A stretch of DNA of 64,000 bases from contig NZ_FNQN01000001.1 of the NCBI RefSeq assembly GCF_900107645.1, forward strand, positions 207,390 through 271,389, written 5' to 3'. The translations under genes and the position numbers were made by a program. This document shows, one piece after another, positions 1 to 64,000 of this stretch; the first letter of the stretch is position 1, and each line of letters opens with the position of its first letter. The stretch is from Desulfuromusa kysingii. GTDB lineage: Bacteria > Desulfobacterota > Desulfuromonadia > Desulfuromonadales > Geopsychrobacteraceae. Under the pieces are notes generated by a model. That model saw only the letters and a list, made by a program, of their open reading frames with translations, did no database searches and had not been told where the DNA came from.

Positions 1-1
1 T

Positions 2-91
2 ATTGCACCACAGAAACTGGATCAGGGACAGCTGGCCTGTTTGAAGTTTGGCTCAGGTGGCGATTACGGTCTGATTCGTTTATCAAACTGA
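2..91 (+). CDS. C-terminal fragment of an unidentified protein
   Basis: The window opens inside a reading frame that ends at TGA 89-91, seven bases before the next ATG. Only 29 residues are visible, with a Gly-rich stretch (FGSGGDYG) close to the end. Ketosynthase-type enzymes often end with a Gly-rich FGxGG-like segment, and ketosynthases would fit the following cluster, but this is too short to assign. The tight spacing to the PagL-like gene suggests the two share a transcript. Confidence 0.45.
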   Translation: MAPQKLDQGQLACLKFGSGGDYGLIRLSN

Positions 92-98
92 GGGTTCT

Positions 99-668
99 AT
101 GCGGGTTCTGATTCTTGCTCTTGTTCTCAGCGGTTTTATATGCTTTGCGCCTTCAGTTTATGCTCAGGATGATGGCGCTAGTTCCTATGTTCCGAACCGC
201 TATGGAGTCGCGTTGTTAGCGGGGAAGGCATATGACCCAGATGCGATCGGAATGTTGTTATTGCAGGGGCAGGTGCTTCTTGATTATGATCGAATCTTCT
301 GGCACGCTGCACCGGAATCGCTACGGCTTAAACTGGAACTTAACGGTGGACTGACGACCGATGGCCGCTTAAGGACGCTGCTGTCTGTCGATATGCTGGC
401 GCTGAATTACTTCCAGCAATTGCGCTTCGCAAGTTGGATCCCCTATGCTGAGGCCGGAATCGGCCTGATTTATACCGATTTTCAGGTCGAGGATCAGGGT
501 TCAAGGATTAATTTTAATCCTCAGCTCGGAGTTGGGTTGGAATATCCTCTGGAAAACGGGCACGCCTTGACTTTGGGGTTACGCCTGCATCATCTTTCCA
601 ACGGCAACCTGTTGAAGGATAACCGTGGAGTGAATTCGGCTTTGCTACAGGTGGGGTATCTGTTCTGA
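99..668 (+). CDS. PagL-like acyloxyacyl hydrolase (lipid A 3-O-deacylase family)
   Basis: A 189-residue protein with a Sec signal peptide (hydrophobic core about residues 3-19, AYAQ-like cleavage) followed by alternating beta-strand segments and a C-terminal aromatic residue (GYLF), as in outer-membrane barrels. Near the C-terminus the segment LHHLSNGN carries the His-x-Ser-Asn signature of PagL-type deacylases. Family members remove a 3-O-linked acyl chain from lipid A at the outer membrane. Here it heads a lipid-type biosynthetic cluster, so it could act on the cluster product or on the outer membrane that receives it; that role is inference. The family acidic residue is not obvious to me. 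Confidence 0.72.
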   Translation: MRVLILALVLSGFICFAPSVYAQDDGASSYVPNRYGVALLAGKAYDPDAIGMLLLQGQVLLDYDRIFWHAAPESLRLKLELNGGLTTDGRLRTLLSVDMLALNYFQQLRFASWIPYAEAGIGLIYTDFQVEDQGSRINFNPQLGVGLEYPLENGHALTLGLRLHHLSNGNLLKDNRGVNSALLQVGYLF

Positions 669-793
669 TATTGTTTTTGGGACAGGTACGGTGAAAGTTG
701 CAAATTCAAGACGAGCAGATCTTCGCAAGAGTCCTCTGGGATTTTACCTCTGCGTCTCAGAGCAACGGTACGGATAATCAGGTTAAAAATAAT

Positions 794-1234
794 ATGAAAA
801 AAGAAGATGTCCCCCAAGAGTTCGGTCTCACTGCGGGTTGCCAGGAAGTGAACTACGCTGTTGATGCTGAAGGTCGTTACACCCTTGAACAGAGTTCCGG
901 CTGGGAAGTCAAGACGATCGCACTGCAACAGGCTTGGGATGCGATTGCAGATCAACTCTATCAGGTGCTGGCCGAGATCGAGGCTGGAAAGAAGAGCCCT
1001 CTGGCCTACCATATGGTCAAAAATCAGATGGACGCAGCACTGTTATCTCAGTATTCAGGTGTCTCCCGCTGGCGGGTGAAGCGGCATCTGAAGCCGGCCA
1101 TATTTAATAAGCTGGCTGCCGATAAACTTGCCCCATACGCTGAATTGTTCAGTGTCAACGTTGAGCAACTGCGTATGGTGCCAAAACACCCTGAGCAGAT
1201 GCTGGAAGAAACTATTCCAAATAGAGATAAGTAA
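794..1234 (+). CDS. Small HTH-like protein of the biosynthetic cluster
   Basis: A 146-residue soluble protein of unknown function. I chose ATG 794 over the upstream TTG at 698 because the residues upstream are low in quality and the N-terminus MKKEDVPQEFGL looks like a true start. The segment around residues 80-105 (LLSQYSGVSRWRVKRHLKP) looks like a helix-turn-helix, so a DNA-binding or scaffolding role is possible. It ends three bases before the BtrH-like gene and is surely co-transcribed with it. I know of no experimental function for this family; association with acyl-carrier-protein clusters is the best clue. Confidence 0.6.
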   Translation: MKKEDVPQEFGLTAGCQEVNYAVDAEGRYTLEQSSGWEVKTIALQQAWDAIADQLYQVLAEIEAGKKSPLAYHMVKNQMDAALLSQYSGVSRWRVKRHLKPAIFNKLAADKLAPYAELFSVNVEQLRMVPKHPEQMLEETIPNRDK

Positions 1235-1237
1235 CCC

Positions 1238-2242
1238 GTGAAAATTAATTTTCCTCATCGACAATTTGCCCATTGTGAAAGTGGTGTTACCGCTAACCTT
1301 TTAAATTATCATGGGTTTCCCTGTTCTGAAGCGATGGCTTTTGGTATTGGCGGCGGGCTTTTCTTTGCTTATGTCCCCTTTATTAAGCTTAACTTTCTGC
1401 CGCTGACAACGTTCCGGACCGGCCCCGGCAGTATCTTTGCGAAGGCCACCAAAAGGCTCGGGATTGAGATCAAAAGAGAAAAGTTCAGTAACCCTGATGT
1501 CGCGGAACAAAGACTTGATCGCCTGATTGCAGAGGGACATCCTGTTGGTGCCCAAACCGGAGTGTTCTGGCTGCCGTTCTTTCCCCCCGCCTACAGGTTT
1601 CATTTCAATGGCCACAATCTGGTGGTTATCGGTAAAGAAGGTAACGAATATTTAATCAGTGATCCTATTTTTGAGGAGCCAGTCCGTTGCCCTGTGGAAG
1701 ATTTACGTAAGGCCCGCTTTGCAAAAGGGGCTCTCGCACCGAAGGGAAAACTTTATTATATTGCAAACATGCCGCAACGGTTTGATTTGCCACAGGCGGT
1801 TTCAGCTGGAATCAAAGAGGTCTGCCGGGGAATGTTGAAAACTCCGGTGCCGCTGGCTGGGGTTCGCGGTATCCGTTTGCTGGCCCGGCAATTGGTTAAG
1901 TGGCCTGGTAAGTTCGATGAGAAGCAGACGTTGCTCTACCTTGGTCATGTTATTCGTATGCAGGAAGAGATCGGCACCGGGGGTGGTGGTTTCCGCTTTA
2001 TTTATGCCGCCTTTCTTCAGGAAGCCGCTGACGTTTTGGAAAACGACAAGTTGCTAGATTTATCTAAACACTGCACCGAAATTGGTGATCTGTGGCGTGA
2101 TTTCGCCTTGCTGGCATCACGGGTCTGCAAGGGACGGGCTGAAATTCAGGATTCTTTTCATGATCTGTCACAGTTGCTACTGCAATGTGCCGCCGAGGAA
2201 AAAATTCTGTTTGGAGATCTGCAGAGGGTGATCAGTGACTGA
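1238..2242 (+). CDS. BtrH N-terminal-domain / DUF4872-type protein
   Basis: A 334-residue cytoplasmic protein starting at GTG 1238. The N-terminus (FAHCESGVTANLLNYHG, with Cys18 at about that position) matches the BtrH-type papain-like fold, in which a Cys moves an acyl group from an acyl carrier protein to an amine in butirosin synthesis. A later HNLVVIGKEG segment could supply the His. The gene is embedded with ABC exporter genes and an ACP, so an acyl-transfer or peptidase-like maturation step before export is likely. It overlaps the ATPase gene by eight bases, showing translational coupling. The substrate is not identifiable. Confidence 0.72.
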   Translation: MKINFPHRQFAHCESGVTANLLNYHGFPCSEAMAFGIGGGLFFAYVPFIKLNFLPLTTFRTGPGSIFAKATKRLGIEIKREKFSNPDVAEQRLDRLIAEGHPVGAQTGVFWLPFFPPAYRFHFNGHNLVVIGKEGNEYLISDPIFEEPVRCPVEDLRKARFAKGALAPKGKLYYIANMPQRFDLPQAVSAGIKEVCRGMLKTPVPLAGVRGIRLLARQLVKWPGKFDEKQTLLYLGHVIRMQEEIGTGGGGFRFIYAAFLQEAADVLENDKLLDLSKHCTEIGDLWRDFALLASRVCKGRAEIQDSFHDLSQLLLQCAAEEKILFGDLQRVISD

Positions 2243-2993
2243 TATTATCCTTGCCACCGAAAACTTGGTGAAGAGCTACGCCGGGAGTGATCGACCTGCC
2301 ATTAATGGTCTATCGCTGCAAGTTGATCGGGGGCAGATTTTTGGCCTGCTGGGGCCTAATGGCGCGGGGAAAACGACGACTATTTCGATTCTCTGTACCC
2401 TGCTACAACCCTCTTCCGGGAGCGCCACGATCCTTGGCCACGATGTCGTTCGACAGGCTACGGAAGTCCGGCGTAATATTGGTCTGGTGCCACAGGATAT
2501 CGCCCTGTATGGCAGTTTGACAGCGCGGGAGAATTTACGCTATTTCGCTAGAATTTATAAGATTTCGGCAAAGTTAATCGAGGAGCGGATTAACGAATGT
2601 CTGCAGCTCGCGGAGTTGCAGGACTGTGCTGATCGCCGGGTATCTACCTATTCGGGGGGGATGAAGCGCCGCGCTAACCTCGCCGCCGGGATCCTCCATC
2701 AACCTGAGATCCTGTTTCTTGATGAGCCAACAGTGGGGATTGATGCGCAATCCCGTAATTTGATTCTCGAGCGTCTGGTGGAGTTGAATCATCAGGGGGT
2801 GACCTTGATTTATACCACCCACTACATGGAGGAGGCGCAGCAGATCTGCGATCAAGTAGCGATCGTTGATGGCGGTCAAATGATCGCCTGTGGTCATCCG
2901 ACCCAGTTGGTTAATGATTCTCCAGGATGTGGCAATCTCGAAGGACTTTTCTTGCAGTTGACGGGAAAACAGCTGCGCGATCGAGTTGAATGA
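2235..2993 (+). CDS. ABC transporter ATP-binding protein
   Basis: A 252-residue ABC ATPase. Visible motifs are Walker A (GPNGAGKTT, about residues 38-46), Q-loop region (LVPQDIALYG), signature (YSGGMKRR) and Walker B (LFLDEPTVG), plus the switch His in YTTHYMEEA. The order and sequence fit the drug/polysaccharide/lipid exporter class (ABC-2). It begins at GTG 2235 inside the preceding gene, and its stop overlaps the permease start, so BtrH-like, ATPase and permease are translationally coupled. It probably powers export of the cluster product. Confidence 0.92.
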   Translation: MTDIILATENLVKSYAGSDRPAINGLSLQVDRGQIFGLLGPNGAGKTTTISILCTLLQPSSGSATILGHDVVRQATEVRRNIGLVPQDIALYGSLTARENLRYFARIYKISAKLIEERINECLQLAELQDCADRRVSTYSGGMKRRANLAAGILHQPEILFLDEPTVGIDAQSRNLILERLVELNHQGVTLIYTTHYMEEAQQICDQVAIVDGGQMIACGHPTQLVNDSPGCGNLEGLFLQLTGKQLRDRVE

Positions 2994-4315
2994 CCATGTT
3001 GTTGCTGGCAAATATTAAAAAAGAGCTGTTGCTGCTCAGTCGAGATCGACTCAGTCTCCTCGTGCTGTTTGTGATGCCGATGGTGTTGGTGTTGATCCTC
3101 TCCTTGATTCAGGATGATCTGTTTCGGGCGACCGGAGGGGCGCCGACAACGGCCCTCTTTGTTAATCTGGATACCGGCGAATCAGGGCTCGAGCTGCGTA
3201 ACAGCTTGCAAGCCAATGGTGCGCTGCAGTTGGTCGAGGAGCTTGGCGGTGAATTTGCTAATGAGGTCTCTGCGCGGAAGGCGGTGTTTGACGGAGATTA
3301 TCAGTTTGCGATTATTGTTCCAGCAACATTTACAACTGCAATAACTCAGGCTGCTAAAGCATCGGTTCAGGCCGCACTGCGGCAACAGGAGTCTTCCCCC
3401 AGTTCCAGTCAGATCGCTATTGTCTTCGATCCTGCTGTGCGTGGCGTCTACCGCAGCGCTGTTATCAATGCCCTGCGTCTTGGTGTCACCCGATTAGAGC
3501 TGGCGCGTAAAAGTGCGGTTTTTGAGCAGTTATTGCCAGAAGAACTACAACGCAGCATGGCCGCACAATTGGGCTCTGTCGTTCCCATGAGCATGTTACC
3601 TCAGGTGCCGCAACTTTCTTTTGAGTGGGTTGGGGAGCCGATCATTACTTTGGATGAAGAGCTGGCTGCACCGGAAAAATATGCGACATTGCCAACTTCG
3701 GTTCAGCAGAATGTCCCAGCTTGGACCCTTTTCGGGATGTTCTTTATTGTGATCCCATTAGCGGGAACATTGATTCGTGAACGTCAGGAAGGGACTTTGA
3801 CCCGGTTGATGACAATGCCGGTGTCCAGTAGTAGCTTGTTGCTGGGGAAAATCAGTGCCCATCTGCTGATTTGTATGATTCAATTTGGCTTGATGTTGAT
3901 GGTTGGCAAATGCATCCTCCCCCTTTTCGGCACCCCCGTGCTAGAGCTTGGCTCTTCTCCTTTGGTGTTGTTATTGGTTGCTTTCAGCGCGGCACTTGCT
4001 GCCTGTGGTTATGGTATTCTCATCGGCGTTGTCGCCAGAAGCTATGACCAAGCAGCTATCTTTGGTTCGGTGTCAATTGTTGTTGCTGCCGCCCTGGGTG
4101 GGGTGATGGTCCCGATCTATGTAATGCCACGATTTATGCAGAGTTTAAGTATCATTTCCCCTCTCGGTTGGGGCCTCGATGCTTTTTTGGACATCTTCGT
4201 GCGTCATGGTAATTTAGTGACCGTCTTCCCTCGAATCGCTGCATTAGTTGGTTTCTTTCTGCTGTGTATGCTTGTCGCCATGGTTATTTTTCAGCGCTGG
4301 CGACGGGGGAATTGA
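2990..4315 (+). CDS. ABC-2 type transporter permease
   Basis: A 441-residue membrane protein with one N-terminal transmembrane helix (about residues 22-42), a large periplasmic loop to about residue 240, then five or six helices in the C-terminal half. This is the layout of ABC-2 exporters of the YhhJ/LinY sort. The start ATG overlaps the ATPase stop (ATGA). It is the natural partner of the preceding ATPase. Location is the inner membrane; substrate is inferred to be the lipid or polyketide made by this cluster. Confidence 0.9.
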   Translation: MTMLLLANIKKELLLLSRDRLSLLVLFVMPMVLVLILSLIQDDLFRATGGAPTTALFVNLDTGESGLELRNSLQANGALQLVEELGGEFANEVSARKAVFDGDYQFAIIVPATFTTAITQAAKASVQAALRQQESSPSSSQIAIVFDPAVRGVYRSAVINALRLGVTRLELARKSAVFEQLLPEELQRSMAAQLGSVVPMSMLPQVPQLSFEWVGEPIITLDEELAAPEKYATLPTSVQQNVPAWTLFGMFFIVIPLAGTLIRERQEGTLTRLMTMPVSSSSLLLGKISAHLLICMIQFGLMLMVGKCILPLFGTPVLELGSSPLVLLLVAFSAALAACGYGILIGVVARSYDQAAIFGSVSIVVAAALGGVMVPIYVMPRFMQSLSIISPLGWGLDAFLDIFVRHGNLVTVFPRIAALVGFFLLCMLVAMVIFQRWRRGN

Positions 4316-4384
4316 ACGGCAGCACCGGCGTTTATTGAGTCGGTGTCAATAGATATTTTAAAAGCTGTACAGGAGAAAACAGGT

Positions 4385-4654
4385 ATGAGTAGTGCTTTGG
4401 AACATGAACTAGCTGAGCTGATCATCGATTTTTGTAACGTAGAAGATGTTTCAGCAGAAGAGATTTCTCCCGAGACCCCATTGATTGGGCCTGACTCCCC
4501 CTTTGGACTTGATTCACTTGATGCCGTTGAGGTTGTCGTCGCGGTACAAAAGACTTATGGCGTACGCATCGGCGGTGAACAGACCAGCCGTGAAGTGTTG
4601 CAATCGTTGCGCACGCTGGCTGAATTTATCACTCGGGAGCAGAATGGAGGCTAA
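4385..4654 (+). CDS. Acyl carrier protein
   Basis: An 89-residue acidic protein with the phosphopantetheine attachment motif DSLDAVE preceded by FGL, about residue 45. I prefer ATG 4385, which has AGGAG-like sequence upstream (about 4371), over the in-frame GTG at 4343. It would carry growing or finished acyl chains for the DarB-like ketosynthase at 6064-7212. It overlaps the following hydrolase gene by 11 bases. A dedicated ACP outside the main fatty acid operon is typical of specialised lipid or polyketide clusters. Confidence 0.88.
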   Translation: MSSALEHELAELIIDFCNVEDVSAEEISPETPLIGPDSPFGLDSLDAVEVVVAVQKTYGVRIGGEQTSREVLQSLRTLAEFITREQNGG

Positions 4655-6044
4655 TTTGCTTGCTCACGACCGGAGAAAAATTCTACGGAAGACTTATGTC
4701 TCTCTGGTTGTTTTTTGTCTGCTAATGATACCTGTATCTCGTGTAACGGCCTCAACTTGGCAAGTAGAGAGGATGGTTACCGATCCGGTTTTCGCTGCGC
4801 AAGTCTATCTTCGCGAAGCGGGGGTTGGCAACCAGCAGATGCTGTTATTAATTCATGGTGTAGGTCCAGAAGCTGGCAGCATATGGGATGACATCGTTCC
4901 TGATCTGGCCCAGAAATACCACGTCATCGCACCGGATCTTCCGGGTTTTGGGCGTTCATCAAAAGGCAACCAACTCTATTCACCAGAGGCTTACGCAGAC
5001 TTTTTAGCTGGGCTGATACAGGGTTTGCCGACGAAACCAGTCACCCTGGCTGGTCACTCTTTAGGCGGGGCCATTGCTTTGATGTATGCTGCACACCATG
5101 GTTCCGAGCTTGATCGCCTGATTTTGATTGATGCTGTCGGGTTGTTGCATCGCTTGGCGGTGAGTCAGAATTTTGCTCGTCAACTGCTTCAATTTGATGT
5201 TCCGTTCACCTCTGCTAAAGTTGAAAGTTCACTTGGTTCCATTGCCAGTTTGTTGCTGGAAAAAACCTCACGTATCCCCCTTGATCCAAAGCTCGTCCTG
5301 TCGACACCATTGCTGCGGAAGAAATTTCTGGCTGCAGATCCAACCCGGATATCGGCTCTGGCACTGGTCGAAACAGATTATTCCCTGCTGCTTGAAAAAG
5401 TTCAGACCCCGACTTGGCTAATATGGGGAACAGAGGATGAAATTGCATCCTTGCGTATCGCAAAGGTTCTGGATTGGAATCTTCCACGGGCAGAATTGAT
5501 GCTTTTGCCGGAGTTGGGGCATTCACCCATGCTTGAAGATATTGACAGTTTTAAGGTGGCATTATGGCGAGCATTGCAAGAGTCCCCTGAGGGTAAAACT
5601 TCACGGCCCACAGCAGCCAAGCAAAAGGTGGGACGTTGTGATCAGGAAGATGGGAAGATCTTTTCAGGATATTATTCTTCGTTGCAGATAAATAACTGCC
5701 GTGATGTGCTGCTGAGAAATGCTGTTGTCTCCGATCTGCAGATAGTCGACTCACAGGTAGTCATTGAAGCATCAACCTTGCAGGGATCCGCTCACCATTC
5801 TGCCCTGTCTCTGCTGCGTTCCAGTGTCGTTATTTCTGGAGCGGATATCATTGCAGAGACAGGGGTGACCCTTAATCAAAGCCGGATTGATTTAGCGGGG
5901 GTTCGCTTTGTCGGTTCAAAGAGCGCCGTTAAGGCGGAAGGAAACCCCTCTTCAATCCTTTGTTCCAGCTCTGTTAAGCACACCGGTGGCGCTGTAGAGA
6001 CACTCCATTTGAGTCAGTCGATGGTGGCTGGGGAGCATTTGTAA
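4644..6044 (+). CDS. Secreted alpha/beta hydrolase with C-terminal repeat-like domain
   Basis: A 466-residue protein beginning at ATG 4644 inside the ACP gene. It has a signal peptide (hydrophobic residues about 17-32), then an alpha/beta hydrolase domain to about residue 315 with oxyanion-loop HG (LIHGVGPE), nucleophile elbow GHSLGG, acidic residue in WGTEDE and catalytic His in LGHSP. The last roughly 130 residues are unlike a hydrolase: short strands with repeating small/hydrophobic and Asn/Ser positions, suggesting a parallel beta-helix or similar. The role may be hydrolysis or transfer of the exported acyl product in the periplasm. The fusion is unusual. Confidence 0.8.
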   Translation: MEANLLAHDRRKILRKTYVSLVVFCLLMIPVSRVTASTWQVERMVTDPVFAAQVYLREAGVGNQQMLLLIHGVGPEAGSIWDDIVPDLAQKYHVIAPDLPGFGRSSKGNQLYSPEAYADFLAGLIQGLPTKPVTLAGHSLGGAIALMYAAHHGSELDRLILIDAVGLLHRLAVSQNFARQLLQFDVPFTSAKVESSLGSIASLLLEKTSRIPLDPKLVLSTPLLRKKFLAADPTRISALALVETDYSLLLEKVQTPTWLIWGTEDEIASLRIAKVLDWNLPRAELMLLPELGHSPMLEDIDSFKVALWRALQESPEGKTSRPTAAKQKVGRCDQEDGKIFSGYYSSLQINNCRDVLLRNAVVSDLQIVDSQVVIEASTLQGSAHHSALSLLRSSVVISGADIIAETGVTLNQSRIDLAGVRFVGSKSAVKAEGNPSSILCSSSVKHTGGAVETLHLSQSMVAGEHL

Positions 6045-6063
6045 TATTTTCCAAGCTGATGAG

Positions 6064-7212
6064 TTAACAGACCGTTAGCAGCATATAACACATTGAAAAT
6101 CGACCACTTTCGGGGATAAAGCAGAGGAGTTTTTCTCCCTTTTTCAGTTGTCCCGAGTGAAACAGCTCTTCAAGCATGATGTAGATTGAAGCCGATCCGG
6201 TGTTCCCTTTGGTGGCGAGGTTGGTGAACCAGCGCTCCGTTGGGATTGGCAAGCCAATTTTCTCCATTCTGCCGCGCAGGTCATCACGAAAGTAGGCCGA
6301 TGAGTAATGAGGTATAAACCAGTCAATCTCATCGGCATTTAACTTGTGCTTCACCACGAGCTCTGCCAGAGCTCGCTCAACGGCAAACGTGATGATCTCT
6401 TTGTTGAGGAGTTTGACGTCCTGTTTGATCATGAAAGTGTGATTGGCGATTGCATCAGCAAGGTTTGCATTCTCCCGCCAACCCCGAATCGTCCCATCTT
6501 CGAGTTTGTCTGCCCCTGCGTACATACAGGTTTCCATCTCATTGGCATAGGAGATGAGGTCAATCCAGTCGATCCGCAATGAAATCCCTTGCGGTGAGGG
6601 ATCGCTGCTGAGAAAAGCTGCCCCTGCACCATCTGACAGCATCCAGCGCAGAAAGTCGGCTTCAAAGCTGAGCCCTGGTTGAGACTCGAGTTGTGCCGCC
6701 TTATCTGCATCGACTTCACCACACAGGCGAGCATGCATGAAGGTAGAGACCAACTCTGATCCTGTTGCCACGGCATTTTTTGACAATCCTAGAGCAACAT
6801 TCATCCACGCATATTTCAGTGCACTCATCCCCGCTGTACAAACACCAGCAGCACTGAGAACTTCACAGTGACTTCCCCCAAGTTCACCATGAACCATTGG
6901 TGCGTGACCGGGGAGAATTTGGTCAGGGGTTGACGTGCCACAACAGAGGCACTCAATATCTTCCAGCTTGAAATGTTCGTAAGGGTGTAAATTCTTGACC
7001 GCTTCAGCACTCAACTGGGCATTACTATGGGTAGATTGGCCACTTTCCGGGTCAATCGCGTAGTAACGGGTTTTGATTTTATTATTACGCAAGATGATAC
7101 GCCGGGTGCGTGATGGCAGTTGATTGACGAGACCCAAGATCCCTTCCATCTGCTCATTGGAGACCGGATTGTTGGGTAAAAAGGAAGCGAGATCGGTAAT
7201 GTAAACAGACAT
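6064..7212 (-). CDS. DarB-like beta-ketoacyl synthase III family enzyme
   Basis: A 382-residue thiolase-fold enzyme. The catalytic Cys lies in AAGVCTAGMSA (about residue 124), the His in DWFIPHYSS and the Asn in KGNTGSAS, giving a full Cys-His-Asn triad. The N-terminus MSVYITDLASFLPN resembles the StlD/DarB group, which joins two acyl chains to make dialkylresorcinol-type rings; exact product here is unknown. It converges on the hydrolase gene and lies five bases after the radical SAM gene on the same strand, so these two form a second transcript of the same cluster. Confidence 0.82.
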   Translation of the reverse strand: MSVYITDLASFLPNNPVSNEQMEGILGLVNQLPSRTRRIILRNNKIKTRYYAIDPESGQSTHSNAQLSAEAVKNLHPYEHFKLEDIECLCCGTSTPDQILPGHAPMVHGELGGSHCEVLSAAGVCTAGMSALKYAWMNVALGLSKNAVATGSELVSTFMHARLCGEVDADKAAQLESQPGLSFEADFLRWMLSDGAGAAFLSSDPSPQGISLRIDWIDLISYANEMETCMYAGADKLEDGTIRGWRENANLADAIANHTFMIKQDVKLLNKEIITFAVERALAELVVKHKLNADEIDWFIPHYSSAYFRDDLRGRMEKIGLPIPTERWFTNLATKGNTGSASIYIMLEELFHSGQLKKGEKLLCFIPESGRFSMCYMLLTVC

Positions 7213-7216
7213 AGAA

Positions 7217-8512
7217 TTAGACCTTTGCGTTGCTGTGACCTTGATGGAGCAAGCTGGCGTAACGTTGATAAAAGAGCTCTTCGTTGAGCCGGGTTGGTAA
7301 TACGGCGTTGGTTAATGTGTAATAATCCAGATCATGGATTTTTATTTGATGTTGTAATTGCTGATGCAGTCTGGTCCCTGGCAGTGGGGTCAAGACCGTG
7401 TGCATTGGCAGATCAATCGCCTGTGCAGTGACAAAATCATTCAACCGATCAAATTGTTGCTCAGTATAGTCCGGGGAAATAATAAAATCTCCTACGATTG
7501 TCAAACCGATTTGATGCAGGATCGCAATCGCTTCGCGATTGGTCGCTGCATTGTTCTCTTTGTTCATCTGACTTAGACTACTATCGTCAATCTCTTCAAA
7601 GCCGATAACAACGGCACGCAAGCCGATCTCTTTCCAGCGCTTGAGGAGTTGCGGGTGACGGACAACCATATCGGAACGGACATCAGCTAGATATTGTTTT
7701 TCAATCTCCGCTGTTTCAATTGCGTCTGCCAACTTCCAGGCGTGCGCAGGGTTACCAAAGCTGTTAGCATCGACCAGCCGGATCACTGGAGTCTGCTCAA
7801 GGGTTTTAATGTCCCTGATCACGGTTTCAATATCGGCTGTGAGGTAACGTCCGCCGGTGAGGGGATAAATACAGCAAAAGTTACAATCGTAAGGACAGCC
7901 GAGCGCGCTCGAAACCAGTCCCATTTTTAATCCCAGACTTTCCAGCGTATATTGTGAACGGTAATCTGCAACCAGATCGTATCTGGGGGCGGCACTGTTG
8001 ACAAGATCGTCATAATTAAATTTTCGCGGCAGCCAGGATAGAGGTTTTTGTCCTTTTGAACTGTGTGCGACCCCTGGAATAGCGATGTCGTCTCCTGCCT
8101 CAAGGGCATTAACTAATTCAAGGAGACTTTGTTTTCCCAGACCAATAACGATCCAGTCAATTTCTTCAGTGTTGAAAAATTCAGGATCGGTGGAGGCATG
8201 AGTGCCGCCAACGACAATGTGAGCGACACAACTTTGACGCACTTCCCGTGCAAGTTTGATGACTGTATTGGCTTCACAGGTCATGGCGGTAAAGCCGACG
8301 AGATCAGGGTTGAATGATGCGAGGTGATGTTGCAATCCTTCGGGGTCCACTTTGAGATCGAGGATCTGCACCACATGTTCAACTAGGTTGCCGGCAAGGG
8401 TTTCCAACGCCAGAGGTTCGCCCCGGAAAATCTGCTTGAGGGACGTAATCCCATAACGCTCTTCTGGGATGCTACGGCCACAGTTGGGTGGATTAACAAG
8501 GAGAATACGCAT
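7217..8512 (-). CDS. Radical SAM enzyme with B12-binding-type N-terminal domain
   Basis: A 431-residue protein. The N-terminal 150 residues form a Rossmann-like domain of the B12-binding sort (MRILLVNPPN start, VVGGTHAS loop). The typical DxHxxG cobalamin ligand motif is not visible. The radical SAM core carries the cluster-binding CxxxCxxC motif (CPYDCNFC, about residue 206). Such enzymes methylate or rearrange unreactive carbons. It is the first gene of a two-gene transcript with the DarB-like ketosynthase, so a tailoring role on the acyl or ring product is likely. Confidence 0.85.
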   Translation of the reverse strand: MRILLVNPPNCGRSIPEERYGITSLKQIFRGEPLALETLAGNLVEHVVQILDLKVDPEGLQHHLASFNPDLVGFTAMTCEANTVIKLAREVRQSCVAHIVVGGTHASTDPEFFNTEEIDWIVIGLGKQSLLELVNALEAGDDIAIPGVAHSSKGQKPLSWLPRKFNYDDLVNSAAPRYDLVADYRSQYTLESLGLKMGLVSSALGCPYDCNFCCIYPLTGGRYLTADIETVIRDIKTLEQTPVIRLVDANSFGNPAHAWKLADAIETAEIEKQYLADVRSDMVVRHPQLLKRWKEIGLRAVVIGFEEIDDSSLSQMNKENNAATNREAIAILHQIGLTIVGDFIISPDYTEQQFDRLNDFVTAQAIDLPMHTVLTPLPGTRLHQQLQHQIKIHDLDYYTLTNAVLPTRLNEELFYQRYASLLHQGHSNAKV

Positions 8513-8544
8513 CTAAAAACCAATAATTAAAGAACCTGAAAGAC

Positions 8545-8576
8545 AAAATCCCCGAATATAGAAACGGGGATTTTGT
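8545..8576 (-). terminator. Rho-independent terminator
   Basis: A 10-bp perfect stem (AAAATCCCCG / CGGGGATTTT) with a 10-base loop follows the lipoprotein gene on the minus strand; a T-rich run follows in that direction. It separates that gene from the radical SAM gene. Confidence 0.8.
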
Positions 8577-8613
8577 AATATCCATTAACAAATACAAGAA
8601 TTGACCATTTATT

Positions 8614-9138
8614 TTATAATTGTCCCTTGAGCCGCTTGATGGTATTGCGGTTGAGGGTTTGGGCACAGTAGGTCCCACCTTTGCTTGAACCGACACCATC
8701 TTTCCATTGGGTGATCAATTTATTGTGGCTATCCAGCAGTTGATAGTCCAGGTCAAGCGAAGAGGCGCCAGCACCAAAACCGACAAACACTCTAGCAGCA
8801 CGGTTCCCGGCATTGAACTTGTCGACATCGATAATAAGTAAATAACCGGAGCCATTGAAGTCTTTGCGTGAACTCAAAAGTTTTGGGGTATAACCCGCCC
8901 GTTTCAATTGTTTGATGATGTCACGATCCATCCATGTTCCCACCCGGTTGAGCTCAACAATTTGATCCTGAGTCATGTTGCTGGTATCACCACGCAACGA
9001 CAAAACAGAAATATGCCCTGCTGTAATCGCAGCAGCAGATGATTCATGAGACGCACTTGGAGCTTTTGTGCCACCACAGCCGGCCAGTAAGGCGACAAGT
9101 CCAAGCAAAAGACCCATTGCCAATGATTTCTTCAACAA
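8614..9138 (-). CDS. DUF4410-type lipoprotein
   Basis: A 174-residue protein with a lipoprotein signal peptide: hydrophobic core then LLAGC, giving a lipidated Cys about residue 21. The rest has a mixed alpha/beta pattern with a Gly-rich FVGFGAGASSLDLDY segment typical of DUF4410 proteins, whose function is unknown. It is probably attached to the outer membrane facing the periplasm. It stands alone, with its own terminator and good SD sequence (GGAGG, upstream of 9138). Confidence 0.75.
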   Translation of the reverse strand: MLKKSLAMGLLLGLVALLAGCGGTKAPSASHESSAAAITAGHISVLSLRGDTSNMTQDQIVELNRVGTWMDRDIIKQLKRAGYTPKLLSSRKDFNGSGYLLIIDVDKFNAGNRAARVFVGFGAGASSLDLDYQLLDSHNKLITQWKDGVGSSKGGTYCAQTLNRNTIKRLKGQL

Positions 9139-9220
9139 AATTTCCTCCCTCAGTTTAAAGTTAGATTAATGTAATGTTTGCTTAAGGTAGTTGGTTTTTA
9201 ATCTTTTGTCAAACATCGAA

Positions 9221-9943
9221 TTAAAGCTTGATGTTCTGTTGGTCATATTCCTCAAAATTATTATAGCGGATAATAGCAGAAAGCTCTTTGCCGTATTCTT
9301 CTCCCTTTTCGGAATAGCCGTCCAGCTTCTTGACTAACTCATAGGGATCATCTGTTTCCATTTTCAAGGCTCGGAACTCTGCATAGGCTTCACCTCGGGC
9401 TAAGGTTCGATAATAGCTACGGATAGAGTCTTTGATCGATCTGTACTTTTTGACCCAGATGGTTTGTTCTCCCCGGGTTTCTGCGGCCGGTATTCGCGGT
9501 TCGTTTTTGCTGAAAGACCAGATGCCGAAAACATTGTTGGCCTCTTTAAAAAAACGTGATGTCGCCCAGGAACTTTCAAGGGCTGCCTGCGCTAAAGCGA
9601 TGCTTGGCGGGTGAGGTTTGAGAGCGGCAAGCAGTTCTTCATTGTTGGCGGCATTATATTGTTCTCGCAGAGCGATTAATTCAGCACTGTCAGCGTCAGT
9701 GGCAATCAGTGCCGAAACCCGTTCGTATTGTTGCATCAGTTCGTTGTAAACTTCATTGACTGCCGGGACGATGGTGGCCTTGAATTGTGCCTTCTTCTTT
9801 TCAACGCTGATCTCTGGGATAGGTTCTGGTTGTGGTTTTTTCTGTTTTGTCTGCACCACCGGCTCAAACCAGAAGCTCGATGAAATCAGCAAGGCAAAAA
9901 AAATCATAATCAAAAATATGGAGATAAGTGGATATCTTTTCAA
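9221..9943 (-). CDS. Bax-like glucosaminidase domain protein
   Basis: A 240-residue protein with an N-terminal signal anchor (about residues 5-26), a Pro/Lys-rich linker and a C-terminal mannosyl-glycoprotein endo-beta-N-acetylglucosaminidase-like domain. The segment AQAALESSWATSRF carries the expected catalytic Glu, and NNVFGIWSF is the typical following motif. E. coli Bax has this architecture. It would cleave peptidoglycan glycan chains from the inner-membrane face of the periplasm. Confidence 0.83.
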   Translation of the reverse strand: MKRYPLISIFLIMIFFALLISSSFWFEPVVQTKQKKPQPEPIPEISVEKKKAQFKATIVPAVNEVYNELMQQYERVSALIATDADSAELIALREQYNAANNEELLAALKPHPPSIALAQAALESSWATSRFFKEANNVFGIWSFSKNEPRIPAAETRGEQTIWVKKYRSIKDSIRSYYRTLARGEAYAEFRALKMETDDPYELVKKLDGYSEKGEEYGKELSAIIRYNNFEEYDQQNIKL

Positions 9944-10051
9944 CGTTTATGCCCTTTTTATTGGCCCTTGAACCTGTGAATCATTCGAGCAACTAGCAGG
10001 TTGCTGGACCGAAGTGAATTTTCAGATATTCTCCTTTTATCCTTTGTATTG

Positions 10052-10831
10052 TCAAGTGTGAGGATGGCTTCTGGTGGTGACATAGTTTTTGTCCAGCAGG
10101 TGGCGTGGATGAACATTGCTGATGGCGGCAATCATACTGCGGCGTATCTCCGGAATTTCCCTGGCGAGGTCATGAACAAGTTGCTTCATCCGTTGCCGCT
10201 TTTGATCTTCTTGGGCGACGACAGGACAGGAGCAATTGACGATTGGGAAATGGAATGCATTGCTAAACCTTTGAATCTCTGTCTCTTCGGTATAGACCAA
10301 CGGTCTGATGACGGTGTGTTTGCCATTATCAGCCAAAAGTTTGGCAGACATCGCAGAAAGGGTTCCGGCATAAAACTGGTTAAGCAGCAGGGTTTCAATA
10401 ACATCATCAAGATGGTGCCCCAGAGCGACCTTGTTGCAATGATGTTGCTCTGCCTGAGAGTAAAGAGATCCACGTCGCAATCGGGCACAAAAGGCACAAT
10501 ATGACGTGCCTGGCCGCAATTTTTCTTCAATGATCTGATAGGCGTTTGTTGCTGCCATCTGATAATTGAAACCATGGTGCAGCAGATGTGCTTCAATCTG
10601 CTCTTTTTGGTAACCGGGAAAGCCTGAATCGATATTTATGGCGACCAGTTCAAATTTCACCGGCGCTTTTTTCCTGAGCGCTTCCAGCACGTGTAGCAAG
10701 GTGTAAGAATCTTTTCCTCCAGAAACACCCACAGCGATTCTGTCTCCTGCCTCAATTAAGTCAAAATCACCGATTGCTTTACCGGTTTTACGTTGAATTT
10801 GATGAAATGCCTTTTGCGCTTCGGGGGTCAT
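10052..10831 (-). CDS. ttcA: tRNA 2-thiocytidine biosynthesis protein TtcA
   Basis: A 259-residue PP-loop ATPase that thiolates cytidine 32 in tRNA. The PP-loop GVSGGKDSYTLL is at about residues 33-44, followed by the Cys pair in SYCAFCARLRRG and a GHHLDDVIETL motif, all TtcA hallmarks of an iron-sulfur-dependent thiolase. A third Cys occurs in IVNCSCPV. It is shorter than the E. coli enzyme (about 311 residues), lacking terminal extensions. SD GGAGG lies just upstream of ATG 10831. Confidence 0.88.
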   Translation of the reverse strand: MTPEAQKAFHQIQRKTGKAIGDFDLIEAGDRIAVGVSGGKDSYTLLHVLEALRKKAPVKFELVAINIDSGFPGYQKEQIEAHLLHHGFNYQMAATNAYQIIEEKLRPGTSYCAFCARLRRGSLYSQAEQHHCNKVALGHHLDDVIETLLLNQFYAGTLSAMSAKLLADNGKHTVIRPLVYTEETEIQRFSNAFHFPIVNCSCPVVAQEDQKRQRMKQLVHDLAREIPEIRRSMIAAISNVHPRHLLDKNYVTTRSHPHT

Positions 10832-10904
10832 TGCTATTCCTCCTGAGGATATTTTTGCAGAGAAAAGCAGAAAAACTGTAATTTTTCCATAGAAAAATAT
10901 GAGT

Positions 10905-10921
10905 TCGGTGCAAACATTGCT
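10905..10921 (+). promoter_or_regulatory. Weak sigma-54-like promoter candidate
   Basis: CGGTGCAAACATTGCTT upstream of the transglycosylase gene keeps the GG-N10-GC spacing and TTGCT half of a sigma-54 promoter, but the upstream half is poor. It is 60 bases from the start codon. Confidence 0.25.
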
Positions 10922-10979
10922 TAAAAGACAGGTGCAGCTCTCTCTGGTGTTTTTTGTGCGCTAAATTTGCGAGGTGATA

Positions 10980-11723
10980 ATGAGTATTGAAGCAACAAAA
11001 ATGGTTTCCATCCCCAGTCCAGTGACTCCACAAAAAAACATGGGAGGTCCTGTAGACGACAATAAATCCAGCTTCGCCAAGGTTTTTGATGCGGCGGTTA
11101 ACCCTCCGAACTCTTTAGAAAATTCAAAGTTGCAAGCGGCCAAACTGGCAAAGTTTTCGCAACTCTCTTTGTTGCGGGGGTTGTTTTCTATCACTGAGGA
11201 AGGGGAAGATGAAGACCTCTTTTCAGGTCTGCGACAAATTGAATCGCTACAGATGACAGTCGCCCAGAGAAGTCATATTCTTGACAGTCACTATCCAATG
11301 GACAAACCATCTCTACTGATATCTGAACAGAATGGTCGCAGTGAAGTGGATCGAATGATCGAGCGAGTCGCAGAAAAAGTCAGTTTGGCGCCGGAGTTAA
11401 TCCATTCTGTTGTTTCGGTCGAAAGTGCTTATAATCCTGCCGCAGTGTCACCCGTCGGTGCCCAGGGGCTGATGCAGTTGATGCCTGAAACTGCCAAGGA
11501 GCTGGGTGTCCAGGATAGTTTGAACCCACAGCAAAATCTCCTTGGGGGGAGTCAATATCTGAAGCAATTGCTGGATAAATATGAAGGCGATCTTGATTCG
11601 GCTTTAGCGGCCTACAATTGGGGTCAAGGGAATGTTGATCGACTCGGGTTGGACAAAATGCCTGAGGAGACGCGTAACTACCTGACAAAAGTAAAAAGTC
11701 TGCTAAAAAATCCATCATCTTAG
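10980..11723 (+). CDS. Lytic transglycosylase (SLT family)
   Basis: A 247-residue protein starting at ATG 10980 with SD GAGG six bases upstream. The N-terminal half is polar and low-complexity with no signal peptide. The C-terminal SLT domain has the catalytic Glu in SVVSVESAYNP, followed by the GAQGLMQLMPETA and AYNWGQGNV motifs. Lack of a Sec signal suggests export by the flagellar or a type III route, or use as a flagellar-type muramidase; this is inference. It cleaves the glycan strand to make 1,6-anhydro ends. Confidence 0.85.
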   Translation: MSIEATKMVSIPSPVTPQKNMGGPVDDNKSSFAKVFDAAVNPPNSLENSKLQAAKLAKFSQLSLLRGLFSITEEGEDEDLFSGLRQIESLQMTVAQRSHILDSHYPMDKPSLLISEQNGRSEVDRMIERVAEKVSLAPELIHSVVSVESAYNPAAVSPVGAQGLMQLMPETAKELGVQDSLNPQQNLLGGSQYLKQLLDKYEGDLDSALAAYNWGQGNVDRLGLDKMPEETRNYLTKVKSLLKNPSS

Positions 11724-11846
11724 GTGGATTATTGATTCAATCTTGCAGGTTTCCTCCAATGAACCCTCTCGCCGTTCGAGGTTTCTTTAATGGGTAAGAT
11801 TACAAACGACAAAAGGGGCCATTGCAATGATTGTGATGTTCTGGCG

Positions 11847-12800
11847 CTAAAATACAGCTTCTACGATCTTTCGGGTGTTATCGGAGACACCATAAGTGTA
11901 AATGTGCAGACTGGGAACATTATGGGCGACAAGATCTTTTGATTGCTGAATCGCCCACTCGGTTCCGACCTGTTTCGCTGCATCATTGTTTTTGCATTTG
12001 CCCAGTTCTGTCGCCAGGTCCTGTGGCAGGTTGATGCTGAAAAGTTTGGGGAGCACTGTGAGTTGATTGGTCAGGTTGATGGGTTTGATACCAGGAATAA
12101 TTGGCACATTAATGCCGATGGCACGACACTTGGCGACAAAATCATAATAGACCTGATTATCAAAGAACATTTGCGTCACAATATAGTCGGCTCCTGCATC
12201 CACTTTTTGTTTCAGATAATTCAGATCAGTGTCAAAGTTGGGAGCTTCAAAATGTTTTTCAGGATATCCTGCTACACCGACGCAGAAGTTTAAAGGAGCG
12301 GTATTTTTCAGGTCAGGTTCAAGGTATTTCCCTGAACGTAAGTTGACCACTTGTTCAACCAGTTCGGCGGCGTTCGCATGCCCGTCTGCGTTTGGACGAA
12401 AGACATGGTCGGTCTTCAAACCATCACCCCGTAACGCCAATATATTGTGGATATCCATAAAGTTAAGGTCGATCAGGACGTGCTCAGTTTCACTTTTTGA
12501 AAAGCCACCACAGAGGATATGGGGTACGACCGGGATGCCGTACTTATGCTGAATGGCTGAGGCGATGGCGACGGTTCCCGGACGCTTACGAACAACTCTT
12601 TTTTCGATGCTTCCATTCTCTAGCTCAACAAAGACCATCTCATCCCGGTGGGTGGTAATGTTGATATATTGGGGGGCATAATCGACTAAACTTTCAATGG
12701 TCCGACAAATCTTACCTGTGTCGCTCCCTTTCAGAGGGGGGAGCAGTTCAAAAGAAAAAACCGTTTTGTCGCTATTATTAATGATCTCAATCACGTTCAT
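11847..12800 (-). CDS. metF: Methylenetetrahydrofolate reductase
   Basis: A 317-residue FAD-dependent TIM-barrel enzyme that makes 5-methyl-THF for methionine and one-carbon metabolism. The N-terminal SFELLPP motif carries the catalytic Glu, and GADYIVTQMFFDNQ is the typical folate-site segment. The details, such as RKRPGTVAIASAI, PHILCGGFSKSETE and the WAIQQSKDL tail, recall the form common in Bacteroidota rather than the usual proteobacterial one. The gene stands alone. Confidence 0.9.
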   Translation of the reverse strand: MNVIEIINNSDKTVFSFELLPPLKGSDTGKICRTIESLVDYAPQYINITTHRDEMVFVELENGSIEKRVVRKRPGTVAIASAIQHKYGIPVVPHILCGGFSKSETEHVLIDLNFMDIHNILALRGDGLKTDHVFRPNADGHANAAELVEQVVNLRSGKYLEPDLKNTAPLNFCVGVAGYPEKHFEAPNFDTDLNYLKQKVDAGADYIVTQMFFDNQVYYDFVAKCRAIGINVPIIPGIKPINLTNQLTVLPKLFSINLPQDLATELGKCKNNDAAKQVGTEWAIQQSKDLVAHNVPSLHIYTYGVSDNTRKIVEAVF

Positions 12801-12923
12801 TTTAGATCCTAAGGTGCAATGTTGCCGCTGTAAAAAAACAGATATCTATATTTTACTGCAGGGTTAATGGATAAGGCCGAAAACCATAGCGCCCTTTTTA
12901 ACGTATTCTTAGCAAATCGACAA

Positions 12924-14993
12924 TCAACTTTTGTTATTTATGACTTTTCTGATGACGTGTGACAAGTCAGATAGTTCGTAGGGCTTTTGCAGGAAAGCGC
13001 CAATACCCAGGCTGGCGATTTCTCCTGAGACGGCCTCAGCGTTATGACCGGTGCACAGGATTGCTGGCAAGTCAGGTTTGATTTTCAGCAGCGCAGTGAT
13101 GAGTTCCAGCCCTGTAAGCTCAGGCATGGTTTGGTCTGAAATAACCAGGTCAAATTGTTCCGGGTCGTGACTGAATAGTTCTAACGCCTCAGTGCTACAG
13201 GTCAGAGCGGTCACCTGATAGCCAAGGCTGGTTAGCAGCGAGTCTCCGAGCTGAACCAACATCTCATCGTCATCCACAAACAGGATCCTGCCTGTATCTT
13301 GCGTTGTGTAAACTGGAGGCGGCAGAACCATGACTTCTTGCGGTGCCTCTGTCAAAGGGAAATAAAGTTCAAAAGTACTCCCTTTGCCCAGTTCAGTGTG
13401 GACCTTAATTATACCGCCATGTTGATCGATGATCCCGAGTACCGTCGCCAGCCCCATCCCTGTCCCCTGGCCAACAGCTTTAGTGGTGAAAAATGGGTCA
13501 AATATTTTATCCATGATGTCATCTGCCAACCCGCAACCTGTGTCTTCAACGCTGATGCGACAATATTGTCCCGGTGAGCTTTTATCTTGGGATGGAATGT
13601 CCTGCTGCTGCAGGTAGACGGTTTCGACTTTCAGCGACAGGTCGCCAACGCCATCCATGGCTTGGACTGCATTATTGCACAGGTTGAAGAGGGATTCCTG
13701 AATCAAGGAGAGGTCGCCGATGATGGCTGCGTCGCTGCATTCAGAACTAACAGACTGGTGCAGATTGATCGAGGTCGGAATCGTCGCACGTAGCAGGTTC
13801 AGCGTTTCTTCAGCAATGGTGGCAATACTCAATGGTTTGCGGCTGGGGCTGCTCTGGCGACTGTACGCGAGAATCTGTCGGGTGAGATCGCGGGAGCGTA
13901 GAGCCGCAGTCTTGGCATAGTCGAGATAATCATAAACTTCATCGGAGCTGGACATGTTGATTTGCGCCAGTTCCAGATTGCCGAGGATGATCGCCAAGCT
14001 ATTGTTGAAGTTGTGGGCAATGCCTCCAGCCATGACGCCAATCGCTTCCATCTTGCAATTTTGCCGCAATTGGGCTTCGAGCTGTTTGATCTCTGTGATG
14101 TCAGTTGAAATTTGTAGCCGAGCCATGCGACCATGGGTCCATAGGATTGCTTGACTATTATTGAGATAGTCCTGTCCGGTTATGGGGTGTTTTCCCTGCG
14201 AGGACTGGATCCCGGTCGGTTGTCCTGCTGCGTCAAGCAGGTAGGGATTGGTACAGTGGTCACAAGGGCCATCCTTGCCCATAAAAACTTTCCAGCAAGT
14301 TTCGCCCGTGTAATCTTTACCAAATTCGTCGACCATGTTTTGATTCATGAACAGGACTTCATAGGTTTCCATGTCGACAACACAAATCGAGGCATCAATA
14401 CTGTGGAGGATTGTTGTTAAACGCTCATGACTTCGATTGAGTCTGGCTTCTGCCTGACGTATTTTCTGCAAGGTGAGGATATGGTTAATCGCATATCCTA
14501 ATTGCTTCAGCAACTGGGTGAGCATGCGCAATGCTTTTTCCGTAAAGCTGTTTTCATGGGCAGAGAAAAGGCGCAGGACACCGAGGACTTGATCTTCAAA
14601 GATAATTGGTAGAAATGAGAAGGACTTGATTTGATTCTCAAGGCTGGGGACTAGCATATAGCCAGAATCTGCTGCTGAAAGGACATTTTTGACCAGCGGG
14701 AGTTGTGTGTCTAGCAGTTGTCGCAGACCAAAATGATCAAAGGGGACGATTTCCTCCAGAACGTCTTGAGAGGACTGGAAGCCACTGCTGGCCGCAACAA
14801 AAAAGGTTGTATTCTCTTTGCTCTTGATCAGGATTGACCCTGAGGTGTAACCGAAGCGCTTAAGGATTTTTTGCAGGAATTGATTGAGTTCGGTCTTCAT
14901 GTCGAGGGATGTGCCGATTGATGACACAAGCTCATACATGACGGACAGATCTCTTAACTTATTGTCCAGATCGAAGGTTTCATTGTCAGCCAT
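12924..14993 (-). CDS. Hybrid histidine kinase: GAF, PAS, kinase, receiver
   Basis: A 689-residue cytoplasmic kinase. Order: N-terminal GAF-like domain (about 15-170), PAS-like domain (about 190-300) with a CxxC-like pair in GPCDHCTN, HisKA with the phospho-His in AGGIAHNFNNSL, HATPase with N, G1 (DTGCGLADD) and G2 boxes, and a C-terminal receiver with acidic residues in LFVDDDE and phospho-Asp in LVISDQTM. I took ATG 14993; an in-frame TTG at 15005 with a better-placed AGGAAG is the alternative. It lies just downstream of the FIST sensor gene, which probably shares the signal. Confidence 0.88.
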   Translation of the reverse strand: MADNETFDLDNKLRDLSVMYELVSSIGTSLDMKTELNQFLQKILKRFGYTSGSILIKSKENTTFFVAASSGFQSSQDVLEEIVPFDHFGLRQLLDTQLPLVKNVLSAADSGYMLVPSLENQIKSFSFLPIIFEDQVLGVLRLFSAHENSFTEKALRMLTQLLKQLGYAINHILTLQKIRQAEARLNRSHERLTTILHSIDASICVVDMETYEVLFMNQNMVDEFGKDYTGETCWKVFMGKDGPCDHCTNPYLLDAAGQPTGIQSSQGKHPITGQDYLNNSQAILWTHGRMARLQISTDITEIKQLEAQLRQNCKMEAIGVMAGGIAHNFNNSLAIILGNLELAQINMSSSDEVYDYLDYAKTAALRSRDLTRQILAYSRQSSPSRKPLSIATIAEETLNLLRATIPTSINLHQSVSSECSDAAIIGDLSLIQESLFNLCNNAVQAMDGVGDLSLKVETVYLQQQDIPSQDKSSPGQYCRISVEDTGCGLADDIMDKIFDPFFTTKAVGQGTGMGLATVLGIIDQHGGIIKVHTELGKGSTFELYFPLTEAPQEVMVLPPPVYTTQDTGRILFVDDDEMLVQLGDSLLTSLGYQVTALTCSTEALELFSHDPEQFDLVISDQTMPELTGLELITALLKIKPDLPAILCTGHNAEAVSGEIASLGIGAFLQKPYELSDLSHVIRKVINNKS

Positions 14994-15072
14994 TGACCCT
15001 TGCAAATTACTTCCTGTCTGGAAAACTTTCTTCCTGTAAGCGTTGTCTCTGTTTGCAGTTCATGCTTCGATG

Positions 15073-16257
15073 CTATCCAGGGAAGACACAGATGACGACA
15101 GCCTTATTGTGAAACTCAGGAGGACCGGCACCGATGGCGCCAATCTCACCAAAAGTCATACAACCCCAAATAGGCACTTGATCCCCCATGATTTCGCGAA
15201 TCGCCCAGACTTCATCAATAAAATGATCTTTCAGCAAAATGCAGCGTGACACGCAGGTGAAAACCAGGACCCCCGCAACCGGATTGGCACCCAGTTGTTT
15301 TTTTGCGTCTCGTGCCGCATCTTTGACGGCCTCAAGGAGCGAATCCTTGTCGCCGTGCAGAATTCTTAGAACCGAATTCTCTGGAACTTCGCCGACACAG
15401 TGAATGGCCCCGTCAGCGTCTGTGCTGATCGGGTCTCTGACGATGTAACCACCACCTTCTTTGGCTTGTGGAATTCCAAAAGGGTGACTCATGGCGTACT
15501 CTGCAAATCCTGTATCATCGATGCTGATATCGCCGTTTTGTTGTGCAAATTGAGAATAGACGTCATAAGCATTTTGCCAGTCTAATTCTTTGATGACGTG
15601 GCCTTCAGCGCTGGTGACAATCATTGGCGAACTGATGGGTTTCCAGCCATGGGAGGTGGCGACCCCGATCTTTTTTGCAGAGGTGATGAGTGCTCCAACG
15701 AGGGAGTCGGTAAGGACTTTATCGTTTAAGTATTGAGAGGTTTTGAGGAAATGTCGGTTATCACCTGAGCCGCCGCCGGCATACTTTGTTTGTGATCCAA
15801 GGGCCTTGAAGAGGGAATCAACGGCGCGTCCTACGGTATTGGAGAGTCCATCAGGAAAAAGTAATTGCAGGGAGTGTTTGTTTTGTTTTCCAAGCACCTG
15901 ACTAAAGCGTGATCCCAGTTTGGATCCGACTGCGCGCTGGTCGTAACTCAGGTTTTCTTCAGCATCAAGGCAGAAGTCCATCTCGTCACTTTGAATCACC
16001 CCGACAATCACCCCTTTGACTTTCATCTCCTGGCTGTTAAAAACACCCGCGACGGTAAAGCCGATAATATGATCAGTGGCTGTGGAACTTTTCACCCCTT
16101 TGAGGACTAACTGGTGATCGTAGTTGTCGGTAGCAAAAACAATGATGAGGTAATTGTCTGTTTCTTTAAGGGATTTTATGGCTTCTGTCAGGGCTGTTTT
16201 TCCCGCCAGAAAAGAATCACTGAGGTCACTTAATCCTACACCACAAAACGTTGCCAC
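15073..16257 (-). CDS. FIST domain sensory protein
   Basis: A 394-residue soluble protein with FIST N (about 20-210) and FIST C (about 215-380) domains, known to bind small ligands and to accompany kinases and chemoreceptors. Landmarks are the GAVGSKLGSRF-like region, GGGSGDN, ATSHGWKPIS and the C-terminal GCMTFGEIGAIG. It is transcribed ahead of the hybrid kinase, 79 bases away, so the two likely form one signalling unit. Ligand is unknown; amino acids are the usual guess for the family. Confidence 0.85.
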   Translation of the reverse strand: MATFCGVGLSDLSDSFLAGKTALTEAIKSLKETDNYLIIVFATDNYDHQLVLKGVKSSTATDHIIGFTVAGVFNSQEMKVKGVIVGVIQSDEMDFCLDAEENLSYDQRAVGSKLGSRFSQVLGKQNKHSLQLLFPDGLSNTVGRAVDSLFKALGSQTKYAGGGSGDNRHFLKTSQYLNDKVLTDSLVGALITSAKKIGVATSHGWKPISSPMIVTSAEGHVIKELDWQNAYDVYSQFAQQNGDISIDDTGFAEYAMSHPFGIPQAKEGGGYIVRDPISTDADGAIHCVGEVPENSVLRILHGDKDSLLEAVKDAARDAKKQLGANPVAGVLVFTCVSRCILLKDHFIDEVWAIREIMGDQVPIWGCMTFGEIGAIGAGPPEFHNKAVVICVFPG

Positions 16258-16675
16258 GGATTTTCCCCTTCCGACAAATGTAAACAGGTTGATCTTAGGG
16301 TGTGGGCGGCTTCAATTGATAACTTAAGCCGTAATCACGATTCCGGTCGGAATCTGCAGTCCCAGATATAAAAGATAGTGTCTACGAGGATTGTATCAGA
16401 AATGGAATAAAATGCATTAAGAAGATTATTAGCGTTGTTATGAGGTCGCGGCTCTCTTTGGTCTGGATTGGAAGGCTGCTTTGTCAGCACCACCTGATAT
16501 TGTGGTGCGATCGGTTCTCCGGTCCAGTATTGATATCAGGGTTGGTGAAGAAGAAATGATCAAGTCTGATACTTGAGAGATTGACATGTAAGTATATCCA
16601 TATTTTCAATGGGCCTGGATTAGTGGATCTTCTGGAATTTCCGCGTACAGTTCATTATTGAAATCAAGTTTATGT
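16258..16675. other. Gene-poor spacer with a possible relic reading frame
   Basis: About 420 bases between the FIST gene and the cytochrome terminator. It presumably contains the FIST promoter. On the plus strand, 16433-16576 is open without a standard start near its front and ends in a plausible C-terminal-looking peptide, so it may be a decayed gene end. Nothing else is recognisable. Confidence 0.35.
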
Positions 16676-16705
16676 AAAAAAAGCCCCCGCTTTAGCGGGG
16701 GCTTA
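16676..16705 (-). terminator. Rho-independent terminator of the conduit operon
   Basis: An AAGCCCCCGC / GCGGGGGCTT stem with a short loop followed, in the minus direction, by eight T residues. It ends the porin-cytochrome operon. Confidence 0.9.
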
Positions 16706-16722
16706 AGGATAGAGTTATAATT

Positions 16723-18909
16723 TTAATTTGGACGTGAGGCCCCTAACCAATTAGCAGCTTCAGGATAGTCTGATGAATAATCAGCAATGGTTCCGTCGAT
16801 CTCACCATCCTCTACCCAGTCAATGGCGTCATAGAGAGCGCGCTTGACATAGTAACGGTTATGAGCATAACCACCGGGTTCATCAGACGGTAGCTTGGCA
16901 TTCTGGAATGCACCTCGATCACCGTCAGCTGTATTAAATTCATCAATAACAGCTGCAGTATAGTTTGACTGACCATTGGTCAGATTCAACAGATCAGTCA
17001 GTAGTACCCCAGCTTCTTGGTACCCAGCTGATTCTTCTTCTAACAATGCCACTGCGTCGGCAACAGTACCAAGCTCACCATCTTCAGATACCAGGGCAGC
17101 ACCATGAGCACCGGTGTGACACTCGACACAGACTGACGCATTTAAACCAATGATAACACCAGCATCGTCTTTTGCGACGACATCAAAACTATGGTCTGCA
17201 GCGTCACCGTTCATGTGACACGCAACGCACGGTCCAGCGCTATCAGCAGCGATACTGTCATGTGCGAAGAAGCTTACATTGGTATAGTCCAGACCGGGAT
17301 ACTCATAAGCTACATGGCTGTATTCACTAAAGAGGTCAGCTGCTGCTGGTGCATGGTGACCAGCGAAGCGGCTGCTTTCAGATGCAACCTCATTGTTTCC
17401 ACGACCAGAGTGACAGACAACACAGGTATTGGAGCTTCCAACGTCTGGGAAAACGACTGCTGCGTCATTATAAGTGTATGTAGCTGTTACAGCACCAGCG
17501 ACACGTAAATCACCAGTTTCTGCATTGCTATGGCAACCCCAGCAATAGAGCAGTTCGTTTTGTCCTGAACCGTCTACAGCATTCCAGCCGTCAAGGTGGG
17601 AAAAGTCATTGTCGGCAACATCGTAGCCAGCAGGATCGGCGACGTAGTTCATAAAGCCAGTTGATGTATGGCACATCTGACAATCACCGCGAGCATCAGT
17701 TGAATCCCAGTTGTAATGGCTCCAACCGATCCCAGTCGCATCTGTGACGCCTGCTGCAAGGGCAGCACTGGCCTGTTCATTACAACGACCATGTGAGATG
17801 GATGTAGACGCAGTTCCCATACCATCAAGATCATTGCAATCGACCGCTTCAACTGCAGCAACAACATTTTCTAGAAGTTTTCCAGCATGACCCGATTGTG
17901 CCCACTGAGTGTGGATGGTCAATGCTTCGGGGTCATCCAGTTCGCCAGTATTGGTGATTAATTCGTGGCCATGGCAGTCAAAGCAGGGGGTCTCGCCATT
18001 TTCACGAATGACATAACCTTCTATGACCCCTTCACTGCTAGGATTATCGAAGTGAGTGCTGGCAATCAGACGATACCAAGCGTTTTCGTGATGGCCGGCC
18101 ATAGCTGTTGTAATTCCGGCAGATAAAACATCGTCATCAGTAAAATATTCTCCGTCAACACCGGCATCTGTGCTGACGGTATAGTCATCACCGCTCGCCA
18201 TGATGGTGCCGTCATTCATTTTATAGTTATGGCAGCTGGTACAGAGGGCTAATTGTGCTGAAGCACTGTTGTTTGGAGTCCAGTCTTCAGATGCAGTGTT
18301 CATTTCTTTGGTCAACGGGTTGTGGCAGGTTCCGCAGACCATGTTATGAAGGATGATGTTGCCGTCGGCATCAAAACTTTCAGGAACGTTTGTTGCTGCA
18401 TCAAAAGCAGCCTCTATCGTAGCTTGGTCACCAACGATACCTTTGAGGGCCATAAAACCTTCGGCAGAATGACAGCGAATACAAACGCCTTCAACATAGT
18501 GTTCAGTATCAGGGATAATCATGGAAGTGTTTGTCGGGTCCCCGAGGTTATGCTTGGAAGCCATAATCAAAGTCGCCTCGTCATGACAAGCTGCACAACG
18601 TGCACCGTCAGGTGAGGGATAGGGAATCGGACCTTCGCCATGATGGAATTGACCGCCACCGTGGCAGTCTTCACAATCATGAGTAATTGCTGATCCCAAG
18701 CCATTCATATCGGGATTCACACCTGCGATGCCATTAATCTCAGCATGAACTTCGAGAGTATGGCAGATTGTACAATTGCCGGCATTATCAGCATCGATGA
18801 CTTCTGCAGGTGCGGTGACTTCACTGCCTCCACTACCGCTACTGCCGCATCCCCAAAGTGATGCACTAGCCACCACTGCCATCAATAAAATTAACCATTG
18901 TTTACGCAT
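16723..18909 (-). CDS. Outer-membrane dodecaheme c-type cytochrome lipoprotein
   Basis: A 728-residue lipoprotein with twelve CxxCH heme sites spread from about residue 46 to 620, and a lipobox SLWGC (Cys about 21) after the signal peptide. I chose the start at 18909 because AAGGAGG lies immediately upstream. The arrangement (porin, periplasmic cytochrome, outer-membrane cytochrome, same strand and order) matches the porin-cytochrome conduits of Geobacter, where OmcB also has 12 hemes. It would carry electrons from the porin-embedded wire to extracellular acceptors such as iron oxides or other cells. Sequence identity to OmcB cannot be judged here. Confidence 0.9.
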   Translation of the reverse strand: MRKQWLILLMAVVASASLWGCGSSGSGGSEVTAPAEVIDADNAGNCTICHTLEVHAEINGIAGVNPDMNGLGSAITHDCEDCHGGGQFHHGEGPIPYPSPDGARCAACHDEATLIMASKHNLGDPTNTSMIIPDTEHYVEGVCIRCHSAEGFMALKGIVGDQATIEAAFDAATNVPESFDADGNIILHNMVCGTCHNPLTKEMNTASEDWTPNNSASAQLALCTSCHNYKMNDGTIMASGDDYTVSTDAGVDGEYFTDDDVLSAGITTAMAGHHENAWYRLIASTHFDNPSSEGVIEGYVIRENGETPCFDCHGHELITNTGELDDPEALTIHTQWAQSGHAGKLLENVVAAVEAVDCNDLDGMGTASTSISHGRCNEQASAALAAGVTDATGIGWSHYNWDSTDARGDCQMCHTSTGFMNYVADPAGYDVADNDFSHLDGWNAVDGSGQNELLYCWGCHSNAETGDLRVAGAVTATYTYNDAAVVFPDVGSSNTCVVCHSGRGNNEVASESSRFAGHHAPAAADLFSEYSHVAYEYPGLDYTNVSFFAHDSIAADSAGPCVACHMNGDAADHSFDVVAKDDAGVIIGLNASVCVECHTGAHGAALVSEDGELGTVADAVALLEEESAGYQEAGVLLTDLLNLTNGQSNYTAAVIDEFNTADGDRGAFQNAKLPSDEPGGYAHNRYYVKRALYDAIDWVEDGEIDGTIADYSSDYPEAANWLGASRPN

Positions 18910-18947
18910 TGAAAAACCTCCTTTTAGTTGAATGATTGATCCTGTGA

Positions 18948-19793
18948 TCAGTGGCATTTACGGCAGGTTTTGCCGTTGCTAGCATCACTGATATTCCCTT
19001 TGATATCGTCCCAGTCTTTGGGGTGTGGATTAAATCCAATAGCTCCACCTCTTGCGCTATGACAACGTAAGCAGGCATCTCCTTCCGGGTGGCAGGCTTG
19101 ACAGGAGGCCAATGACCTTCTTGCCTCACGAGCATGACCAATTGACCAGGAATGAAAATCCATACTTGCGCTGGAGTGGCAGGTGTCGCAAGAGAGGGAG
19201 CTATTGATGCCGGCATGAATCACATCGATATCCGCATCTTCAATACCTAGATCAAATGTGCGGCGATGAGATGGACTGCCAATATCATCTGTTTTAAATT
19301 GCCATGCATCATGACAGTCGCTACAGAATCGTGCTTCGTGGCAACTATTACAGCGATTCTGCCCGGATCGCGCTGCAAGGGGATGAGTCACCGAAAAATC
19401 GCTACGGTGGACGTTGTTCATGTTGTTACCAAGGTCTCCCATCTCATTGGCAAAGCCAGCCTTGTGACAATCAAGGCAGGAGCTTTGTTCGTGACAGGAA
19501 GCGCAGTCGATGGCATTTCCTTTGGCAACAGGACCGTGATTTAACGACCAGATTGGACCGTGGGTCTTGGTCTCTGGAAGCACGATTTCATCAATCAGTT
19601 CTGCGTCATGGCATTCAAGGCAGATATCGGTTTTAGGGATAATGGAATCTGCTTCACTGACGTGGCAGGTCGCGCAATCTGCATCAACGACATACTCCTC
19701 AACGTGGGCATCGTGATCAAAATCAACTGCCCAGAGTGGAGCAACCGTAGACGCCAAAAACAGAAAAAGTGACATAATTATTTTACGAGTCAT
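18948..19793 (-). CDS. Periplasmic decaheme c-type cytochrome (conduit inner subunit)
   Basis: A 281-residue protein with a Sec signal peptide (cleavage near LWAVD) and ten CxxCH motifs, several in tight pairs such as CNSCHEARFCSDCH and CQACHPEGDACLRCH. The last heme motif is at the very C-terminus. Position between the porin and the 12-heme lipoprotein fits the OmaB/ExtA role: taking electrons from periplasmic carriers and passing them through the barrel. The ten-heme count is nearer ExtA-type proteins than the eight-heme OmaB. Confidence 0.9.
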   Translation of the reverse strand: MTRKIIMSLFLFLASTVAPLWAVDFDHDAHVEEYVVDADCATCHVSEADSIIPKTDICLECHDAELIDEIVLPETKTHGPIWSLNHGPVAKGNAIDCASCHEQSSCLDCHKAGFANEMGDLGNNMNNVHRSDFSVTHPLAARSGQNRCNSCHEARFCSDCHDAWQFKTDDIGSPSHRRTFDLGIEDADIDVIHAGINSSLSCDTCHSSASMDFHSWSIGHAREARRSLASCQACHPEGDACLRCHSARGGAIGFNPHPKDWDDIKGNISDASNGKTCRKCH

Positions 19794-19807
19794 AATGGCG
19801 CTCCTTG

Positions 19808-21040
19808 TTAAAATTTAATGTTCAGGCGGAGGATGCCGCGATTGTAGTAATCCCAGAGGTCACTCTCGATGTACTCGTATTTAGCGGTGAGATTCATCGT
19901 GGCGCTGAGATCATATTTTCCATCCACCCAAATCCGTGTGCTGGTGGTTTCATTTTGGTCAGAATCATCGGTGTTGAAATAAGCGATATCGCGTTCCAGG
20001 ACGTCAATATTGGCACCTAATCCACCTCTGAATTTGGTACAGAATTGATAATTTGCATAAGCCTTGAAACCATAGAGGTCCTGGCCATCGTCATCATTGC
20101 GGAAGGTTCCGGTCAGGTAGCCGTAGAAGCCGGACGTTCTGAGTTTTTCAACTCCAATCTCAATGACATCGGCATCTGAAAATTCCTCGTACATTTCATG
20201 GGTGATACGGCCAAAGAATTGGATGTCACGAGAAAATTTGTAAGTCAGTTCTGCCATTAACTCTTCATATTCTTCGACGGCAAAGACTGAATAGATGGAT
20301 GTCGTGGAAAAGACAGGGAGTGAGTAGAGATATTCTGTCCGTAGGGTGAATTTATTGAAGCGATATTTACCACCCAGCAATGCATAGCTGAGGCGTTCTG
20401 AGATGATGTCAAACTGCAGTTCGTTGTAGAGCCAGAGATTGTCGTTCAAATCATAATCAATATTGAATCCGAGCAATTCTTTAGCGATAAGCCCTTGATC
20501 CCACTTTTGTAGGTAGGAGATTCCAAGATCGATGCTGTTATTGGCAAATTTACCGTTAAACTCAATTCCATCAACAACATCCTTGATGTTATAGCCATCG
20601 TAATACTTAACGTCTCCACCGGCAAACAAACGGATATTATACGCGTCTGTCAATGAGTATTTGAGAGCCAGACCGTCCATCATTGATGCGCCAGCAGTCG
20701 TGGAGATGAATTGTCGCCCTAGACGAAAATCAAGATTGTTGAAAAAATCTTTCTTTTCGAGATAAGCATAATAAAGGCGACTGTCAATATCATCTTCATT
20801 ACTGAGATCGTCAGCTAACCGACCGTAGAACTTGAAATTGTAACCGGAATCGAGAAGGTCCTTCACATTCAGTTGCAAGTACTGATATGCGGGGGTGGCA
20901 GTCTCCTCATTAGCGGTGTCGTACCATTCCAAGGCCGTACTGGATCGTCCTGACAGCGATGCAGCTTCAATAGACGCCACCGGCCATGTGACCAGTAATG
21001 CGAATATCAAAACAAAGGTTATTCCCTGCCCAAATTTCAT
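19808..21040 (-). CDS. Outer-membrane beta-barrel porin of the electron conduit
   Basis: A 410-residue protein starting at ATG 21040, which has AAAGGAGG upstream; an apparent longer frame to 21142 lacks any start signal. After the signal peptide (cleavage near IEAAS) come many alternating aromatic beta-strands and a C-terminal Phe, the mark of an outer-membrane barrel. It begins the conduit operon and would sheath the periplasmic multiheme protein. It compares best in context with OmbB/ExtD-type porins. Expression probably depends on the sigma-54 promoter at 21126-21141. Confidence 0.85.
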   Translation of the reverse strand: MKFGQGITFVLIFALLVTWPVASIEAASLSGRSSTALEWYDTANEETATPAYQYLQLNVKDLLDSGYNFKFYGRLADDLSNEDDIDSRLYYAYLEKKDFFNNLDFRLGRQFISTTAGASMMDGLALKYSLTDAYNIRLFAGGDVKYYDGYNIKDVVDGIEFNGKFANNSIDLGISYLQKWDQGLIAKELLGFNIDYDLNDNLWLYNELQFDIISERLSYALLGGKYRFNKFTLRTEYLYSLPVFSTTSIYSVFAVEEYEELMAELTYKFSRDIQFFGRITHEMYEEFSDADVIEIGVEKLRTSGFYGYLTGTFRNDDDGQDLYGFKAYANYQFCTKFRGGLGANIDVLERDIAYFNTDDSDQNETTSTRIWVDGKYDLSATMNLTAKYEYIESDLWDYYNRGILRLNIKF

Positions 21041-21125
21041 GATGCCTCCTTTAGTTGATGGCTTGATACAGATGGATTTATGTATTGCGAACCGGTTTAG
21101 AGTATTCATCTGTATTTGGTCTATC

Positions 21126-21141
21126 AGCAAGACGTGCGCCA
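21126..21141 (-). promoter_or_regulatory. Sigma-54-type promoter for the conduit operon
   Basis: On the minus strand the sequence is TGGCGCACGTCTTGCT: GG and GC are separated by exactly ten bases and TTGCT is conserved, matching TGGCACG-N4-TTGCW at all but two positions. It lies about 86 bases upstream of the porin ATG. Confidence 0.65.
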
Positions 21142-21216
21142 AAATCGAAAACTGTTAAAAAGTACCCAAAAAACAGTTGGTTAGCTTATCGTTGTCGGAT
21201 GGTTGGTACAATGAGT

Positions 21217-21274
21217 CAGATCCAATATGGGGAATTCACCAGATTGAACTGGTGGAATCCCCATATTGGATCTG
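21217..21274. repeat. 26-bp imperfect inverted repeat (possible activator site)
   Basis: Arms 21217-21242 and 21249-21274 pair over 26 positions with two mismatches around a 6-base loop. There is no T run, so it is not an ordinary terminator. Lying about 100-150 bases upstream of the minus-strand sigma-54 promoter, it is placed like an enhancer site for an NtrC-type activator; a transposon remnant is the alternative. Confidence 0.75.
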
Positions 21275-21494
21275 TGGATTTAATCGTAAGACGGGATGTG
21301 TAGTGAACAACATTTCTGTCTGAAGATATTTTTGTTAAGTTCTTCAGCGGTCGCTAGATTATTGATAATGACGCCTCCACTTTGTGACCCTTTTCGGTGA
21401 TTTGCCCAAATTTTATTGGTGAATTTCCTAACTTCATCAATTCTGATTGGATTTATTCCGGTTTAAACTCTGCCATCATGCTGCTTTCATGATC

Positions 21495-21510
21495 TGGAAC
21501 GGCTCTTGCT
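21495..21510 (+). promoter_or_regulatory. Sigma-54-type promoter for the REC-PilZ gene
   Basis: TGGAACGGCTCTTGCT matches TGGCACG-N4-TTGCW with one deviation and exact GG-N10-GC spacing. It lies about 58 bases before ATG 21568. Confidence 0.65.
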
Positions 21511-21567
21511 CTGTTACTTTTGGGGTTGATTATATTATCGCTTCAAATTGATTGGACGGGATGTTCA

Positions 21568-22269
21568 ATGGGTGGAGTTGTCAAACACATTCAAATGATT
21601 TGCGATGAAATGGTTATGCTATTGGCTGTTTCTAGAGCCTACCGTGATAATACGGTGAATGTCGTTGCGGCTACCAATATTGAAGAGGCTCTAACGCAGA
21701 CGCAGACCTATGACTTCAGCCTGTTTCTCTTGGATCTTGACATCAAGGATGGTTGTGCATTTCAGGTGCTTGAATGGATGACCCGCCATTTTCCAGATAG
21801 ACCGGCCCTCCTTATGACAACCGCGGATTCTCAATCTGCACAGTTGGTTGAAAAGATCAATGAGGTGCGACCACAAAGTTGTTGGCATATTTTGGAGAAA
21901 CCATTTGTTTATAAAAAGCTGGTCGGATTCATCGATAGTGCTTTGCAACTTGCTGAGGAAAGTTTTGATTCAGACTCGCAATATCAATTGTCTGAATGTT
22001 TGGAAAGACGTCATTGCCATAGAATTTTACGTTTTGCGCGAGCCAAAATTCCCTGTGTTACAGATACCGGTCTGTCATCTCTTCATCATCCCCTTTTTGC
22101 CAATCTGGTTGATATTTCCATCGGTGGAATGAGTGTAACGACCGATGAAGCGTTGGTCCCTGGAGAGACTATTTATTTTGATGAGACGTTTATGCATCAA
22201 TCAGGTACGGTTGTTTGGTGCCGTTTACAAATAGAGCACCTTTATCATTCCGGGATCAAGTTTTCTTGA
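21568..22269 (+). CDS. Receiver-PilZ domain protein
   Basis: A 233-residue soluble protein. The first 120 residues resemble a response-regulator receiver (phospho-Asp candidate in SLFLLDLDIKDG, Lys in EKPFVYKK), though the N-terminal acidic pair is not clear. The C-terminal 90 residues are PilZ-like: an Arg-rich entry (ERRHCHRILRF) and the DISIGGMSV motif, which bind cyclic di-GMP. I used ATG 21568. It probably links cyclic di-GMP and phosphorylation signals to surface or motility behaviour, and may be co-regulated with the conduit. Confidence 0.75.
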   Translation: MGGVVKHIQMICDEMVMLLAVSRAYRDNTVNVVAATNIEEALTQTQTYDFSLFLLDLDIKDGCAFQVLEWMTRHFPDRPALLMTTADSQSAQLVEKINEVRPQSCWHILEKPFVYKKLVGFIDSALQLAEESFDSDSQYQLSECLERRHCHRILRFARAKIPCVTDTGLSSLHHPLFANLVDISIGGMSVTTDEALVPGETIYFDETFMHQSGTVVWCRLQIEHLYHSGIKFS

Positions 22270-22339
22270 ACTGACTGGCGGTTGACCTGATCCTGTGAGT
22301 AAAACTCACCCCACCTCAAGGCTTTTTATGATATCTTTG

Positions 22340-22365
22340 GGCGAATAAGTTATAAATACTTCGCC
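22340..22365. repeat. Small inverted repeat before the kinase gene
   Basis: GGCGAA and TTCGCC separated by 14 bases, 63 bases upstream of the kinase start. It could be an operator; nothing more supports it. Confidence 0.3.
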
Positions 22366-22427
22366 TTGGGGTTTTAATTTAAAACGCGTGCGACTAAGCG
22401 TTGCATATATCTAAATGGTGGTGCTTC

Positions 22428-24248
22428 ATGAAGCGTCAAGTTCTTTGGGGACTTCTGATGATGTTGATCTGTTTCCTGATCGGTGGTTCTTATATTATTT
22501 ACGCCATCGGGGATACGACCAGCCAATTGGAACGTGCAGTGACACTGCACCATGCTCATGATGCGATCAGGGGGCTGCAACTTGGGATAGAGCGGGTCCA
22601 GGGTCAATTAAGACTGCAGGCTGATCCTAGGGCGAGGGATCTTGCTTTATTGCAAACGGATGTAGTCGGTATAAAAAATAAGATAATAAGTTGTTTTCAT
22701 TGTGAATATTCTGTAGAAGCGTTACATCAGCTTGACCATATTATGGTTTTAAAGGATGATTATCTTGGCCTGATTCACCGGTTGCAAGACCTTGCTCCTG
22801 GGGACGAATATCAACATTTGGTGGTTGATATTTTAAACAAAGGACCGAGTTTTAGCCTAGCTATCGATTCATTTCTCAAAAGTGCGTCTGAAGAATTTCC
22901 CACCCGTTCAAGGACTCTCTATAGAGACATTACCAAAGTTAAGCATCTGATCATTTTTCTGGTGATCGTCGGTCCGATTGCAATCCTCTTGTTGACAGCC
23001 TATTTTCTTAAGCGTTTTACCGGTTCTGTTGGTGTGTTGGTGGAGGCGTCCAATATTTTGGAGAAGGGGGATCTTGACTATCGTATCGACCATGATTTGA
23101 AGTTTGAGTTCAAGCGTTTAGCCGATTCGTTTAATCGTATGAGTGCCTCTTTGAAGTTGAAACAGGATGAGCTACAGTCTGCCCAGAAACTTTATCAAGC
23201 CCTGTTTGAGACGGCCGTAGATGGTATCTTCATCCTCGATCTTGCTGCAGGCCATGAAGGGGTTATTGTTTCCGCCAATCCTGCCGCTGCAGCTATGCAT
23301 GGTCACCGGGTGGAGGAATTACCCGGGATGAATATTGCCGATTTTTCGTTTGATGATGAATGTGCTGAACGTCTTCAATGCGCGATGGCAGGCCAGTGGT
23401 TGGAATATGTTACAAAGCGAAAGAAAAAAGGTGGGGGGCGTTTCCTTGCTGAGGTCCACGTCGGTTTGCTTGATCTGACGGAAGAAAAATATGCTCTGGT
23501 TGTCAGTCGGGATATTACACAAAAGAAAAAAGAAGAGGCCGAATTACAACGAGCTAATCAGATGGTCTTGGTCGGTGAAATGGCTGCAGGACTCGCTCAT
23601 GAAATCAAGAATCCTCTGGCAGGAATCAAAGTGACTTTAGAAGTTCTGGCTGATGAACTGGATCTCAATGAAGAGGATCAGGATTTATTTGTACGGGTGA
23701 TTAATGAGACCCACCGGGTCGAAAGGTTGTTGAAAGGTTTGTTAAACTATGCACGTCCACCACAACTGCATTATGAATGGTTCGATTTGAATAAGCTCCT
23801 CGACGATTCGATTCAAAATATCTCCATTACTGGAAAAACTTCATCTGCGGGTAAGATTGAGTTTGCCAGAGACCTCGCCCCACAACTCCCTTCACTCGAA
23901 GCGGATACGGCTCAATTACGACAGGTGATTCTGAATATATTTCTCAATGCCATCGAAGCGATGCCTGAAGGCGGGGAGGTGCAGGTCTCCACCCGCGCAA
24001 GAGATGACGAATTTGTTGAAATTATTATAAAAGACAACGGAAAAGGGATTCCTGAAGGGGTGTTAGCAAATATTTTTCAACCTTTTATGACAACAAAATC
24101 GAAAGGGAGTGGGTTGGGGCTTGCTATCTGTAAGAGAATTATCGAAGAGCATGGGGGGACGATTACAGCGCATGCTCTCGCAGGTTCAGGCACCCAGTTT
24201 ACGATTGTTTTACCATGTAAGCGCCAACGCCGGGAGGCTTTGTCATGA
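22428..24248 (+). CDS. Membrane sensor histidine kinase
   Basis: A 606-residue kinase beginning at ATG 22428. Order: transmembrane helix (about 7-30), periplasmic domain (about 31-185), second helix (about 186-205), HAMP (about 206-260), PAS (about 270-385), HisKA with the phospho-His in GLAHEIKNPLAG, and HATPase with DNGKGIPEG and GSGLGLAIC. The stop overlaps the next gene by four bases (ATGA), so it forms an operon with the NtrC-type regulator, its obvious partner. Confidence 0.92.
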   Translation: MKRQVLWGLLMMLICFLIGGSYIIYAIGDTTSQLERAVTLHHAHDAIRGLQLGIERVQGQLRLQADPRARDLALLQTDVVGIKNKIISCFHCEYSVEALHQLDHIMVLKDDYLGLIHRLQDLAPGDEYQHLVVDILNKGPSFSLAIDSFLKSASEEFPTRSRTLYRDITKVKHLIIFLVIVGPIAILLLTAYFLKRFTGSVGVLVEASNILEKGDLDYRIDHDLKFEFKRLADSFNRMSASLKLKQDELQSAQKLYQALFETAVDGIFILDLAAGHEGVIVSANPAAAAMHGHRVEELPGMNIADFSFDDECAERLQCAMAGQWLEYVTKRKKKGGGRFLAEVHVGLLDLTEEKYALVVSRDITQKKKEEAELQRANQMVLVGEMAAGLAHEIKNPLAGIKVTLEVLADELDLNEEDQDLFVRVINETHRVERLLKGLLNYARPPQLHYEWFDLNKLLDDSIQNISITGKTSSAGKIEFARDLAPQLPSLEADTAQLRQVILNIFLNAIEAMPEGGEVQVSTRARDDEFVEIIIKDNGKGIPEGVLANIFQPFMTTKSKGSGLGLAICKRIIEEHGGTITAHALAGSGTQFTIVLPCKRQRREALS

Positions 24249-25642
24249 GAAAGAAGGGGCGGATTTTACTGCTTGATGATGATGAACTGATCATCTCCAT
24301 GCTCTCCAGAGCATTACGCAAAGAGGGTTATGAAACCCAACTGTTGCACAGTTCGGAGATGGCGGTTGAGAAGATTATTGCCTGGCAGCCGGACATGATG
24401 TTTCTCGATATTGAACTGGGAGAAGAGTTGGATGGTCTTGATATCCTGAGAATGTTACAGGCTGAGCGTATCAACTTTCCGGTGGTGATGTTGACAGGTG
24501 ATGACTCCAGTGATTCTGCTATCAAGGCGCTTCGTTATGGCGCTTCGGATTATCTGCATAAACCATTCAATGTTGAAGAGGTCAAAATCGTTGTCGATCG
24601 AATTCTGAAGAATTCTCGAATGCAGGACGAAATTGATTATCTGAAAAGGGCTCAAGTTGAAAAGAATGGGCAACCATTCATCGGTGAATCTGCCGCTATT
24701 ATCCAACTGTTAGATGATGCTCGCAAGATTGCGACCGCTGGAGTGAGTTCCATTTTAATCACCGGTAAGTCAGGGACTGGGAAAGAGGTTCTGGCACGTA
24801 ATCTTCACCATTGGCGGTTTGCAGAACAGCAAGGTTTTGAGACCGTCCCTTTTATTGCGATCAACTGTACTGCGCTGCCTGAAAACTTGATTGAGGGTGA
24901 GTTGTTCGGTCATGTTAAAGGGGCCTTCACCGATGCCAAAAGCGATAAAAAAGGGGTCTTTGAGCTTGCTAATGGCGGCACTCTGCTGTTGGATGAGATC
25001 GGCGATATGCGGCCTGACTTACAGGGGAAATTGTTGCGGGTTCTGGAAGAGAGGACCGTCCGTCGAGTGGGGGGCAAGGTCGATTTGCCGATTGACGTCA
25101 CGATTATTGCTTCGACCAACCGTGATCTGAAAAAATTGGTTGCCGAAGGGCTGTTCCGTGAAGATCTTTATTATCGCCTCAGCTCTTTCTTTATTAATAT
25201 TCCCCCGCTTTGCGAGCGTGAAACGGATGTGATCCGACTGACAGAATATTTTCTGCAGAAATTTGCCCAAAAATACTCGAAGAAGCAGGTCAAAACTCTT
25301 GCTAAAGAAGCTGAAGAGCTTATGCTGGAATACCTTTGGCCAGGCAATGTGCGAGAACTGCGCAATGTCATTGAACGCTGTGTCGTTATGGAGAGTGCAC
25401 CCGTGCTCGGAGTGGAATGTTTGCCGTTGGATATTGGTGGGCGGAAGGCTGACTCGATAGAGCGGCGGAAGAAGTTTCAGATTTTACTGCCAGAAGAGGG
25501 TATCTCTCTGGAAGAGGTGGAGAGAGAATATCTGCAGTTAGCGTTGGAGCGAACCAACAACAATATGACTAAGGCGGCAAAGCTGTTGAAAGTCAGTTAC
25601 GATGTTTTCCGTTATCAGGCAAAAAAGTATAATCTTCTGTAA
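24245..25642 (+). CDS. Sigma-54-dependent response regulator (NtrC family)
   Basis: A 465-residue activator. Receiver (about 5-120) has DDDEL, phospho-Asp in MFLDIELG and Lys in HKPFN. The AAA+ domain (about 145-370) has Walker A (GKSGTGKE), the sigma-54 contact loop GAFTDA (variant of GAFTGA) in ELFGHVKGAFTDA, and the Walker B GTLLLDEIGDM. A Fis-type HTH closes it (NMTKAAKLLKVSYDVF). It is paired with the preceding kinase and is the natural candidate to activate the two sigma-54 promoters at 21.1-21.5 kb; that link is inference. Confidence 0.93.
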   Translation: MRKKGRILLLDDDELIISMLSRALRKEGYETQLLHSSEMAVEKIIAWQPDMMFLDIELGEELDGLDILRMLQAERINFPVVMLTGDDSSDSAIKALRYGASDYLHKPFNVEEVKIVVDRILKNSRMQDEIDYLKRAQVEKNGQPFIGESAAIIQLLDDARKIATAGVSSILITGKSGTGKEVLARNLHHWRFAEQQGFETVPFIAINCTALPENLIEGELFGHVKGAFTDAKSDKKGVFELANGGTLLLDEIGDMRPDLQGKLLRVLEERTVRRVGGKVDLPIDVTIIASTNRDLKKLVAEGLFREDLYYRLSSFFINIPPLCERETDVIRLTEYFLQKFAQKYSKKQVKTLAKEAEELMLEYLWPGNVRELRNVIERCVVMESAPVLGVECLPLDIGGRKADSIERRKKFQILLPEEGISLEEVEREYLQLALERTNNNMTKAAKLLKVSYDVFRYQAKKYNLL

Positions 25643-25682
25643 TCGTTCGTCGGGCGGGGCGATGCACCAGATTATGGCTGTG

Positions 25683-26729
25683 TCAAGGTTTGGATGCATC
25701 CTGAATCGGAGCGTCAGAACTGAGCAGGATCGCCATCCAGCGAGTTGAATCATTCACTTCCAGCGCAATTTTGACCACCATCGTCAGCGGCACGGAAAGT
25801 AACATCCCAACCGGACCGAGAACCCAACCCCAGAAAACTAAAGAGATAAAGATAACTAAGGCTGAGAGCCCCAGTTTCTGTCCCATCATTCTAGGCTCAA
25901 CGACATTTCCCATAACCACATTTGTAACCAGATAGAGGGCTGCAACCAGCAAGGAGTGGATTGGCCCTAGCTGAACAACCGCAAGCAGAAGGGCTGGAAT
26001 TGCCGCAATGATGGAACCGATATTGGGAACGTAATTGAGGAGAAATGCAATCATTCCCCAGAGTGGCGCATAGTCGAGCCCGAGGAACAATAGGCCGATA
26101 GTGACGACCAGACCGGTGCCGATACTGACGATGGTTTTAATCACCAGATACTGACGGACACTGGTGGAAAATTTTTCAAAAGAGGCCAGCGAGGAGTCAG
26201 CATCAGGGAGCGCTGCGCGGAGTTTATTGGGCATGCCTGCAGCTTCGAAAAGGATGAAAACGACAGTCAGTAGAATCATGAAAGAGTTGGTCAGGACTCC
26301 TCCCGCTGTTGCCAGCATACTGGCCGCAGACTGCATGATTGATCCCGGATCAAAGTGTTCGAGTAGGATCTGCTTTGATATTTTAATCCCCAGTTTGTCA
26401 AACCAGTCAATCATGATCAGGGTTTGAACCCGGAGTTTTTCTTGATAGACAGGGAGTTCATTGGTGAAGTCGTTGACTGAAGTTCCAATCAGAGTCACTA
26501 CTACCAAGCCGCCAAGCATGACAACGCTGATGACCAGTAACAGCGCAATCGGAGCCGGAATCTTACGTTGTTGCAACCAGAAAAACGGGCCTGCGCAGAT
26601 CACCGAAATAAAGAAAGCGAGGAGAAACGGGACCAGAAGTGCCTGGGCTGTTTTAAGTCCAGCAATGATGATGATCAGTGCGGCTAAGGTCAGAACGAAT
26701 CCGGCACCCTTGTTTTCAGATCTGGTCAT
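25683..26729 (-). CDS. AI-2E family transporter
   Basis: A 348-residue inner-membrane protein with about seven or eight helices and the family motifs in FLLNYVPNIGSIIA and VVEPRMMGQKLGLS. Members include putative AI-2 exporters and Na+/H+ antiporters, so substrate is unclear. It converges on the regulator gene and stands alone. Confidence 0.85.
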   Translation of the reverse strand: MTRSENKGAGFVLTLAALIIIIAGLKTAQALLVPFLLAFFISVICAGPFFWLQQRKIPAPIALLLVISVVMLGGLVVVTLIGTSVNDFTNELPVYQEKLRVQTLIMIDWFDKLGIKISKQILLEHFDPGSIMQSAASMLATAGGVLTNSFMILLTVVFILFEAAGMPNKLRAALPDADSSLASFEKFSTSVRQYLVIKTIVSIGTGLVVTIGLLFLGLDYAPLWGMIAFLLNYVPNIGSIIAAIPALLLAVVQLGPIHSLLVAALYLVTNVVMGNVVEPRMMGQKLGLSALVIFISLVFWGWVLGPVGMLLSVPLTMVVKIALEVNDSTRWMAILLSSDAPIQDASKP

Positions 26730-26820
26730 TGACGTTTCTACCTGAAAAGTTTTGATGAAAAAGGATACTCATCAATAAACAGCAAGAACAAAAACTTGTC
26801 AATTCATTCCAGCAGATAAT

Positions 26821-27243
26821 TTATGCGACTGAGCAACGTAAAAGTTTTATCCCACTGCGGAAGCTGACTTCCATTTTGTTGGGTTTGATGGTGTTGACGA
26901 CACAGCCAAGACCAAAGGTTGGATGTTGGATGACGTCTCCACAATTGGCCACCATTTTGATGTTGTACGGGGTTGCATTGGCGGCGTCAGCTGAGCTGAT
27001 CTGGTCTTCCCATGCGGCCTCTATTTTGTTAACTTTTACCGATTTAGACGCGGCTGTTTTGTTTCTGACAGCGGTCTTTTTAGGGCTGGCATTACGGTAA
27101 TTATGGGTTCCATTGCAGGTATTGCAAACGACTCGCGCAACCGTGTCTCCAACCATGGCGACGATCGTGTGATTGGTGATGTCTTTACATTTTGTGCATT
27201 TGGAGGTGATGTGATCACCTGCCGAATATTTCTTGTTTGGCAT
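26821..27243 (-). CDS. Zinc-ribbon protein with UvrD-type Tudor-like C-terminus
   Basis: A 140-residue protein. The N-terminus has two Cys pairs (CTKC and CNTC, about residues 16-44), a zinc ribbon. A basic low-complexity linker follows, then about residues 100-138 (GDVIQHPTFGLGCVVNTI, ending in a strand with MEVSF) resemble the Tudor-like domain at the C-terminus of UvrD/PcrA helicases, which contacts RNA polymerase. Nucleic acid or polymerase binding is therefore plausible. I do not know a characterised homologue. Confidence 0.7.
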   Translation of the reverse strand: MPNKKYSAGDHITSKCTKCKDITNHTIVAMVGDTVARVVCNTCNGTHNYRNASPKKTAVRNKTAASKSVKVNKIEAAWEDQISSADAANATPYNIKMVANCGDVIQHPTFGLGCVVNTIKPNKMEVSFRSGIKLLRCSVA

Positions 27244-27351
27244 TTGTTCTCCTCGGGGAAAAGGCGTCAGTTTTACCTTGCCGCAAAGAGCCTGTCAATT
27301 CTTCTTTGTGTTTTGCCACAAATCAAATTCAGAATTGCCCTGTTATATAAA

Positions 27352-27393
27352 AGAGAGACCTGGTTGATGCTGTTTTATCTGGGAGTCTCTCTC
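27352..27393 (-). terminator. Rho-independent terminator of the HDOD-EAL gene
   Basis: An AGAGAGAC / GTCTCTCT stem with flanking pairs and a T run in the minus direction, eight bases past the stop codon. Confidence 0.65.
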
Positions 27394-27400
27394 CCCAATT

Positions 27401-28612
27401 TTACATTTTATAGATATCTTGAGCCCACTTAACGGCATCAAGGTAGGCGTTTGAGAGGAAGTCTTCTTGAACGCCGAGCTCCAATGTGAGCCTGGATATC
27501 TGCTCCCATTCCCCTTTTTCAGTTGCTATGACCAGCTCCAGAATCGAACCGAGCTTTCCTGGTGCTCCCGCCAAAGCCTCTTGAATATCTTCTTCTACAG
27601 TGATCTCGTGAAGGATTTCAGCCATGGGGCGCGACATGATGACATCGAGTAAGGAGAATAATCCCATCAGGAACAAGTCTGATTGCCGATCCCCGATTTT
27701 ACACGTTTGCGCCAATTGTTCACAGAGTTTTGCCCTGATCAGAGAACTGACAACCAGTTCTGCGGGTTTGTCATCTGCCATGGAGGCGATGGATAATAAT
27801 GAGACCCAGGAACGGATTTCCCGCAGACCAAGTAACGAGAGGGCTTGCAAGATTGAAGTGACTTTGTGGCGTAAGGCAAAAGCTGCGGAGTTGATCAATT
27901 TAAGCAGTTTATACGAGAGAGAGACTTCGCTCTGTATGGTTAGTGCCAGTTTTTTGAAGTCGACGTCCTCTGTATGAATATCTTTAAGGATGCGTAAAAA
28001 CTGGATTTTATTGGTAGGGATGTCTTTGCGGGAGATGATCATTGGTCGGGCAAAGAAATATCCCTGAAATAATTGGTAACCCATTTCTTTGGCGTGCTCA
28101 TAGACTTCGTAGGTTTCAACCTTTTCGGCTAGCATCTTAATGCCACGTGGAATCATCACTTTTGCCAGACGTTCCTGTTCAGCGACATCACTTAAGAGGA
28201 AGTCAACTTTGATGATATCTGCCAGTTCCAGCAGCGGTTCAAAGTTTTCGTGGTAGACGAAATCATCCAGAGCGAGAATGTATCCTTGTTTTTTTAACCG
28301 CTGGCAGGCTTGAATGATGTCGTCATTCGGTTCAACATCTTCGAGGACTTCGACAACGGCTTGATGACGTGGCAGTGTCGTCATCAGGTCATTAACCAGG
28401 ACGGTGCTGGTGCAGTTGATGAATGCTCGGGTGCCACCCGTCATCTCAGTCAGGTCAAAGAGGAGGTTGCTGTTGGCAATAACGCTGGCAGCCGCAAGAT
28501 CAGGGTCGTCACAGTCAAAATAATTGTGTAGCCCGGAGCGAAACAGCAGCTCATAGGCATAAACCCGACCTTTGGTGTCGAAAATGGGTTGTCTGGCGAT
28601 AAAATGTTCCAA
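27401..28612 (-). CDS. HDOD and EAL domain signalling protein
   Basis: A 403-residue soluble protein. The N-terminal part (FIARQPIFDTKGRVYAYELL) is the degenerate EAL domain of the CdgJ/YuxH group: ELL replaces EVL and catalytic metal residues are incomplete. The C-terminal HDOD domain is at about residues 195-400. Such proteins usually bind rather than break cyclic di-GMP and influence motility or surface attachment. Confidence 0.85.
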   Translation of the reverse strand: MEHFIARQPIFDTKGRVYAYELLFRSGLHNYFDCDDPDLAAASVIANSNLLFDLTEMTGGTRAFINCTSTVLVNDLMTTLPRHQAVVEVLEDVEPNDDIIQACQRLKKQGYILALDDFVYHENFEPLLELADIIKVDFLLSDVAEQERLAKVMIPRGIKMLAEKVETYEVYEHAKEMGYQLFQGYFFARPMIISRKDIPTNKIQFLRILKDIHTEDVDFKKLALTIQSEVSLSYKLLKLINSAAFALRHKVTSILQALSLLGLREIRSWVSLLSIASMADDKPAELVVSSLIRAKLCEQLAQTCKIGDRQSDLFLMGLFSLLDVIMSRPMAEILHEITVEEDIQEALAGAPGKLGSILELVIATEKGEWEQISRLTLELGVQEDFLSNAYLDAVKWAQDIYKM

Positions 28613-28745
28613 AGCAATTTCCTTTGTGTTTAAGCGTGTCTTTTGACCGAGACTGAAGATATGGTCCCTACCGAAAACATCAAGAGAACATGCTAACCTA
28701 TTTTAATTTATTTTCATAATTTTTCCTGTTTTTTCCATCCTCGTA

Positions 28746-28775
28746 TTGACGCTGAGAGCCGATTCCGATTAACAT
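28746..28775 (+). promoter_or_regulatory. Sigma-70-like promoter candidate for the cytochrome c7 gene
   Basis: TTGACG at 28746-28751 and TTAACA at 28769-28774 with a 17-base spacer, about 60 bases before the cytochrome start. Confidence 0.4.
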
Positions 28776-28833
28776 TCGTCATGTTATGCTAAATGGTACT
28801 TTGACGGCCTCTCTCACGAAAAGGATAAGTCCA

Positions 28834-29148
28834 ATGAAAAAAATCACACTTCTACTGTCGGTATTAATTTTATGTGGCGTGACTGCTGCGATCGCTGTCC
28901 CCCCAGGTAAGACCCTCACTTTCGATAAATCTTCGCTGGGGCCCGTTACATTCTCTGGTACGGTTCACAAAGATGCTGGTTTTAGCTGTAAGGATTGTCA
29001 CAACAAGCAGATGTTTCCAAAAATGAAGCAGGGGACTGTTGAGATCACAATGGACAAAATTTATGCGGGCGAACTTTGTGGTCAATGTCATAATGGTACC
29101 GTAGCCTTTGAGGCGAAAAAGAGCTGTAGCAGCTGTCACGTCAAGTAG
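28834..29148 (+). CDS. Triheme cytochrome c7-type periplasmic protein
   Basis: A 104-residue protein starting at ATG 28834 with AAGGAT upstream. Signal peptide is followed by three CxxCH sites (CKDCH, CGQCH, CSSCH), the last close to the C-terminus, and spare His residues that can serve as second ligands. This is the c7/PpcA-like scale, though PpcA motif spacing differs. It would shuttle electrons in the periplasm between the inner membrane and conduits such as that at 16.7-21 kb. A strong terminator follows. Confidence 0.85.
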   Translation: MKKITLLLSVLILCGVTAAIAVPPGKTLTFDKSSLGPVTFSGTVHKDAGFSCKDCHNKQMFPKMKQGTVEITMDKIYAGELCGQCHNGTVAFEAKKSCSSCHVK

Positions 29149-29220
29149 TCGTGGCAAGTCCATTTTTTTAATGTGTTGACATAGACTTTGCTGCTTTAAT
29201 GTCTCTGTAGCTCTCGGTAG

Positions 29221-29250
29221 ATAGCCCTGTTTTCCGAGGGCTATTTTTTT
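29221..29250 (+). terminator. Rho-independent terminator
   Basis: TAGCCCT / AGGGCTA stem with an 8-base loop and a run of seven T residues, after the cytochrome c7 gene. Confidence 0.85.
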
Positions 29251-29286
29251 GTTTTTTTATGACCCGATCAATTTTGGAGAGAAGCA

Positions 29287-29526
29287 ATGCCTGAAGAGGT
29301 TTTTCCCGACCCACAACGATTGCGGAGTCTGGTGACAACACGCATGCCTTACGGAAAGCATGCTGGCAGATTGCTACTTGATCTCCCTGAGCCTTATGTC
29401 GTTTGGATGGTTACTCACCAGCTGCCGCAGGGTTTGTTGGGGGAGCAATTGCTGGAGATGTATGAAATTAAAGTCAATGGCTTAGAGGGGTTGTTGCGTC
29501 CAATGTTAACCCGGGAAAACCTTTGA
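29287..29526 (+). CDS. DUF3820 family protein
   Basis: A 79-residue protein with the DUF3820 core MPYGKHAGRLLLDLPEPY. Its function is unknown, though proteins of this sort occur near nucleic acid metabolism genes. Its stop overlaps the dihydrouridine synthase start by one base, indicating co-translation. Confidence 0.75.
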   Translation: MPEEVFPDPQRLRSLVTTRMPYGKHAGRLLLDLPEPYVVWMVTHQLPQGLLGEQLLEMYEIKVNGLEGLLRPMLTRENL

Positions 29527-30485
29527 TGTCACTGCCCTGGTCTGCAGGCACCATTCCGCTGATGCTGGCGCCCATGCAAGGTCTCACCAATGATGTCTTG
29601 CGTGCCTTCTATATTGAACGTTACCATCCCGATGTTGTTTTTACTGAGTTTATGCGGGTCCACGCACAATCCAAACGGCGCATAGCCCGTGCGGATCTGG
29701 CCGAAATTGAAGCACACAACGCAGACATCCCTTTGGTGGTGCAACTCATTGGCAACACCGCTTTGGCTTTGGCTGATGCAGCCAGCCAAGTTCAGGATGC
29801 CGGTTGCCATCATTTGAATCTTAATCTCGGTTGTCCTTATGGACGGATGACAACCGGAGCTACCGGTGGTGAGTTGCTAAGAGAACCGACCATTCTGGCC
29901 GAATTATTAACCGCCCTGCGGCAGTCAATTCGGGGGAGTTTCTCGGTCAAGTGCCGCGCAGGTTACAGTGATCATCGACAGTTGTTTGATTTATTGTCTG
30001 TTTATGAAGATTGCGGTGTCGATTACCTGATCCTCCATCCACGGACGGTCATGCAACGGTATTCCGGTCTGGCTGACCATGATTTGACTGCTGAATTTGC
30101 CAGCCGAACAGATCTACCTGTTATTGCCAATGGGGATATTAATAGTGCGGCTATGGGGCAACGATTACTCCAACAGACGAATGTTGCAGGCTTGATGCTG
30201 GGGCGGGGAGCTCTAGCAGATCCGTCGCTATTTCAGCGCCTTCGTGGCGATTTGCCGGACCGGGTGAATGAAGCGCAGCGGCGAATAGAACTGGCCGAAT
30301 TTCTGACCGATTTGCTGCCCCTCTATCTCGTTAAATTCTGCGGTGAACGTCAGGCGTTGATGAAGCTGAAAGATCTTCTCAATTTCATTCCTGATGATTG
30401 CTTGCAACGCGATCTGGGTAAGCTGAAACGTGCGATGACGGTTGCCAGATTTCAGTCTCTTCTTCAGCACCGATTTTCCGGATAA
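29526..30485 (+). CDS. tRNA-dihydrouridine synthase
   Basis: A 319-residue FMN-dependent TIM-barrel enzyme that reduces uridines in tRNA. The N-terminus LMLAPMQGLTNDVLR and the catalytic Cys in NLNLGCPYGRM are clear, with LGRGALADPSLF as the phosphate-binding segment. It looks closest to the DusC group. ATG 29526 is preferred over the TTG at 29523. It is co-transcribed with the DUF3820 gene. Confidence 0.9.
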   Translation: MSLPWSAGTIPLMLAPMQGLTNDVLRAFYIERYHPDVVFTEFMRVHAQSKRRIARADLAEIEAHNADIPLVVQLIGNTALALADAASQVQDAGCHHLNLNLGCPYGRMTTGATGGELLREPTILAELLTALRQSIRGSFSVKCRAGYSDHRQLFDLLSVYEDCGVDYLILHPRTVMQRYSGLADHDLTAEFASRTDLPVIANGDINSAAMGQRLLQQTNVAGLMLGRGALADPSLFQRLRGDLPDRVNEAQRRIELAEFLTDLLPLYLVKFCGERQALMKLKDLLNFIPDDCLQRDLGKLKRAMTVARFQSLLQHRFSG

Positions 30486-30788
30486 CGCCCTTTCTGGTTT
30501 TTTTGTTCGGCCCTTTTCTCTGTTTGTTTGACCGTTTTTCAACCCAGCGAGGGGTTAAATAACTACTTTAAGGATGGGACAAAAAACCGCCGGAATTGCG
30601 CTATCTTCGTATTTTGACAAAGCCAATATTTCTCATCAATTACCCACATGTTGTGTTGTTTTAATGGAAAAGATACTAGATGTTGTTGTTTTAGCTTGGG
30701 GACGTTGTTGGACTTATGCTAGTCTCTTTGAGGTTAATCGCATTGATTCAGTGTCCATATTTTTTCCTGCAGTTGGCAGGGGGGTAAA
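30486..30788. other. Spacer before the anaerobic ribonucleotide reductase genes
   Basis: About 300 bases with no convincing gene or known riboswitch. It should hold the nrdD promoter. I could not find a clear FNR or NrdR box. A 72-codon open frame at 30574-30792 has poor composition and is probably chance. Confidence 0.4.
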
Positions 30789-32777
30789 ATGATAGAGTTT
30801 ATTCGTAAGCGTGATGGTCGTCTGGTTCCGTATGAAGAAAAGAAGATTTCACAGGCCATCATCAAAGCAGTACAAGCCGTCGGTGGAAACGATTTTGATA
30901 AGGCGACGGATATTACCCATCAAGTTGGTGGCATCCTCACCGTCATTTACAAAGATGGCCGGGTTCCGACGGTAGAAAATGTGCAGGATCTGGTGGAAAA
31001 GATTCTGATTGAGAACGGTCACGCGCAAACAGCTAAAACCTATATCCTTTATCGCAAACAACGTGAGAATCTACGGCAAACCCGTGAATTCATGCGCGAA
31101 TCAATCGAATCTATCGATTCCTATCTCGTGCGTGAAGACTGGCGGGTTAACGAAAATGCCAATATGGGGTACTCGTTGCAGGGGCTTAATAACCATATTG
31201 CTGCAAATATAACCAGTAACTACTGGCTGAACAAAATATATCCCGATGATATTGCGAATGCCCACCGCGACGGCGAATACCATATCCACGATTTGGGGAT
31301 GCTGTCAGTCTATTGTTGTGGTTGGGATTTAAAAGATCTCCTGCTCAAAGGCTTCACTGGAGCTTACGGAAAAGTGCAGAGCGCACCACCAAAACACTTT
31401 CGCACCGCTCTGGGACAGGCTGTCAATTTTTTCTATACTCTCCAGGGTGAAGCCGCCGGTGCCCAGGCATTCGCCAGTTTTGACACGCTGTTGGCCCCGT
31501 TTATTGCTTATGATCAATTAAGCTATGCCGAAGTTCTGCAATCAATGCAGGAATTTGTCTTCAATATGAACGTTCCGACTCGGGTTGGTTTCCAAACGCC
31601 ATTCACCAACATCACTATGGATATGATGGTGCCATCTACGATGGCCCAGGAAGCTGTGGTGATCGGTGGAGAATTGCAGGATCGGTGTTACGGTGAGTTT
31701 CAGGCTGAGATGGATCTTTTGAATCGCGCTTTCTGCGAAGTGATGATGCAGGGTGATTCCTCCGGGCGGATTTTTTCTTTTCCGATTCCGACCTATAATA
31801 TCACCAAAAATCTGGACTGGGAGAGCGATCGGTTACGACCAGTTTGGGAGATGACAGCAAAGTATGGCATCCCCTACTTCAGTAATTTTGTCAATTCGGA
31901 TATGGATCCAGAAGACGCGCGCTCCATGTGTTGCCGTCTGCGCTTGGATAATCGTGAACTGCGGCGTCGTGGGGGTGGTTTGTTTGGTTCCAATCCCATG
32001 ACCGGGTCAATTGGGGTGGTGACGATAAACTTGCCACGGGCAGCTTATCTTGCCAGTGACCAAGCCGATTTCTTTACTCGGATCAGCAAGTTGATGAAGT
32101 TGGCATTTCAATCACTGGAGATCAAGCGTAAGCAGCTGGAGCGTTTTACGGCTGAAGGTCTTTATCCCTACAGTAAATTTTATCTCTCCTCCATCCGTGA
32201 ACGCAGTGGCAATTATTGGGATAACCATTTTTCAACAATTGGTCTGATTGGGATGCATGAAGCCTGTCTCAACCTCTTTGGGACCGGGATAGAAAGCCCT
32301 GAAGGGGAATCTCTATCCAAACAGACGCTTGAGTATATGCGCAAGCAACTTGAAGCGTTTCAGGAAGAAACGGGTCACCTTTACAACCTTGAAGCCACGC
32401 CAGCAGAAGGGACCAGTTTCCGTCTTGCCAATCGTGATCGACAGACGTTTCCTGATATTATTTGTGCTGGTGATGACGAACCTTATTATACCAATTCAAC
32501 GCAATTGCCGGTCGGGATCACCGAAGATATTTATGAGGCTTTAAGCCATCAGGATGAGATGCAGACCCTGTATACCGGGGGGACTGTTTTTCACGGTTTT
32601 CTCGGAGAAAAACTGGAAGATTGGCGCAGCGCCAGAATCCTGGTGAAGCGCATTGCAGAAAACTTCCATCTCCCTTACTTCACTCTGAGCCCGACATTCA
32701 CCATCTGTCCGGTGCATGGTTACATCTCTGGGGAGCATTTTTCCTGCCCTCATCTTCAAGATGAGCAGGCAGCGTAG
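30789..32777 (+). CDS. nrdD: Anaerobic ribonucleoside-triphosphate reductase, large part
   Basis: A 662-residue protein with an N-terminal ATP-cone (FIRKRDGRLVPYEEKKIS) and the catalytic barrel, including the active-site Cys pair region EDARSMCCRLRLDNREL and CGWDLKDLLLKG. It makes deoxyribonucleotides without oxygen. The C-terminus ends just after the first zinc-site cysteines (TICPVHGY...FSCP) and lacks the usual glycyl-radical segment. That segment is encoded separately at 32817-32963, so the enzyme is split into two chains. Confidence 0.93.
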   Translation: MIEFIRKRDGRLVPYEEKKISQAIIKAVQAVGGNDFDKATDITHQVGGILTVIYKDGRVPTVENVQDLVEKILIENGHAQTAKTYILYRKQRENLRQTREFMRESIESIDSYLVREDWRVNENANMGYSLQGLNNHIAANITSNYWLNKIYPDDIANAHRDGEYHIHDLGMLSVYCCGWDLKDLLLKGFTGAYGKVQSAPPKHFRTALGQAVNFFYTLQGEAAGAQAFASFDTLLAPFIAYDQLSYAEVLQSMQEFVFNMNVPTRVGFQTPFTNITMDMMVPSTMAQEAVVIGGELQDRCYGEFQAEMDLLNRAFCEVMMQGDSSGRIFSFPIPTYNITKNLDWESDRLRPVWEMTAKYGIPYFSNFVNSDMDPEDARSMCCRLRLDNRELRRRGGGLFGSNPMTGSIGVVTINLPRAAYLASDQADFFTRISKLMKLAFQSLEIKRKQLERFTAEGLYPYSKFYLSSIRERSGNYWDNHFSTIGLIGMHEACLNLFGTGIESPEGESLSKQTLEYMRKQLEAFQEETGHLYNLEATPAEGTSFRLANRDRQTFPDIICAGDDEPYYTNSTQLPVGITEDIYEALSHQDEMQTLYTGGTVFHGFLGEKLEDWRSARILVKRIAENFHLPYFTLSPTFTICPVHGYISGEHFSCPHLQDEQAA

Positions 32778-32816
32778 ATCGTTTAACAATAGAACTGAAA
32801 TTCAGGAGGATTATGA

Positions 32817-32963
32817 ATGGCAACCAAATGTGATGGTAAAACCGAAGTTTATTCACGTGTATGTGGATTTTTTAGACCTGTACAACAGTGGAATCGTGGT
32901 AAAAAGGAAGAGTTTAAGGATCGGTCTGAGTATGTTATCGCCACCAAGGAGAAAAAATCCTGA
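32817..32963 (+). CDS. nrdD: Separate glycyl-radical subunit of anaerobic ribonucleotide reductase
   Basis: A 48-residue protein beginning at ATG 32817 with a strong SD (AGGAGG, seven bases upstream). Its body is TEVYSRVCGFFRPVQQWN followed by GKKEEFKDR, which is the classic NrdD glycyl-radical segment with radical Gly17 in RVCGF. Cys5 aligns with the second half of the zinc knuckle whose first Cys is at the end of the large chain, so the zinc site may be shared between chains. It is too short for ordinary gene calls, and lies 36 bases after the large gene. It is activated by NrdG, which follows directly. Confidence 0.9.
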   Translation: MATKCDGKTEVYSRVCGFFRPVQQWNRGKKEEFKDRSEYVIATKEKKS

Positions 32964-33664
32964 AATCATTTCAAATTAAAGGCTTTCAGGGGACCAGCCT
33001 CCTTGATTTTCCCGGTCGCGTTGCTTCCCTGGTTTTCACGGGGCATTGCAACTTGACTTGTCCTTTTTGCCACAATGCCGGTTTGGTCCTGGATCCTGAT
33101 AGCTACCCGGATTATCCGCTTGATGAGTTGCTGGCAGACCTGCAAAAGCGTGAGGGATTTATCGATGGGGTTGTGATTTCGGGCGGAGAACCCACCATCG
33201 ATGCTGGTCTGCCAGCATTTGTATCGCTGTTGAAGGAGCGAAACCTACAGGTTAAGCTCGATAGTAACGGCTTGGCTCCGGACGTTATCAGCGCTTTGTT
33301 GGAACAGCAACTGGTAGATTATTATGCGATTGACATCAAAACAAGTCTCAGTCGTTATAATGAGCTTCACACTAAGCCAGTGGCGGTTGAGGCGTTGCGT
33401 AAAACCGTTTCAATCCTTAAGCAGGCTGCGGCAGAGGTAGAGTTTCGGACCACCTGTATTCCCCATTTGGTCACAGCCTCTGAGATTGCTGCGATGGGAG
33501 AATTATTGCAAGGTGCACCACTCTGGGTTTTACAGCAGTATGTGCCGTTACATGCTATGAGTGAAGAGTGGCGAAAGCTGACTAGTTATCACCCCCAGCA
33601 GCTTTATGATCTCGCAGAGCAGGCGGGGAAATACGTTGATCAGGTTCAAGTCAGGGGTGTTTGA
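32960..33664 (+). CDS. nrdG: NrdG activating enzyme (radical SAM), likely CTG start
   Basis: A 234-residue radical SAM enzyme that creates the glycyl radical. The cluster motif is GHCNLTCPFCHN. A start at the first conventional codon (TTG 33053) would delete the first cluster Cys, so the real start is upstream. The only open frame upstream begins after a stop at 32927-32929 and has no ATG, GTG or TTG before 33053. CTG 32960 overlaps the preceding stop (CTGA) and has AAGGAG eight bases upstream, giving KSFQIKGFQGTSLLDFPGRV, a typical NrdG N-terminus. ATC 32957 is an alternative. Confidence 0.85.
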   Translation: MKSFQIKGFQGTSLLDFPGRVASLVFTGHCNLTCPFCHNAGLVLDPDSYPDYPLDELLADLQKREGFIDGVVISGGEPTIDAGLPAFVSLLKERNLQVKLDSNGLAPDVISALLEQQLVDYYAIDIKTSLSRYNELHTKPVAVEALRKTVSILKQAAAEVEFRTTCIPHLVTASEIAAMGELLQGAPLWVLQQYVPLHAMSEEWRKLTSYHPQQLYDLAEQAGKYVDQVQVRGV

Positions 33665-33689
33665 CCGATATCACTGATGGAAATGAAAT

Positions 33690-33723
33690 AAAAACGCCAC
33701 GCTGCACTAGCGTGGCGTTTTTA
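33690..33723 (+). terminator. Bidirectional rho-independent terminator
   Basis: AAAAACGCCACGC / GCGTGGCGTTTTT stem with a 7-base loop and T runs on both strands, between the converging nrdG and diheme cytochrome genes. Confidence 0.9.
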
Positions 33724-33738
33724 TTTTAGCCAGAGTCT

Positions 33739-33993
33739 CTACTGATGAATTTTGTGGCAAAATAAACAGCGGAACTTTGGTGGATGATCTTCTGAGAATG
33801 GCATATCGTCATCATTGTGACAATCTTCGCAGAATTTTTCCGCAGCTTTTTTCCCATCGTTTTTGACCATATCGTAAAACTTTAAATGGATGTCATCTTT
33901 AGGGACAGGTTGAGTTGTCTCTTCCGGAGCCATCAAGAGAAATATAATCAGAGCCAAGGCTCCCAGCAGCAGGAACATATCGCGTTTTTTCAT
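33739..33993 (-). CDS. Small membrane-anchored diheme cytochrome
   Basis: An 84-residue protein starting at ATG 33993 with GGAG upstream. The uncleaved-looking N-terminal helix (about 7-24) anchors it to the inner membrane. Two heme sites, CEDCH and CLFCH, lie in the last 30 residues with spare His residues. It could pass electrons between the quinone pool and periplasmic carriers. It follows the small membrane protein gene on the same strand, 61 bases away. Confidence 0.78.
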   Translation of the reverse strand: MKKRDMFLLLGALALIIFLLMAPEETTQPVPKDDIHLKFYDMVKNDGKKAAEKFCEDCHNDDDMPFSEDHPPKFRCLFCHKIHQ

Positions 33994-34054
33994 GAAGATC
34001 TCCATTGAACGAGACCCAGCCTGATGGCTGAATAGTCCCAGGGGAAAATAAAGT

Positions 34055-34387
34055 TTATTCGGATTTTATAAAGACCAGATAGATGAACAAAGACATAGCC
34101 GCCGCACCTCCTCCAACAAGGATCCAGAGACCACCTCCGGCAATGCCTTCGACTCCCGTTCCTTTACCGACGGCTAAAGAGAGTACCAGGGCAAAACCGC
34201 CAATGCCAACGAGGAAACCCGCGATGGCTTTCCAACCAATCAGATAGGTAATGAGGATAATGGCAGCAAATCCTCCGAGAAACCAAGGGTTCGTGCTTAA
34301 TTCGCCGACGTTCCAATCTTGCAGGCGCTGCATCACTTGATCCGTCCGGAAGTAGTCAAGATAATGCATGAAGTTGTCCCAGTTCAT
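34055..34387 (-). CDS. Small multi-pass membrane protein
   Basis: A 110-residue protein; ATG 34387 has GAGGAGA upstream and is a better start than the longer frame to 34507. After a soluble N-terminus of about 40 residues come three hydrophobic segments, one Gly-rich (about 60-110). No family is recognised. Adjacent transcription with the diheme cytochrome suggests the two work together at the inner membrane. Confidence 0.6.
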   Translation of the reverse strand: MNWDNFMHYLDYFRTDQVMQRLQDWNVGELSTNPWFLGGFAAIILITYLIGWKAIAGFLVGIGGFALVLSLAVGKGTGVEGIAGGGLWILVGGGAAAMSLFIYLVFIKSE

Positions 34388-34590
34388 ATTGTCTCCTCGA
34401 ATGAATTTCAGAATATCTGACTTTAACAGCTTCTGAATGGACAGAATAGTAGCAAATTGCGCCATGTTGTGAAAGTGATAAAAGCCCGTAAATCTTGACT
34501 TTAGCAAGGAGCTTAACTAGGATAACTCACTTCCTTTACGGATAAATCCTCATAATTATTTTACGATAAAACAACGTGGGTGGAGTTTCT

Positions 34591-35385
34591 GTGCAGCATC
34601 GTGCAATCGGGGTATTTGATTCTGGAGTCGGCGGACTCACTGTTTTTAAAGAGATTGCCCGCCTGTTGCCAAAAGAAAATTTAATCTATCTTGGCGATAC
34701 CGCCCGGGTTCCCTACGGGACTAAAAGTGTGGAAACTGTCCAGCGCTATGCGCTAGAGGCGGCTGAATTTTTGATAAATCGGGGTGTAAAGGTATTGGTC
34801 GTTGCCTGTAATACCGCTTCAGCCGTTGCCCTTCCTCAGTTGCGGCAACGCTTTCAGTTACCCGTTATTGGTGTTATTGAACCGGGGGCACGGCGAGCTG
34901 CAAGCAGTCAGAATCAACGCATCGGAGTGATTGGAACAGAGGGGACGATTAACAGTCGACGTTATCCTGAAGCGATTCATGCTTTGCTTCCTGATGCGCT
35001 GATCTCATCCATTGCCTGTCCACTCTTTGTCCCTTTGGCAGAAGAGGGTTGGGCCGAGCACGAAATCGCTCGCCTAACCGCGGTGGAGTATCTGCAGCCA
35101 TTGATGACTGAAAATATCGACACGCTTGTCCTTGGTTGCACCCATTATCCGCTGCTGCGCAACACTTTACGACGTGTTCTCGGTGATGGTGTCAGTCTGG
35201 TTGATTCAGCGACAGAAACGGCAAAGTCAGTGCAGCAACTTATTCAGCAGAATGGCTTGGAGAATCCTGATAGCGGCGGACAGCACACGTTTTTTGTGAC
35301 CGATGTGCCGACCCGTTTTGAAAAAGTCGGGCAGTCCTTTTTAGGGAAGAGTCTCGGGCGAATTGAGCAGGTCCAAATAGGTTGA
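34591..35385 (+). CDS. murI: Glutamate racemase
   Basis: A 264-residue enzyme making D-glutamate for peptidoglycan. Both active-site cysteines are visible: VACNTASAVA (about residue 70) and LGCTHYPLL (about 180), with the N-terminal FDSGVGGLTV. I chose GTG 34591, which has GGAG upstream; GTG 34576 is also possible. It is followed by a GerMN gene. Confidence 0.93.
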   Translation: MQHRAIGVFDSGVGGLTVFKEIARLLPKENLIYLGDTARVPYGTKSVETVQRYALEAAEFLINRGVKVLVVACNTASAVALPQLRQRFQLPVIGVIEPGARRAASSQNQRIGVIGTEGTINSRRYPEAIHALLPDALISSIACPLFVPLAEEGWAEHEIARLTAVEYLQPLMTENIDTLVLGCTHYPLLRNTLRRVLGDGVSLVDSATETAKSVQQLIQQNGLENPDSGGQHTFFVTDVPTRFEKVGQSFLGKSLGRIEQVQIG

Positions 35386-35401
35386 TGGGATTGGTGGGAT
35401 T

Positions 35402-36061
35402 ATGATGAAAAAAATGTTGCTTAATCTGCTTGGAATTTTGCTTTTTGGTGTCTTGATTGGCTATGGCGCCAGCTGGTTTTTTCAGCAAGGGCAGATGCAG
35501 GAAGAGAGTACTCGGGTGGTCATCACCAGAGATGTTCCTGTGCGTGAAATTCAACTGTATTTTGTTGCACCAACAGGTACTTTTCTCGTCCCTGAGTCTT
35601 TTGATATTTTGGCGTGTGACGATGATGTCGATTGTCTGCGGGAGCTTGTGAACGGGCTGATTAGCGGTTCCTCTCAGCAGAATCTGCCAGTGTTGCCGAA
35701 AGAAACTAAGGTTTTGGCCGTCGATCTGGAAAATGATCTGGTGCGGATAAACTTTTCTCGCCAACTTGTTGATTTTCATCCTGGTGGAAGTTTGACTGAA
35801 CTGTTGTCAATTTATAGCCTCGCTAATAGCCTGAATGAAAATTTCCCCTACATTCGTCAGCTGCAAATTCTGGTCGAAGGTGAGGTGCTTCAAACCCTCA
35901 AAGGGCACGCTCGTATTGATCAGCCAATCTATGCGGATTACCGTTTCAGCAAGCCGCCCTTGTCGGGTCCACCTCCTGAATCACCGCAGCAACCGGGAGA
36001 GAGTCAGGACCTGAGTATAGAACAGTTGATACAAGACAATGAGTCTTCCGCGACTTATTGA
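35402..36061 (+). CDS. GerMN domain protein
   Basis: A 219-residue protein with one N-terminal transmembrane or signal segment (about 5-23). The GerMN-like domain (about 45-175) contains typical LVNGLISG and LVRINFS motifs. The C-terminus is Pro-rich. GerMN proteins are periplasmic or cell-surface and often linked to envelope or peptidoglycan work, which suits the neighbouring murI. Confidence 0.78.
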   Translation: MMKKMLLNLLGILLFGVLIGYGASWFFQQGQMQEESTRVVITRDVPVREIQLYFVAPTGTFLVPESFDILACDDDVDCLRELVNGLISGSSQQNLPVLPKETKVLAVDLENDLVRINFSRQLVDFHPGGSLTELLSIYSLANSLNENFPYIRQLQILVEGEVLQTLKGHARIDQPIYADYRFSKPPLSGPPPESPQQPGESQDLSIEQLIQDNESSATY

Positions 36062-36149
36062 GAAGGGTCGATTGTCATTATTCGGTCTCAGGTGTTGCGA
36101 TGTCCATGTCACACCAAGTTAGGAACAGCCTTTAACGGGAGGAATTATC

Positions 36150-36647
36150 ATGATAGTTGGGTTTAATCATAATATTACTTACCGAGATACCAGCTTCCAT
36201 GTTCAGACAGAGGACGGCGGGATAAAACGGCCACAGCTAGTGACTTTGCTCTATCATGGTGGGACAATTATTGCCTCACAAAAGACAAGTTACGCAGATA
36301 TTGTCAAAGTTGATAATCTTGATCATGTGGTTGAAGAGTTAGCAAAAGAGCAGCACAAAGGGATGTTGCGACGAGTCACCAAGGGGGAATTTGATGCACG
36401 TATTGTTGAATTTGGAATCCCTTTAGGAACTGCAACCGAGCAACCCCGGCAGACCCCGCCGCCACCAGTTTTGCAGCAGCGGGAAGAGGAAGCGAGAGAG
36501 GATTCTCTCCCCTCTGCCCCAGTCGAAGAACCGGTAACAATTGTTGAGGAACCTATTGTTGATAAGTTCAATCAACCTCAAGCTCAACATGAACCGAGTC
36601 TGGACGATTTGATCTATGCCTATCTGACGGCAGGACAAAAGCAGTAA
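36150..36647 (+). CDS. Conserved hypothetical protein with Pro/Glu-rich tail
   Basis: A 165-residue soluble protein. The first 95 residues look folded, with strands and a short helix; the rest is Pro/Glu-rich and probably disordered, ending in a short helical motif. SD GGGAGG lies 11 bases upstream. I do not recognise a characterised family; the type occurs in related metal-reducing bacteria. Confidence 0.6.
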   Translation: MIVGFNHNITYRDTSFHVQTEDGGIKRPQLVTLLYHGGTIIASQKTSYADIVKVDNLDHVVEELAKEQHKGMLRRVTKGEFDARIVEFGIPLGTATEQPRQTPPPPVLQQREEEAREDSLPSAPVEEPVTIVEEPIVDKFNQPQAQHEPSLDDLIYAYLTAGQKQ

Positions 36648-36673
36648 GATTTCTCTTTCTTGAATTCAGTCGA

Positions 36674-37789
36674 TTAGCTGTTCTCCGGTTGATTGGTCAG
36701 ATTCTTGTCATGTAAATATAGGGTCTGACTCGGGAACGCAATTTCCAGTCCCATAGCCGCTAAGGTTTCCATAATTTTCAAACAAACATCCTCTCGTGCG
36801 TCAAGGTATTCACCCCAAACAGTGCTTGTTGTAAAGCAGTAAACCATGATGTCGAGGGAGGATGCGCCAAAATCGGTAAAGTTCACCAGGAAGAACTCTT
36901 GATGGATCGCCGGATGTTCCCGCAACATCTGTCGAATCGCAGAAACCGCCTGGCGCATTTGTGCGGGGGTCGTGTCATAAGTGACTCCGACCGTTAATTT
37001 AATGCGACGTTTGGGCATTTGACTGAAATTGTCAATCGACATATTCATCAGAACGCTATTGGGAATTGTAATCAAGGTTTTGGCGAAGGTTCGGATTCGG
37101 GTTGAACGAAAACCGATCTCTTCAACGGTCCCCTCGAGCTCATCTGCTTTAATCCAGTCACCGATGCTAAAAGGACGATCGAGGAGGATCATCAGGGAGC
37201 CAAAAATATTTGACAAGCTGTCTTTGGCTGCTAAAGCGACAGCGAGACCACCTAGGCCGAGTGATGCCAGTAGTCCCGAGATGGAGTATCCAAGGTTCTG
37301 GACTAAAAATAAAATGGCGAGAAAGACGATAAACACTCGTAACGTTTTGCGAATAAAAGGGACCAGTTGATCATCCAGGGTTGATTCAGTGCGTCCTGCC
37401 CAATGACTCAGCCAATGTTCGATTAATGCGACGACGTTGTAGCAGAACCAAGCAAGGTTAAACGTTAACAGGATTTGCAATATATTGCGGGCTATCAAGT
37501 CGAGATTAGTTGGTTGTTTTGGCAGTTGAAGGACTTCTATACTGACATAGATGCCAAGGATAATGACCAGAAATTCAATTGGCTTGTTGAGACTTTTAAG
37601 AAGGATATCATCAGCCTTGGATGCTGTTTTCTGGGTGAACTTGAAAATTGTTTTTGTGAAGAAGTGGGCAATAACCCGTTTCAGGGTAAAAGCAATAAAC
37701 AAGACAATAAACACGATAATAAAGTGGACCAAGCTAATGCCCATTATGGTTTCATCAATAAGTTGTTGTAGGTAGGAGAGGGTGTCCAT
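36674..37789 (-). CDS. Small-conductance mechanosensitive channel (MscS family)
   Basis: A 371-residue inner-membrane protein with several N-terminal helices and the MscS pore and beta domain, including LGLGGLAVALAAKDSLSNIFG and the IPNSVLMN segment. It opens under membrane tension to release solutes. Its 5' end overlaps the nuclease gene by 35 bases, unusually long for this operon. Confidence 0.9.
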   Translation of the reverse strand: MDTLSYLQQLIDETIMGISLVHFIIVFIVLFIAFTLKRVIAHFFTKTIFKFTQKTASKADDILLKSLNKPIEFLVIILGIYVSIEVLQLPKQPTNLDLIARNILQILLTFNLAWFCYNVVALIEHWLSHWAGRTESTLDDQLVPFIRKTLRVFIVFLAILFLVQNLGYSISGLLASLGLGGLAVALAAKDSLSNIFGSLMILLDRPFSIGDWIKADELEGTVEEIGFRSTRIRTFAKTLITIPNSVLMNMSIDNFSQMPKRRIKLTVGVTYDTTPAQMRQAVSAIRQMLREHPAIHQEFFLVNFTDFGASSLDIMVYCFTTSTVWGEYLDAREDVCLKIMETLAAMGLEIAFPSQTLYLHDKNLTNQPENS

Positions 37790-38327
37790 CGCTATTTTGA
37801 CTCCAGAAGTTGAATAGTGAAAATTTTTGCGGGGAGCTTTTTTTCCAAACGCCGCGTTGTTTGTTCTGTGCTCTTTTTTCTATGGTTAAAAAGTCTTTTT
37901 TGTGTTGAAACGGGTCGCGGCGAAAGACGGTTGCTAGCCCTCTTTCCAACAGGATCCGGTTCAACATGCGTCCATCAGGTAGATAGACATAGGCTAAGAA
38001 ACGGTTGTATTTATCTTTTTGATTGCCGTCAAATACCAGTCGGACTGTTTGACCCTTAACCTTGGCCATTAAATATTTTTTAGCTTGTTGCGCAATCCTG
38101 CGAAGTTGATTGGCTTCAATATTGAAATTCTTCTTATAAAAGTGATCACGCGATGATGCTTTGTACTCTGGCGCGTCGATGCCAAGCAGACGCACCTTGC
38201 CAATATTCTCAACCTTGAGAGTGTCACCATCATAAACCCATATAACTTTACCCGTTAGTTCTGCGGCTGAAGCTGATGATATTAGCAGAAAAAGCATGAT
38301 CAGCAGCAAAAAGAAGTTTCGCTGCAT
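37755..38327 (-). CDS. Secreted staphylococcal-nuclease-like protein
   Basis: A 190-residue protein with a signal peptide and an SNase domain (about 25-170). Active-site landmarks are VYDGDTL, VRLLGIDAPEY and NRILLERGLATV, holding the Arg/Asp/Glu set. It would cut nucleic acids in the periplasm or outside. It is the fourth gene of the Rrf2-LarE operon. Confidence 0.88.
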   Translation of the reverse strand: MQRNFFLLLIMLFLLISSASAAELTGKVIWVYDGDTLKVENIGKVRLLGIDAPEYKASSRDHFYKKNFNIEANQLRRIAQQAKKYLMAKVKGQTVRLVFDGNQKDKYNRFLAYVYLPDGRMLNRILLERGLATVFRRDPFQHKKDFLTIEKRAQNKQRGVWKKSSPQKFSLFNFWSQNSDGHPLLPTTTY

Positions 38328-38330
38328 GGA

Positions 38331-38753
38331 TTAACGCCCCCAAAGGAGACGGGCAAAGAAACCGGTAAAAACTCCCCAGACCATATTGGCTAAAATAATG
38401 AGCAATGGCGTCAATATGCCGAGATTAATTCCGGCCACCCCTTGGTAATAAACATAGGGGTAAAGATAGAAGATCGCCGTCAATGACATAATGGCAGAAA
38501 ACCAGATCCCTTTACGCACCCAGTAACGGCGATGGCGCGGGATGCCAACGGTAAAGAAATAACCCAGCCCCCATAACCCACCGATGAATATCTGTGGATA
38601 TAGCTTTTTGATGTCTATGCTCTGAACTAGATTCACCCCGATGAAACGGGTGATTCCTAACTCATTGCAGCCCCAGAGGAAAAGACAGCTGGCGAGGGCT
38701 CCCAGCAACCCTGCAACAAAACAGACGGCAAGCAATGCGCTACTTTTGGGCAT
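38331..38753 (-). CDS. Small integral membrane protein
   Basis: A 140-residue protein with about four transmembrane helices (about 5-28, 52-70, 82-100, 108-130). No characterised family is recognised. It lies three bases before the nuclease gene and 31 after larE, within the same operon. Confidence 0.65.
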   Translation of the reverse strand: MPKSSALLAVCFVAGLLGALASCLFLWGCNELGITRFIGVNLVQSIDIKKLYPQIFIGGLWGLGYFFTVGIPRHRRYWVRKGIWFSAIMSLTAIFYLYPYVYYQGVAGINLGILTPLLIILANMVWGVFTGFFARLLWGR

Positions 38754-38784
38754 AGTTCCTCCTGAATCAGTGACACGACCCTCT

Positions 38785-39609
38785 TCACGATTTTAATGTG
38801 TTTGTTGCAGGCAGAACTTCATTCATACTGCCGCTACGATACCCCTGTAAATCAAGAGTGACATAATCAAAGCCATTGTCTTTGAATGTTTTGAGCAGTT
38901 TATCGCGAAGGGTGCTATCCAATAATCTGGAAATCTCGTCGGCACCAACTTCAATTCGGGCGAGTTGATCGTGACAGCGTACCCGATAAGCAGAAAATCC
39001 TTGTAACCGGAGCCATTCCTCGCATTTATCAACCTGTTGTAGTTGTTTAATGGTGATCGAGGTTCCATAGGGAAAGCGGGTAGCGAGGCAAGCAAAGGGC
39101 TGTTTGTTCCACGTTGACAGGTGCAACCTCCGACTTAATACTCTGATCTCGTCTTTGCCCAGTTTGGCCTCAAGCAGAGGGGAGCGAATGCCGAGCGTGG
39201 TGACAGCTTTCCGGCCCGGACGGAAATCATTTTGATCGTCAAGGTTTGAACCATCCAGCAATATATCTGTTGAACTGGTTATTTGTAAAAAAAGGTTGAG
39301 CATATTTTGTTTACAGTAGTAACAGCGCTGCGGGCTATTCTCGACAAAATCAGGCAGCTGGATTTCACCGCTTTCGATGAAATGTTGCCGGACGCCGAAT
39401 TCTCTGGCAAGTTGCTCGCTTTGATCGAGCTCATAGCTGGGAAAAATTGGGGACCTTGCGGTCAGGGCAAGGACCTGGTCGACTCCAAGGGTGTCACAGG
39501 CAACTTTCAACAGGAGGGTTGAATCAACCCCCCCTGAAAATGCAATCACGACAGATTTAAACTCTGACAGGAGTTTTTGTAACTGAAGGTATTTCTGCTC
39601 AAGGCTCAT
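38785..39609 (-). CDS. larE: LarE-like ATP-dependent sulfur transferase
   Basis: A 274-residue PP-loop enzyme. The PP-loop is AFSGGVDSTLL (about 23-33). LarE supplies sulfur for the nickel-pincer nucleotide of lactate racemase. Cysteines occur in RCYYCK and in FACLATRFPYG, three in the pattern associated with the [4Fe-4S]-dependent LarE group rather than the single sacrificial Cys group. No larA/B/C is in the window. It is in an operon with an Rrf2 regulator that may sense iron-sulfur status. Confidence 0.85.
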   Translation of the reverse strand: MSLEQKYLQLQKLLSEFKSVVIAFSGGVDSTLLLKVACDTLGVDQVLALTARSPIFPSYELDQSEQLAREFGVRQHFIESGEIQLPDFVENSPQRCYYCKQNMLNLFLQITSSTDILLDGSNLDDQNDFRPGRKAVTTLGIRSPLLEAKLGKDEIRVLSRRLHLSTWNKQPFACLATRFPYGTSITIKQLQQVDKCEEWLRLQGFSAYRVRCHDQLARIEVGADEISRLLDSTLRDKLLKTFKDNGFDYVTLDLQGYRSGSMNEVLPATNTLKS

Positions 39610-39615
39610 GATGCA

Positions 39616-40092
39616 TCAGATGAAATACATAAAGCGGTGGTCCAATTCTTTTTCAAGTCCCATCTCCTGACCTTGCTCACAGAGATCTTTTAACGTGATA
39701 GAGTCAAAATAGTCTCCCAGAATGCGACTTCCTTCAATCCAGATATGCTGGGTGAGGCACTGGTTGTCAAACTCGCAGGTGGGAGGGGCTTCACCCTCTT
39801 TGCGACGGCCTTTGATACAGTTGACAAGTAACAATTCACCTTCAGCGGCGAGAACAATCTCTTTGACCGTGATTTCTTCTGCGGGGCGGGTCAAACTGTA
39901 GCCCCCTTGGGGACCTCGGCGACTTTTTAATAACCCGGCTTTTTTCAGGTCTTGAAAGATTTGCTCAAGATAGCGGGGAGAGATATTCTGCCGCCGGGAA
40001 ATATCTTTGATTTGTGCTGGTAAGGTGCCCGCGTGAAAGGCCATGTCAAACATGGCACGAACGCCATAACGACTTTTAGTTGAAAGTTTCAT
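39616..40092 (-). CDS. Rrf2-family transcriptional regulator (IscR-like)
   Basis: A 158-residue winged-helix regulator. The DNA-binding start MKLSTKSRYGVRAMFDMA and RYLEQIFQDLKKAGL are diagnostic. Three cysteines (about residues 92, 106 and 112, in NCIKGRRK, TCEFDNQC) resemble the IscR cluster-binding set, so an iron-sulfur cluster is likely. It heads the larE operon and probably regulates itself through the inverted repeat at 40126-40145. Confidence 0.88.
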   Translation of the reverse strand: MKLSTKSRYGVRAMFDMAFHAGTLPAQIKDISRRQNISPRYLEQIFQDLKKAGLLKSRRGPQGGYSLTRPAEEITVKEIVLAAEGELLLVNCIKGRRKEGEAPPTCEFDNQCLTQHIWIEGSRILGDYFDSITLKDLCEQGQEMGLEKELDHRFMYFI

Positions 40093-40123
40093 CAGTTCTT
40101 CTCCATATCAGGTTGTGTTTATC

Positions 40124-40152
40124 AATATAAGAATGTCTACTTATACTGTCAA
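40124..40152 (-). promoter_or_regulatory. Sigma-70 promoter with overlapping inverted repeat
   Basis: On the minus strand TTGACA (40147-40152) and TATATT (40124-40129) are 17 bases apart. TATAAG-N8-CTTATA (40126-40145) overlaps the -10 and spacer, well placed for an Rrf2 repressor. Confidence 0.7.
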
Positions 40153-40297
40153 GAATAAAGAACACTTTTTAATGGGAGATTTAATCGTAAAAACTCATGC
40201 AGACGTGATTGTTGAAATGTGATTTGATGTTGTGACTGGAGCTCAATCATAGATCTTCTATGACCACTTAAAAATTATTGATATAGCGGAGAGAGTG

Positions 40298-40705
40298 ATG
40301 CGGGAATATCCCTTTCAACAGGAATTTCAAGTTCGGGATTATGAGTGTGATATGCAGGGACACGTTAATCATGCGGTGTATCTGAATTACTTGGAGCATT
40401 GTCGCCATGAATTTATCAAGAAACTTGGTCTGGATTATTCAGAACTGGTCAGACGGGGTATCTCTCTGGTGATTATCCGGGCAGAAGTGGATTATAAATA
40501 TTCATTGCGAAGCGGTCAGCATTTTGTTGTTGGTGTCATTCTGGAGAGGGTTTCCCCCCTGCGCTACCGTTTTATTCAGGATGTCTATCTGTTGCCAGAG
40601 AAAAAACTGGTTTTGCGAGCCCGAGTCACCGGGACCGGAGTCAGTGCCACCGGTCGGCCGCAGTTGCCGCAGGAGATCAGCGCTGCCTTGGATAAAGTAT
40701 CCTGA
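40298..40705 (+). CDS. Acyl-CoA thioesterase (YbgC/4-HBT family)
   Basis: A 135-residue hot-dog-fold enzyme. The motif DMQGHVNHAVYLNYLEHCR is close to the usual D-x-x-G-H-V-N-x-x-Y-L sequence that holds the catalytic Asp. It hydrolyses acyl-CoA thioesters. ATG 40298 is preferred to GTG 40295. Confidence 0.85.
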   Translation: MREYPFQQEFQVRDYECDMQGHVNHAVYLNYLEHCRHEFIKKLGLDYSELVRRGISLVIIRAEVDYKYSLRSGQHFVVGVILERVSPLRYRFIQDVYLLPEKKLVLRARVTGTGVSATGRPQLPQEISAALDKVS

Positions 40706-40738
40706 CAGCGCAGTCTCGGATGCAGAGTTAGCAGAGGG

Positions 40739-41566
40739 TTATTTCTCCAGCACTTTTATGCCTCGATCTGTTAGCTCAATTAAACCATCTTTGTAGAGTC
40801 CTCCAACCGCCTTTTTAAATACTTTTTTGCTTAAGCCAAGCTGGTTGCGGATCAGTTCTGGCGGGCTCTGGTCATGGAGTGGCAAGAAACCGTCAACGCT
40901 AAGGGCCTCCAGAATGACAGTTCTGGCATCTTGAATCCCGGCAAGTCCGGGCCGGCGGAGAGTGACATCAATTCTATTGTCGGCACGGATGCGCAGCACG
41001 TACCCTGTGTGTAACTCCCCCCGTTTTAATCCGTTGGGAACTTCATCTTTATAGAGCAACGCCTCATAATCATTGTTGACGATGACTTTAGCTCCCAGAT
41101 CAGTGAAAGCCCAGACCAGAATTTCGATCTCGTCCCCTTCGCTGAGGTCACGATTTTCTTTAACCAAAAATCGTTCCAATCGGCTTGAGGCGATGGGTCG
41201 ATTCTCATGATCATGAAATATGTGGACTAGGTAGCGCCTCCCCTCGACCATTTTCTGTGCTTGTTCACTATAAGGGGCGAGCAGGTCTTTTTCGACTCCC
41301 CAGTCGAGAAAAGCACCATGCGGACCAGTGCTCTGAACCGTCAGAAGGGCAAAGTCACCAACCTGAGCCAGAGGCATCTGAGTGGTTAATTTTTGTTCGT
41401 TGTTACGATCGAGATAGAGAAACACCTCCACCGTCTCTCCCACGTTGATTGCATCTGGACATTCACGGCGGGGGAGAAACAGTTGTTCTTCATGGGATTC
41501 GAGCCAAGCCCCTTTAGGGTCCATACTCTTGATCTTTAGTTCATAGCGGTAACCAGGTAATAACAT
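40739..41566 (-). CDS. CvfB/YitL-like S1 RNA-binding protein
   Basis: A 275-residue protein with three S1-type or OB-fold domains and a C-terminal winged-helix segment (about 230-275), as in CvfB. Family members bind RNA and affect expression of surface and virulence genes in Gram-positive bacteria. It converges with the thioesterase gene. Confidence 0.82.
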   Translation of the reverse strand: MLLPGYRYELKIKSMDPKGAWLESHEEQLFLPRRECPDAINVGETVEVFLYLDRNNEQKLTTQMPLAQVGDFALLTVQSTGPHGAFLDWGVEKDLLAPYSEQAQKMVEGRRYLVHIFHDHENRPIASSRLERFLVKENRDLSEGDEIEILVWAFTDLGAKVIVNNDYEALLYKDEVPNGLKRGELHTGYVLRIRADNRIDVTLRRPGLAGIQDARTVILEALSVDGFLPLHDQSPPELIRNQLGLSKKVFKKAVGGLYKDGLIELTDRGIKVLEK

Positions 41567-41592
41567 TGTTTATAAACTTTCTTTGCTGGTAA

Positions 41593-42756
41593 TTATTGAT
41601 GCGTTTTGGCTGGCAGTCGAATTCTGCTGATACAGATATAACCCACACAGCAAGCCAGTGCCAAGGTGATAAGGAAACCATTCCAACCATAATGCCTGTA
41701 AATGATCCCCGGGGCAAACGAACCAATACTCCCTCCGGCATAATAAAAGGCGACATACAAGCCGTTAGTCATGCCGCGAAACTGGCTGCCCGCAAGTTGG
41801 TTCACCAATCCTGAAGCCGTAGAGTGAACCAGAAACATGGCACCGCAAAAAAGGAACATCATTCCAAACAGAATCCAGACACTGTTGGTCGCCAGTCCAA
41901 GCAAGGTTAAGAAGAGGCAGATGAAACCGACCCGTAGCGTCGCTGTCTCACTTTTAATCCAGGCAACAAATTTGGGTGCCCCCAGAGAAGTCACAATACC
42001 CATCATGTAGCCGGAATACATCAAGCCAATCTTGAGTTCATTAGCCTGATCACTTAATTCTGTAAGGCGAAAGGGGAGGAAATTCATCACCGCGGCGAAA
42101 ATCAGAAACAGACAGAAGACACCGAGATAGACTGATAAAAACGCCGGTTTCTTCAGAATTTCCAAAAGTGCCTTTGGCTTCGGACGGGAAGGTCTCAAGC
42201 CTGCAATTTCAGGCAATTTGAACAGCGTCAAAAAGCCAAAGCAGAGGGTGATGGCCAACGCCAGGAAGCTGAAGCGCCAGCCAAATAAGTTGGCGATTAA
42301 GCCCGAAGTGGCGCGACCAATGAAGCCGCCAAAAATGGTTGCTGCAACATAGAGCGCCATCACACGCTGAATCGTGTCGGCTGAAGAGCGTCCAGAAAGA
42401 TAGGTCATTAACGAAGTCAAAATGGCTGGAACCAATAACCCTTGAACCACTCGGATAATGATTAGGATAGAAAAACTGGAAGTCCCGGCAAAGAAAAGTT
42501 CGGTGATCACGAGGAGAGGGACTGCAATTTTAAGCACCCGGATCGGAGAGACAGTTTCCAGGATGTAGCCATAAACAAGCGGGGCCAGAGCCAGAGGGAT
42601 AAAAGTTACAGTTGTCAGAGCCGCTGCCGCTTCTCTACTGATTCCGAATTCAAGGCTCAGAACAGGTAATAATGGTTGTGGTGCATAGAGAACTGAAAGA
42701 ACCAGAATTGTGTTAAAGATAATCGGCAGTATCTCTGAATATTTTCGCAGCGGCAT
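41593..42756 (-). CDS. MFS transporter
   Basis: A 387-residue inner-membrane protein with about twelve helices and an MFS-like loop between helices 2 and 3 (YILETVSPIRVLKI). Closest in style to YnfM/AraJ-type drug or sugar efflux proteins; substrate not predictable. The gene is alone. Confidence 0.85.
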   Translation of the reverse strand: MPLRKYSEILPIIFNTILVLSVLYAPQPLLPVLSLEFGISREAAAALTTVTFIPLALAPLVYGYILETVSPIRVLKIAVPLLVITELFFAGTSSFSILIIIRVVQGLLVPAILTSLMTYLSGRSSADTIQRVMALYVAATIFGGFIGRATSGLIANLFGWRFSFLALAITLCFGFLTLFKLPEIAGLRPSRPKPKALLEILKKPAFLSVYLGVFCLFLIFAAVMNFLPFRLTELSDQANELKIGLMYSGYMMGIVTSLGAPKFVAWIKSETATLRVGFICLFLTLLGLATNSVWILFGMMFLFCGAMFLVHSTASGLVNQLAGSQFRGMTNGLYVAFYYAGGSIGSFAPGIIYRHYGWNGFLITLALACCVGYICISRIRLPAKTHQ

Positions 42757-43106
42757 TTTGATTGTCCAAGGTTGGGTAGTGGTGAGAATGCTTTTACTGA
42801 AAAAGATGATGATATATCTATACCTAAATAACAGTTGGTTGTGAAGGAATAATACTGTTTTGCCCCCACAGGGGAGGGCAAAATGGGTTAAAGGAAAGAG
42901 GGCAAAAGGTCTTGATAAAAAGGGGATATTTTCCGTGCCAGTATTGCTGTTCTGTTGCTTTTGAATAGTGTAAGATATTGAATATATTTGATAAAAGTAT
43001 ATTGATGGTGTTTATGCTTTTCTCTTCACCAAGTATCCCTTGATGTTTAACTGCACATAAAACACCACCATTTTTCTTAACTTTTACGGGAAATAATTTT
43101 TTCGTT
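42757..43106. other. Spacer with a structured, AT-rich segment
   Basis: 350 bases with no supported gene. GGTGTTTATG at 43007-43016 pairs with CATAAAACACC at 43055-43065 (one bulge) around a loop that itself contains a short hairpin, and a T run follows on the plus strand. It could be a small RNA end, a terminator for the flavodoxin gene or a regulatory leader. Confidence 0.4.
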
Positions 43107-43619
43107 TTATAGTGTCGAGTTCGCTTTCTCCAATGTGGCAACGGCCCAATTTGAGGCATTGTGACAATCACTCATATCGGGATGGGTCGACGCATCCTGC
43201 CAGCGTTTTCTCCGCTCCGCATTGGGGGCGTGTGGATGATTATCGGGCAGTTCACACATCCATTTGATCAAGGCAGGGTCAATTGCTCCCTGACAAAGAA
43301 AATGGTCGATAATCTGGCAATCAGGAACCAGCATCGCTGCTTTTTTCAGGCTGTCCTGAGCATGCTGGGAGTCTGGGTCGGCTCCCAAGGTGCCAAACAG
43401 GGCAATGTGAGTGGATTTGATTGTTTGCATGTACTCTTTAGCCTTTGCATCTGCTGTCCCTTTGTCGACCCAGAAGCCCATAAAAATCAAGTCATATTCC
43501 GTCGGTTCTGGAGCATTCTCAACATTGTATAACTCCGCGTCTGGTAGTTCTTTATAGATAGCTTCGGCAATCTTGCGTGTATTTCCGGTCTTGCTGGAAA
43601 CGATTATTGATACTTTCAT
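43107..43619 (-). CDS. Flavodoxin-domain protein of the heme/ECF operon
   Basis: A 170-residue protein. Residues 1-10 (MKVSIIVSSKTGNTRK) carry the FMN phosphate-binding loop of flavodoxins. I used ATG 43619, which has GAGG upstream. The C-terminus is His/Pro-rich (DNHPHAPNAERRK). As last gene of the ChuW/ECF operon, it may give electrons to the radical SAM step of heme opening; this role is inferred from context. Confidence 0.75.
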   Translation of the reverse strand: MKVSIIVSSKTGNTRKIAEAIYKELPDAELYNVENAPEPTEYDLIFMGFWVDKGTADAKAKEYMQTIKSTHIALFGTLGADPDSQHAQDSLKKAAMLVPDCQIIDHFLCQGAIDPALIKWMCELPDNHPHAPNAERRKRWQDASTHPDMSDCHNASNWAVATLEKANSTL

Positions 43620-43650
43620 GGGTCGCCTCATTTTGATGGTTGATTAGGTT

Positions 43651-45024
43651 TTACAGGTTCCAGACGTAGTCGCAGCAATTATTTATAAATTCATGGTCGT
43701 GAGTAATTAACGCAATGGCGGCACCTCGTTTGGCTTCAGTTTTGACATGCTGACCAACAATTTCCATGTTGTATCCATCGAGTCCACTCGTTGGCTCATC
43801 TAAAATCAAGACATCAGGTCTTTTTTGTAAGGCACAGGCAATCACCAGTCTTTGTCTCTGCCCTCCCGACAGTGATTGTGGGTGTCGTTGCTGGAGACCG
43901 GTAAGTTGAAATTGTTCCAGAGTCGTGTCGATGTCTGTAGGGTTTAATCCTTTTCCAACGGTGCTTTGCAACTCTTCAGTAACGCTCCGCATGTAGAGCT
44001 GAAGTTCGGTGTTTTGCAGGACCAGGCCACTTTGTTGGAGCCGCTTTTTTGAGGGAAGATCTTTGCCGTGGATGGATATTTTCCCGCGTGACGGTTTTTC
44101 AAGTCCCATTGCTATCCGCGCTAATGTGGTTTTGCCACGACCATTTTTTCCGCAAATTGCAACGACTTTTCCTTGAGGAAAACCACCATTGAAATTGTTG
44201 AATAATGGCGACTGTCCATTATAAGCAAAAGAGAGGGAATCAAAATAGAGCCCACTGGGGCGCGACATTTGTCCAACAGTTAATGGCGGTACTGACAATG
44301 TGGCCTGCTTGGTTGAGCGCAAACCAAAATCTTGGCGCAATCCTTCTAAATCGCTAAATTGACGAGTTTCTGTAATTGTCCCACCTTGCATCAGGTAACA
44401 TCGATCGATGAGAGCACGTAGCCAGTAAAGGCGGTGGTCAAAGATGACAATGGTCATCCCTTCCTGTTTCAGGGTAGTAAGAATAGAAAGGAGTTCGCCG
44501 GTCGAGTGGATATCAAGATTGGCCGTCGGTTCATCGAGCATCAAAATTTGCGGTTTAAGTGCCAGTATAGATGCTAACGCAACCTTTTGTTTTTCCCCTT
44601 CAGACAAGGTGAATAACGAACTGTCCAGCTTATGTTCTAACCCCAATTGCGCCACGATGGGATCAAGGACCCTGTCTATTTCTTCAGAAGTGCAACCGCG
44701 CCATTCAAGAGCCGTCCGTAACTCATCGGCAACGGTTGTTGATAAGAACTGCTGTTCTGGATCCTGAAACAGGGAACCGACAAGACGGGTCAGATCGTGA
44801 AAGCTGTGTTGACTGGATCCGGCGATATGGACTTTCCCGTTTAATGAGCCGCTGAAATAGGTTGGGATCAGTCCGTTTATTAGCCGCCCCAAGGTCGATT
44901 TTCCGCAGCCACTTCGTCCGGTAATCAGAATGGCCTCACCTTGTTTTACCTGGAGGTTTACATTTTTTAGTGCCGCGTCGGGTTGAAATGGATAATTATA
45001 ATTGACATTCTCAAGGCGAATCAT
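43651..45024 (-). CDS. ECF transporter ATPase with two nucleotide-binding domains
   Basis: A 457-residue ATPase with two fused ABC domains. Walker A: GRSGCGKSTL (about 35) and GKNGRGKTTL (about 280). Signatures: LSEGEKQKVALA and LSGGQRQRLVIA. Walker B: MLDEPTANLD and LILDEPTSGLD. This is the fused EcfA/A' form of group II ECF importers. It works with the T and S components encoded just upstream. Stop/start overlap of four bases with the T gene. Confidence 0.93.
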   Translation of the reverse strand: MIRLENVNYNYPFQPDAALKNVNLQVKQGEAILITGRSGCGKSTLGRLINGLIPTYFSGSLNGKVHIAGSSQHSFHDLTRLVGSLFQDPEQQFLSTTVADELRTALEWRGCTSEEIDRVLDPIVAQLGLEHKLDSSLFTLSEGEKQKVALASILALKPQILMLDEPTANLDIHSTGELLSILTTLKQEGMTIVIFDHRLYWLRALIDRCYLMQGGTITETRQFSDLEGLRQDFGLRSTKQATLSVPPLTVGQMSRPSGLYFDSLSFAYNGQSPLFNNFNGGFPQGKVVAICGKNGRGKTTLARIAMGLEKPSRGKISIHGKDLPSKKRLQQSGLVLQNTELQLYMRSVTEELQSTVGKGLNPTDIDTTLEQFQLTGLQQRHPQSLSGGQRQRLVIACALQKRPDVLILDEPTSGLDGYNMEIVGQHVKTEAKRGAAIALITHDHEFINNCCDYVWNL

Positions 45025-45845
45025 TGTTGTCCGCTTTCCATGTGTCCCTGTGTTTGAGGTTTGTTGATGGAACTCATCATCCCAGATTCAACTTCGTAAC
45101 CGGGAATATTCCAGGCAACAACCAAGGCAAGCATCGCTGCCACAAAGAAGGTTGAATCACACCAGCGTAGTCGCGCTTTTTCGGTCTTTAACCCTTCACC
45201 ATAGCCCACCCGTTTAAGTTCCGCCGCGATGGCGAGTTCGTCAGCGAGACGCAAGGCACGAATGACCATTGGGACGACTAGTAACCTTAGGGTGCGATTG
45301 GGGTGAGAAATGAGAGCCAACAGGTTCAGTGAAATGCCGCGGATTAAGAGGCAGTCACGCAATTGTTTCATATCGTTGATGAATCCGGGGATAAATCGGA
45401 GAGCTACCATGACGGGTAAATAGATGAGTCTGGGGAGACGCATTTTTTTTAGCGCGATCAGCGCTCCCCCGATCTCCATCGACAGGGCCACAGTGAGTGC
45501 CATATTAATGAGTGGCCACATGCGCAAAAAAGGGATAATTGTCTGCAACACAGTTTGTTCTTTCATCGCGGGCACAAACAGACCGAGCAGCATAGTGAAT
45601 CCTTGTGACAGCATCCAGGTGATAACAAGAATCAGATAGATGATGCCCATCAAGCGATATTTCCCGAGGCTGAACAGACAAATTGTTGAGAGGACACCCA
45701 AAAAAGCGAGTCCAACTGGGTTTTTAAGGAAAATCAATGATAGCGAAAGGACAAACATGGTGAGCACCTTGATGCGAATATCCAGTTTGCCCATCCATTG
45801 AGAAAAGGGTTTAGGATTAGATTTAGCGCCGGATAAAGCCAGCAT
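45021..45845 (-). CDS. ECF transporter T component
   Basis: A 274-residue membrane protein with about five helices and the C-terminal EcfT coupling motif ELAIAAELKRVGYG. It links the ATPase to the S component in the inner membrane. The gene overlaps the S gene by 23 bases. C-terminal helix is followed by a polar tail. Confidence 0.88.
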   Translation of the reverse strand: MLALSGAKSNPKPFSQWMGKLDIRIKVLTMFVLSLSLIFLKNPVGLAFLGVLSTICLFSLGKYRLMGIIYLILVITWMLSQGFTMLLGLFVPAMKEQTVLQTIIPFLRMWPLINMALTVALSMEIGGALIALKKMRLPRLIYLPVMVALRFIPGFINDMKQLRDCLLIRGISLNLLALISHPNRTLRLLVVPMVIRALRLADELAIAAELKRVGYGEGLKTEKARLRWCDSTFFVAAMLALVVAWNIPGYEVESGMMSSINKPQTQGHMESGQQ

Positions 45846-46380
45846 GACGAAACTCCTTAACGAATTTAATTCCTGTTCCCAAACCTATAAGGCAGCCAAT
45901 GTAGCCAACGCCGACAATCCCTAATGCCACAAAAAATAGAGCCATATTCTCGCGCATAAACAGCCAGCTCATTCCCATTGATATGACTCTGGATGCAAGG
46001 TCGTAGAAGGCAACACCAAGGATAATTGCTGCGGTGTTGCGATATCCTCCAACCAGAAAGGCCAGCGTCTCGGCAAAGATTGCTGCCAGTAGATAGCCTG
46101 GAAGAATCATGATTCCGCTGCCCATAAGCATCATCATAATAATGGCTTGTTGCAGGACATAGAGGACCAGTACGCCAGCGCGGGGAACCTTGTGGATAAG
46201 GACAACGAGCATGGCCGTCGCGACAATGTTTTTGAGTAGCAGTGTCGCTGGGTTCATCCCTCCGCCAACCAAAGAGACGGTCAAGGTTACTATTTTGATG
46301 AGCGCAGCAAAGGTGCCGATAAGGACGAGCTCTTCAGTGCTCCAGGTAAATAATGATTTTAGTTTCGTTTTCACCTTCAT
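45823..46380 (-). CDS. ECF transporter S component (MptX/Trep_Strep type)
   Basis: A 185-residue membrane protein with about six helices and the S-component N-terminus ELVLIGTFAALIKIVT. It resembles the Trep_Strep group (TIGR02185), some members of which are tied to heme uptake in Gram-positive bacteria. Within this operon heme or a related tetrapyrrole is the likely cargo, although a metal or porphyrin precursor cannot be excluded. Confidence 0.75.
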   Translation of the reverse strand: MKVKTKLKSLFTWSTEELVLIGTFAALIKIVTLTVSLVGGGMNPATLLLKNIVATAMLVVLIHKVPRAGVLVLYVLQQAIIMMMLMGSGIMILPGYLLAAIFAETLAFLVGGYRNTAAIILGVAFYDLASRVISMGMSWLFMRENMALFFVALGIVGVGYIGCLIGLGTGIKFVKEFRHAGFIRR

Positions 46381-46426
46381 TGTTACCCCTAGCAGATACC
46401 ATCGAAGCAGTTATCACATTTGTTGG

Positions 46427-47920
46427 TTATTTGGCACACAGGATCTCCTTCAAGCTCACATCTATAAGATATTGTAAGTTGACAACCCAAAATTCACCCG
46501 CTTCGGTCAGTTCAGCCTTTCCAGATGGTTTGAGGCAGAGTAGTCCTGCTGCTTCCCAGTGCTCTATCATTGGCAGTAGGTCACTACAGAGGGGGTGTTC
46601 TGCCGCTTCTTCTAATTTTGTAATGTCAAGATATTGTTGTTCCAGTTGGTCAATTGCGATCAGTGTTATGGGATAATGTGGTGGCATAGTGACACCCATC
46701 GCCAATGGTTTTTCCCCGAGTTTGATGGCATCTTGATAGCGGTTAATATCGCTTTGCTGATAAAAGCTGACTGCTCCCCACCGGCCTCCGGCACCACTGC
46801 CTAAGGGCAAACAATTGTCCCCCCGTTTATTTCCACTGTTATAGCGATTACGTTCACGCAAGTCGCGACTCCAATGGGCAATTGAGAGGCGCGTAAACCC
46901 TGCGTCAAGCATGGTTTGGTTCCCCTTAGAGAAGAGGTTGGCCCGCTGTTGCAGATTTGCCATCGGCGGCAGCTTATCTTTGATTGCCATGAGTGGAGTT
47001 GAAGGGATGATATTGATTTGATAGAGATCCAATCCGTGAATCTGGGTGTTGTTAATGGCACTGTTTATATCCTGTAACCATTCCGTTTCAGTTTGTCCGG
47101 GCAACCCATAAATTAAATCAATAATGACCGCAGCCTGAAACGGTTCCGCCAGTTCTGCTATCCGGTTTAGGCGCTCAATGACCTCTTCTCGTGGTTGTTT
47201 ACGACCAACTTGTTGCCGGATTTGAGTATTGAATGATTGCACTCCGAAGGAGAATCGATTCACTCCACCATCGAGGACTGTCTGCACTTTATGGTCGTTA
47301 AATCCGTAGAGTCGACCTTCTAGGGTGATCTCGCAATCGGCAGTGAGCGGGACCTCTTTGTGTAGCGTCTCTAAGAGGTGCTTTAAGTTTTCGGCACTAA
47401 GATCCGTAGGGGTCCCACCACCAAAATAAACCGCCTGTAACTGCTGCCCAGCACTCTTTAATAATTGTCCTGATCGAGCAATATCCAAAGCCAGTGCATT
47501 GACATAGCTGTCCATAACGGCAGGGATGGAAGATTCGGCATAAAACCCACAGAAATGACAACGGCTACAGCAGAAAGGGATGTGAATGTACGCCATTCCC
47601 GGTCGGTTTTGAGGCGTTTGCATGATCTCTTGCTGTAGGGTTTCTTGCAGGTTGCCTTCACGTTTTGTCCCACCCATCATAGCAGCGTGAACGGCATACT
47701 TGCGTGCAAACGCTTGTGTTAGGGGGGAGTCGGAAACTTTAGGTTGAGGACATTTTGTTGCTGACCCTTGATCGTTATGGGTGTGTTTTTTTACGAAATG
47801 ACTGTCGATTTGCCCAAGATTTAGTTGTGCGGCTTTAGCTTCCAGTTTGACCCGAAGTTTATCGCCAATAAAAGCCGGTGTCTTATCAAGAAGTTGTTCG
47901 GCTTTGCTGGTCCAATTCAT
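46427..47920 (-). CDS. hutW: ChuW/HutW-like radical SAM enzyme (anaerobic heme opening)
   Basis: A 497-residue HemN-family protein. The cluster motif is in FCCSRCHFCGFY (C-x3-C-x2-C), with the later GGGTPTDLS, FGVQSFN and DLIYGLPGQ motifs of this family. The AAMMGG pre-core segment and gene context match ChuW/HutW, which methylates and opens heme without oxygen, freeing iron. A role in HemN-type coproporphyrinogen oxidation is less likely because of the long N-terminus. It begins the ECF/flavodoxin operon and has a Fur-like box at 48054-48072 upstream. Confidence 0.8.
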   Translation of the reverse strand: MNWTSKAEQLLDKTPAFIGDKLRVKLEAKAAQLNLGQIDSHFVKKHTHNDQGSATKCPQPKVSDSPLTQAFARKYAVHAAMMGGTKREGNLQETLQQEIMQTPQNRPGMAYIHIPFCCSRCHFCGFYAESSIPAVMDSYVNALALDIARSGQLLKSAGQQLQAVYFGGGTPTDLSAENLKHLLETLHKEVPLTADCEITLEGRLYGFNDHKVQTVLDGGVNRFSFGVQSFNTQIRQQVGRKQPREEVIERLNRIAELAEPFQAAVIIDLIYGLPGQTETEWLQDINSAINNTQIHGLDLYQINIIPSTPLMAIKDKLPPMANLQQRANLFSKGNQTMLDAGFTRLSIAHWSRDLRERNRYNSGNKRGDNCLPLGSGAGGRWGAVSFYQQSDINRYQDAIKLGEKPLAMGVTMPPHYPITLIAIDQLEQQYLDITKLEEAAEHPLCSDLLPMIEHWEAAGLLCLKPSGKAELTEAGEFWVVNLQYLIDVSLKEILCAK

Positions 47921-48038
47921 TTAAACACCTGTCAACGTTTGTCTGCCACCCTAGGAAATAGTTAGCGGCTACTTCTTCGGGTGGCAGAACGATTCTTGTT
48001 CATGGATAAGAATCGTAAGACAGTTTGCTCTTTACGTC

Positions 48039-48054
48039 TGTGACTGATGTCACA
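48039..48054. promoter_or_regulatory. CRP-like palindrome TGTGAC-N4-GTCACA
   Basis: A perfect 6-bp-arm palindrome overlapping the Fur-like box. It belongs to a repeated motif (GTGA-N6-TCAC) in this region. Confidence 0.6.
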
Positions 48055-48072
48055 ATAATGAAAATCATTTTC
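48054..48072 (-). promoter_or_regulatory. Fur-like box upstream of the ChuW/ECF operon
   Basis: AATAATGAAAATCATTTTC resembles the 19-bp Fur consensus GATAATGATAATCATTATC at most positions. It lies about 135 bases upstream of the hutW start. Confidence 0.65.
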
Positions 48073-48097
48073 TTGGTAATTTGATGATGATCTTCTT

Positions 48098-48406
48098 TCA
48101 GTTGCCAGCTGCCGCCCGTTTAGCTGCTTTAAGTGGATTAACAACGTGTTCTTGCCCTTTGTCGGCTTTTATCCACAAATCATCGACTGATAGTTCACCG
48201 GCGACAAAGCGTTCATAGTTTTCTTGTTTAGAGAACGCGATAATTAAATCCCAACTACCGTACTGCATTTTTTCGGAATCAAGTTTGACGTAAGGGATGT
48301 TGTTCGCAGTAAAGTCATCAATAATGTTGTTCACAGGGCGAACATTGCGAAAGAGTGAGCGACTTTCATATTTGAATGAAATGCCAAGCGTATTTGGATT
48401 TGTCAT
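48098..48406 (-). CDS. Small unknown protein downstream of the TonB-dependent receptor
   Basis: A 102-residue soluble protein without signal peptide. It has a strand-helix layout (ISFKYESRSLFRNVRPV near the N-terminus, NPLKAAKRAAAGN tail). It lies 24 bases after the receptor gene and is co-transcribed. No family is recognised. Its place between a heme-type receptor and ChuW suggests an accessory in heme handling, for instance transfer of the tetrapyrrole, but no catalytic motif is seen. Confidence 0.6.
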   Translation of the reverse strand: MTNPNTLGISFKYESRSLFRNVRPVNNIIDDFTANNIPYVKLDSEKMQYGSWDLIIAFSKQENYERFVAGELSVDDLWIKADKGQEHVVNPLKAAKRAAAGN

Positions 48407-48430
48407 TTTGGTTTCCTTTTATTTTGGTTA

Positions 48431-50542
48431 TTAGAATGTTGCGCTAAATTTGATCATAGCATGAGTGCTAGATTCAGGTATGTTACTGCTTGCCGTCTGG
48501 TATTCACGGTCAAAGATATTGTTAAGATTAACATCAATGCGATATTGGCGCTCTGCCCCAAAATAGGACCCGATGGTCATGTTAGCGGTCTCCCATGACG
48601 CATATTTTTCTACCGAGCCGTCGCTGAATTGTTCTTCAGCACTACTGGCGCTGCGACCGTAGAGATCTATGAAGAGTGAAACATCGGCGTTATTGAGATC
48701 TTTGTCATAGCGGATACCGTAGCGACCTTTGAATCGAGGAAGTCCGGTTTTTTGGGTTGAAACACCGCCGTTATCAAATTTTCTTTGAATCCAGGTTCCC
48801 GATACGTAAGGGGTCAAGGCGGTATTTGCGATGGTGTATCCTGCGGATATCTCCACCCCCGTTGTTTCTGCTTCATCAATGTTCTGGTATTGGCTGGTTG
48901 GAGTTGTGGCGCCAACAATCTCTTCGGTCGTAATGTAATCTTTCGCAAAATTTTTGAAGGCCGCGAGATCAAAGTAGAGACCGTAATTTTCGTAACGAGC
49001 ACCAATTTCAAAGTTATTTGAGGTTTCAGGATCCAGTTCATGGTTGGGGAGTGTCACTGTATAGCCTCCGTGGATCGTGCCAATGTAAAGTTCCTGCAGG
49101 TAGGCTGTTCTATAACCCTGTCCGAAGAGGGTCCGCAGAGTCAATCCGTCTATGCCACTCCATGTCAGGCCAGCGCTAAAGACAGGGTGTGAGTCGCTGG
49201 AACTCTCTCTGTTTATGTCGGGATCCGTCGTTTCGGACAGTTCTGAGTCAACCCAAGTGTATCTCCCCCCGTAAGTCAGCGTAAAGTCGGCTGGCAGTGT
49301 CCATTCGTGTTGCATGTAAATGGCATAAGTGTCCAATTGCGCTTTGTAGTTATACGCATTGATAGTGCTGCCGACCGGGTCAAATCCCATCATTGGCGGA
49401 AAAGTGTTTGTGGTGACACTGTTTTCCTTCCAGGAATCGGCATCTAATTGATCCTTACTATAACTGATGCCAGTAATTTGATAGAGACGATCAGCAAACA
49501 TCCAGTCTAACTGCGCTTCTGCGCCAAGGGTGTCCTGATTGTTTTCGGTGAGCGTGGTGGAGTCGTAGGCATAAACATATGCAGGTGGTGGCCCCATCTG
49601 CATCGACATGGACATGGACATCTCTTGGGCAAATTGTTTCACCGTCTCTTGATAGTAGATATTTGCTTTGGCTTTGACCAGGGTGTCGCTGATCTCGTTC
49701 AGTTCAATAAAGGCAGAATACTTTTCTCGATCCCAGTTTGGCAGGTCCAGTTGGAACGCTGTAAGTGGATATCCTACAACCCCTTCAGGGGTGTAGAGAT
49801 TGATGTCGCTGGTGTATTTATCGTAAGCAATACCGACCTTACCGTTCTTCCAGGAATAATCGAGGTAGGCATCGAATTCTTGAGTTTCAAAATCGCTATT
49901 ATCGAGAGTGCCGGCCGGGGTATCAATGTTTCCTTGGTCAGAGTAGTTTCCGGAAATACGGTAGCCAAACTGTTTATAGTTGCCATAAACGGAAGCAAAG
50001 CTATCCCAACCTTCAGTGGCTGAATTGTAGGTTTCGCTTATTGTCCCCTGGATAGGCTTGTCTCCATCTTTTTTTGTGATGATATTGATCACACCGCCGA
50101 TGGCTTCAGATCCATACAGGACCGAAGCTGGACCTTTGATGACTTCGATACGTTCGATCCTTTCTGGGGCGATAAGCAGCGGTGCCCCGTCCATGGATTT
50201 ATTTTCAGAAATTTTCTGCCCATCGACTAAAATCAGAGTTCTCTCTGATCCTTCGCCACGGATCATGACCCTTTTACTGGCTGGTGAACTGTTGGACATG
50301 ACCTCGATCCCTGGGACATCGCGTAACAAATCGGCAACACTCGTCGCCCCTTGGCGTTCAATCTCTTCATTGGTCACCAGCTCAATAGAGCCAAGAGTGT
50401 CCCGTAGCGTCTCTGCTGTTTTTGCTGCCGTGACGATGATTTCATCATATTTTGATTGTGTTTCTTGCTCTGTTGCAGTTACGGGGGAACTAACTGTAAG
50501 GGCTAGGGCCGTAAGCAGACCAATAAGCCTTAGTGGTTTCAT
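48431..50542 (-). CDS. TonB-dependent outer-membrane receptor (heme/iron type)
   Basis: A 703-residue receptor with signal peptide, TonB box (DEIIVTAA, about 34-41), plug domain (about 45-160, with YGSEAIGGVINIITKK) and a 22-strand-type barrel ending in ATF. The ELDPETSNNFEIG motif matches the pre-barrel signature near NPNL of heme receptors. A Met-rich stretch about residue 305 (MSMSMSMQMGPP) may lie in an extracellular loop. A Fur box and two CRP-like palindromes lie upstream. Confidence 0.88.
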   Translation of the reverse strand: MKPLRLIGLLTALALTVSSPVTATEQETQSKYDEIIVTAAKTAETLRDTLGSIELVTNEEIERQGATSVADLLRDVPGIEVMSNSSPASKRVMIRGEGSERTLILVDGQKISENKSMDGAPLLIAPERIERIEVIKGPASVLYGSEAIGGVINIITKKDGDKPIQGTISETYNSATEGWDSFASVYGNYKQFGYRISGNYSDQGNIDTPAGTLDNSDFETQEFDAYLDYSWKNGKVGIAYDKYTSDINLYTPEGVVGYPLTAFQLDLPNWDREKYSAFIELNEISDTLVKAKANIYYQETVKQFAQEMSMSMSMQMGPPPAYVYAYDSTTLTENNQDTLGAEAQLDWMFADRLYQITGISYSKDQLDADSWKENSVTTNTFPPMMGFDPVGSTINAYNYKAQLDTYAIYMQHEWTLPADFTLTYGGRYTWVDSELSETTDPDINRESSSDSHPVFSAGLTWSGIDGLTLRTLFGQGYRTAYLQELYIGTIHGGYTVTLPNHELDPETSNNFEIGARYENYGLYFDLAAFKNFAKDYITTEEIVGATTPTSQYQNIDEAETTGVEISAGYTIANTALTPYVSGTWIQRKFDNGGVSTQKTGLPRFKGRYGIRYDKDLNNADVSLFIDLYGRSASSAEEQFSDGSVEKYASWETANMTIGSYFGAERQYRIDVNLNNIFDREYQTASSNIPESSTHAMIKFSATF

Positions 50543-50681
50543 ATCGCGCCTCCATTTTGTGCGTTTTTAGTAAGTCGAAAATTAGCGGGAGCAGGAGCGC
50601 TTCCATCTTTTCGCTGATGCTGAAAACCTTATTTCCCATCAATTTGAAAGCATGATCCTAGCCGAAGCACTGTCCTCTGTC

Positions 50682-50697
50682 CGTGACAGAAGTCACG
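50682..50697. promoter_or_regulatory. CRP-like palindrome CGTGAC-N4-GTCACG
   Basis: A perfect 6-bp-arm palindrome, 22 bases from the Fur box centre, upstream of the TonB-dependent receptor. Confidence 0.6.
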
Positions 50698-50703
50698 TAA
50701 AAG

Positions 50704-50720
50704 ATAATGAATTTCATTAT
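50704..50720 (-). promoter_or_regulatory. Fur box upstream of the TonB-dependent receptor
   Basis: ATAATGAA-T-TTCATTAT, an exact 8+1+8 palindrome close to the Fur consensus, about 162 bases before the receptor ATG. Confidence 0.8.
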
Positions 50721-50743
50721 TTTTACGTGGAATATGGAGGAGT

Positions 50744-50757
50744 GTGACGTGGATCAC
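50744..50757. promoter_or_regulatory. CRP-like site GTGA-N6-TCAC
   Basis: GTGACGTGGATCAC; the flanking T and G extend the half-sites. It is the third regulatory site in this region. Confidence 0.5.
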
Positions 50758-50996
50758 GGTTTGGTGATGAAGACAATCTCTGTGGCACTTACTGGGTCAA
50801 GATGGAATGGATAGAGAAGAGGATTTATCGTTTCTGTTCGGGAACTCCCGACAGGGAGCCTGCAGGTTTCAACCATTTTAGATAGCGGTTAGATGTCTAT
50901 TTTAAAGGGGATGGCAAGATCCCAGTTGTTATATATTTTTTAACTAACGTCAGTTGTCATGCCGTCATTGATTTTATAGGTATCAATGTTGTTATT

Positions 50997-52496
50997 TTAT
51001 TTTCTGCTACGCCATAACCAGTCATAGAATCCCGTAATAAGGTTGCTCAGCATGAGAAAACCCCCCAAAGGAATGAGTAACCACGTGGCTGGCCCTAACC
51101 ATTGTCTAAAGATTCGACCGTTGTGAAGTTCAAATAGAAAATGCCAAAGCGACATAGATGTCATTGCCATCTGTGGTGGCAGCTGTAGCGGATGTGTCGC
51201 TGTCAACGGGACCACGCCACGGCGATAGTCGGCTACATATTGGGGGGAGTCATCTTTGATTATTATCCCTGTTGCTCTGTAGTTATTTTTTGCTAATTGT
51301 GCGTCTTTTTTATGCTGTGGTAGTGGAAGGATTTGGTGGTCAGGAAGATCCCATATATATAATCCACTGAAGGAACCAATCAACAATTGTTGTTTCGGTA
51401 ACGCTTCAAAAACATTGGTGCCCATGCCACTATGAGGCACATTGATTATTTGTTTTTGTAACGGTTGAGAAAAATCAGCTTGACCACTAAAAAACCCATG
51501 CCGAGTAGCGACCCAGAGCGTTTCACTTTCCGGCTCAAAAAGGGCTTTGTCAATCCGAGGCTGCCAGGCGCCTCTAGACTCCAATGGCAGTGTCCAGAGG
51601 GGGACTTGAAAGATTGCTAAGGGTTTGACAAATGGAGGGCGGATCAGGACACCGCTTAGAGCGATAATGGAGATAAAGGCAAAAGCATATGCCCCAACGT
51701 GCAGGTGGTTGCGGTAGCACCATTTGAGGTTAAACCTCCTGTTACCATGGCGGATTGAGTTTTTTGCGTATCGGGGTAGCCACCAGACAGTGAGACCTGT
51801 GACACAGAGAAAGGCGAGAACCAAGCCCGTAGTGTCAACAAACAGGCGACCAGCAATACCTAGAATTGAACCATCGTGAACTTTCAGAAAGAAGTGTGTT
51901 ATGCGGGCTGATTGTGGCCTGCTCTGTGCGTCAAAACGGAGTGGCTCAATGGAAAAACGTGGATCTTGAGTTTCCAATGCAGCGCTATAACAGTGTTGTT
52001 GGGTAAATAGCAGCAAACGATTATTTATTTGCAACAGATCCATAATCGGTTCGTTGTCTGTTGCTCCAAAGGGGATATTTACCCACTTTTCAGTCGTAAA
52101 ATTGTAAACATAGAGACCATTGCGGGTGCCAGCAAAAAGGCGATTATATTTTTTGTCGAGTGACAGACAAAAAGTGTCCTGAACATAACTTGCCGAAGGG
52201 AAACCTGTATCTATTTTGACGAAGTTGAGTCCGTTATCGTTGCTCTGCCATACTCCTCCCCTGCCGGCAAGATAAATGCTATCTCCGTCAACGATGCTCT
52301 CGCGAATTGCCATGCGATTGCCATTGCTGAGGGTGTGACTAGCTGGAGTTATCTGTAATGGTACGGAAACTTTACGAATCAATTTTGGATGGTTAAGTAG
52401 GACGCCGCTGATTGCCATCAACAAAAAATAGACGAAAAAGATCAGCCCCGAATATTTATGCAGGGATCTCGATAATTTAAACAGTACAGTTAACAA
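50997..52496 (-). CDS. PepSY-type transmembrane protein
   Basis: A 499-residue inner-membrane protein with four or five helices (about 12-32, 215-240, 262-285, 465-485), histidines near the membrane (HKYSG, NHLHVG), and a periplasmic part with beta-propeller-like repeats (IYLAGRGGVWQSND, NRLFAGTRNGLYVY). PepSY-TM proteins act as ferric or flavin reductases. The start is TTG 52496; no ATG or SD of strength is visible. Last gene of the receptor operon from 55671. Confidence 0.72.
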   Translation of the reverse strand: MLTVLFKLSRSLHKYSGLIFFVYFLLMAISGVLLNHPKLIRKVSVPLQITPASHTLSNGNRMAIRESIVDGDSIYLAGRGGVWQSNDNGLNFVKIDTGFPSASYVQDTFCLSLDKKYNRLFAGTRNGLYVYNFTTEKWVNIPFGATDNEPIMDLLQINNRLLLFTQQHCYSAALETQDPRFSIEPLRFDAQSRPQSARITHFFLKVHDGSILGIAGRLFVDTTGLVLAFLCVTGLTVWWLPRYAKNSIRHGNRRFNLKWCYRNHLHVGAYAFAFISIIALSGVLIRPPFVKPLAIFQVPLWTLPLESRGAWQPRIDKALFEPESETLWVATRHGFFSGQADFSQPLQKQIINVPHSGMGTNVFEALPKQQLLIGSFSGLYIWDLPDHQILPLPQHKKDAQLAKNNYRATGIIIKDDSPQYVADYRRGVVPLTATHPLQLPPQMAMTSMSLWHFLFELHNGRIFRQWLGPATWLLIPLGGFLMLSNLITGFYDWLWRSRK

Positions 52497-52510
52497 GTTG
52501 TTCTCGATTT

Positions 52511-52825
52511 CTATTCGGAGATATTAGTACTTTTTTCTTTGACGATATGTCCTGGCCCAGCATCAAAGATCACGGTGAAAGGGATCTGCGGACGTGTAAA
52601 AGTGAACTCACCAATATCATCAATAGTTCCAGTAAGAAGATCTTTTTTTTCTAAGTCGATGACTCTTATCGGAGTGCCTGCTGCGGAAGACCCATCTGAA
52701 AATTCTCCATAGCAGGTAATGGTCTTGTCCCCATTGTCGTAACAGGCCATAAAAGCGCTATGGGCAAAAATAACGGACGGGGAAAACAGTAAAATCATGA
52801 CGATTGCTGATATGAAAGATCTCAT
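52511..52825 (-). CDS. Small periplasmic protein (metal transport-like)
   Basis: A 104-residue protein with signal peptide (cleavage near FAHSAF). The remainder is a beta-rich domain with DNGDKTITCYGEF and GIPIRVID-type strands, resembling NikL/CbiL-like or carboxypeptidase-regulatory-like folds. A periplasmic metal or cofactor accessory is likely from its neighbours. Two cysteines are present. Confidence 0.6.
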   Translation of the reverse strand: MRSFISAIVMILLFSPSVIFAHSAFMACYDNGDKTITCYGEFSDGSSAAGTPIRVIDLEKKDLLTGTIDDIGEFTFTRPQIPFTVIFDAGPGHIVKEKSTNISE

Positions 52826-52844
52826 TTTTTATCCTTGTTTATAG

Positions 52845-52880
52845 CTGCTGCAGAGGCAGTGCGACTTGCCTCTGCAGCAG
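52845..52880 (-). repeat. Intercistronic 14-bp hairpin
   Basis: CTGCTGCAGAGGCA / TGCCTCTGCAGCAG, perfect, 8-base loop, between the DUF4198 gene and the small gene. There is no good T run, so processing or partial termination is more likely than full stop. Confidence 0.6.
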
Positions 52881-52888
52881 AATTATAA

Positions 52889-53707
52889 TTAGTTCACACC
52901 GAAAGATAGACTCGCGGAATATTTCATTTCCAAGCACTTGTCTTGAAGTCTTTCAGGTGCTGGTTGACGTACGATAGCCATGACGATCCATTGCCCTTGA
53001 TGTCCCAGGCGGATGGTGGCAACTCCCTTGCTGTTGGTTTTACTGCTATAAGCGTAATCCTCCTGATCTGAAAAACCGACATAGGTCGCTGACACTTGAC
53101 AAAAGGGGACAGGCTTTCCATCATGTAAAACCTGAAGCTTGAGAAGGTCTCCAACTCTTTTCAAATAAGGGTTTTCCAGCGGCACAATTTCAATACTATG
53201 ACCAACTGGGGTGGAAAAGTCTTGGTCCGCCGTCTCCCCAACGTTGATCAGAGCTTTGGTATAGTTTTCAAAATAGAGGCTCAGGACGATGTCCTCTAAT
53301 CCTTCCATAGAGCCTAGCTTGTGATGCATGCGGCCATTTTTGTTGTACATTGTGTAGAAGCCGGTGTTTGTTGACGCTGATACTGTATAGGCACCGGCTT
53401 TTTTCAGAACCAGCGGTGTGGCCAGAAAACCACCGTTACCAGCTTCAAGATCCATTGTGCTTTGGTCGGGACGAATCAATTGGAATTCGCGCAATTTGCT
53501 TTTATCGAGGAAGTCGGCGACCGGGAATTTATGTCCAAAACCAAAATAGACTTTGCTATGCGCACCGGCGCGTCCCGTCAATGTTGGTGAAAAATCGGTT
53601 GCATTCAACCACAGGTTGTGGGCTTGAGCCTGAAGTGGAAGTAAAATAAGGAGCAGTAAAAACGGTAATAATTTTGCGTTTATGAGTGCTTTGAATTTTG
53701 ATCTCAT
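52889..53707 (-). CDS. DUF4198 family periplasmic protein
   Basis: A 272-residue protein with a signal peptide and the DUF4198 entry AHNLWLN. The family is linked to nickel, cobalt or other metal transport. Located between a TonB-dependent receptor and a small metal-transport-like protein, it probably binds the ligand or metal in the periplasm. Confidence 0.78.
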   Translation of the reverse strand: MRSKFKALINAKLLPFLLLLILLPLQAQAHNLWLNATDFSPTLTGRAGAHSKVYFGFGHKFPVADFLDKSKLREFQLIRPDQSTMDLEAGNGGFLATPLVLKKAGAYTVSASTNTGFYTMYNKNGRMHHKLGSMEGLEDIVLSLYFENYTKALINVGETADQDFSTPVGHSIEIVPLENPYLKRVGDLLKLQVLHDGKPVPFCQVSATYVGFSDQEDYAYSSKTNSKGVATIRLGHQGQWIVMAIVRQPAPERLQDKCLEMKYSASLSFGVN

Positions 53708-53784
53708 CGGTTTGGTTCCTTTTAGATAATGGTATTCAGCTGACGTTGTGTTTGCTGCGTGAAATGCGATTGATATCCCTGTTA

Positions 53785-55671
53785 TTAAAAGCGGTAATTG
53801 ATGCTTGCATATACCAACCTGCCCTTGATTTCATAAGGGGAGTCGTCCAGGTCTTCATCGGTGAGGTTGTCGATTCCCAATCTGGCAGTCAAAGAGTCAA
53901 GGAAGGTTTTTGCCAGTTGCAGATTGTATTGGGTGAAGGCATCGTATTCCTCTCCGGATGCTTCTTGCTCGCCAGTGTAGTTGGCGCTTAAAGTGGCATT
54001 AAGCCCCCAAGGTAACTGAGAAATCAGTCGGGCATTGATTGAATGTTTCGGGCGATAAGACAAATCTTCTCCGGTCGATTTGTCTTCGGTATCAAGGAAT
54101 TGGTAGCCCAGCCTGATGTTATGATCTGCGGTTATATCCTGCGTCAGTTCGAGTTCGAATCCTTGCATCTGTGCCTCGTTGACGTTTGCATACTGATATA
54201 TTCTCCCTCCTGACGCTGTGGAACCGATCTGTTCGCTGGCGATTAGATTGTCGACTTCAGTTTTGTAGAGAGCTGCTTTGAAAACGGTTTTTTCAGCATG
54301 ATACTCGTAGCCAACTTCATAGCTTTTTGAGTTTTCAGGCTGTAGATCGTCATTGCCGTGAAAAATATGTCGTGAAGTAGAAACGTAGCTAGAAGAGTTT
54401 TGCGTGACTGTGGGCGCCTTAAACCCCTCTCCATAACCGGCTTTAATGCGATGATGTGAGCCGAGCTTGTAAAGTACGTTCATTTTTGGAGACCACTCAC
54501 CAGCAAATTTCTCATGATAGTCATAGCGGGCACCAATAGTGATTAAGAGATCATCGGTGACTTCGATTTCATCCTGTATAAAGGCTGAGGTATTGTAGAT
54601 CTCGTTTTTGAAGTTGGAGCCTGAGCTGGCGTCCAGGTCGTAATCCTTGTCGTATTCTTCCAGTTTGTATTCTGCACCGGTAACGATAAAGTGCTTATCG
54701 AATGCCAGAGTGCTAACTTCGGCTCTGGCGACGCTATCGGTCATATTGTGGGTGTAACTGTTTGATGAGTTGTAGTGAAGGTCAGAGTCGACGACATAAG
54801 CATCGATATCCAAAGACAGGTTTGCAAACTGTTTATGATAGCCGAGGGAATAGTTGCGGCGGTCAATATCATAGTAAAGAGTGTCTCCGACCTCGTATCG
54901 GTCTTCAACCCCTTGAGAATAGGAGGCTTCAAGGGATTGGCTGCTATCCAGGTCGAATGTCAGCTTAACCATACCGTTGGTGATCTCTTTTCCTTCAATC
55001 TTGGTAATCGAATCATTTTCTTCGTCTGCAACAACATCCAGATCGGTGTGCTCAGCGCTGACAAACAAAGAGAATCTATCCGAAATTTTGCCACCGATAT
55101 TGGCGCTGACATTTTTTAAGTCACCGCCATCATCGTCACTAAAACCAAACTTTGTGTTGATATCACCGGAAAAAGTCTCTTGCTGTTTTTTGGTTATAAT
55201 GTTGACGACACCGCCGATGGCTTGCGACCCGTAGATGGAACTTGCAGGTCCCTTGATCACCTCAATCCGTTCAATCGCATTCATTGGCACCCAATTGTAT
55301 TGGAAGTCAGAATGGCCGATCTGTGCATCCGAACCCGATACTTTTTTGCCATCGACAAGAATCAAAACATGGTCGCTTTGAGATCCCCGAATGCTGATGT
55401 TCTGGCGTCCGGAAATTGAACCGGAATTGACCCCTAGGTTGATCCCTGCAGATTGCACCAGGACATCATTGATGGATGTCGCATTAGATCTGAGGATCTC
55501 TTCAGCATCAATAATGGTGACTGCCACGCCTAGATTTTCGATTTCTTGCAAAGATTTTGCGGTGACAGTCATTGTTTCTGTTTGTGGAACTGGTTCTGCC
55601 GCCAGGCTATGGGAGCATATTGCAGTGACCGCAATGAGCCCTAGCATGGCTGATTTAAACGCTATCTTCAT
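53785..55671 (-). CDS. TonB-dependent outer-membrane receptor (second)
   Basis: A 628-residue receptor with signal peptide, TonB box (ETMTVTAK, about 32-39), plug (about 40-150, with YGSQAIGGVVNIITKK) and barrel ending in NYRF. It is BtuB-like in size. It starts an operon with DUF4198, a small periplasmic protein and a PepSY protein, so its ligand may be a metal chelate or tetrapyrrole. It shares a control region with the divergent TonB2 operon. Confidence 0.88.
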   Translation of the reverse strand: MKIAFKSAMLGLIAVTAICSHSLAAEPVPQTETMTVTAKSLQEIENLGVAVTIIDAEEILRSNATSINDVLVQSAGINLGVNSGSISGRQNISIRGSQSDHVLILVDGKKVSGSDAQIGHSDFQYNWVPMNAIERIEVIKGPASSIYGSQAIGGVVNIITKKQQETFSGDINTKFGFSDDDGGDLKNVSANIGGKISDRFSLFVSAEHTDLDVVADEENDSITKIEGKEITNGMVKLTFDLDSSQSLEASYSQGVEDRYEVGDTLYYDIDRRNYSLGYHKQFANLSLDIDAYVVDSDLHYNSSNSYTHNMTDSVARAEVSTLAFDKHFIVTGAEYKLEEYDKDYDLDASSGSNFKNEIYNTSAFIQDEIEVTDDLLITIGARYDYHEKFAGEWSPKMNVLYKLGSHHRIKAGYGEGFKAPTVTQNSSSYVSTSRHIFHGNDDLQPENSKSYEVGYEYHAEKTVFKAALYKTEVDNLIASEQIGSTASGGRIYQYANVNEAQMQGFELELTQDITADHNIRLGYQFLDTEDKSTGEDLSYRPKHSINARLISQLPWGLNATLSANYTGEQEASGEEYDAFTQYNLQLAKTFLDSLTARLGIDNLTDEDLDDSPYEIKGRLVYASINYRF

Positions 55672-55796
55672 GTTCTTCTCTCTTTTTCAATATTGGTTAA
55701 TGGGTTTATGGCAACTCCTTCAGTTGCCGCGACGGGTGGCATATTTTTGTCTATCCGAGGATTGGAGACGCTAGTAGAAATGCTATGAACTTGTCC

Positions 55797-55810
55797 GTGA
55801 TTCTGATCAC
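55797..55810. promoter_or_regulatory. CRP-like site GTGA-N6-TCAC
   Basis: GTGATTCTGATCAC; extended by a C and A outside. One of two in this divergent region. Confidence 0.5.
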
Positions 55811-55864
55811 AAAAATGACGATAGTTTTCAAAATCAAATTATTGGTGAAATGTTTTGTTCCGAT

Positions 55865-55878
55865 GTGACGGGAATCAC
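55865..55878. promoter_or_regulatory. CRP-like site GTGA-N6-TCAC
   Basis: GTGACGGGAATCAC, 54 bases from the preceding site's end; faces the DUF3450 gene. Confidence 0.5.
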
Positions 55879-55986
55879 GGTTTTTCTGTTACGCAGGTGT
55901 TATTAAGTATCCACTTGAAAACGAAATCCAAAATTCTTTTGGCAATCGATCTGTTGCCGGCTTACTTTTTTGCGTAATTGGAGTGA

Positions 55987-56763
55987 ATGAATTCGATGGG
56001 AAAGCTGCGGTTATTACAGCGGGGAGTTCTCTTCCCCTTGCTTTGTTTGTTGTTGATGGTTTCAACGGTTAGGGCTGAGAAGGGGGTGGAGGAGTTAGCT
56101 TTTGATGTTTTGCGAAACCAGCAGGCCATACAGGAGCTGACAGAGGAATGGAGCCGCGATGAAAAAAAAATGGTCGCTGAAATAGAGCAGTTGCGGGCTC
56201 AGTTGAACCGTTTGCAGGTCCAATCTGGGCAGGTTGAACAAGCATTGCTGGTGGAGGAAGAGCGGATCGCACAGCAACGCCATCGGTTGGTTGAAGCGCA
56301 AAAACTTCGTGACGGGTTGCATGGGTGGTTGTTGGATGTCGCCCAAAGATGTGCAACCGGGGGGGAGCAAAGCCTCCCTTTTCTTGCTGGGGAGCGAGAG
56401 CAGCGCCAAGCTGATTTAGAGGCTGTTTTGCAGGATCCATACACACCCCTCTATGAAAAGTTTCGCCGCGTTTTTGAAGTGCTGTTGGTCGAGACCGAAT
56501 ATGGTTACAGCAATGAGGTGTACCGCGACAATATTGTTCTGGAAGGGCGGGATGTGCAGGTCGATTTATTGCGCATTGGGCGCACCGCGTTGTTTTTTCG
56601 GACACCTGATGGAACTGAAAGTGGCTACTATGATCCTTCGACCCAAAGCTACGAACTTTTCCCCGATGCCTCTGTTGATCTCTCTGCTGCTTTTGCGCTG
56701 GTGAGACGTGAAACTGCCGCTAAGATGGTGTTTTTGCCTGTGGGGAGGATTCTGGTGCCATGA
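55987..56763 (+). CDS. DUF3450 protein of the TonB2-type system
   Basis: A 258-residue periplasmic protein with signal peptide and a long coiled coil (about 30-115), then a DUF3450 globular part. It heads an operon whose order (DUF3450, TtpC-like, ExbB, ExbD, TonB, TPR) matches the TonB2 system of Vibrio. It overlaps the next gene by four bases. An alternative ATG lies at 55996. Confidence 0.85.
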   Translation: MNSMGKLRLLQRGVLFPLLCLLLMVSTVRAEKGVEELAFDVLRNQQAIQELTEEWSRDEKKMVAEIEQLRAQLNRLQVQSGQVEQALLVEEERIAQQRHRLVEAQKLRDGLHGWLLDVAQRCATGGEQSLPFLAGEREQRQADLEAVLQDPYTPLYEKFRRVFEVLLVETEYGYSNEVYRDNIVLEGRDVQVDLLRIGRTALFFRTPDGTESGYYDPSTQSYELFPDASVDLSAAFALVRRETAAKMVFLPVGRILVP

Positions 56764-58199
56764 GTCAGTCGAGACAATACCTGCCATTGTTGATCTGTTT
56801 TTTGTCCCTCTTTTTTATCACCATCCAACCGTTGTGGGCCGCCGACATCCGTGCCGTTTACGGTCGCGTGGCGGCAGAACTTGAGGAGAGTCAAGAAAAT
56901 AAAAAGGCGCTGGAGGCAGGAATCCATCTACAAAGAGATCGGCTGAAACAGCAACTCAAAGAGATGCAATTTACCGTCACAGCTCAAGAGAAAAAATTAC
57001 AGCAACAGCGGTCTCTGTTAGAACAGCACCAACAAGAGTACGCACAGTTGCTTTCAGAGCAGGCAAGCGATGCGGAGTTGATGAATAATCTGGCAGCTTC
57101 GGTGCGCGTGAGTGCAAAACAGTTGCAGGAGTTATTGATTCGTTCACCGCGAACGTCCCTTGATCGACAACTGCCCGAGTCTCTTGACCCGATTCTCAAT
57201 GCGGATTATTTCCCTGGCCTTGATGATATGGAACAGATGGCAAACCTCTTTTTGCTGGAAATGGAACAAGTGGGTGAAGTCTCTGTGCAGACTATGCCAA
57301 TTGTCGATCCCTCCGGACTCGAAAAGGAAGCTCCTGTCCTTCTGGTGGGTCCCTTTTTGGCGGCCTATCTGGATCAGGGTAAACCGCACTTGTTGCGCTA
57401 CGATAGTGCTATGCGCAGTCTTGTGCAGGTTGACGCCAAGTTGCCATGGAATGTCTCGCGCACACTTAAAAGTTATCTTCAAGGTGAAAATGACAGTGTG
57501 CCGCTCGACCTGTCGGCAGGAGCAGCGCTGGAACAGTTGGTTCGTAAGAAAAGTTTTGTTGACCGGGTTCGGGCTGGTGGAGTTCTTGTCTGGCCCATCC
57601 TGGCTTTGGCTGTGATTGCCTTTTTGATTGGTCTGGAGCGCGCTTTCTTTCTCAAGCGGGTCCATGACAATACCGACCGGACCATGGGCGAGGTCAACAA
57701 CAGGGCGATCAAGGGCGACTGGGGCGGCTGTCAAAAATTGGTCCAGGGGAGAAAGAAGTCACCTGTTTATAATGTTGTCAGGGCAGGTCTGAAAGCTCGT
57801 CATGAAGGGCGGGAGGTTCTTGAAAGTGTGTTGCAAGAGGCCATTCTTAAAGAATTACCGCGCTTAGAGCGGGCCTTGCCGCTGCTGAATATTATGGCTG
57901 CGGTAGCTCCATTGATGGGATTGCTCGGGACAGTGACGGGGATGATCGGAACCTTCGAAGTTATTAATATCTATGGCACTGGCGATCCGCGGATGATGTC
58001 TGGGGGGATTTCTGTGGCTCTGGTCACCACCATGCTGGGGCTGATGGTCGCAATCCCTATCATGTTGATGCACGCATTTCTCAGCCGTCAAGTGGAACAT
58101 ATTGTTGGCGATATGGAAGAGAAAGCTGTGGCATTGACCAATATTATTTATCTTCACGGGAAGAACGATGGAGTGTGTCCCCATGTCGCCAATCCCTGA
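56760..58199 (+). CDS. TtpC-like MotA/TolQ/ExbB family protein
   Basis: A 479-residue protein: signal segment, coiled coil (about 30-110), periplasmic domain, then ExbB-like helices in the C-terminal third (MAAVAPLMGLLGTVTGMIGTF and following). The family's TtpC joins the proton-channel ExbB/ExbD to energise TonB2. Start overlaps the DUF3450 stop (ATGA). The long N-terminus distinguishes it from ordinary ExbB. Confidence 0.88.
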   Translation: MSQSRQYLPLLICFLSLFFITIQPLWAADIRAVYGRVAAELEESQENKKALEAGIHLQRDRLKQQLKEMQFTVTAQEKKLQQQRSLLEQHQQEYAQLLSEQASDAELMNNLAASVRVSAKQLQELLIRSPRTSLDRQLPESLDPILNADYFPGLDDMEQMANLFLLEMEQVGEVSVQTMPIVDPSGLEKEAPVLLVGPFLAAYLDQGKPHLLRYDSAMRSLVQVDAKLPWNVSRTLKSYLQGENDSVPLDLSAGAALEQLVRKKSFVDRVRAGGVLVWPILALAVIAFLIGLERAFFLKRVHDNTDRTMGEVNNRAIKGDWGGCQKLVQGRKKSPVYNVVRAGLKARHEGREVLESVLQEAILKELPRLERALPLLNIMAAVAPLMGLLGTVTGMIGTFEVINIYGTGDPRMMSGGISVALVTTMLGLMVAIPIMLMHAFLSRQVEHIVGDMEEKAVALTNIIYLHGKNDGVCPHVANP

Positions 58200-58806
58200 A
58201 TTTTTGAGCTCAGGTCAGGAGCTCGGCGTCCAACTCTATAGCTATTTTAAGGGCGGAGGGGTGATTATGTATCCCCTGCTTTTGGTGGCAATCTATATGT
58301 GGACATTGATATTTGAGCGGATCTTTGCGTTTCACCGTCTTGAATTTAGAGACCTGGATATGGGGGAGTTGTTGGAGGGGTGCCGCGATAGGCGACGTTT
58401 CCCGCCCAAGACAGGACTTCGTGCGCAGATCGGTTACTTTTTGTGCCACCATAGAACCACAGATCACTTTTTGAACCGCCGCCTCCTTGATCAGTGCTGT
58501 ATGCAACTACGACCAAAAATTGACAAGAATATCATGTTGATAGCGGTTCTGGCGATGGTTTCACCTCTACTTGGGCTGTTGGGGACAGTGACGGGGATGA
58601 TTACAACTTTTGATGTTATTGCTCTTTTTGGTACTGGTAACGCAAGGGCTCTTGCTGGTGGTATTTCTGAAGCCCTGATTACGACTCAAAGCGGTTTGCT
58701 GGTGTCCATTCCTGGGGTTTTCTCCAGCGCTGTCCTCAGTTTGCGTGCTCGACGCCTGCAACTCCGCTTAGATGAATCGATGACAACATTAAAACGGATT
58801 GTTTAA
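58168..58806 (+). CDS. exbB: ExbB-like proton channel subunit
   Basis: A 212-residue inner-membrane protein with three helices and the ExbB core MVSPLLGLLGTVTGMITTF. With ExbD it makes the proton-driven motor. The 5' end overlaps the TtpC-like gene by 32 bases; a second possible start is ATG 58183. Confidence 0.9.
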   Translation: MECVPMSPIPEFLSSGQELGVQLYSYFKGGGVIMYPLLLVAIYMWTLIFERIFAFHRLEFRDLDMGELLEGCRDRRRFPPKTGLRAQIGYFLCHHRTTDHFLNRRLLDQCCMQLRPKIDKNIMLIAVLAMVSPLLGLLGTVTGMITTFDVIALFGTGNARALAGGISEALITTQSGLLVSIPGVFSSAVLSLRARRLQLRLDESMTTLKRIV

Positions 58807-58810
58807 AGTT

Positions 58811-59233
58811 ATGATAAATGTCAGACAGCATTTGCGCCAAAAGGGTGGAACCTCAGAGATTAATATTTCCCCGCTGATTGATCTGGTCTTTTTGCTTTTG
58901 ATCTTTTTTATGGTGACGACCAGTTTTGTTCGTGAAACAGGAATTGAGGTTGATCGTCCGACAGCAAGTACTGCCGCCGCTTCAGAAAACAGTAATATCC
59001 TGGTTGCTGTCAGCAGTGATGGCGAAGTGTTTTTTGACGGACAACGGGTGGATATTCGCACTGTCCGTAGCCATATCGGCCGGGCTATTGCTGAAAATCC
59101 TGGTGCTGAGGTGATTGTTGTCGCCGATAAGGAGAGTCGTACTGGACTTGTTGTCCAGGCTATGGATCAGTGTCGTCTAGCGGGTGCTGAGCGTGTCAGT
59201 TTGGCGGCAGCTGATGGTGGAGTAAATAACTAG
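58811..59233 (+). CDS. exbD: ExbD-like proton channel subunit
   Basis: A 140-residue protein with one N-terminal helix containing the protonatable Asp in INISPLIDLVFLLLIFF and a periplasmic domain. Start ATG 58811, four bases after exbB. Operates with ExbB/TtpC. Confidence 0.9.
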   Translation: MINVRQHLRQKGGTSEINISPLIDLVFLLLIFFMVTTSFVRETGIEVDRPTASTAAASENSNILVAVSSDGEVFFDGQRVDIRTVRSHIGRAIAENPGAEVIVVADKESRTGLVVQAMDQCRLAGAERVSLAAADGGVNN

Positions 59234-59878
59234 ATGGGAGCAACACCGAAGTCTGTGATTTTGGCCAGTTTTGTCTTGGCGTTATTGGTGTGTTTCTGCC
59301 TGTTTGCCCTCATCCCACAGTTGGCTCAGCATGATACTCCACGAAAGTTGCCTGTGCGTCGCACTGCTGCGCAGCTGTATGTCGAACCGCCTCCAGAGCC
59401 GGAAAAGCCGCCGGAACCGCAGCAGCCAAAAGTCGAAAAACAGCAGTTGCAGCAAACTCCGCAGCCCCAAATTGCACCAAAGCCCAGATTGCTACAGCCT
59501 CCCGAGTTTGATTTTCGACCTCCTGATATCAATATTCAAATGGCCACAGGAGTTGTTCCGGTTCCCCCTGCTGATCTGTCTGGGATTTATCAAGCGAATG
59601 ATCTGGATTGCCCCCCCAGTATCAATTTTCACGTTAAGCCCATTTATCCCTATCGGGCAAAACGGATGAATATTACTGGGTATGTAAAGATCCAGTTTGA
59701 CGTTGGTCGTGACGGTCATGTTGGAACGATGAAGATTCTTGAATCTGTCCCCCCTGGAGTCTTTGATGATGCCGTGTTGCAGGTTGTCCAGAAATGGCGC
59801 TTTCAGCCGGGTGAAATCATGGGGGATCAGGTCGCGACTCGGATGGTGAAAAAAATTGTCTTTAATCTGGAGGACTGA
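59234..59878 (+). CDS. tonB: TonB energy transducer
   Basis: A 214-residue protein with an N-terminal helix (about 8-27), a Pro/Glu/Lys-rich linker (PPPEPEKPPEPQQPK) and the TonB C-terminal domain (YPYRAKRMNITGYVKIQFDV...), which contacts TonB boxes. It starts immediately after the exbD stop. It probably serves both receptors in this region. Confidence 0.9.
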   Translation: MGATPKSVILASFVLALLVCFCLFALIPQLAQHDTPRKLPVRRTAAQLYVEPPPEPEKPPEPQQPKVEKQQLQQTPQPQIAPKPRLLQPPEFDFRPPDINIQMATGVVPVPPADLSGIYQANDLDCPPSINFHVKPIYPYRAKRMNITGYVKIQFDVGRDGHVGTMKILESVPPGVFDDAVLQVVQKWRFQPGEIMGDQVATRMVKKIVFNLED

Positions 59879-59882
59879 TGTC

Positions 59883-61067
59883 ATGTGTCGATCCTATATA
59901 AAATATGGTTTTTGCTTGCTGCTGTTTTTGGCGTTCTTGCTTGTTGTTTCTGCCCCAGTGTTTGGCGCTTGTCAGCAACAAGGGAGTTTGCGGGTTGTCA
60001 GGTTGTTACAGCAGGTCGATCAAGAGCTGTCTGCGAATCAACTGGTGGCGGCACAACAACGCTTAGAGCTATTCAAACAGCAATATCCTGATGACCCCCA
60101 TTATCTGATTGATTATCATCTTGGCAATCTGTATGGCCAGACAGGTCAGCTTGATAAGGCATTGTCTGCTTATGATGCTGCTTTGAGCCATTGTGATCAG
60201 GAGCCGAGTCTTTGGCAAAATCGTGGCAAAATTGCTTGGGATTTAAAGCAGTACAGCATAGCTGCTGATTCTTTGTTCCAGGCTTATGAGCTGGCGCAGA
60301 ACAAAGACCCTTCACTTTTATTTCATACTGCCATGGCACGGAGCTACGCTGATCAGAAAGAGGGGGCTGTTAAGCTGCTGGAAACGTTGCTTGGTGACCA
60401 GGCAGAAGCGGTTGAGGATATTTGGTTGGAAACTTATACCAACCTGTGCATCGAAACAAAACAGATCGACCGTGCTTTGCAGCGCCTCAACGGTTGGCGA
60501 CCAGAGTTGGAGAACCGGAAACTGTTTTGGCGCTTGCTGACGATCTTGCAGGTGCAGCAACATGACTATGAAAAAGGGGCGACCAGTTTGCAAGTTCTTG
60601 CCGCTTTTGAGCCATTGAATAAGGATGATAAGAGGCTTTTGGCCGATCTGCTGCTACAGATTGATATCCCCTTGGAGGCAGCAGAGCAGTACGAGGAGCT
60701 ACTGGCAGACAACCCGCAAGAGCAGGACCTGCATAATCGGGTCATCACCAGCTATCGTCGTGGGTTGCAGCCACAGAAGGCTCTAGTTGCCATCGAGCGG
60801 GCGCTGGCACTTAACCGTTCTGAAGCTTTGTTGCAACAACGGGGTGAAATTCTCTTTGAGCAACGTCAATATGAACAGGCGTTTCGGGCGTTTGAAGAGC
60901 TGGTTCAATTAGATGCCAATAAAGGAGTTGCCTATCTCTATCAAGGATATTGTGCCCTGCGGATTGATGATTTAATGCTGGCCCGAAAGGTCTTAACCAA
61001 GGCTTCCGCTTTTAAACGGGAGAGAAAAGAGGCACAACGGTTATTGGCTTGGATGGATCGTGGATGA
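59883..61067 (+). CDS. TPR protein of the TonB2-type system
   Basis: A 394-residue protein with signal peptide (about 1-30) and about eight tetratricopeptide-like repeats. In TonB2 operons a TPR protein follows tonB and helps assemble the complex. Start ATG 59883 has GGAGG about nine bases upstream. Confidence 0.82.
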   Translation: MCRSYIKYGFCLLLFLAFLLVVSAPVFGACQQQGSLRVVRLLQQVDQELSANQLVAAQQRLELFKQQYPDDPHYLIDYHLGNLYGQTGQLDKALSAYDAALSHCDQEPSLWQNRGKIAWDLKQYSIAADSLFQAYELAQNKDPSLLFHTAMARSYADQKEGAVKLLETLLGDQAEAVEDIWLETYTNLCIETKQIDRALQRLNGWRPELENRKLFWRLLTILQVQQHDYEKGATSLQVLAAFEPLNKDDKRLLADLLLQIDIPLEAAEQYEELLADNPQEQDLHNRVITSYRRGLQPQKALVAIERALALNRSEALLQQRGEILFEQRQYEQAFRAFEELVQLDANKGVAYLYQGYCALRIDDLMLARKVLTKASAFKRERKEAQRLLAWMDRG

Positions 61068-61140
61068 GCTAACTCTGCGCCACCTTTTTTGTTGAATTTT
61101 ATTATCCGAACTGCATTTTTTCGATTTTGAAAACTAAAAA

Positions 61141-61171
61141 CAATCTGTGACTGCGGTCACAGATTGTTTTT
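61141..61171 (+). terminator. Terminator with an embedded CRP-like palindrome
   Basis: CAATCTGTGAC / GTCACAGATTG, an 11-bp perfect stem with a 4-base loop followed by five T residues: a good terminator for the TonB2 operon. It also reads GTGA-N6-TCAC, so it may double as an operator. Confidence 0.7.
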
Positions 61172-61256
61172 ATTCCCGACTGATATAACCCTATACATTA
61201 AATCATTAGCCTGAAATCCATTCTTTAACCAACCTTTTACAGCGTGTGGCAGCGCT

Positions 61257-61300
61257 TGCTTAGCAAGCAGGGGGCTCCTCCTTCCTCTGCTTGCTAAGCA
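61257..61300 (+). promoter_or_regulatory. 14-bp inverted repeat before the metal-transport genes
   Basis: TGCTTAGCAAGCAG (61257-61270) and CTGCTTGCTAAGCA (61287-61300), perfect arms around 16 bases, 52 bases before the DUF1007 start. There is no T run. It may be a metal-responsive operator or mRNA structure. Confidence 0.6.
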
Positions 61301-61351
61301 CTATGTATTCAGGGGATAGTTTAATTTGCTCTCTTTTGATATAAAGCAGCC

Positions 61352-61939
61352 ATGCGAACAATTCTCTTTATTTCCCTCTGTTTATTCTTGTTCCTGCCAC
61401 TAACAGCTGCGGCGCACCCGCATGTTTTTGTTGATAACCATATGGCTTTTGATTTCGATGCGAAAGGGATTGCTGGAATTGAAGTTATGTGGGTCTTTGA
61501 CGATATGTTTTCAGCGGGAATATTGTTGGACTATGATGATGGAGATGGTTTTTTATCTGCCCAGGAGATCCGTGCGATTAAGGCGGAAGCCTTTGATAAT
61601 CTGAAGGAATATGGCTTTTTTTTTCGTATTCAGATTGACGGGAACTTGTTTCCAGTGAAGTTTATAACCGATTTTACTGCTGCAGTGCGTGGTGGGGCTC
61701 TGGTTTACCGGTTTACGGTTCCCTGTCACGTTTCAGCTGCCGCGACCCCGAAGGTGATCGATGTGCTGGTCGAGGATGAAACTAATTTTGTCTCGATCAT
61801 GACAAAAAAGAGTGCCATCTCTGTCGCTTCTGCTGGAGTCCCCTTTGATCTTAAGTTCACATATGCACCTGCACCGTACTTTCTGCAATTGGAATCGGCG
61901 GATGCGGTCGGTTCGGTAAGGATTCAGTTTAGCCAATGA
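61352..61939 (+). CDS. DUF1007 periplasmic protein
   Basis: A 195-residue protein with signal peptide and the His-containing entry AHPHVFVDNHM typical of DUF1007, a family found with nickel/cobalt transporters. The last codon overlaps the NicO-type gene (ATGA). It may feed or shape metal transport in the periplasm. Confidence 0.82.
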   Translation: MRTILFISLCLFLFLPLTAAAHPHVFVDNHMAFDFDAKGIAGIEVMWVFDDMFSAGILLDYDDGDGFLSAQEIRAIKAEAFDNLKEYGFFFRIQIDGNLFPVKFITDFTAAVRGGALVYRFTVPCHVSAAATPKVIDVLVEDETNFVSIMTKKSAISVASAGVPFDLKFTYAPAPYFLQLESADAVGSVRIQFSQ

Positions 61940-62823
61940 TAAAAATTATTCTCCCTGTTCTGTTCTTGCTGATGGTTTCCACTTGGGCTAATCCTCCTGT
62001 CGTCTTAAGTTCCTTTTCGGCACGTCAGGGGTCTCCAACTGAATATGTTGGCTCTGGCTCCGGTTTGCAGGTGCAAATTGCTCAGCTTCAGAAGCAGTTA
62101 AAAAGTAAGATGACCGACTTGTCTCGTACTCTGCGTCAAGGGGACAAATCGGTGATCAGTTGGTTGTTGGGGCTGGCGTTTCTCTATGGGGTGATCCATG
62201 CCATCGGTCCTGGACACGGTAAAGCTGTGATTGCTTCATATTTGTTGGCGCATGGGGGATCGCCATGGCGGGGAGTGGTGATTGGCGCAATTGGTGCCAT
62301 GTTGCATGGTTTTTCGGCTATTGTGGTTGTGATGTTGATTTATTTTTTATCTCTGGGCCGATTGACAACAACCTTTTCGGCTTGGAGTCATAATCTCCAG
62401 ATCGTGGCTTACCTGTTGATCAGTGTGATAGGTCTATTCATGCTCATTGCTGAACTTTCGTCACTGCGACAGAAGAAGGAAAAATCCAGCACTGCGGTAA
62501 GGGGGAACATGCAACGCCCGTTGTGGCTATTCATCTCTTTGGGGTTGATTCCCTGTCCTGGGACTATGATTGTCCTTCTCTTTTTTCTCTCCTTAAAGAT
62601 GCTTGGGTTTGGCTTGTTGATGGCTGTGACTATGGCACTGGGGATGGCATTTACGCTATCGGTCATCGGTCTGATGACCGTATTATCTCGTTCAAAAGTG
62701 ATCCGGCACACAGCGGGGCAGTCACATCCAATGTTTTCTCGGGTGCATAATTTTTTGGGTATGACTGGTGCGGTTCTTGTTTTAGTTGTTGGTTTGCTCC
62801 TGCTTTACACTTCCATCCATTAA
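61936..62823 (+). CDS. NicO/RcnA-like nickel-cobalt transporter
   Basis: A 295-residue inner-membrane protein with about six helices and the NicO motif GVIHAIGPGHGKAVIASYL containing the metal-binding His residues. RcnA relatives export Ni/Co, others act in uptake, and direction cannot be told here. Transcribed with DUF1007. Confidence 0.87.
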   Translation: MIKIILPVLFLLMVSTWANPPVVLSSFSARQGSPTEYVGSGSGLQVQIAQLQKQLKSKMTDLSRTLRQGDKSVISWLLGLAFLYGVIHAIGPGHGKAVIASYLLAHGGSPWRGVVIGAIGAMLHGFSAIVVVMLIYFLSLGRLTTTFSAWSHNLQIVAYLLISVIGLFMLIAELSSLRQKKEKSSTAVRGNMQRPLWLFISLGLIPCPGTMIVLLFFLSLKMLGFGLLMAVTMALGMAFTLSVIGLMTVLSRSKVIRHTAGQSHPMFSRVHNFLGMTGAVLVLVVGLLLLYTSIH

Positions 62824-62885
62824 TAATTGGATCTTCATATCGTCTTTTTGATAAATGATCATGTTTTTCATTTTCTTTATCGTTT

Positions 62886-62899
62886 GTGACTGAAATCAC
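62886..62899. promoter_or_regulatory. CRP-like site GTGA-N6-TCAC
   Basis: GTGACTGAAATCAC, about 104 bases before the LbtU-like porin ATG. Confidence 0.5.
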
Positions 62900-63002
62900 G
62901 GATTTTCTTTCTCTATCTGTTTATCTTCCATCTCGAAACATACTTTGGGTTCTGGATAGCCAAAAAGCGTCCATAAATAACATTTGAGAAAGGAAGTATT
63001 GA

Positions 63003-64000
63003 ATGAAGTTGTTTGCTGTTTTGAGTCTCTTTGGGATGTTGTTGATGCCGGCGTTTGCGATGGCAGGAGATGGTGCTTTGGCGAGTCGGGTGACCGCCTT
63101 GGAGGATGCGTTGAGTCAGGGTGTTGTGCAACAGGTGCAGATATCTGGTGCCATAGAGGCAGAAGTGGGCTATAGCTCAGACTATGACAACGTCAAGGAG
63201 AGTGATGTCGACTTAACAACACTGGAGTTGGGAGTTGATGTCGTATTAACAGATTTCTTTTCTGGATTCGCATTGATGAAGTGGGAAGAAGATGGCGATG
63301 AAGGGGTGTTTCTTGATGAGGGTGGCGTCGTTCTGGGCAATGTTGAAGAATACGGCGTTGCTGCGACCGTTGGTAAACTTTATGTCCCCTTTGGGGTTTA
63401 TGAAACGGGGATGATCAGCGATTCTTTGACTCTGGAACTTGGTGAGGTCCGCGAAGGTGCCGTGGTTGTCGATTTTGGTGCCAGTGGTTTTTACGGATCA
63501 GCATACGCCTTCAATAGTGCTATTAACGATGATGACGAAGACGATATGATTGATGCCTATGGTGTCACTGCTGGATATTTGTTTGAGTCCAATAGTGTCA
63601 GCGTTGACCTGTCTGCAGGCTGGATCAGCAATCTGACCTCTTCTGGTGGCTTTTCCGGTTATCTAGATGACGAAGGTTATGATCCAATTGATGGTTATAC
63701 GGCTGGAGCAACTGCCACTGTGGTTGTCGGTTTTGCTGATTTTACCATCATTGGTGAATACTTGACTGCTCTTGACAGTGACTATCTGGCAGAGGCGGAA
63801 GCAGAACCTGCGGCTTGGAATCTGGAAGTTAATTATGGTTTTGAAGTCGCTGGGCATGGTGCGTCACTTGCTGCCTCTTATCAGGGGTCGGATGAAGCTG
63901 CAATTCTTGGATTGCCGGAGATGCGCATCGGGGCAGCATTTGGGTTTGATATCACTGAAGGATTTGGTATTGCCTTAGAGTATGTCCATGATGAAGACTA
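63003..64000 (+). CDS. LbtU-like outer-membrane porin, cut at window end
   Basis: The frame is open from ATG 63003 to the end (332 codons visible, no stop). It has a signal peptide (MKLFAVLSLFGMLLMPAFA, cleavage near AMAG), a short coiled-coil-like segment (ASRVTALEDALSQG), then alternating strands of a barrel. LbtU family siderophore porins have the same start. SD AAAGGAAG lies about seven bases upstream. Location beside TonB systems fits metal or siderophore uptake. Confidence 0.8.
   Translation, partial: MKLFAVLSLFGMLLMPAFAMAGDGALASRVTALEDALSQGVVQQVQISGAIEAEVGYSSDYDNVKESDVDLTTLELGVDVVLTDFFSGFALMKWEEDGDEGVFLDEGGVVLGNVEEYGVAATVGKLYVPFGVYETGMISDSLTLELGEVREGAVVVDFGASGFYGSAYAFNSAINDDDEDDMIDAYGVTAGYLFESNSVSVDLSAGWISNLTSSGGFSGYLDDEGYDPIDGYTAGATATVVVGFADFTIIGEYLTALDSDYLAEAEAEPAAWNLEVNYGFEVAGHGASLAASYQGSDEAAILGLPEMRIGAAFGFDITEGFGIALEYVHDED

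Follow-up and report, generated by a model that had tools for sequence, protein, structure and literature searches.

A probable two-chain class III ribonucleotide reductase in Desulfuromusa kysingii, and stand-alone glycyl-radical chains in phages

Desulfuromusa kysingii very probably possesses a class III ribonucleotide reductase (RNR) composed of two chains, in which the radical-bearing chain docks onto the catalytic chain via a zinc knuckle and can work in trans. The genes lie in the window (the whole 64,000-nucleotide stretch of DNA analysed here) as a run of three on the + strand: nrdD, encoding the large chain, a 48-aa gene and nrdG. The features of the locus are as follows.

30789..32777, + strand: nrdD large chain (662 aa, 75.3 kDa), with ATP-cone and catalytic barrel, ending inside the zinc knuckle
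32706..32747, + strand: zinc-knuckle part of the large chain, CPVHGYISGEHFSC, with C640, H643 and C653, read from the sequence
32804..32809, + strand: AGGAGG ribosome-binding site of the small gene, 7 nt before its ATG
32817..32963, + strand: small glycyl-radical chain (48 aa, 5.7 kDa), PF13597 positions 526-562
32829..32831, + strand: Cys5 of the small chain, candidate fourth zinc ligand by its offset from EVY
32865..32867, + strand: Gly17 of the small chain (RVCGF), candidate radical glycine, invariant in an 11-row alignment (A1)
32960..33664, + strand: nrdG activase gene (TIGR02495), whose probable CTG start overlaps the TGA of the small gene (CTGA)

The large chain returned 1029.7 bits against NF006126 (cut-off 548), carries an ATP-cone (PF03477) at residues 4-93 and covers positions 1-526 of the 562 in the Pfam profile PF13597. 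The small chain matches the same profile (E 2.5e-10, 40.1 bits, cut-off 26.2) from position 526 to 562, so that PF13597 divides exactly between the two ORFs, in agreement with the original prediction that NrdD is split and that its radical segment, which is not covalently C-terminal in the large ORF, sits on a separate 48-aa gene. The strong Shine-Dalgarno (SD) sequence claimed for that gene is also present (AGGAGG). The NrdD catalytic domain, the ATP-cone and an adjoining downstream radical SAM activase gene (TIGR02495, NrdG2; 169.3 bits) are features of class III RNR. At E values up to 1, only PF13597 was returned for the small chain (HMMER filters drop most matches above 0.1), and the Pfam scan did not place it in the PFL-type glycine-radical domain family, of which GrcA is a member. 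At 32960-32963, no ATG, GTG or TTG start for nrdG is available between the preceding stop and the conserved N-terminus; a CTG at -4, overlapping the small-gene stop as CTGA, was found in 13 of 29 loci read, which suggests CTG initiation with translational coupling.

The original prediction held that the large chain ends with the first zinc-site cysteines. The location was correct, but the first pair of the tail, TICPVHGYISGEHFSCPHLQDEQAA, is Cys-His (C640/H643); together with C653, the large chain would therefore supply three of the four ligands. There is neither a fourth Cys at +3 nor a glycyl motif in this tail. In a 69-row alignment (A2), C640 and C653 are invariant and H643 is present in at least 90 % of rows. 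Cys5 of the small chain lies five residues before the E of TEV, the offset at which fused NrdDs have their last knuckle Cys (e.g. CGRETEV), as had been proposed, so by sequence three zinc ligands fall in the large chain and one in the small.

In the enzyme that we envisage, the large chain would contribute the ATP-cone, the catalytic barrel and ligands C640, H643 and C653, while the separately translated 48-residue chain would bring Cys5 as fourth ligand and Gly17 as the glycine that holds the radical. The zinc would probably pin the small chain to the large, with the glycyl loop entering the barrel as in one-chain NrdD, and NrdG, encoded next, would then install the radical. Because it is a separate protein, the small chain could act in trans, and this enzyme could be kept supplied by further copies, whether encoded in phages and prophages or at other places in genomes. 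Physical association, a radical on Gly17 and a shared zinc are what we infer from these sequences. A read-through concatenation of both ORFs, folded as one chain using the 69-row alignment, gave a pLDDT of 86.6 and a pTM of 0.83, with values of 83-89 in the small-chain region (681-710) and below 50 in the linker (663-677) and at residues 390-400. Model residues 126-700 align to T4 NrdD 26-587 (Z 33.0, rmsd 2.7) and residues 95-716 to Prevotella copri NrdD 85-735 (Z 34.4, rmsd 2.7), the glycyl region included in both cases; since fused rows in the alignment favour docking, the model speaks for compatibility and not for binding.

The split is no peculiarity of one sequence. A PF13597 search of the D. 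kysingii genome found NrdD at one place only, the split one, and no full-length NrdD elsewhere; with the small chain in single copy and no intact one-chain NrdD beside it, the window chain is, as far as the genome sequence tells, a single-copy subunit and not a spare alongside an intact enzyme. PF02867 RNR matches occur at two genome loci (one tested fragment is NrdA/E-like), and for this reason the class III enzyme is possibly non-essential here. When the search was extended to 60 genomes (its own and those of the genus, family and order), 53 had PF13597 matches and seven did not; no uninterrupted 1-562 frame was found among the places listed, and five of the 53 (G005, G006, G012, G036 and G044) showed one piece only. 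A small-chain profile matched 107 of 121 order genomes, showing that the split is conserved among relatives. Three of the 14 genomes without a chain match belong to genus g11; two of these three (G037 and G057) are rated 100 % complete, have no PF13597 match at all and appear to manage without a class III enzyme. A fused frame is listed for G337 and G346, two of the 107. In G337, which also has a stand-alone small gene, this frame (C2:99983-100111) corresponds to the fused gene of Geoalkalibacter plasmid pGSUB1. On this Geoalkalibacter subterraneus plasmid (L161), in an order of split NrdDs, the fused NrdD lies beside a VWA gene.

Across 30 order loci, the window's included, the gap between large and small gene ranges from 19 to 290 nt (39 nt here), and the frame of the small gene relative to the large is distributed 13/9/8. 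An SD-like motif precedes the small-gene start in 30/30 loci, compared with 9.9 % of random places. Over 435 pairs, the small gene has a pN/pS of 0.088, with pN equalling or exceeding pS in none (0/435), although, with a median pS of 0.89, the synonymous sites are close to saturation and the ratio is rough. As the arrangement recurs in relatives, the split is not due to chance, and the varying frames, varying gaps and selection on the small gene rule out a frameshift or sequencing error.

Two break positions were recognised. In the D-type, seen in the window and in several distant lineages, the large chain stops before the fourth ligand, which the small chain brings; in the P-type (Pseudomonas, Cupriavidus and others), the whole CxxH...CxxC is in the large chain and the small chain begins further on. 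Regular expressions applied to 177 loci read recognised 98 pairs: in 54 of these the small chain contributes the fourth ligand and in 37 the large chain does, seven have it in neither chain, and no pair has it in both; these are not independent cases, as many rows are related and a few genomes were met twice (e.g. L022/L239). In the seven pairs with no recognised fourth ligand, the large chain reads CP[YL]PH, where our guess would be a His ligand. The fused frame of G346 (L294) is of P-type, its knuckle and glycyl segment being joined by a long linker. A second, P-type nrdD is present in f18 genomes (L282, L284, L285 and L287), with 607-861 nt from the large gene to the glycyl motif. Finally, two f59/g97 loci (L065 and L066), from a group that we take to be Desulfovibrio-like, seem, when read by eye, to encode a separate and diverged chain after the large ORF, RIRRITGYLVGTLDRFNNAKRAEEH; they would represent a further split NrdD subclass, and, lying below the tree score filter, were left out of the 98 pairs.

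A DNA pattern (SD, ATG and glycyl motif) scanned over genome contigs returned at least 118 loci, those listed comprising 62 with a stand-alone chain and 56 with a fused protein (L200 counted as fused). Fused proteins were caught because the frame was not fixed, and the ratio is no frequency since the pattern favours stand-alone chains. Among the matches listed, the large gene is just upstream in 54 of the 62 stand-alone loci; when the whole genomes of the other eight were searched, seven held the large chain or part of it elsewhere. In G473, only the last 38 positions of the large chain were seen, at a contig end. The stand-alone loci listed span ten phylum labels: Pseudomonadota (27), Thermodesulfobacteriota (15), Spirochaetota (3), Lentisphaerota (3), Planctomycetota (2), Myxococcota (2, a doubtful label on ‘Deltaproteobacteria’ MAGs) and one each in Margulisiibacteriota, Woesearchaeota, Muiribacteriota and Thermoplasmatota, with six lacking a phylum label. 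A Campylobacterota plasmid provides one additional case, and the species concerned include Pseudomonas, Stutzerimonas, Billgrantia and Allochromatium. In 50 named genomes, selected because they have a stand-alone chain, no uninterrupted full-length NrdD was listed; one of them (G497) shows tail pieces only. In Allochromatium palmeri (G475:C163) and Thermodesulfobacterium thermophilum (G517:C8), the NrdD match is in two pieces approximately 930-940 nt apart within one frame of more than 1000 aa, and the large chain possibly contains an intein.

Split and fused forms are interleaved on trees of the catalytic part. FastTree (54 rows) required 10 split/fused changes, at least seven of them forced by starred branches, and a quick IQ-TREE run (59 rows) required 11, at least five of them forced. 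These counts cannot tell splitting from re-fusion, support is partial, the rows had been clustered and, on the 59-row tree, the split label is more clustered than in most shuffles. A single origin of the split is not supported by the 10-11 changes.

The two genes can also be unlinked. In G468, a Spirochaetota MAG, the one large chain listed is on contig 41 and the one small chain on contig 3, with no chain in the 2.6 kb after the large gene; G466, G469 and G470 list additional chains that are not next to the large gene, and inspection by eye places recombinase-like genes beside some of them. All four are MAGs, in which contig breaks and binning limit any claim of action in trans. G469 (a Lentisphaeria MAG, L385-L389) combines a single fused NrdD with a single split pair and has four additional chains. 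That the radical and the zinc site would be completed between two chains, the core of the original prediction, is well supported by the conserved split, the lack of doubled ligands in the 98 pairs and the unlinked genes of G468.

As a control, 138 phylum genomes were searched with the chain profile, and 40 matched, roughly 25 with the chain in a long, fused frame. Only one of these fused genomes (G164) listed a second match, which lies in a 187-aa frame with a partial NrdD next to it; no extra short-frame chain was listed for the others at E<=1e-6. The control is limited to NF006126-like enzymes because the profile misses NrdD tails of other subclasses. In three f53 genomes (G125, G151 and G175), weak matches were found in 113-142-aa frames (L395, L396, L397 and L398) whose glycyl motif resembles the tail of the genome's own fused NrdD; by sequence, these proteins resemble a YfiD-like spare part more closely than the window chain does. 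The fused copy of G175 (L400) reads RVTSHGTH, compared with RITGYFTK in the other two genomes, and seems to have lost its radical glycine, although this is one MAG and could be an artefact.

Mu-like prophages of this order carry extra small chains. The extra chains in order genomes are of two kinds: second P-type pairs (the four f18 loci above and L288) and 11 orphans (L061-L064, L281, L286 and L289-L293) with no large chain in the stretch fetched. A GemA model matched 8/11 orphan loci, a count that is not independent because the model was built largely from these same loci; independent evidence for GemA comes from a Pfam GemA match in L286 and phrog_286 matches in L286, L290 and L061. L286 also encodes Mu Gam-like and transposition proteins, L293 lies with a phage integrase and L064 with a tail protein. 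In L292, CobT/VWA and CbbQ-like genes adjoin the chain, as a VWA gene adjoins the fused NrdD of pGSUB1, and no clear phage gene was found.

In IMG/VR, the best 80 of 304 relatives of the D-type profile comprised 66 in frames of less than 300 aa and 14 in long frames, the short frames including L079/L080, both interrupted by a stop, and L142, which is probably a piece of a fused protein; the best 80 of 148 relatives of the P-type profile were all stand-alone (80/80). GemA was near 23 of 82 viral loci scanned. Whole contigs were searched with PF13597 for 50 of 65 D-type and 50 of 80 P-type stand-alone loci, and no catalytic NrdD was found on 99 of these 100 phage contigs, which had the C-terminal piece only (50/50 D-type, 49/50 P-type). 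The loci were preselected as stand-alone, the absence of a catalytic part elsewhere on the contig was not selected for, and the contigs are often fragments and some are near-duplicates. On those 99 contigs, the chain lies apart from any catalytic subunit, as a spare part would, and the contigs are not simply host operons. The radical Gly is kept in 146/146 viral chains matched by the pattern (L079/L080 included), and pN/pS is 0.25 and 0.24, at high pS. Of the first 50 contigs, seven had radical SAM matches and 43 had none, so the phages would depend on host NrdG. One phage chain (L079, 6001-6123; also L080) is 80 % identical to the window chain and has an in-frame TAA, and may be either a pseudogene or a case of a recoded stop. 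Named phage records gave three matches to the window chain, of which at least one belongs to a fused protein, and one to a P-type chain, and two chains scanned against PHROGs matched full-length NrdD weakly. In the ANMV-1 virus (PMC4372165), residues 87-138 of a 144-aa gene labelled nrdD are such a stand-alone-type piece. Among plasmids, 29 records match the P-type chain; the chain precedes nrdG in seven of nine regions viewed, and in two Allochromatium regions a chain is present but a large chain is absent from the surrounding 3-4 kb.

Oxygen cuts class III RNR at its radical glycine. We are evenly divided over a broader proposal, namely that many bacteria and some archaea run an exchangeable radical subunit at a shared zinc site, and that this subunit alone is carried on phages, both Mu-like and other, and on some plasmids, where it would re-arm an oxygen-damaged or under-supplied host enzyme for phage dNTP synthesis. 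The extra chains in phages, prophages and MAGs fit replacement after damage; chain exchange after oxygen cleavage, a benefit to the phage and a spare-part role are what we infer from them. It is quite possible, though on balance we lean against it, that the separate gene reflects plain fission, is neutral and encodes a member of a permanent complex that is never exchanged, phage copies merely raising the dose: the chain mostly follows the large gene directly (54/62 stand-alone loci among the matches listed), and repeated splits need no repair advantage. This reading sits poorly with the chain standing alone on 99/100 phage contigs, the unlinked chain of G468 and the extra chains of G466, G469 and G470. 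That the phage chain is an inhibitor or decoy, titrating NrdG or displacing the host chain, is unlikely; the dependence on host NrdG implied by 43/50 contigs would suit such a role, but a radical glycine in every viral chain and a pN/pS of approximately 0.24 are as expected of a working part, and phages need dNTPs. A single polypeptide produced through stop readthrough, frameshifting or splicing is highly improbable: the ORFs are in frame in 13/30 order loci, the window's included, but five stops (TAG, TAA, TAG, TGA, TGA) intervene here, 17/30 loci are out of frame in both phases, every small gene has its own SD-like motif and the G468 genes are on different contigs; readthrough and splicing are ruled out by the stops and the unlinked genes. 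A decayed nrdD in a cell relying on its other RNRs, to which the two PF02867 loci might point, is equally improbable given the purifying selection and order-wide conservation.

One-chain NrdDs (NF006126/PRK08270, PF13597; T4, P. copri and Thermotoga maritima structures) have the ATP-cone, barrel, zinc knuckle, glycyl loop and NrdG neighbour in common with the enzyme described here, in which the knuckle and loop are divided between two genes. A close counterpart is on Cupriavidus necator H16 pHG1, where a two-chain operon encodes a large chain of 676 aa and 76.2 kDa, a 66-aa small chain and nrdG in the same three-gene order as the window; its break falls after the complete CxxH...CxxC knuckle (P-type), whereas that of the window is inside it. 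Siedow (1999) reportedly described a ‘76.2 kDa NrdD’ in H16. That figure is the mass computed for the large chain alone, and the small gene may possibly have been recognised in that work. In PMC2864759, which cites Siedow 1999, NrdDG of H16 is reported as essential for complete denitrification, and this lends genetic support to the two-chain operon working; the same paper names NrdDG of Cupriavidus metallidurans CH34 Rmet_5137 and Rmet_5139. We found the CH34 small chain in the plasmid record without a listed gene, and the skipped number, Rmet_5138, may be this chain.

Among glycyl-radical proteins, spare parts have been validated for PFL only, namely YfiD/GrcA of Escherichia coli and phage T4 Y06I, and such parts for other glycyl radical enzymes may exist, according to PMC8683613. 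As proposed here, a stand-alone glycyl-radical protein completes another chain, and a phage version exists; however, YfiD/GrcA and Y06I rescue an intact one-chain PFL after O2 cleavage (same source), whereas here the host enzyme itself is split, the window part is NrdD-like and the phages carry NrdD-type chains. The split class II RNR NrdJa/NrdJb also has two chains, with a predicted zinc finger on the second, but differs in class and has no radical glycine (PMC3267527 and PMC9669993); a split phage class I subunit is described as well (PMC3267527). No discussion of a split class III NrdD was found in the accessible portions of the open-licence literature searched, including those of PMC4390871, PMC9531940, PMC9669993, PMC3019208 and PMC11226230, and no chain-only model was returned from NCBIfam or Pfam for the chains scanned. 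The locus belongs to a widespread and apparently little discussed two-chain variant of class III RNR.

Sequences of fewer than 400 residues were excluded from the RNR phylogeny in PMC9531940. Large-chain-only entries in NrdD sets are without their radical residue, and length filters drop the second half of such an enzyme. The pieces are already catalogued, with public annotation naming the small chain nrdD in many of the 29 plasmid records. Most surprising of all are the chains that stand alone in phages, each being a short phage gene that is easily missed; they are concrete candidates for glycyl spare parts outside PFL. In a natural two-chain enzyme, the radical part could be loaded, quenched, cleaved and replaced independently, and the repair of RNR becomes a question that can be asked.
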